From a virus, in IMG/VR virus record IMGVR_UViG_3300025305_001329, positions 1 through 24,089 of that record: a stretch of 24,089 nt of DNA, one strand, 5' to 3'. The translations under genes and the position numbers were made by a program. Under the pieces are notes generated by a model. It was not told where the DNA came from. It saw only the letters and a program-made list of their open reading frames with translations, and did no database searches. Each line of letters begins with the position of its first letter. Position 1 is the first letter of the stretch. Shown one piece after another: positions 1 to 24,089 of the stretch.

Positions 1-61
1 GGGGGAATTTTCGTTTTTTGTCCTACTACGATACCCACTCAGATTTTTGTAATAAATTATC
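1..61. other. Left-edge non-coding stretch
   Basis: Only 61 bases follow the ferredoxin stop codon before the window ends. I see no convincing hairpin with a T-tract on either strand and no complete gene. In T7-like genomes the region beyond TerL and the last small genes leads to the terminal repeat, so this could be the approach to the genome end. Nothing in these bases proves it. Confidence 0.4.
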
Positions 62-388
62 TTAAAGACCAGCGTTTTTACGCTGAGGATTGTGGAATAA
101 CGAGGTTTTTTCTGTCAGGTCAGCTAATGCTGGAAATTCCTGATCAGTGTGGAGTTTTGTTGCTTTTATTAACAGTTCTTCTTCAGTTTCCCTATGGTCT
201 TCATCTGGAATACAACAGTCTACAGGGCATACCTCTTGGCAAGCTTCTTCTCCATGAAAACCTACACACTCTGTACAGAGGTCTGCGTCTATTTCATAGA
301 AATCTTCACCTTCAGAGATGGCTTCATTAGGACACTCTGGTTCACATACACCACAGTTGATACATTCATCAGTAATAAGAGTAGACAT
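62..388 (-). CDS. Alvin-type 2[4Fe-4S] ferredoxin (YfhL-like)
   Basis: This 108-residue protein should be a small soluble electron carrier with two [4Fe-4S] clusters. Cys9, Cys12, Cys15 and Cys19 form the first CxxCxxCxxxC motif, with Pro20 after it. The second set is Cys38, Cys41, Cys50 and Cys54 followed by Pro55. The eight-residue gap between Cys41 and Cys50 is the insertion typical of Allochromatium (Alvin) and YfhL ferredoxins, which have unusually low potentials. Cys58 and Cys59 are extra. The acidic segment ETEEEL after the clusters also fits this family, but about 25 further C-terminal residues are unlike the classic members. ATG is preceded by AAGGA. The start lies three bases after the stop of the cyclic-nucleotide-binding gene, so the two are probably co-translated. 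The family call is firm; the electron partner is unknown. It differs from the plant-type [2Fe-2S] PetF ferredoxins of cyanophages. Confidence 0.93.
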   Translation of the reverse strand: MSTLITDECINCGVCEPECPNEAISEGEDFYEIDADLCTECVGFHGEEACQEVCPVDCCIPDEDHRETEEELLIKATKLHTDQEFPALADLTEKTSLFHNPQRKNAGL

Positions 389-391
389 TAA

Positions 392-751
392 TTATTCCTT
401 ACTACCAGTAAACTTTTCGATTAACTCAAGGGTTCCTCTCAGTTTACTGGAGAGTGCTCTCAGTATAGGTACGAGAGCTTTAGGGTTGTTCTTCATAAAC
501 CTAACAGCATCTTCTTCTTTGAGGACTCGAAGGACCACACGATCACTAACAGCTTTACAGGTAGCAGTTCGTGGTGTCCTTTCGAGCCAACCAATCTCTC
601 CAAAGACTTCATTTTCTTTAAGAGTAGCAAGATAGCCGTATCCAGCCTTACTGACTTCTACTTCACCTTCATCAATGATGTAAGCTTCAAAACTAAGTTC
701 TCCTTCTTTAAGGATTACCTGGTCTTTCTTGAAGTAGACAGTCTTGCTCAT
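392..751 (-). CDS. Stand-alone cyclic-nucleotide-binding domain protein
   Basis: The 119 residues form one cyclic-nucleotide-binding (CNB, CRP/PKA-type) beta-roll and little else. Early beta strands contain the typical ILKEGE and YIIDEGEVEV segments. The phosphate-binding cassette is intact: FGEIG at residues 50-54 and PRTAT at 60-64, so Glu52 and Arg61, which contact ribose and phosphate in known CNB domains, are both present. Residues about 85-117 should form the C-terminal helices. There is no helix-turn-helix domain, kinase, channel or other effector (CRP is about 210 residues), so it is not a CRP-type transcription factor. ATG directly abuts the TAA of the 31-residue gene upstream, with no clear Shine-Dalgarno, suggesting translational coupling. 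The ferredoxin gene follows immediately. The ligand (cAMP, cGMP, cCMP or cUMP) cannot be told from sequence; a sensor or a ligand-sequestering role is inference. Confidence 0.9.
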   Translation of the reverse strand: MSKTVYFKKDQVILKEGELSFEAYIIDEGEVEVSKAGYGYLATLKENEVFGEIGWLERTPRTATCKAVSDRVVLRVLKEEDAVRFMKNNPKALVPILRALSSKLRGTLELIEKFTGSKE

Positions 752-847
752 TTAATACGTTCTAAGCTTAACCGGCTTCTGTTTTGGTTTTTTCCTTCTT
801 ACCTTAGCTTTAGGCTTAGGATTAGGATAACCTTTCAATTTAGGCAT
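752..847 (-). CDS. Very small Lys/Pro-rich basic protein
   Basis: This open frame encodes 31 residues, beginning MPKLKGYPNPKPKAK and ending KLRTY, with 13 Lys or Arg and five Pro. AGAGGAC about nine bases before the ATG is a usable ribosome binding site. The start follows the stop of the 64-residue gene by three bases, and the TAA touches the ATG of the cyclic-nucleotide-binding gene, so it fills exactly a gap in the operon. The charge suggests nucleic-acid or ribosome contact, but I recognise no family. At this length a leader peptide that couples translation of the next gene is also possible. Confidence 0.65.
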   Translation of the reverse strand: MPKLKGYPNPKPKAKVRRKKPKQKPVKLRTY

Positions 848-850
848 ATT

Positions 851-1045
851 CTATAGTCCTCTATGGTCACGGATTTCTCCCTTTCGGGAATCATAAGGGA
901 ATCGAGTGGAAACTTTATGTACTCCCTTGTTTTTTACTGTCATTGAACTTGTATCTTTTGGCGAAGGTACAAGATTACGTTTCCCAAGGCTCGAATTGAA
1001 GCCCCTGGAAGCGATGTCTCCGCTTATTTTTTTCGCGTCTCTCAT
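851..1045 (-). CDS. Small basic hypothetical protein
   Basis: The 64-residue product begins MRDAKKISGDIASRG and is rich in Lys, Arg and Ser, with no membrane segment and no motif I know. The ATG has an excellent AAGGAG at a spacing of about eight bases, which is the best support that it is real. Its first 71 bases overlap the end of the ArfA-like frame upstream in a different reading frame, an overlap larger than usual even for this phage. No function can be assigned. Confidence 0.7.
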   Translation of the reverse strand: MRDAKKISGDIASRGFNSSLGKRNLVPSPKDTSSMTVKNKGVHKVSTRFPYDSRKGEIRDHRGL

Positions 1046-1169
1046 TTTGTAGCTCCTTGGATTTATGGTTACGTTCTACTTTCCTAGTCCTGAAACGTTT
1101 GTCTCTGAACATCTTTGCTATCACTTGGTTCTCGATCTCATACTTAGCTTTCTTGTCTATTATTCTCAC
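975..1169 (-). CDS. Possible ArfA-like ribosome-rescue protein
   Basis: With a GTG start at 1169 the product is 64 residues and strongly basic. The segment NQVIAKMFRDKRFRTRKVER resembles the core of E. coli ArfA (NAIEALLHDPLFRQRVEKN), and a Lys/Arg-rich tail follows, as in ArfA. ArfA recruits RF2 to ribosomes stalled at the end of non-stop mRNA. I prefer the GTG because AAGGA sits about eight bases upstream and the start overlaps the previous stop as GTGA. An ATG at 1196 in the same frame, giving 73 residues, has no good Shine-Dalgarno. The 3' end overlaps the next gene by 71 bases. The likeness comes from memory over a short stretch, and a generic basic protein remains possible. Confidence 0.5.
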   Translation of the reverse strand: MRIIDKKAKYEIENQVIAKMFRDKRFRTRKVERNHKSKELQNERREKNKRRHRFQGLQFEPWET

Positions 1170-1372
1170 ATTATTGTCCTTTTTAAAGGGACACATCCTA
1201 GATTAAAATAAGGAGGAATAGGACGTTTTTCTTCTTCAGCTTTCTTAAAGAATTCTGTATGTTTCTCAATACACGATTGGTGACTTGGAAACGTAGCTAT
1301 TACTTCTCCATGTTGAACTTGAATAGGAGTGGTTGTAAGGTTTAAGTGTATTACGATAAGTAGCCAGATCAT
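1166..1372 (-). CDS. Small exported protein with two cysteines
   Basis: The 68-residue product opens with a short hydrophobic run (residues 2-12), likely a signal or membrane anchor. A small domain with Cys34 and Cys60 follows, which could form a disulfide in the periplasm. The region PIPPYFNLGCVPL near the C terminus recalls small proteins next to terminase in other podoviruses, but I know no function for them. It starts two bases after the TerL stop codon; AAGG within the end of terL is a possible ribosome binding site. Its TGA overlaps the GTG of the ArfA-like gene, so the two are coupled. Membrane or envelope location is inferred from the N terminus only. Confidence 0.7.
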   Translation of the reverse strand: MIWLLIVIHLNLTTTPIQVQHGEVIATFPSHQSCIEKHTEFFKKAEEEKRPIPPYFNLGCVPLKRTIM

Positions 1373-1374
1373 TC

Positions 1375-3036
1375 CTAGACCTTAACCCATACATTCTCAT
1401 CTTCGTGACTCACTTCAGCAGTGTTCATAAATGATTTTATATTTTCCTCTAGTTCTTCTACTCTACGGTCATTATAGGCGATAGCTTCATCAGCAGCCAT
1501 CTGTTCTACCCAGTAGTTAACTCCCATAGCGAGAACATCTATTCTATCGTCATACTGGAGTGAACCTTTATCTCTGGTAAGACGAGTCATTTGATAAAAT
1601 AATTGTCTACGAGGTTCTTCTTTATTCTCCTCGTAGTCTCTTTCAGCTTCAGTTAAACTTATAATCAACCTATGTTGATTCATTATAGGCTCTAAAACAT
1701 CTATAATTCTTGCTTCTTTCTGCTTAGAATGTTTAATTTCCTCTACATGACACTGGTGAAACTGGTTTAATACAGGTTTGAACAGCTCTGTATACATACC
1801 ATCACCAAAATTAGCCTCTATTTCTATTACATTTACCTTATGAGCTTGTGCTATTAGGGCTAATTTACGTAATGTAGGCTTATCGTAGCCACCTTTCAGT
1901 CCACCTATAGCTAATACGAAGATTCTACCATTTAATATCTTGGTAACAACGTATCCTGTCTCATCAAGACCTCTACCAGCAGGATCTATGTGCATCGCAG
2001 CACCAGTATACTCGTAATAATCTGTAGAAACCTCGAAAGGCTTATAGAAATAGTCTCCTGCGAGGCCAACCGCAGGTAAATCCATGAGTTCATCACGCGC
2101 CCATTGGACTCTACCAGGAGATTTTTCAGTATTTAAAGGGATTACAAGTAAATCTCTAAGCTTAAGTGGGTATCTCTGGTCATCTTCACCGGAAGTATCC
2201 AGCATAAACTGTAAGGCAAACCCTGATTTACCATAAGATGCTTCTCTTTCTACTAAATCTAGGTCATCGAACCTGAAAGGGTCTGTAGGCTGTCCTACGG
2301 TCTTTTCTAATGTAGAGATGAACGGAGCTAGCTTAGTCCCATAAAACGTCTTTAAACGGCTCTCAGGCATCCTGGCTGGCCATATACGACACTTATAACC
2401 TCTAGTCTGGAGATTAGTGTAGAGACTCTCTTCAACTTGAGGTGTCCCTAAGTAAACTATGCGTCCCACTTTTGGCATTACTACAGCATCGAACTCTTTA
2501 ACTACTTCTCCTAACTTATCTCTCATTACCTGAGTAAGAGCATTACTTAGAACTTCAACATCATCAGCAACAATAATATGAGCACGAGAACCTACTATTT
2601 GACCTGTGATACCAACAGACTTAACAGAAGGAGCATGGGAAGCCCTAGAGGGAGCGACATCAAAAGCAACATTAGAACTTCTCTGATCCTCTCTCGCTCT
2701 GAGATGTTGGAGGATCGGCATCTCATGAATGATTCTTTTAGTAAACGTAGAAAAGTCATCAGACCTCTGTTTAGATGCGGATACTACAAGGAATTTGAGC
2801 TGTGGATCACACAGTAACTTCCATACAACAAAAGCAGAAGTAATCCAAGATTTACCGACTCCTCTAAAGGCCTGGATAATAAGTCTCTTAGGCCCACTTT
2901 GGAGATACTCAGCGATGTCGTATTGTATAGGAGTAGGATCAGGTAAAGCAAGATGCTTCCAAGCGAGATAGAGAAAATTACGGAAATCATCTTTAATTAA
3001 CTGAAGCTGACTCTTGTTTTGTTGGTGTTTCGTCAA
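1375..3036 (-). CDS. terL: Terminase large subunit (T7 gp19-like)
   Basis: This is the packaging motor ATPase and nuclease that drives DNA into the prohead and cuts concatemers. Of 553 residues, the Walker A motif AFRGVGKS is at 56-63, Walker B IIVADDVE at 154-161 and the coupling segment YLGTPQ ends at 200. The nuclease domain shows Asp351 in IDPAGRG, Glu407 in EANFGDGM and Asp497/Asp500 in YDDRID, all matching T7 gp19 (586 residues). The start is TTG. No ATG occurs before about residue 105, the TTG has GAGGAA upstream, and it gives an N terminus of the same length as T7 gp19 before the conserved DF..FL..W segment. The gene overlaps terS by 44 bases. A rare start may hold its level low, as fits a motor needed in few copies. 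Confidence 0.97.
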   Translation of the reverse strand: MTKHQQNKSQLQLIKDDFRNFLYLAWKHLALPDPTPIQYDIAEYLQSGPKRLIIQAFRGVGKSWITSAFVVWKLLCDPQLKFLVVSASKQRSDDFSTFTKRIIHEMPILQHLRAREDQRSSNVAFDVAPSRASHAPSVKSVGITGQIVGSRAHIIVADDVEVLSNALTQVMRDKLGEVVKEFDAVVMPKVGRIVYLGTPQVEESLYTNLQTRGYKCRIWPARMPESRLKTFYGTKLAPFISTLEKTVGQPTDPFRFDDLDLVEREASYGKSGFALQFMLDTSGEDDQRYPLKLRDLLVIPLNTEKSPGRVQWARDELMDLPAVGLAGDYFYKPFEVSTDYYEYTGAAMHIDPAGRGLDETGYVVTKILNGRIFVLAIGGLKGGYDKPTLRKLALIAQAHKVNVIEIEANFGDGMYTELFKPVLNQFHQCHVEEIKHSKQKEARIIDVLEPIMNQHRLIISLTEAERDYEENKEEPRRQLFYQMTRLTRDKGSLQYDDRIDVLAMGVNYWVEQMAADEAIAYNDRRVEELEENIKSFMNTAEVSHEDENVWVKV

Positions 3037-3229
3037 AAGGGAGTTCCTCGACTAGTGATTTTATATCCTCGTTATTAGTACCAAGGCACTCAATATTGTT
3101 GTCTCTGAGGAACTGCCTTGCCACATTGAGGTGTGCAGGGGTAGCCTCACCAGACTTAATGTTTTCAGCCAGAGTTCTCGCAAGTAATCCATGAAGTTCT
3201 CCTAAGTCATTTACTGTACCGTTACTCAT
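2993..3229 (-). CDS. terS: Terminase small subunit (T7 gp18-like)
   Basis: The 78-residue product lies directly before TerL, as gene 18 lies before 19 in T7. Its core GEATPAHLNVARQFLRDNNI at residues 27-46 is the conserved piece of T7-type small terminases, preceded by a helix LHGLLARTLAENI. Its role is to recognise phage DNA and regulate cutting by the large subunit. The ATG is preceded by GAGGT at good spacing. T7 gp18 is 89 residues, so the length fits. The last 44 bases overlap the TTG-started terL. Confidence 0.9.
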   Translation of the reverse strand: MSNGTVNDLGELHGLLARTLAENIKSGEATPAHLNVARQFLRDNNIECLGTNNEDIKSLVEELPFDETPTKQESASVN

Positions 3230-3231
3230 AA

Positions 3232-3471
3232 TTACCTCGTTGTTGAAAAACGTTTACTTTTAGATGCACTTCTTCCAGAAGATACACTCCGTTTTCTGAC
3301 AGAAACACTTCCTCTACTAATACCTAAACTTGTAGGTCCACCGCTAGAAGAAGGAGCACTACGCTGAATTGGAGGTGTAGATTCTTTACTTTCAGCAGTT
3401 TTTAACTTTGCTATATGAGGTGCTGCCCATCCTCTTATAATAGCCTTTGGGACACTACCTGAACCACACAT
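3232..3471 (-). CDS. Ser/Lys-rich small protein, unknown
   Basis: The 79-residue product starts MCGSGSVPKAI and becomes rich in Ser, Lys, Arg and Gly; its second half looks disordered. The ATG has AGGGGA six bases upstream. The MC start followed by a low-complexity basic tail recalls small podovirus virion proteins such as T7 gp6.7, but position (between the lipoprotein and TerS) and composition are the only support. The gene ends two bases before the terS ATG. Function unknown. Confidence 0.6.
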   Translation of the reverse strand: MCGSGSVPKAIIRGWAAPHIAKLKTAESKESTPPIQRSAPSSSGGPTSLGISRGSVSVRKRSVSSGRSASKSKRFSTTR

Positions 3472-3472
3472 A

Positions 3473-3808
3473 TCAATCCCCTGTTAGTCTTTCTATTTTA
3501 TCTTCTAGTTTATCAAGTACACCTTTTTCTCTTTCACATACTTCTTTGTATATATCATTATTTCTACTTACTACAGCTAAATCCTTAGAGACAACCTCAG
3601 GTGGATTACTTTCCATAAGCCACTTCTTAGTTTTCTCATTCAGTTTAACTTCATCATACCATAAGCATTCTTTAGAATAATAATCATCGTGATCGTAAAA
3701 GCCTATCGCAAAGTTAGCAGCAGGAGCTACTAATTCTGGAAGAATACTACATCCCATCGAGAACGTCAGGCATACCAACACGATCCCTAACTTTAGCCTT
3801 AGCTTCAT
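3473..3808 (-). CDS. Lipoprotein, possible outer-membrane spanin (Rz1-like)
   Basis: The 111-residue product begins with a basic n-region and hydrophobic core (MKLRLKLGIVLVCLTFSMGC). Cys20 is a likely lipidation site, although SMGC is not an ideal lipobox. A central stretch with ECLWYDEVKL and a second Cys in IYKEVC recalls small proteins found by podovirus lysis genes. The C terminus is a short charged helix. I take ATG at 3808 (GGAG ten bases upstream) rather than the TTG one codon earlier. It overlaps the preceding membrane-protein gene by 62 bases in another frame, an arrangement reminiscent of Rz/Rz1 pairs. An outer-membrane lysis role is inferred from lipobox and position; another phage lipoprotein is possible. 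Confidence 0.6.
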   Translation of the reverse strand: MKLRLKLGIVLVCLTFSMGCSILPELVAPAANFAIGFYDHDDYYSKECLWYDEVKLNEKTKKWLMESNPPEVVSKDLAVVSRNNDIYKEVCEREKGVLDKLEDKIERLTGD

Positions 3809-4025
3809 CAATTTCTTTCTCCACTTCTGCTTTAGCAGCCATCCCTTTAGGATGATTGATGTTATTAAAGATATTACCTGCTAACCAGTTAAACATAGGC
3901 CACATAGTTCCTAGTATCGGAACTTTCTGTACCCATCTATCAGGTAATGCTCCAGTCACAACTGTAAACATAAGAACAATTTCTCCTGCTATTTGAAACC
4001 ATCCTTGATTCATAAACATTTCCAT
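3747..4025 (-). CDS. Small membrane protein, holin or spanin-partner candidate
   Basis: The 92-residue product has two hydrophobic segments, about residues 10-28 and 36-54, then a charged helix (62-82, AAKAEVEKEIDEAKAKVRDR) likely to be a coiled coil. Two membrane passes with a charged tail suit a class II holin. The coiled coil and overlap with the lipoprotein gene would also suit an inner-membrane lysis partner. The ATG lies ten bases after AGGAG and overlaps the TAA of the zinc-ribbon gene. The inner membrane is the expected location; the function is inferred from topology and neighbours only. Confidence 0.6.
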   Translation of the reverse strand: MEMFMNQGWFQIAGEIVLMFTVVTGALPDRWVQKVPILGTMWPMFNWLAGNIFNNINHPKGMAAKAEVEKEIDEAKAKVRDRVGMPDVLDGM

Positions 4026-4252
4026 TAGTAATTTACTCCTATTTCATGTTTCTTTTGTTTGTGATCTTTATCTAATTTAACTATTGTTGTCTTACATTTA
4101 GGACAATAAAAATCTTTATACCATTTATAATCTGTCATACCTTGAGATACCTGTTGCATCTCTTCTGAACACTCTTCACATTTTATTGGCAAACGTATAT
4201 TCCGAATAAAATTCCAACTACAGCCATAAGCATCATTGATTTCCAACAACAT
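4025..4252 (-). CDS. Zinc-ribbon small protein
   Basis: The 75-residue product has Cys25-x2-Cys28 and Cys50-x2-Cys53 (CPKC), the four ligands of a zinc ribbon, plus a Lys-rich C terminus. Such folds bind nucleic acids or stabilise small proteins. The ATG follows the previous TAG directly without a visible Shine-Dalgarno, so translation is probably coupled. It sits inside the lysis-like cluster but shows no membrane segment. Its role is unknown. Confidence 0.65.
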   Translation of the reverse strand: MLLEINDAYGCSWNFIRNIRLPIKCEECSEEMQQVSQGMTDYKWYKDFYCPKCKTTIVKLDKDHKQKKHEIGVNY

Positions 4253-4549
4253 CTATTCAGCATATCCATCAGTTAATCTCCTTATATCAGTTATTAAAGA
4301 ACAAGGGATCATAGCAGTTCCCTTATAAGTTTTATTATCATCCTCCTTATTATAAGCTAATATAACATAGTCATCTTTATAACTTAAGAAAAAACCTATA
4401 GTATCATAGTGTACTTCTTTAACCTGAAGTGTATCCATTGTAACTTCATCTGAATGATCTACAGCATCTTTCCAAGTAATAATAACAGGAGTATCTTTCT
4501 CAACCTTCTTAATTAGTAGAAGTAATGGAGTTAATTTCATTTGTTTCAT
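4253..4549 (-). CDS. Hypothetical small beta-rich protein
   Basis: The 98-residue product, starting MKQMKLTPLLLL, contains alternating beta-strand-like segments (PVIITWKDA, TIGFFLSYKDDYVILAYN, MIPCSLITDI). It recalls a family of small phage proteins with a W-D motif near the start and an IP..I..I ending, of unknown function. I place the start at ATG 4549 because it overlaps the upstream TGA as ATGA. The frame can also be extended to a TTG at 4570, which has AGGAG ten bases upstream. No catalytic motif is visible. Confidence 0.65.
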   Translation of the reverse strand: MKQMKLTPLLLLIKKVEKDTPVIITWKDAVDHSDEVTMDTLQVKEVHYDTIGFFLSYKDDYVILAYNKEDDNKTYKGTAMIPCSLITDIRRLTDGYAE

Positions 4550-4812
4550 TTTGTTGTTAAACCTAACCAAGCAGCAGCAGCTCCTAAAGCTGTAGCTATA
4601 GCAGTACCTATCCCTTGTACTGTCTTTATTTTTGTTTCTATTCTATCAACTCTGTTATGTACTCTACGAATAGTTCCTTCGTTATCTTCTATTTCCTTGT
4701 TGTAATGGTCAAGAAGTTCGTTAATACGTTTATGTCTTAAAGCTTCAATCTCTTCATGATTTTTAAATTTCTCTGTTATATGTTCTTTTAATGATTGTAT
4801 TTCTTCGGTCAT
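4546..4812 (-). CDS. Coiled-coil protein with C-terminal membrane segment
   Basis: The 88-residue product is a long charged helix, probably a coiled coil, to about residue 63. One hydrophobic segment (about 64-85, with GIGTAIATALGAAAAWLGL) follows near the C terminus. This architecture resembles XhlA-type hemolysin or holin-accessory proteins of phages and is a plausible part of the lysis module. The ATG abuts the TAA of the preceding gene and overlaps the next by ATGA. No sequence motif proves the role; a virion-associated membrane protein is an alternative. Confidence 0.6.
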   Translation of the reverse strand: MTEEIQSLKEHITEKFKNHEEIEALRHKRINELLDHYNKEIEDNEGTIRRVHNRVDRIETKIKTVQGIGTAIATALGAAAAWLGLTTK

Positions 4813-5067
4813 TTAGGGTCTCTGTGCTCTACGAGCTACTTTAGCATCATATATAGCTTGATCAAAGGCATTACCAGCTACTCCACCATGTACCTCTTTA
4901 ATATGATTCTCCATAGAGCGAGACATACCAAAATTAGCCATGTCCCTTTTCCAATTTCTCATAGGAGCATGAGTTGAGATTTCCGCTGCTTCATAAGCAT
5001 CTTGAGCATCTTCTTCCTCTTGTGTAAATGGCACTTTGCCATCTTGGGTCATATGGTGTCTAGCCAT
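4813..5067 (-). CDS. Hypothetical protein after the tail fibre genes
   Basis: The 84-residue hydrophilic product begins MARHHMTQDGKVPFTQEEE and ends KVARRAQRP. It looks largely helical, acidic in the first half and basic at the end, with no membrane segment. AAGGAG lies six bases before the ATG, one of the best ribosome binding sites in the window, suggesting strong translation. It lies two bases after the repeat-bearing fibre gene. A fibre chaperone would suit this place, but nothing in the sequence shows it. Confidence 0.65.
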   Translation of the reverse strand: MARHHMTQDGKVPFTQEEEDAQDAYEAAEISTHAPMRNWKRDMANFGMSRSMENHIKEVHGGVAGNAFDQAIYDAKVARRAQRP

Positions 5068-5069
5068 TC

Positions 5070-6089
5070 TTAACTCCTTTTTCTTCTATACTGAAGAATA
5101 TTTCCAGTTGTGATTGTTCCGGTAGACATGAAGAATTTTATGGCTGTGTGAGCTTCATCTGCCGTGTTATAAAATGAACCAAAGTGTTGCACTTGAGCTT
5201 GAGGTGAATGTCCATATAGGAATATAAAGCCCATAACCATAGTTGCGACAGAAGTACCTGCTGGATTTATTAATGTTAATTCAGAATACTTAATACCTTC
5301 ATCTGTACCAGTACCCGATGTTTCATTCTCGGCTGTTAGCATGATATGAGCAGTTGCTTCCGTTGATTGAGAAGAAGCATTGTTAATAATAACAGTAGCT
5401 ACTGATAGATAACCACTTGTTCTATATGTTGGTGTTGTAACACCAAGTTGTGCTCTTATGACAGCAGTATCAGTAGATACAAATAATTCTTCTATAACAT
5501 ATCTATAATCATATCCATCAACCATATTAGTAAATGCTAGTGTAGCTGAAGTAGAGGCTGTTACAGTAGATATATATTCCCATAGACCACCTCCAGCAGC
5601 AGCTTCAAATGCTGGAGGCGCACCAGCACCAGCAGAAGTCAATACTTGACCATCACTACCAGTTGCTATTGCTACAGGATCTCCTGAAGCATCAAAACTG
5701 ATAATATTACCGTCAGTACCACCAGCCATTTTAGCTAATGTTATTGCATTGTCAGCTATATGAGCCGTATCTATACTCCCATCAGCATAATGCTCGGAGT
5801 CAAGTGCATCATCAGCAATATGAGCATTGTCTATAGATCCGTCTGCATAATGCTCAGAATCAATAGCATCGTCTGCTATATGAGCATTGTCTATTGACCC
5901 ATCCGCATAATGCTCTGAGTCAATAGCATCATCAGCTATATGTGCATTATCAATACTTCCATCAGTATAATGTTCAGAGTCAATAGCATCATCTGCTATA
6001 TTAGAACCATCAACAGCATCTGCTCCTATATCTCCAGCTCCTATTATACCAGAACCTCTTCCAGCATTTTTACTAACTATTCCACTCAT
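5070..6089 (-). CDS. Repeat-bearing tail fibre/receptor-binding protein
   Basis: The 339-residue product has three parts. Residues 1-30 are a Gly/Ala-rich head. Residues 31-110 hold four 20-residue repeats of the type IADDAIDSEHYTDGSIDNAH, followed by a broken fifth. From about residue 170 there is a beta-rich domain ending in FMSTGTITTGNILQYRRKRS, a pattern common at the tips of phage fibres. I read it as a trimeric fibre or tip protein that contacts the host surface, with repeats as a shaft. The same repeat occurs once in the gp17-like fibre, suggesting that the two proteins assemble together or share ancestry. AAGGAA precedes the ATG. Structure and receptor are inference. Confidence 0.75.
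   Translation of the reverse strand: MSGIVSKNAGRGSGIIGAGDIGADAVDGSNIADDAIDSEHYTDGSIDNAHIADDAIDSEHYADGSIDNAHIADDAIDSEHYADGSIDNAHIADDALDSEHYADGSIDTAHIADNAITLAKMAGGTDGNIISFDASGDPVAIATGSDGQVLTSAGAGAPPAFEAAAGGGLWEYISTVTASTSATLAFTNMVDGYDYRYVIEELFVSTDTAVIRAQLGVTTPTYRTSGYLSVATVIINNASSQSTEATAHIMLTAENETSGTGTDEGIKYSELTLINPAGTSVATMVMGFIFLYGHSPQAQVQHFGSFYNTADEAHTAIKFFMSTGTITTGNILQYRRKRS
5760..5999 (-). repeat. Four tandem 60-base repeats inside the fibre gene
   Basis: Four in-frame 60-base units encode fibre residues 31-50, 51-70, 71-90 and 91-110. The residues differ only at a few places (Thr/Ala after Tyr, Ile/Leu, Asn/Thr). At DNA level the units differ mostly at third positions, for example GCA, GCT or GCG-type choices for the same Ala, so the repeat is kept at protein level. 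A related 21-residue copy is encoded at 7042-7104 in the other fibre gene. Confidence 0.9.
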
Positions 6090-6108
6090 AGTTTATATTC
6101 CTTCTAAT

Positions 6109-6438
6109 TTATAATGTTTGTTCTAAGTAACTAACACAAACATCAATATCTGATGAACTACCAGTAATGATAGATAAATGATCGGCTGCTTCCATTACAA
6201 ATTTACTTGTATGTTCAAAAGTTGTTTTAGCTGCAAGAGCTTGATCAAAATAGATATAAGTATCTGCTCCCGATCCTCCATCATCAATCAACAATTTAAA
6301 GGTTTCTGCTGCATTTCCTGTCTCACATATAGTTACACTTAGAACAGTACAAGTTTTACCTGCTCCAACTGTCAGCAAAGCTTGTACTGAAGACGCATCT
6401 CCTCTAAATGTTGCTAATTTTAAAACTTCACTTGCCAT
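6109..6438 (-). CDS. Small beta-rich virion-type protein
   Basis: The 109-residue product (MASEVLKLATFRGDASSVQ...) has regularly alternating hydrophobic residues and glycine turns, as in a small beta-sandwich. It sits between the two fibre genes with GGAGAT before its ATG. Similar small proteins occur beside tail fibre genes of marine podoviruses, where they may be fibre adaptors or capsid ornaments. No enzyme motif or membrane segment is seen. Cys30, Cys38 and Cys102 are present but form no recognisable site. Confidence 0.65.
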   Translation of the reverse strand: MASEVLKLATFRGDASSVQALLTVGAGKTCTVLSVTICETGNAAETFKLLIDDGGSGADTYIYFDQALAAKTTFEHTSKFVMEAADHLSIITGSSSDIDVCVSYLEQTL

Positions 6439-6450
6439 AATTCATCTCCG

Positions 6451-7602
6451 TTAAAATCCCATGACTAAAGCTTTTCCTGTACTTGTAGTATATGAAGTCC
6501 ACGTTCCATCAATTACAGGGCTGGTTAATGTTTTGTTGGTTAATGTTTGAGTAGCATCAGTACCTACTAATGTTGTACTAGCATCTGGAAAGGTAAAAGT
6601 TCTAGTAGTACCAGTTGATATTCCTGAACATTGAAACTGAGCTTCTTTAGTTGTATCTCCATTATCTTGAAGAGTAAAATTATCATCATCAAGAGTTGAA
6701 ATAGTTGCAGATTCAATAGCATCTATTTGTCCTTGAATCCCTGAAGTTACCCCGTTAAGATAACCAAACTCAGTATTACTTATAGTTCCATCATGGATTT
6801 TAGTAGCGGCTATAGCAGCACTTCCATGAACATCAGCATTAACTATAACTCCTGTAGCTATTGCAACTACACCAGCATTACTGATAGTTACATCTCCGGA
6901 TACTGCTACATTGTCAAAATCAGTTCCATCTGCAACTAAGATATGAGTATCAGTAGCAGCATAAGAGTCATCGAAAATAGCTATCTTAGCTCCTGTTACC
7001 GCGTCATCTGCTATTTTAGCTGTAGTTACTTGTCCTGCTGCTATATGAGCTGTATCTATACTGCCATCAGTATAGTGCTCCGAATCTATGGCATCATCAG
7101 CAATTTTAGCACTTGTGATAGCATCAGCAGCTATCATGGCAGTCTCTACTGCTCCACTTGCTATTGTTAAAGCTCCAACAGAACTAATGGTAGCATCTCC
7201 TGAGAGAGCTACACCAGCATAGTCTGTACCATCAGCTACCAATATAAAACCTGATGTTGCAATAGCAGCATCATCGAGCAACGTAAGCTCATCTAAGGCT
7301 TCTTGGGCCATGTAGAATGCTTGTTTACTATCAAGATCTAAGTCAGACTCAGATAAGTTAGAGCCATCTACATAGTCTACTAAGCGTGAACTTTGACTAG
7401 AGGTTCTCTTGATTAAAACTACCTGATCTGCCGTAATATCAGCAGGGTCACTTACTGTAATTAAGCTATCGTTATTCCAAGTAAAGACTGCTGTTGTTCC
7501 ATCTACTGTAACAGCTACATGAGTTCTGCTGATAAATGGAAATGTTACAGCAAACTCTTGTGTATCTCCTGAAGCAACATATCTTACACTTGAATTAGCC
7601 AT
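6451..7602 (-). CDS. Tail fibre with T7 gp17-type N-terminal domain
   Basis: Residues 1 to about 110 match the T7 tail-fibre attachment domain. The segment RLVDYVDGSNLSESDLDLDS at 73-92 followed by AFYMAQEALDEL corresponds to the RLVDFTDGS..R..DLN..Q...AEEARD region of gp17, which binds the tail tube. The middle has short repeats of the IADDAI type, including a 21-residue module (167-187) shared with the next fibre gene. Near the C terminus TFPDASTTLVGTDATQTLTN and KTLTSP are motifs common in phage fibres. At 383 residues it is shorter than T7 gp17 (553). It lacks an obvious tip domain, which may be supplied by the 339-residue fibre protein downstream. ATG is preceded by AAGGA. Confidence 0.88.
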   Translation of the reverse strand: MANSSVRYVASGDTQEFAVTFPFISRTHVAVTVDGTTAVFTWNNDSLITVSDPADITADQVVLIKRTSSQSSRLVDYVDGSNLSESDLDLDSKQAFYMAQEALDELTLLDDAAIATSGFILVADGTDYAGVALSGDATISSVGALTIASGAVETAMIAADAITSAKIADDAIDSEHYTDGSIDTAHIAAGQVTTAKIADDAVTGAKIAIFDDSYAATDTHILVADGTDFDNVAVSGDVTISNAGVVAIATGVIVNADVHGSAAIAATKIHDGTISNTEFGYLNGVTSGIQGQIDAIESATISTLDDDNFTLQDNGDTTKEAQFQCSGISTGTTRTFTFPDASTTLVGTDATQTLTNKTLTSPVIDGTWTSYTTSTGKALVMGF

Positions 7603-10600
7603 TTATTGTTGTCCTTGTGGTTGTTGTAAATTTGGTAAATTAAATCCTGTAGGTACTTCTTTAGTTACTTTACTATATAAATCATGTCGTTTTAAATCAA
7701 ATGTACCCTGTAAAAGCCTTTTATGTTTAAATAAAGTAAGTTTAGAAGCTTTATTTTTAAAATTATTTATTAAGTTTTCTAATAAAAGTTTTTGTGTACC
7801 TTGAGGTAATTTATTAAAATTCTTTGAAGCAACAACTTTATTTAAAGATTTATTCATATCAGTCCACTTATCAATAAAAAAAGCTTTTTCTTCATTTGTA
7901 AGTACTAAGCCATTTAATTTACTAGTACTAGAAGGCTGTTTTATAGTAGATTCAAGTTCTGCCAACTTTTTAACTAAAGGACTTCTACTTGGTTGTAATG
8001 CAGGAGAAGGAATAAATAAAGCTGTTCCTACATTTCTTATTGTTTGAAAAGGTTCTCTATCAATTTCATGATTAGTGCCAGGAAATAAAACTTTTTCTCC
8101 TCCTAGATTCTTCATAGCAAATCTTTCGCCATAACCAGGAGTTACCTTACGCAGACCTTCTTCAAAAATATTCCCTATTTCTGTTCCAAAATCTTGTAAG
8201 TTATTTAAATCTGTCCGTTGAAGTCTAGATAATTTCTCAGGTTCAAATCCTGCTGTAACATTACGTCTAAAACTAGAATAAAAAGACTGAGCTGGATTAA
8301 GAAATGATGCAGCTCGTTCTCCAGTTTTTCTAACTTTATAAGACAGGGGCATATCAGAACCAACTACATTTAACATCTCTGAAAATCCTTGTAAGTAATG
8401 ACGATCTGTAATTAATCTAGCCATACCAACAACACCTGCTTCTAAAACTTCTTTAAACTTTTGAAATATCTCATCTGAAGGATCGCCTTGTTCATACTGT
8501 CCATACAGATTCATAGATGCTTTAGCCATAACTACGGCATGAGCTGAAGCTCCCATTATAACTCCTATAGGATCAAATCTATCGTATTTATGCCATGTAT
8601 TATTCCACCTATAACTGTACCAATGAGAGCCTCCCATATCTGCTTCTAATGTTTTTCTTAAATCAGGATCTCTTGGAGGTCCACCTGTAAAATTTCCTGT
8701 TAAAGCTAAACCAAAAGTAGTACCCCATAATACATTAGCCATAGCTACTTTAGCTTCTGCTAATTCTCTAACAGCTTTAGGAGCATCAGGACTTAATTCC
8801 GCTTGTAAAGTTTTATTATATTTACGCAACCAAGGAGTACGTTCCCACGCAAAACCAAGTAAGTTAGCAGGTGTTTGGAAAAAAGGAATAAATACTCTAG
8901 CTATTCCTGTTTGATCTGAATCTAAAAGTCCTTTAAGTTTAAGACCTAAACCTGGAACTACCTTTTCTTTACCAGAAAGATCATCTATTTCTATATGACT
9001 TGCAAGTTTATTTGTATAAGTATTTTTAGCTGCAAAACCTTTTGCTGCATCTACAATATCATCATGAGCCTCAACATTATGTAAAATTTCAGCAAACTTT
9101 TTATTTATATCTATTCTATTAGCAACCGTACTATTATCTTTAACGTCATTAAAAGCCTTACGATAAGCTAAAGCTCTAGTTTCTGCTCTATAGTTAATTC
9201 CTTTAAAAACTTCATCGGCTGAAAGCAATAGTTTTCCTGGTATATTAACAAGATCACCAAATAAATCTATTGCTTTTCCAAGATTACCACCTAATTGCCA
9301 AGTTTCTTTTGAAATAGATCTATCATGAGGTCTAATAAAATCTTGTTTAATATCGGTAGTTGCTTTTAATTCTTTTGCCTGTTTCCATAATCTAGGTATA
9401 TCTTGAAGAGAACTTAAATAACCCCAACCAAGCTCTGCTGCTTCTCTACTTGTAACTTCTCCACCTCGTTTAATTACTCCTGCATAAGCTCGTTCTAAAG
9501 CACTTGTAAACATAGCTGTAGTATTACCAATCATGTTTACTTCAAATGTCTTAATACTTGATAAAAGACCATTAATATATAACTCTAACAATGAATCCCT
9601 AGTTCTAGCTCCTAAGCTTTTATTTATTGAATTAAGTCTAGCTTTTATTTGTTTTAAATTAGCTTTATCTATAGCTTCCTGTTCAATCTGTTGTACTTTT
9701 AATAAAGATCTTTCTCTAAAAGCTTCTTCTGTTTCTCCTTCTAATTTAGTAATTTTAGTTTTTTTTCTAGAACCACTTTTAAATTTAAACTGAACTTCCA
9801 TATCATTTACATTTTTACGAGCTGTAAACCAACCAGCTTGTTTTATGGACAATTCAGGATCATTATAAATAATAGAATGTCTTGCTAAAGATCTAAGTTC
9901 GTCAAGATTATCAACTTGATCAATAAGTTTTTGATGACTTCTTAATAAATCAGAAGAAGCTTTAGAAAGTTCACCACCAGAAGCTAACATATCATAGCTC
10001 AATTTAGTATGACTTAAAGCTTTTTCGTATGTTTCTCGTTTACCACTACTAGCAAACAAAGCAAAAGCATCATCAGCCTTTTTCATTTCGGCTGCTCCAA
10101 GTGCTCTAGCTACACCAACATATTTAATTGCTTCTCGAACATTACCAGCTTGTTCTTCAAGTATTCTAGCAGCTTCTTTTTCTGGCATCTCTAAAACTTT
10201 TGACATACCAGAAGCAGTATCAAAATCTTCTGTTTTTATTCTACCTTTCAGAAGTTTTTTAATATCCATACGTTTACTTAAGAATTGTAATAAAGGTTTA
10301 ATATCACTACTACCCTTAAGTTTTAACAAATTCATAGATTCAATAGTATTTAAATCTACGTTTGTTACTTTTTCTCCTCTACTCCATTTTTCAACAATAG
10401 TTAAAGCTTCAGCTTGTTTTGTTTCAGTAAGTTTTTCCCAAGGCCGAACATAGTCATCTCTAGTTCTTTCATAGGAATCTTTGGCAGCAGCTTTAACATC
10501 TGGAAGATCATCAAATAATTTCATTTGTTCTGGAGAAGCTTGTTCTTTAACCTTCATAACTCCTTCTACATAGGTTTCAGCTTCTATTTGAGCTTTTTCT

Positions 10601-11388
10601 TCAATATCTTTTAGTGGTACATCCTCTAAAGTTGGTTTTCCTTTAACTTTAGAAATACCATAACCTGCTCCTTTTAAAATACCAGTAACTATAGCTCCTG
10701 CTAAAGCTCCAGTAGCTGCTGATTTTAATCTAGAAGTTGTTTCACTATCAGTATCACTTTGAGCAAGAGTTTTTATAGCTGCTCCTGCTGTAGATGATTC
10801 AGAAACTGCTCCTGTAACTAATAAAAAGTTAGCTATATTAGGATCTGTAGGATCATAAGAAGCAATATCAGACACAGCTCCTGCTGCTGTTCCAACTAAA
10901 AAATCTTTGGCAACTTTAAGTTTTTTACTTTTATCTAAAATTCCTGCTAATCTTGCAGCACCTATAACACCTGCTGATACTGCACCTGCTCCGGCTGCTG
11001 TAATAGCAACAGAAGATAAAGCAAATAAAGGAATAAATTGTCCTAAACCACGAGCTAAACTTTGTGCTGTAGTTTTAGGTTCAGGAAGATTCCAAGCATT
11101 ATCGTCTAACATTCTAGTAAACTGTCCTGCTTCTTCTACTCCTTTAGCTCCACCTATAAGTAAATGTTTGCCAACATTTAACATGCTGCCAAAAATACCT
11201 GAATCATCATCATCAGCTATCTTAGCAGTTTCTTTAGTAGCAACAGGAGCATACTCTTCTCTGAAGTTTTCTTTTTGAATATCTGCTATAGCTTCATCAG
11301 AAGCTTCATAAATTTCTCTTTCTTTTCTATTAGAAGAAAAATTATTAAAAAGACCTTCAGGTACTATAAGTGAACTTTGTTCTGCCAT
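7603..11388 (-). CDS. Internal virion protein, gp16-like ejection protein
   Basis: The 1261-residue protein holds the position and size of T7 gp16 (1318 residues), which leaves the capsid and builds a channel through the cell envelope. Hydrophobic, alanine/glycine-rich stretches at about residues 110-150 (including GQFIPLFALSSVAITAAGAG), 160-200 and 220-245 could insert into membranes. The rest is helical and charged. I do not see the N-terminal lytic transglycosylase domain of T7 gp16; that activity seems replaced by a lysozyme-like domain in the neighbouring gp15-like protein. AT-rich codons are heavily used, more than in the terminase or tail-tube genes by eye. The gene ends in a Gln/Pro tail and abuts the fibre gene. 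Confidence 0.82.
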   Translation of the reverse strand: MAEQSSLIVPEGLFNNFSSNRKEREIYEASDEAIADIQKENFREEYAPVATKETAKIADDDDSGIFGSMLNVGKHLLIGGAKGVEEAGQFTRMLDDNAWNLPEPKTTAQSLARGLGQFIPLFALSSVAITAAGAGAVSAGVIGAARLAGILDKSKKLKVAKDFLVGTAAGAVSDIASYDPTDPNIANFLLVTGAVSESSTAGAAIKTLAQSDTDSETTSRLKSAATGALAGAIVTGILKGAGYGISKVKGKPTLEDVPLKDIEEKAQIEAETYVEGVMKVKEQASPEQMKLFDDLPDVKAAAKDSYERTRDDYVRPWEKLTETKQAEALTIVEKWSRGEKVTNVDLNTIESMNLLKLKGSSDIKPLLQFLSKRMDIKKLLKGRIKTEDFDTASGMSKVLEMPEKEAARILEEQAGNVREAIKYVGVARALGAAEMKKADDAFALFASSGKRETYEKALSHTKLSYDMLASGGELSKASSDLLRSHQKLIDQVDNLDELRSLARHSIIYNDPELSIKQAGWFTARKNVNDMEVQFKFKSGSRKKTKITKLEGETEEAFRERSLLKVQQIEQEAIDKANLKQIKARLNSINKSLGARTRDSLLELYINGLLSSIKTFEVNMIGNTTAMFTSALERAYAGVIKRGGEVTSREAAELGWGYLSSLQDIPRLWKQAKELKATTDIKQDFIRPHDRSISKETWQLGGNLGKAIDLFGDLVNIPGKLLLSADEVFKGINYRAETRALAYRKAFNDVKDNSTVANRIDINKKFAEILHNVEAHDDIVDAAKGFAAKNTYTNKLASHIEIDDLSGKEKVVPGLGLKLKGLLDSDQTGIARVFIPFFQTPANLLGFAWERTPWLRKYNKTLQAELSPDAPKAVRELAEAKVAMANVLWGTTFGLALTGNFTGGPPRDPDLRKTLEADMGGSHWYSYRWNNTWHKYDRFDPIGVIMGASAHAVVMAKASMNLYGQYEQGDPSDEIFQKFKEVLEAGVVGMARLITDRHYLQGFSEMLNVVGSDMPLSYKVRKTGERAASFLNPAQSFYSSFRRNVTAGFEPEKLSRLQRTDLNNLQDFGTEIGNIFEEGLRKVTPGYGERFAMKNLGGEKVLFPGTNHEIDREPFQTIRNVGTALFIPSPALQPSRSPLVKKLAELESTIKQPSSTSKLNGLVLTNEEKAFFIDKWTDMNKSLNKVVASKNFNKLPQGTQKLLLENLINNFKNKASKLTLFKHKRLLQGTFDLKRHDLYSKVTKEVPTGFNLPNLQQPQGQQ

Positions 11389-11393
11389 ATTAT

Positions 11394-14210
11394 TTATAAT
11401 CCTGATTCAGCAAGACCCATAAGAATCACGCTTCTTTTATATATTCCTTTATTAAACTTACCCTCAGCTACTGTAATCCCTTCTTCTTTAGAAAATAATT
11501 CATATAAAGCAGTTGGAAAATCTCCCTTAGCTAAAGCTTTAGATGCTGCTGGTAAACCTTTAAATTGTCCTGTTTTTTTGTTAAAAGAACTTCCTTTAAT
11601 ATTATAAAGAGCTAATTTAATGGCTCTTTTTAATTGAGGAGGAAATGTAGTTTTACTTTTAGCTTCTAAAATATTCAACCCTTCATCAAAATCTTTCATT
11701 AAGTGGTCAATAACTTTTTTAATTTGTGGCAAAGATAATTTATCACCTTTTTTAAAAGTTTTCTTTAAAACTTTCTTAGCTGTTGAAGCTGTAATGCCGT
11801 AAGGACCAGTTAAATTAGGATCTTTTTTAGGAAAATGAAAAGGAGCATCAAATTTATGACCTTCAAGCAATTGTAAATCTTTATAAATATTATCACTTTT
11901 AATCAATTTAGAAACTTTAGATTCTATATCTGGAATTAAATTTGAATCTATTTTTTTAAATTTATCATATTCTGTTTTATAAAGACTACCTACAGTTGGT
12001 TCAGAAACAACCCGTTCTTTTATTTCATCCTTTAATTCAGAAGTTTTTTCCCAAATAGCATCAAAAAGTTTGGTAACATTTTTAAGAGTTTTACTAGCTG
12101 TTTTATTTAAATACTCTACAGTATCACTAAAAATAGGTTTTTCTTTAGGACCTTTACCTTGTTTTAATCTTAGTGCTGCTTCGGGATTCTGTTCTAGTAA
12201 TTCAGCTTTAGTAGGTTCTTTTTGAACTTTTGATATTGCTTCTTTATATTCTTTAGCAGGATTTTTTCCAGATTTTAATTGATCTAAAAATGCTTGTTCT
12301 TTTTTATTTAAAGGAACATCTACTATTAATTTATCTTTAACATCTTGAAGTGTTTCTTCTTTATCAAACAAAGTAGTTAACCTGTTCATAAAAGAAGGAG
12401 AATTACCTTTAGTAGTTTCTAAGATTTCTTTTCGTTGTTCAAGATTTTCTTGATATGCTCGAATATGATCAGAATGTGTATTAAATGTTTCAAATGTTAA
12501 TGGACCAGAAGCAGCAGTTAAAGGATCTTCTTTACGTTCCGTTTCAGATGTATCAGCAGTTAATATGCCATTTACTTTATCTGCTAATAATTTTACTTGT
12601 GTTTGAACTGTAGATTGAAAATCTTTAATTTTTTCTGGAGGAACAGTACCTGGACCTTCAGCAGCAGCGTCAGCAAAGCCATTAGTTTCAGCTAAAGTTT
12701 CTAAATCTACTACTAATTGATTAATATCATTTAATGCTAATCTAAATTCATTAGGATCTAAACTCGAACCAGCTAATAATTTAATTAATACTTTATCACT
12801 TATCTCTGTATCGTCACCAGATAAAATTAAATCATTAATGGCGTTTTTACTGGTAAGATTTGTTTTTATTAAACTAACAAGATTTTTTCTAATAGTAGCC
12901 GTACTTTTTAAATAAGCAGCTACATTATCTTTTCTTTGTTTACCTTCTTGATCTAGATAAGAATTTAAAGAGGGTTGAGCATCTTCAGATAAATTACCAA
13001 GAATATAATAATCTTGTAAAGTTGCTTTATCTTTAACCTGACCAGATAGAATTAAATCTCTAATTTCATTATAAACTGGTGAATTTTTTTGTTCCTTAAT
13101 AATAATTTTATTATATTTCTTTAGACTGTCAACAACAGTATTAACTTGACCTGCATTCATACCAGCATTTTCTAATTCTTGTGCTATACTTCTAAAATCA
13201 TCTGTAGGATTCTGTTTATAATCATCAAAAACTTTTAATTTAGCTGTTGAAATACGTTCTTTATCAGCAGCTTGTTGATTATTCTCAAGATTATCAAAAT
13301 ATGCTTTTTGATTTTCTAAATACTTATTATATATTTTTTGAAATTCTAAAGAATCTTCACCTTTACCAAAATAGAGGTTTGCATAAGTAAAACCTTTATT
13401 AAACTGTTTACTTAATAAATTTTGAATGACATCGGCATCCGCTATAATAGATTCATTAACAGTAAGAGCTTTAAAAATTAATAGTTTTTTTTCTGCATCA
13501 GGCATGTTAGGAAAAATATTGCCTAAATCCTTACTATTATTATTAATCCATTGTTCTGTAAAAACATCAGTTAATTTAAGGTCTGTCCCTTTATAAACAT
13601 TAGATTTTTCAACATGACTAACAGCATCATCAATTTGATTTGATAGTGCTTCAATAGATTGAACATATTTATAATCATTTTCTACATTAAGTATATCTTT
13701 TTTAACACTTTGTTTAAGTTCGTCAATTTTTGTTTTATACTTCTGTGCGATTTCAGGATATTGAAACGTATATAAAGAGTTTTGTACTAAATTTTCAGAA
13801 TAAGTATCTATAAAATCCATTTTATCTGCTGTTTGCATACTAAAATTTTTAACAACATTAGAAACTTCTTCACTTTCAGTCCAAGTTTTATATTCTAAAA
13901 ATTTATTATTTGCTTCGTTTAGTTCGATTATTTTAGCATAAGAATCTTGAGCAATAGGAAGTAAACTTTCCGGCATTACCTCATTTCTTAAAGCTGCGTT
14001 TTCTGCTAGTATTATATCTTCTTTAATTCTTCTTCGTTTAGAATGTTCAGCAGCAGAACCTATTGCACTACTAAAACTTTGTAAACCTGAAAGAAGTTGA
14101 GTATCTCTAGCAGAAGTATCAGGTAATCCTTGGGTTACTACAGATCTTTGGGTATCTGTAAGTTTTGTTTCTAATGGGTCTAGTCTAAATAATTGATCTG
14201 GAGATGGCAT
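11394..14210 (-). CDS. Internal virion protein, gp15-like, with C-terminal lysozyme-like domain
   Basis: The 938-residue protein lies where T7 has gp15 (747 residues). Most of it is helical and charged, as expected of an inner-core protein ejected with DNA. Residues about 775-936 look like a GH24/T4-type lysozyme. LEGHKF places Glu783 like the catalytic Glu. KKDPNLT gives Asp797 and Thr801, GPYGIT follows, and the helices LPQIKKVIDHL and PPQLKRAIKLALYNI resemble the lysozyme Q-A-LL and Q..AL.S..YN.G segments. The spacing from Glu to Asp (14) is longer than in T4 lysozyme (9). The role would be local peptidoglycan cutting during DNA entry. ATG overlaps the TAA of the gp14-like gene. The gp15-like identity is fairly sure from position; the lysozyme call is by eye. 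Confidence 0.82.
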   Translation of the reverse strand: MPSPDQLFRLDPLETKLTDTQRSVVTQGLPDTSARDTQLLSGLQSFSSAIGSAAEHSKRRRIKEDIILAENAALRNEVMPESLLPIAQDSYAKIIELNEANNKFLEYKTWTESEEVSNVVKNFSMQTADKMDFIDTYSENLVQNSLYTFQYPEIAQKYKTKIDELKQSVKKDILNVENDYKYVQSIEALSNQIDDAVSHVEKSNVYKGTDLKLTDVFTEQWINNNSKDLGNIFPNMPDAEKKLLIFKALTVNESIIADADVIQNLLSKQFNKGFTYANLYFGKGEDSLEFQKIYNKYLENQKAYFDNLENNQQAADKERISTAKLKVFDDYKQNPTDDFRSIAQELENAGMNAGQVNTVVDSLKKYNKIIIKEQKNSPVYNEIRDLILSGQVKDKATLQDYYILGNLSEDAQPSLNSYLDQEGKQRKDNVAAYLKSTATIRKNLVSLIKTNLTSKNAINDLILSGDDTEISDKVLIKLLAGSSLDPNEFRLALNDINQLVVDLETLAETNGFADAAAEGPGTVPPEKIKDFQSTVQTQVKLLADKVNGILTADTSETERKEDPLTAASGPLTFETFNTHSDHIRAYQENLEQRKEILETTKGNSPSFMNRLTTLFDKEETLQDVKDKLIVDVPLNKKEQAFLDQLKSGKNPAKEYKEAISKVQKEPTKAELLEQNPEAALRLKQGKGPKEKPIFSDTVEYLNKTASKTLKNVTKLFDAIWEKTSELKDEIKERVVSEPTVGSLYKTEYDKFKKIDSNLIPDIESKVSKLIKSDNIYKDLQLLEGHKFDAPFHFPKKDPNLTGPYGITASTAKKVLKKTFKKGDKLSLPQIKKVIDHLMKDFDEGLNILEAKSKTTFPPQLKRAIKLALYNIKGSSFNKKTGQFKGLPAASKALAKGDFPTALYELFSKEEGITVAEGKFNKGIYKRSVILMGLAESGL

Positions 14211-14758
14211 TAAGCTGTTGTATCCCTTTTAGCATTGATAGAAGTTTGTATTCCTGTACCAGCTATACTTAAAGCTGTGCCTAACATACTACCACCAGTA
14301 CTTAAATTAGAAAATGCAGCGTTATTTTGACTGAGAGTACTTAAGGTTACATTTCTATGTCTAATTTCAAAGTCTCTCATTTTAGTTTGAAAATTTAAAT
14401 CTTTACGAGCTAAAGCATTATATCCATGTCTTGCAATATTCATAACGGTAGCTTGGTAAGAACCTCCTTGTTTACCAAAAGTTCCTCCTGCACTTCCAGC
14501 TATAGCAGCATTTTTAGCTTGCTCTCTTCTTATAGCTTTTTTTAACTCAAAATCATCTAATCCAAACTTTTTAAGTTCTAATAAATGTTGAGCGTTTAAA
14601 TTAAGATGGGAATTAACAGCTAAACTATTATTAATAGATGTTTGTCTATAAGCTTGAACTCGTTGAGCGTGTGCTTTTTGGTCAGCTAAATTCTTTTGAT
14701 ATAAAGAAGTTCCTGCTTTTGTTACAAAATCTAAAAAGTATAACGATGCAAAATCCAC
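14210..14758 (-). CDS. Internal virion protein, gp14-like
   Basis: The 182-residue protein matches T7 gp14 (196 residues) in place and style. It has a helical Gln/Asn/Ala-rich body (QAYRQTSINNSLAVNSHLNL, ELKKAIRREQAKNAAIAGSA) and a C-terminal Gly/Ser/Thr-rich hydrophobic stretch (GGSMLGTALSIAGTGIQ) that could insert into the outer membrane during ejection. The start is GTG at 14758, overlapping the TAG of the previous gene, with AAGGTGG upstream. I see no ATG that would give a better N terminus. Function is assigned from gene order and composition, as these proteins diverge strongly. Confidence 0.78.
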   Translation of the reverse strand: MDFASLYFLDFVTKAGTSLYQKNLADQKAHAQRVQAYRQTSINNSLAVNSHLNLNAQHLLELKKFGLDDFELKKAIRREQAKNAAIAGSAGGTFGKQGGSYQATVMNIARHGYNALARKDLNFQTKMRDFEIRHRNVTLSTLSQNNAAFSNLSTGGSMLGTALSIAGTGIQTSINAKRDTTA

Positions 14759-15207
14759 TAATCAGCCACCTTACAGAACTCATAAAACTTCACATTATTA
14801 ACCATACGTTCCCCTATTATCTTAAATCCGCACCACTTGATCCACTTAAGGTGCATCTCATTCCTACTATCTATGATATTCCATAGATGAGGAAATAAAG
14901 TATTCATCTTCTCAACTTCAGTTCTACTTTCTTTCAAGAAAGGTATCTTGATTTTCTTTAGTTTATCTGAACCTAACATCCAGACGAGTCCTGTTTTCTT
15001 ATCAGCAGGAACAACACCATACATACCAACAACCTGACCATAGTTATTTATGATAGACCGACAGACTCTCCCAAATAAGTATCCACTTAATAGAGATTGT
15101 TCTGAAGTCTTCCCTAGAGTATTAACTTCGCGTTTATCTTCAAACCTAAGATTAGGAGCTAACTCACATACATCGTGTAGCTGAGTAGCCCTATGAAAAG
15201 GCTTCAT
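14758..15207 (-). CDS. gp13-like virion morphogenesis protein (acetyltransferase-like fold)
   Basis: The 149-residue product corresponds to T7 gp13 (138 residues) between tail tube B and the internal core genes. Residues 108-134 (LWNIIDSRNEMHLKWIKWCG then FKIIGER) match the LWNYVWVGN..HIRFLK..GA end of gp13, which is also the GNAT-like motif. T7 gp13 is needed for assembly of internal proteins; acetyl transfer has not been shown for it to my knowledge. The ATG has AAGGAGAT at six bases. The gene overlaps the GTG of the gp14-like gene, so the core proteins are translationally linked. Confidence 0.8.
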   Translation of the reverse strand: MKPFHRATQLHDVCELAPNLRFEDKREVNTLGKTSEQSLLSGYLFGRVCRSIINNYGQVVGMYGVVPADKKTGLVWMLGSDKLKKIKIPFLKESRTEVEKMNTLFPHLWNIIDSRNEMHLKWIKWCGFKIIGERMVNNVKFYEFCKVAD

Positions 15208-15208
15208 G

Positions 15209-17641
15209 TTATCTCCTTGCTACTGTTCTCACCACATAGTTACCTTCCCAATCAGCACCAGTAAAGGCACAAGGAAGGTATGAGTCAGATATGAGTTCCA
15301 GTTTTAGATCTCTGGAATCTGCCAAGATAAGCTTTTTAAAGTTACCAGTTTCAAAAGGAATAGTACCAATCTTATTCAAAGGTGATCCTAAGATACGGCC
15401 TGTATAGACATGGCTGAATGCATCTCTCCCTGGAGCTGTCACTTGAAGTTTGAAGAATCCGGTATTAAAATAATCTACATTGAACTTACGGATCTTCAGG
15501 ATACCCCCTGCAAGAGAACTCAGTCTCCCCTGTACTTCACTCTTAATGGTAGGCTCAGTAAACTCATAGAGAAACTGGTATTCCTTACCGATGAAACATG
15601 AGCCAGCAGAGTGATCACCAGTAGCCGTGAGTGTAGTGGGAGTTGTTTGAGATACTCCTTGAACTAAATCTCCTTCCTTACCTAAAAAAGAAGGACCAAA
15701 GATTACTCTAAAGGTTGACCCAAAGTCATCAGGATAGGGTATAGTCCAAGAAGTAAGATCAGCACCGGAGCTGTAAGATCCTGTAACTTCTGTTAGTCTG
15801 TCTACATGAGGCTTAAAGGAAAGCTGAGTGATGCTTTCAGTCAGGTTTACAAGGTTAGCATCTTGTAAATTCATCTTATCTAGGTAAGTACCATCAGGTC
15901 TTACAATAATAAAATAAGCTACATTTTCTACAACTCTCAAACCTATTACTTTTTCTTCTGATTTAAATTTCCATTTAGACCATGAACTTAATTTCTTTAC
16001 CCCTCTTTCAAAGAGCATTTTATACATGAAAACTTCATTTAAATTCTCATCTGATAAAGCAAAGAGAGTATCTTGATGAGGGCTTAAATCAAATAATCTA
16101 CCTTTGATATAACTAGGAACATGGGAAGTAATATCTTCAGCAGTCTCTTCTTGTAAATCTTCAATCGTACCAAATTCTCGAATGATTGAAAAACCACTGG
16201 TATTGGTAGCAAAATAAAGCTTTCTACCATTTAATACAGGTTTAATTAACTTGTCAGTTTCATACTCAGTGATTAAAGCTAACTTGGCATTAGTAGGTGT
16301 GAGTCCACCAGCAGCAAACTGAGATAACTTGAACTGAGCAAAGTCACTAAAGAGATAGAGTTCTTCATTGAAAGCTATACCGTGATTCAAGATACTAACC
16401 TGATTACTTGGAGAGGCCAAGTCAATCATATCGGTATCTAAAAGATCAGTAGCCGTAGTATTATAGAAATTAAAGAACTCTCCTAATTCAGAGAGTATAA
16501 TATTTTCTCCTGCTAAGAAACCTAAACGGTTCTTATGGAAGAATATATCATTCAGCTTTTCTGTAACAAAGGTTGGGTCTGGAGCTGTAGTTTCATCTCC
16601 AGCAGCTCTGTCTGTCCATGTAATTTGAGATAGAGAGAATACAGTTTCTCCATAATCAGAAGAAAAAGCATCATCCCAAGGATCTTCAGAAGTTCTGATA
16701 AACTGAATAGGCATGGTACTAGGATCTAAACTATTAGCTAGTTCCGGTTCTACAGTCTCTACCCATTCACCTACATCTTCATCAGCTTGGTTATTATGTT
16801 TAATCCAGTAATCATCAGTCCCTGAACTGGGATCTCCTGTAATTTTAACAATAAATCCATCCTTGGTTCTAGCAGGAAGATCCGTAAAATCTACAACACT
16901 ATCTTTAATAGCAATACAATTTGCTTCTGGAGCTTGAACATGAAGTGTAAAATCACTACCATCTTTTTTAGTTAAGTGAACATTTGAACTACCAAACTTG
17001 GTGATATCAAACGTAGATCCAATAGAAGAAACAAGTTCATCAAAACAATCTGTTATTTGAGTAGCAGCATTAGCACTGGAATTAATAGTAGATCTTAAAG
17101 TACCATCTACATAAACTAGAAAATCAGTAGCGTTAGAAGCCTGTTTGAGAAATACAATACCTTCAGGATCTCTCGCGTCTCCTGTCGTTGTTAACTTGGC
17201 AGTAGCCGTTGTCTTGTTTAACAGAAAAGTATAGTCAGCTACAGTAAATAATTTAAGATTATCCCTAGCATCAACTGTAGTGATATAAGTTAATACGTCT
17301 CCTGTAGCTCCTGAGACGCTCTTAGATGTCCCATCTAAATCCCATACCTCCATTTCAGATCCTGAGAAATCATCGCTGAAATCGGTACTGAATTGGTCTG
17401 AGGTGATACTGACAATATATCGTTCATCTTCATCACGATTAATGAAATGTATGTGAGCATCAGTATCAGTTTTATTACTTAACTTAGCAACAAATTCTAA
17501 AGGGGGGCGTTTCTTTAATCCTTCTGCTATGGTAACTAGACCATTTTCTTGAGTTTCACATTGAGAAGCTAAACGTAATGAAGGGGGTTGTTGTGAAACC
17601 CCATTAATTAAGTTGCTTATTTGTTCTGTTATTAGTGGCAT
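15209..17641 (-). CDS. Tail tubular protein B (T7 gp12-like nozzle)
   Basis: The 810-residue protein forms the tail nozzle, matching T7 gp12 (794 residues) in size and position. The N terminus ISNLINGVSQQPPSLRLASQ followed by ENG and EGLKKRPPLEF is the family signature. The body is beta-rich, with a further conserved segment EYETDKLIKPV near the middle. It follows tail tube A by less than a codon; AGGAA about 11 bases before ATG is the likely ribosome binding site. Six copies are expected below the portal and gp11 ring, with the fibres attached at their junction. Confidence 0.95.
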   Translation of the reverse strand: MPLITEQISNLINGVSQQPPSLRLASQCETQENGLVTIAEGLKKRPPLEFVAKLSNKTDTDAHIHFINRDEDERYIVSITSDQFSTDFSDDFSGSEMEVWDLDGTSKSVSGATGDVLTYITTVDARDNLKLFTVADYTFLLNKTTATAKLTTTGDARDPEGIVFLKQASNATDFLVYVDGTLRSTINSSANAATQITDCFDELVSSIGSTFDITKFGSSNVHLTKKDGSDFTLHVQAPEANCIAIKDSVVDFTDLPARTKDGFIVKITGDPSSGTDDYWIKHNNQADEDVGEWVETVEPELANSLDPSTMPIQFIRTSEDPWDDAFSSDYGETVFSLSQITWTDRAAGDETTAPDPTFVTEKLNDIFFHKNRLGFLAGENIILSELGEFFNFYNTTATDLLDTDMIDLASPSNQVSILNHGIAFNEELYLFSDFAQFKLSQFAAGGLTPTNAKLALITEYETDKLIKPVLNGRKLYFATNTSGFSIIREFGTIEDLQEETAEDITSHVPSYIKGRLFDLSPHQDTLFALSDENLNEVFMYKMLFERGVKKLSSWSKWKFKSEEKVIGLRVVENVAYFIIVRPDGTYLDKMNLQDANLVNLTESITQLSFKPHVDRLTEVTGSYSSGADLTSWTIPYPDDFGSTFRVIFGPSFLGKEGDLVQGVSQTTPTTLTATGDHSAGSCFIGKEYQFLYEFTEPTIKSEVQGRLSSLAGGILKIRKFNVDYFNTGFFKLQVTAPGRDAFSHVYTGRILGSPLNKIGTIPFETGNFKKLILADSRDLKLELISDSYLPCAFTGADWEGNYVVRTVARR

Positions 17642-18247
17642 TTACCATGTTTTCCTGTAGAGCTTAGTAGTATTATACATATCTCTTGTACCATACCCGA
17701 CATTATATCCAGAACGCTCTCCTTCATCATCTAGTAAATCTGCATAGGCTTCTACTTCTTCTTGTCTATTTACTGCTTCTGCTGAAACTTGTCCAATAAT
17801 TTCTTCTTGGAAAATCCTGGCAGCCTTAGTTGTAATATACTGTCTAGCAGTTTGAGGTATATCTTCAAAATCCAGTAATGTAATTGTAACAGCATCGTTG
17901 ACAGAGGCAGTCCAAGTAAAGGTATTGTTATCTAAATCATAAAGAAAAGGAGATCCTTCTCTTCCTCTGATTGTAGTCATCTTAGTAGGAGAATAAATAG
18001 ATAGAACTGTCGTACCAAGTGGAATTCTACTATCAGAATCAAGAGATAATACTACATCCCATTCAGTATTAAAGTGCCAGCCTTTCTGCTGTACTTCTCT
18101 ATTGATATTAGATAGTAAATTCTTAGCTTGTGTAACATCTACGGTAGTTGCTGTTTCCAGACTTGAAACTGCTGCTTCTCCTACGGCAGCTAAAAGCATA
18201 TTAACAGCTTCTAGTTCATTGACAGGAACTGTAGTAAAGTGTGACAT
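17642..18247 (-). CDS. Tail tubular protein A (T7 gp11-like adaptor)
   Basis: The 201-residue product is the adaptor ring under the portal. NELEAVNMLLAAVGEAAVSS at residues 9-28, NINREVQQKGWHFNTE and ARQYITTKAARIFQEEIIG are the conserved pieces of the gp11 family (T7 gp11 is 196 residues). The C-terminal helix is acidic, then SGYN follows, as in T7. No strong Shine-Dalgarno precedes the ATG; the TAA of the upstream gene is one base away, so it is probably coupled. Identity is firm. Confidence 0.95.
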   Translation of the reverse strand: MSHFTTVPVNELEAVNMLLAAVGEAAVSSLETATTVDVTQAKNLLSNINREVQQKGWHFNTEWDVVLSLDSDSRIPLGTTVLSIYSPTKMTTIRGREGSPFLYDLDNNTFTWTASVNDAVTITLLDFEDIPQTARQYITTKAARIFQEEIIGQVSAEAVNRQEEVEAYADLLDDEGERSGYNVGYGTRDMYNTTKLYRKTW

Positions 18248-18248
18248 T

Positions 18249-18812
18249 TTAAGTTACCAGACTCATGCCCATAACCTGAGCGTTTCTAACGGTTAAATTA
18301 TCTGTAGTATCTATATTAGCAACAAAGATAGAAACATAATCATTTGTAGCCATAGAAGCATAGCCAAACGTAACAAGATCAACTGAGTTAACTGTAACAG
18401 CAGGAGCGATTCCTACTATTTTAGTACCTGTAATCAAAGTACCGTTCTTGTGTAATGCTAATCCAAATTCTTTACTTGTAGCAGAAGTATCAATTTCCAA
18501 GGAAGCTGAGGCTAAGAATAGACAGTTGACTGTAGGAGTCCCTGTATATCTTAGTCTGCCATCTGTATTTTCATCAAACTCATTTGCAGTAGGAGCTGTG
18601 CTTAAAGTCCAAGTTCCAGCAGTTCCTTCTACATACGTTCCAGCTCCAGCAATTGTAGTGCTACCAGCAGAAGAAATATACATACTGCCTTGTTTTGTTT
18701 GACAAGTTTCAATAAAGTCACGCAAGTCCTGAGGAGTAATAGAACCAGCAGCCTGACTGTCTTGAAACAAGTTAGTAACTAAGTCGCTTACGGTTCTACT
18801 TGTATCAGTCAT
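18249..18812 (-). CDS. Beta-rich virion protein between capsid and tail genes
   Basis: The 187-residue product has a helical start (residues 1-40, with ITPQDLRDFIETCQ) and then a beta-sandwich-like domain. Typical strands are RLRYTGTPTVNCLFLASASL and LALHKNGTLITGTKI, like C1q/jelly-roll domains on phage structural proteins. It is the first gene after the terminator, with TGGAGAT before the ATG. T7 has no equivalent here. A capsid ornament or a fibre-like appendage are the likeliest roles. Virion membership is inferred from the fold pattern and neighbours. Confidence 0.7.
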   Translation of the reverse strand: MTDTSRTVSDLVTNLFQDSQAAGSITPQDLRDFIETCQTKQGSMYISSAGSTTIAGAGTYVEGTAGTWTLSTAPTANEFDENTDGRLRYTGTPTVNCLFLASASLEIDTSATSKEFGLALHKNGTLITGTKIVGIAPAVTVNSVDLVTFGYASMATNDYVSIFVANIDTTDNLTVRNAQVMGMSLVT

Positions 18813-18832
18813 TGTATCTCCACAAAATATAT

Positions 18833-18870
18833 AAAAAAATGAGGAGCCTAAGTGTTACCTTAGACCCCTC
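18833..18870 (-). terminator. Intrinsic terminator after the capsid genes
   Basis: On the minus strand GAGGGGTCTAAG pairs with CTTAGGCTCCTC (18870-18859 with 18852-18841). The 12-base-pair stem includes two G-U pairs, a six-base loop GTAACA closes it, and seven T follow after one A. It lies directly after the gene downstream of the capsid, where T7 carries T-phi after gene 10. It should lower transcription of the tail and packaging genes relative to the capsid. Confidence 0.88.
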
Positions 18871-18876
18871 AAAAGG

Positions 18877-19728
18877 TTAACTCGAAGTTACGGTAGTACC
18901 ACTACCAGAACCTTGAATTATGATATGAAATCCACCGTTACAACCTATTGTGCCTGAATAAGCTTTTGCAGCTAATCGTACAATAGCCTTAGCAGGGACA
19001 ACAAGTGGAATATTTCCAGGAAATGCAAATACTCCAGGTGAATCCGTAGTTACAATTTGTGCTATATCACTATCATGTTCTCCAATATTCATTTCAGCAA
19101 TGGTTTCCCACTCGTGAGAACCATCATTGGTTGCTAAACCTTGAAGGCCATGTCTTGCCATTTGTAAGGCAAACGTAGCAACTCCAGCAGACGTTCCAGT
19201 AGGAGTAGTATTACCCCAAAAACCAAACACATAACCTGTATGTCCAGCAGGAACTTTCCACCAAGCACTAGCCATTTTATATTTGCCCTGATCAATCTGA
19301 GCAATATCATTAGCACTAGCATCATTCTGTACTTGGATAATACCAGCAGACTCAAGACCAGTACCAACAGAAGCTATAAATGCTTCATTGATAAAAGTCC
19401 AAGTAGTATCACCTTGTTCAACAACAGTAGTACCATTCATAGTGACGGTAGCTTCTTTAATATTAAAAGAAGTATCCAAACCTTTAACTGTTACCGTTTG
19501 AGCACCAGTTCCGGCAGGAGAACCATCATCATCAGTTGAAGCAGATATTAATTCAATACCATCTCCAGCAGTACCTAATTGGGTCATCGTTGCATCATCT
19601 AAATTTGATACCAATTCGTAAGCAGTACCTACTGAAGCATTATCTCCTGTTACATAGTGTAATGAAGTATTAGTAACAGCATTTGCAGCGACAGGAAGAT
19701 AACTTCCAACATCAGCAATATCAGCCAT
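18877..19728 (-). CDS. Probable capsid accessory/decoration protein
   Basis: The 283-residue beta-rich protein follows the capsid gene and precedes the terminator, so it is made with the capsid at high level. AAGGAG at eight bases supports strong translation. The segment GAQTVTVKGLDTSFNIKEAT and the Gly/Thr-rich strands resemble virion proteins of marine phages. It has no match to T7 gp10B and is not a frameshift product, since it has its own start. A decoration role is inferred from abundance signals and place; a tail or fibre part is the alternative. Confidence 0.65.
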   Translation of the reverse strand: MADIADVGSYLPVAANAVTNTSLHYVTGDNASVGTAYELVSNLDDATMTQLGTAGDGIELISASTDDDGSPAGTGAQTVTVKGLDTSFNIKEATVTMNGTTVVEQGDTTWTFINEAFIASVGTGLESAGIIQVQNDASANDIAQIDQGKYKMASAWWKVPAGHTGYVFGFWGNTTPTGTSAGVATFALQMARHGLQGLATNDGSHEWETIAEMNIGEHDSDIAQIVTTDSPGVFAFPGNIPLVVPAKAIVRLAAKAYSGTIGCNGGFHIIIQGSGSGTTVTSS

Positions 19729-19745
19729 AGTTATTCTCCTTTCGC

Positions 19746-20729
19746 TTAAGAGGTTTTAAGTTCAACACAACACTCAGGACGAATGAAACTATGACCCATA
19801 GCGTACTTAGCCACAATCCACCAACCTTGAAGCCTAATGTCGTATTCAGTTTCAACTGCCAAGTTCAACAACTTAACGGTAGCTACTGCTGACTTGTGCA
19901 TAACTAATGCCTTAGTCGTAGAGAAGTTAGCTTCGTGAGTTGTGACTCCAGTAGAATCACTGATAGTAGTAATAGGAAGATTGTTAGTTTTCACAAGATG
20001 AATACCAGCGATCTTCATAACTTCGCCTTCTGCATATACTCCTCTTCCACCCCAATCACGGTTGATCAGGTTGGTAGTTTCTGCCATTAAGTAATACTGG
20101 GCAGGACGTACATACATATATCTGTCATTTTCAGGAACATTCTTTTCATCTAGTTCTTCAGCAGCATCAAACAAGCCACCACCCAAAGTAGAACCGGAAG
20201 TTCCATAAGAGGCATTAGTAAGTACAGCTCCACCGTTACCACTCGTAACGAGCGTAGAGGAACGTGCGCCTAACACACCTTCTTGAAGTACATTCTTATC
20301 CCATTGAGTACCAAGTATAATACCAGCCTCTTTAGCATAAATAGAACGTACATCATAATGATTCATAGCTTCGTCAAGGTTGTTGACAAAGTGATCTGCA
20401 AGCAACAGACCGTCAATAGGAATGACCTTCTCATTCTTATTGATTGCCGTACCATCAAGTTCAACAGCCGTAGTAGCAGTACTACCTGAGCTGTTAACAT
20501 AGGCGTATTCAACTGAAGCGGTTTTCCACACAAGTGGGAACTGAGCTGAAATACCTGAACTGATAGAACGGATAACGTGCTTGTCCATCGTAACACTAGC
20601 TTGCTCAAAAGCGGTCAATACTTCACCAGCATAGACCTTAAGAAACATAGCACTGGAATCACCAGCACTATTTTTTTGACCAGAGCGAGACATTACTTGG
20701 ACGGGTGCAGTAGTTAGCGTTGTACCCAT
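19746..20729 (-). CDS. Major capsid protein (T7 gp10-like)
   Basis: The 327-residue HK97-fold capsid protein forms the head shell. FLKVYAGEVLTAFEQASVT (29-47), RSISSGISAQFPLVW (54-68) and IPIDGLLLADHFVNNLDEAM (103-122) followed by NHYDVRS correspond closely to T7 gp10A (344 residues). AAAGGAGAG lies about ten bases before the ATG. A 152-base leader and a possible phage promoter sit upstream, and a strong terminator lies after the next gene, as expected for the most highly expressed phage gene. No slippery site for a gp10B-type frameshift is evident at the 3' end. Confidence 0.97.
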   Translation of the reverse strand: MGTTLTTAPVQVMSRSGQKNSAGDSSAMFLKVYAGEVLTAFEQASVTMDKHVIRSISSGISAQFPLVWKTASVEYAYVNSSGSTATTAVELDGTAINKNEKVIPIDGLLLADHFVNNLDEAMNHYDVRSIYAKEAGIILGTQWDKNVLQEGVLGARSSTLVTSGNGGAVLTNASYGTSGSTLGGGLFDAAEELDEKNVPENDRYMYVRPAQYYLMAETTNLINRDWGGRGVYAEGEVMKIAGIHLVKTNNLPITTISDSTGVTTHEANFSTTKALVMHKSAVATVKLLNLAVETEYDIRLQGWWIVAKYAMGHSFIRPECCVELKTS

Positions 20730-20881
20730 AGCAAGTCTCTCCTTTAATTAAGTTAATAAAAAGTATTTGTAACAAAAATTGCTATACTTCTTCACCAACT
20801 TTCAACTAAAGATTATCCACCTCAGCAGGTCTTTGTCTACTTGTTTAATTACTCTATAGCTCGTTGTGCTTTTACTCTATC
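20730..20881 (-). promoter_or_regulatory. Capsid leader with candidate phage RNA polymerase promoter
   Basis: This is the longest gap in the window. On the minus strand ACGAGCTATAGAGTAAT (about 20851-20867) contains CTATAGA, the core seen in SP6- and T7-type promoters just around the start site. ATAGAGTAA occurs twice, 23 bases apart (near 20880 and 20857). A short ACCT/AGGT hairpin follows near 20819-20830, and then an AT-rich stretch leads to the capsid ribosome binding site. T7 has its strong phi10 promoter at this place. Without several copies to align, the exact promoter is a guess. Confidence 0.35.
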
Positions 20882-21679
20882 TTAAGTCTGACCTAAAGAA
20901 AAGACTTCAGATCTCTCAAGTTTATCCCTGACATCTTGGCGATAAGCCATGTCAGTTTCATATCTAGGATCTTTCATAGCTTCAGTTACCTGAGCATTAC
21001 TACGAAAGACATCGGAGCTGTCACTCATCCTCAGAGAAGTGTCTCCGCTTACAGTTTGTCCTTCATATCCTGAAGAATTCTGATAGTCAGCTTGGAGTCC
21101 TCTGGCAGTCAGCATTGCCAGTTGAACATCACCACTATTAACAGCATTATCATAAGCTTGGATTTGTTCAGGAGAATAATTAGCTTGCGCCCATTCCACC
21201 ATGTTCTGATAGTCACCAGAGCCACCTACAGAATCCTTTACCTGATTACCTATCTGTTGACCCAAAGCTTTTACTCCTTCAATGTAAGTATCAGCATATT
21301 GTTTGCTGATTCCAGCGTCTTCTAAAAGTTTATAACTAGCATCCTTTAAACCACCAGTTTCCATGTACTCTTTCTGTAATGCTTCCATATCAAAAGGAGC
21401 ATCAGTAGCTTGAGGAATACTTAGTTCTTCTTGTTCTTCTTGTACTTGGTCAGATGGTGAATGAAAGTTTCTTTCCAGCTCATCATAACTTCTTCGCCAT
21501 TCTTCATCTGACTTAAATTTTTCTGGCCTAAATGTTTCGTCTACTACTTCAGGCTCTTCTAAAGGAACTACACCTTGATCAATAGTATTCTCTGCAAAGG
21601 TAGCTTTTGATGCCATCTCCCTGTTGTATTCATCCATACTTGGGGGAGCTTCACTTTCAACTGTTATTTGGTTTGCCAT
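20882..21679 (-). CDS. Capsid assembly scaffold (T7 gp9-like)
   Basis: The 265-residue acidic, helical protein sits between portal and capsid genes, exactly where T7 gene 9 (307 residues) lies. It is rich in Glu, Asp and Gln, with an N-terminal EPEVVDETFRPEKFKSDEEW segment, a central helix (GISKQYADTYIEGVKALGQQ) and a C-terminal basic/helical part (residues about 220-258) that could bind capsid protein. GGAGAG precedes the ATG. The start overlaps the small upstream gene by 23 bases. Scaffolds are poorly conserved, so position and composition carry the call. Confidence 0.85.
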   Translation of the reverse strand: MANQITVESEAPPSMDEYNREMASKATFAENTIDQGVVPLEEPEVVDETFRPEKFKSDEEWRRSYDELERNFHSPSDQVQEEQEELSIPQATDAPFDMEALQKEYMETGGLKDASYKLLEDAGISKQYADTYIEGVKALGQQIGNQVKDSVGGSGDYQNMVEWAQANYSPEQIQAYDNAVNSGDVQLAMLTARGLQADYQNSSGYEGQTVSGDTSLRMSDSSDVFRSNAQVTEAMKDPRYETDMAYRQDVRDKLERSEVFSLGQT

Positions 21680-21881
21680 ATCGCTCTCCGTATGATTCTT
21701 TTATAGTTCCACTAGGAAGTTTAATCTTAGTGTAGGTAGATGGAAGTCCATTTACCGTAGCTACACCTGCTTTTTGTTCCATGACCTCCATTGTTCTATC
21801 TACTTCCTTGAACTGAGTCTTGGATGTAACACTAGTCTCTGGTGCTTTTTCCTTTTTCTTTTTACTGTGTTTTGTTGCCAT
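21657..21881 (-). CDS. Small Lys-rich protein between portal and scaffold
   Basis: The 74-residue product starts MATKHSKKKKEKAPETS and ends KESYGERYGKPNNS, with a middle helix about DRTMEVMEQKAG. It overlaps portal by 20 bases and scaffold by 23 bases in other frames, so all three are probably translated in a coupled way. AAGGGAG about 11 bases before its ATG supports a real start. T7 has no gene here. A head-assembly helper is possible from the place, but there is no motif to prove it. Confidence 0.65.
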   Translation of the reverse strand: MATKHSKKKKEKAPETSVTSKTQFKEVDRTMEVMEQKAGVATVNGLPSTYTKIKLPSGTIKESYGERYGKPNNS

Positions 21882-23412
21882 CAGCTTGTCGCTCCCTTAC
21901 CATTTCGCCCACCTGATTAACAGCATTAGGTGTCGCTGCCAATCCTGCCTGAGCCATCATCTGTTGTTGTTGTTGAGCTTGCTGCTCCTGTTGAACTTGT
22001 TCTTCAGGTTTAATCAAGCCCTTCATGTCTATTCCAAAACCAACACCTAATCGTTTGAGTGCATCACTAGCATTGGTATAAGTTAACACGGCTTCTGGAC
22101 CAAGTATTTGGGCAGCAGTTTGTAGAAAGGTAGCCAGTTTATTAGCATCGTTACCTCTCCCTAGTGCCTCAAATCCTGTTATGATGACAGGCTCTACCGC
22201 ACCTTCCGGTAGTTTGGGAAGTTTTTTCTCTCGTTCTAGTACAGCTATGATACGTTTAATGAGTGGTAACTGTAGCTCATGGGAAAGTAAACTATAGATC
22301 CCACCAAGAGAAGTCTCCAGTTCATTAGCTAAGAACCGAATCTCTTCTGCTGTAACTCGTTCAGCATCACGCTGGACACTCTGGTTCAGCATGAAAGCAG
22401 CAGCAAGTCTTCTTTCAGTTTGGGCTATAGTTTCCTGAGCCACCCTAAAATCATTAAACTTTTCCATCTGGAGTACTGATACATCTTCGGCACTCCCTTG
22501 TCGTACTGCTAGGTTAGGAGCTTGAGAGATAGTCTTTAGTTTGGTTGTACCATTAGGTCTTACAAGGAATATAGCTCTTGCAGCAGCAGCCGAACCTTCC
22601 AGAATTGCCTTGGATAAACCCTCAAGTGCTCTCAAGTCTCCTAAGTATTCTTCTACGAATCCTCTACCATAATCTTCACCGTCAATTGAAGAGAACCTTA
22701 AAGCTAACCAAGGGTTCTTATCTAAAGGATAAGTAGAATTAGTATTAGGAATCTTCTTATCGTTAACTTCTTGGTGAACATATATCTTATTATCTTTTCT
22801 TCTTACTACTGTATATAAATTAAGTTCTCTCTCTTGACTGTCTGAACTAGTACCAGTTTCATTAGGAGGAGTACTACCAAAGACATCCTTGTAAAGCTCA
22901 CGGCTCATCTTCTCTAGGACTATGACCTCAAGCATCTCTCCTTGAGGATCTCTCCTGACACAATACTGATCTAAATGAAATACTCTTACCTTGTTATTTT
23001 TATCAGCATGAAGAAGACAGTTACCAGTAATTATAAGGTGACGTAAACACTCACTTAAAGGGACACGCATGGCCTTGGCTTCTACTTCATCCATGACCGC
23101 ACGTTCCATAGCATTGAGTCCTTCTTCTATGGGAGCACGTTGAGCTTGTAGTTCCTGTAGAGTAAAGTCATCTATCTGGAACTTGAAAAAAGGGGAGTTA
23201 GGGGGGAAGAGGGTTAAAAGGAGTTTTGCTGCTAGGTTGTTCACCCCCCTAGCTCCGATACCTTGATAAGGAGTGGGAAGATCCTGGTCAAGGTTGTAGT
23301 TTCTTGGAAGAATAAAAGGAATTGTTACCTCAGCTCCATCCCATGCGCGGTTTAAGAACCACTGTCGCTTCTCACATAAACTTGAATATTTTTTGTTAAC
23401 TGAAGTATACAT
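21862..23412 (-). CDS. Portal protein (T7 gp8-like head-tail connector)
   Basis: The 516-residue protein forms the twelve-part ring at one capsid vertex through which DNA passes. TPYQGIGARGVNNLAAKLLL (47-66), then TLFPPNSPFFK, is the hallmark of the T7 gp8 family (536 residues). DAERVTAEEIRFLANELETS and further helical segments also match. The C terminus has a Gln-rich run (about residues 468-485). There is no good Shine-Dalgarno before the ATG; the upstream stop is three bases away. Identity is firm. Confidence 0.96.
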   Translation of the reverse strand: MYTSVNKKYSSLCEKRQWFLNRAWDGAEVTIPFILPRNYNLDQDLPTPYQGIGARGVNNLAAKLLLTLFPPNSPFFKFQIDDFTLQELQAQRAPIEEGLNAMERAVMDEVEAKAMRVPLSECLRHLIITGNCLLHADKNNKVRVFHLDQYCVRRDPQGEMLEVIVLEKMSRELYKDVFGSTPPNETGTSSDSQERELNLYTVVRRKDNKIYVHQEVNDKKIPNTNSTYPLDKNPWLALRFSSIDGEDYGRGFVEEYLGDLRALEGLSKAILEGSAAAARAIFLVRPNGTTKLKTISQAPNLAVRQGSAEDVSVLQMEKFNDFRVAQETIAQTERRLAAAFMLNQSVQRDAERVTAEEIRFLANELETSLGGIYSLLSHELQLPLIKRIIAVLEREKKLPKLPEGAVEPVIITGFEALGRGNDANKLATFLQTAAQILGPEAVLTYTNASDALKRLGVGFGIDMKGLIKPEEQVQQEQQAQQQQQMMAQAGLAATPNAVNQVGEMVRERQADGNKTQ

Positions 23413-23415
23413 ATA

Positions 23416-23907
23416 TTATGCTATTTGTAGTCCTGTTCCTGCCATGTCCATACCTAAGCCGTAGTCTGCCACCTCTGCTTGTCGTTTTCGTAAGGACTTA
23501 GCTTGTTTAATTTCCGATGCTAGTACGGCAGCAGCTTGTCTGCCACCTGATCCTGTAACTGTTGAGTGTTGAGAACTATATGCTTGTGGTGTGTAAGGCA
23601 TACCAGTAAGGTTTTGATTGTAGCTTTGTTGTTGAGGTGTGAGCATATTCATAGCCACTCCACCAGCTAATCCGACAGCACCCATTCCTGCCATTGATGC
23701 TGCTGATACTCCAAGTTCCGGTATTATAGCCGTACTAAATAAATTACCACCAAGCTCAGATATAAATCCTGAAGAGACTCCGTCTACTGGCACTGGTAAG
23801 ATTGCACCACCAATTCCACCCATAACTGCACCCATGAGTGGATCACCACCTGTTATCGCTGAAGTAGCTGCTCCTATGGCTGCCCCTATCACTATAGGAT
23901 GACACAT
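23416..23907 (-). CDS. Glycine-rich hydrophobic virion-type protein
   Basis: The 163-residue product begins MCHPIVIGAAIGAATSAITG and has three Gly/Ala-rich hydrophobic stretches (about residues 5-40, 45-65, 66-92). A polar Gln/Ser/Tyr-rich linker and a charged helix (SEIKQAKSLRKRQAEVADYG) follow. The glycine-zipper look suggests membrane interaction. It lies just before the portal, a place where T7 has small virion and tail-assembly genes. It might be a minor virion protein that helps DNA delivery. There is only a weak AGG before the ATG, so it is probably coupled to the partial gene upstream. Confidence 0.65.
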   Translation of the reverse strand: MCHPIVIGAAIGAATSAITGGDPLMGAVMGGIGGAILPVPVDGVSSGFISELGGNLFSTAIIPELGVSAASMAGMGAVGLAGGVAMNMLTPQQQSYNQNLTGMPYTPQAYSSQHSTVTGSGGRQAAAVLASEIKQAKSLRKRQAEVADYGLGMDMAGTGLQIA

Positions 23908-23910
23908 AGT

Positions 23911-24089
23911 TTAACCTATGTTCAAACCAGTAGGTCCACCTGCAAGTGGTACTCTAAATCTACCCATACCTCTAGCTCTTCGAGTCGTTCTCTTTTTAGC
24001 TTTAGTAGTAGCCTTCTCCTCTGGAGATTTAGCCTTAGCTGATACTGTAGCTATGGGAGCTGGAGGACTTGGAGGAGGTGGAGGAGGAG
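23911..24089 (-). CDS. Partial gp6.7/7.3-like small virion protein
   Basis: The reading frame is open to the right edge and ends at TAA 23911-23913, so only the C-terminal 58 or so residues are seen. They are a proline run (PPPPPPSPPAPIATVSAKAK), a basic segment KKRTTRRARGMGRF and the end RVPLAGGPTGLNIG. The end resembles that of T7 gp7.3 (basic stretch, then SVARSSGGGINI), a virion protein needed for tail assembly and adsorption, which also lies shortly before the portal. The start lies outside the window. The internal ATG is unlikely to be the start, as the frame continues well upstream. Confidence 0.6.
   Translation of the reverse strand, partial: PPPPPPSPPAPIATVSAKAKSPEEKATTKAKKRTTRRARGMGRFRVPLAGGPTGLNIG

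Follow-up and report, generated by a model that had tools for sequence, protein, structure and literature searches.

The gp15-like ejection protein described here very probably ends in a virion-associated GH24 lysozyme of ~170 residues, predicted to be ejected together with the tunnel and to open the peptidoglycan. A divergent GH24 (T4/lambda-type) lysozyme domain was confirmed at residues ~765-938 of this protein (11397..11918, minus strand), because homology to the relative L067, profile matches to the relatives L063 and L069, a profile match to the muramidase 6et6 and the predicted structures all agree. The initial annotation, made from the sequence alone, had proposed a GH24/T4-type lysozyme at this place and a gp16-like protein free of a transglycosylase. 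Both proposals held, while the newness implied for the arrangement did not.

Genomic Context

The window, by which we mean the whole stretch of 24,089 nucleotides analysed (IMG/VR record IMGVR_UViG_3300025305_001329), covers structural genes of a T7-like podovirus encoded on the minus strand, as judged from open reading frames and matches to Pfam and PHROG profiles. Besides the large terminase, a capsid protein (PF21703) and a tail fibre (PF03906), it encodes a gp12-like nozzle protein (15209..17641; PF25675, E 1.7e-214), a gp13-like protein (14758..15207; phrog_308, E 4.2e-35), a gp14-like outer-membrane pore protein (14210..14758; T7_gp14 family PF24072, E 1.9e-8), the gp15-like ejection (tunnel) protein of 938 aa with an ATG start (11394..14210) and a gp16-like internal virion protein of 1261 aa (7603..11388; phrog_6651, E 2.8e-25), all on the minus strand. 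Identical genes occur on further IMG/VR contigs, the largest of which comprises 41.9 kb. Based on the nozzle, the nearest named phages are Pelagibacter phages with about 38% identity, and thus the phage is probably of marine origin. With the nozzle as anchor we found 72 loci of relatives and retrieved the gp15 and gp16 genes lying downstream.

The gp15-like gene sits between the gp14-like and the gp16-like genes, which is the placement of a tunnel protein of the SP6 gp36 or phiKMV gp36 type, and homologues of its N-terminal part lie at the same place in relatives. A profile of this N-terminal part gave nothing meaningful against T7 gp15 or the PDB. The identity of the 938-aa protein as gp15 rests on synteny, without detectable similarity to T7 gp15. 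Likewise, a profile of the gp16-like protein matched neither T7 gp16 nor any PDB entry.

Two other regions of the window deserve mention. Near the terminase gene, a protein of 119 aa (392-751, minus strand) consists of a stand-alone cyclic-nucleotide-binding domain (PF00027, E 2.7e-15), which is unusual for a small podovirus; it is conceivable that it senses or sequesters host cyclic nucleotide. Furthermore, two proteins of the fibre region (5070-7602, minus strand) have repeats of the type DDAIDSEHYxDGSIDxAHIA in common, and such repeats also match the fibre genes of relatives.

A Divergent GH24 Domain at the C Terminus

As a single sequence, the gp15-like C terminus has no match in Pfam, PHROGs or the PDB, so the lysozyme call is not obvious from a routine search. 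Comparison with named phages by tblastn gave nothing significant either, the only hit being the lysozyme of a Megaira phage with E 6. Further copies of the domain were limited to L067 and the identical contigs among the viral contigs scanned, and none was found in the genome contigs scanned.

The C terminus of the L067 gp15 provides the link to known lysozymes. Its alignment with the window C terminus scores 174, compared to a mean of 39 and a maximum of 61 for shuffled sequences (blastp E 3e-12), a likeness that exceeds chance. While the window domain itself stays below the threshold of the Pfam model Phage_lysozyme (PF00959), its direct homologue in L067 exceeds the cut-off with 25.0 vs 22.3 bits and also recovers lysozymes of solved structure (9.4e-6). 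At the same place of gp15, L063 and L069 comprise strong PF00959 domains (7.5e-14 and 1.7e-14), which also match the endolysin family phrog_7. A profile built from the window and L067 recovers these two domains (hhalign prob 97, E 1.7e-11) as well as the muramidase with PDB entry 6et6 (E 2.3e-4), and a profile of all four sequences matches a solved muramidase at E 6.9e-15. The family profile search proposed in the initial annotation gives no match for the C terminus alone; the matches come by way of L067 and from the comparison of profiles. In the 41.9-kb record with identical genes, no other match to PF00959 or PF01464 was found.

Structure prediction points in the same direction. An AlphaFold2 model computed from the window and L067 only reached a pLDDT of 66.6, and its first 14 PDB matches in Foldseek were all GH24 lysozymes (prob 0.90-1.00 for ranks 1-9 and 0.51-0.89 for ranks 10-14). 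With four sequences the pLDDT was 72.1 and the first 21 PDB matches were GH24 enzymes; the best TM score, against 6et6, was 0.62 by query and 0.74 by target. The named top matches in a viral structure library were likewise lysozymes or endolysins. The Foldseek E-values are modest (0.015-0.05 at best); what counts is the consistency within the match list, together with the sequence profiles. At the moderate confidence of these models, the domain is predicted to adopt the T4/lambda-type lysozyme fold of GH24 and thereby resembles GH24 endolysins and muramidases such as the Acinetobacter enzyme 6et6, R21, P1 Lyz and T4 lysozyme in predicted fold and sequence profile. However, such endolysins mostly serve host lysis, whereas the window domain forms part of a structural ejection protein.

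Candidate Catalytic Residues

Glu783 (codon 11862..11864), Asp797 (11820..11822) and Thr801 (11808..11810), all on the minus strand, and the GPYGIT motif (residues 802-807) were found where the initial annotation had put them. We aligned the window and L067 domains (MAFFT) with those of SP6 and phiKMV and with GH24 enzymes from six other phage sources. Thr801 falls on the column of the conserved GH24 Thr/Ser and G805 on a conserved column as well. Glu783, the candidate general acid, stands in an LLEG context that resembles the usual FEG, but is shifted by three positions unless an extra gap is introduced; its assignment is therefore plausible, though dependent on a forced gap. The spacing of Asp797, the candidate catalytic Asp, is not canonical: it lies 14 residues from Glu783 (8-9 in canonical members) and 4 before Thr801 (6-7 canonically), while Glu783 and Thr801 are 18 residues apart instead of about 15. 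In L067 the Glu-Asp loop is longer still, yet the conserved Thr is kept and the Glu column holds an IED motif. Thus the proposed catalytic residues fared unevenly in the alignment, and the Glu/Asp/Thr triad of the window domain is a plausible candidate only.

Because of this non-canonical spacing, the site may be inactive or rearranged. One might envision a GH24 fold that is catalytically dead or weak and instead binds peptidoglycan or braces the tunnel. The additional residues in the catalytic loop of both the window and L067 fit such a scenario, as does the low confidence with which this loop was modelled (pLDDT below 50 for residues ~784-796 in the four-sequence model). However, the three candidate residues are all present, L067 retains its motif in the Glu column together with the Thr, and unmistakable hydrolase domains occupy this slot in other members of the group, so we regard a dead domain as unlikely. 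A different doubt concerns the family. The stretch EG...DPNLTGPYGITxxTA of the window resembles the GH108 pattern, EGGY...DPGGxTxxGIT, and this likeness is a lead toward another family of the lysozyme superfamily, for example a GH108-like one. In contrast, L067 matches PF00959 but none of the GH108 models, GH24 enzymes head the structural matches in the PDB and the C-terminal half of the domain carries the GH24 pattern KALxxGD...GLxxRR. Membership in GH108 is not favoured by these three observations, and a family other than GH24 appears very improbable.

It could also be argued that the entry enzyme resides on the gp16-like protein or on an unrecognised gene, while the gp15 C terminus has another job. 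After all, the lysozyme of the window is itself invisible to Pfam, and another one could be as well. However, the lysozyme signature is found in the gp15 C terminus, and the searches of the gp16-like protein were negative although their controls worked: Pfam detected no SLT domain, and its N terminus matched neither an SLT profile built from the relatives (hhalign) nor a GH24 profile. In the controls, T7 gp16 gave SLT at E 1.7e-31 (residues 15-127) and was also found by the SLT profile from the relatives (E 2.7e-5). Across the relatives, none of the gp16 N termini scanned gave an SLT or lysozyme match. A transglycosylase, of which the initial annotation saw no sign in the gp16-like protein, is indeed not detected, so that the T7-type placement with SLT at the gp16 N terminus is not seen in the window phage, and an entry enzyme elsewhere is quite improbable. 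We consequently keep to a GH24 lysozyme on the gp15-like protein.

Precedents in Other Podoviruses

Relative to T7, the enzyme belongs to a different family and lies at a different place, as had been suggested. T7 uses an SLT/GH23 lytic transglycosylase on gp16, whereas the window domain is part of the gp15-like protein; both have in common the presumed opening of peptidoglycan for the tunnel and the location at the gene 15/16 junction. However, the arrangement is not new, since lysozymes on gp15 equivalents are already known from SP6, K1E/K1-5 and phiKMV. Virion-associated lysozymes have been described for SP6 gp36, K1-5 and phiKMV gp36, the C-terminal domain of the latter being thermostable (PMC5380687). 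According to the passages on SP6 in PMC5380687 (citing Moak and Molineux 2004) and PMC8954989, its virion lysozyme is muralytic, and a 2022 review describes the hydrolase domain as able to swap from gp16 to the gp15 homologue (PMC8954989).

SP6 gp36 (homologous to K1E gp35 and its K1-5 counterpart) is an internal virion gp15 equivalent with a C-terminal GH24 domain, matching PF00959 at E 6.6e-10 over residues 770-905 of 978. Its C terminus was matched by the window and L067 profile (hhalign E 8.3e-5, prob 60.6) and by the four-sequence profile (E 7.3e-7, prob 91.8), which identifies the window domain as a homologue of the C-terminal lysozyme of SP6 gp36. In contrast, the remaining parts of both proteins are unrelated in sequence, and the window domain is too divergent for Pfam and has a longer Glu-Asp loop. 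The 898-aa phiKMV gp36 (gp36C) is a gp15 equivalent with a C-terminal lysozyme as well. It belongs to PHROG 2083, annotated as 'internal virion lysozyme motif', and its E-8x-D motif is visible in the alignment. While the window profile does not match phiKMV gp36 directly, the gp15 C termini of L063, L069 and L015 match PHROG 2083.

Module Exchange at the gp15/gp16 Junction

The two ends of the gp15-like protein have different nearest relatives. Over residues 1-460 the window is closest to L012 (score 1090, compared to only 111 for L067), whereas its C terminus is closest to L067 (174, compared to 64 for L012). Thus, from a sequence perspective, the window domain appears to be an exchangeable module, the ancestry of which would be common with the L067 copy and not with the modules of the closest relatives. 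L012, although its nozzle is 91% identical to that of the window, carries an SLT domain in the C-terminal slot of gp15. At the DNA level, window and L012 are 88.8% identical up to about gp15 codon 305, and the alignment resumes only in the second half of gp16.

Other relatives differ by a larger block. Identity to the window is 94% for L069 and 87% for L019 until the end of gp13 and resumes at the fibre gene (93% and 90%), while the gp14-gp15-gp16 block in between is replaced, with breaks at gene boundaries; the exception is a short gp16 stretch of L069 that is 66% identical to the window. Moreover, L013 (12003-12920) and L019 (7228-8146) have 919-bp gp15 3' ends in common that are 96.8% identical, while the rest of their gp15 genes is mostly unrelated, which points to a recent module transfer.

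The module is not always fused. The relatives L023/L024, L028, L029, L052, L057 and L058 have a short gp15 of about 590-685 aa, followed by an ORF of 245-309 aa between gp15 and gp16. In L052 this free ORF (15349-16125) and the gp15 C terminus of L042 (6404-7042) are homologues (E 5e-13). Thus the module can form the end of gp15 or, as at least one homologous pair shows, stand as a free ORF between gp15 and gp16. Both members of this pair contain the motif SxHxxGxAxDLR...HxHxHLG, which resembles that of M15 peptidases; searches of the module against Pfam and the PDB gave nothing, and the M15-like reading is by motif. The free ORF of L058 weakly resembles SLT domains, whereas the modules of L036 and L057 did not match the SLT profile. 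Besides, the gp15 C terminus of L036 (15901-16464) contains a transglycosylase-like ES...GGIYQI pattern and has a match in PHROG 3108 (E 2.1e-17), a family of unknown function.

Among close relatives, the flanking structural genes of which are up to 94% identical, the slot contains GH24, SLT, SLT with LysM or M15-like modules. One might speculate that the gp15/gp16 junction is a swap slot, in which GH24, SLT with or without LysM and M15-like enzymes are exchanged for one another among nearly identical phages and are located at the end of gp15, on a free ORF or, as in T7, at the start of gp16. Since few genomes are involved and the assignments are partly based on motifs, we hold this idea tentatively and give it slightly less than even weight.

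Proposed Role in Genome Entry

Fold and family relationship, the gene position and the lack of a detectable enzyme on the gp16-like protein were computed; from these we infer the order of ejection, the activity and the catalytic residues. In T7, gp14 forms the outer-membrane pore and gp15 the periplasmic tunnel, while gp16 crosses the inner membrane (PMC8954989). By analogy, the gp14-like protein of the window phage would make the outer-membrane pore, the gp15-like protein would form the periplasmic tunnel and the gp16-like protein would cross the inner membrane. As a component of the ejection core, the lysozyme would then be carried within the capsid and enter the periplasm with the ejected tunnel. 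From its position at the C terminus of the tunnel protein, it could cut the glycan strands of the peptidoglycan and let the tunnel pass, thereby taking over the job of the N-terminal transglycosylase of T7 gp16.

Taken together, in this divergent phage lineage, too, the tunnel protein rather than gp16 may carry the entry lysozyme, which routine annotation overlooks. The diversity of the slot among relatives is the less expected part and stands outside the lysozyme finding. If the junction is indeed a swap slot, the type of enzyme would change while the ejection machine stays, and this could tie to the cell-wall chemistry of the host.
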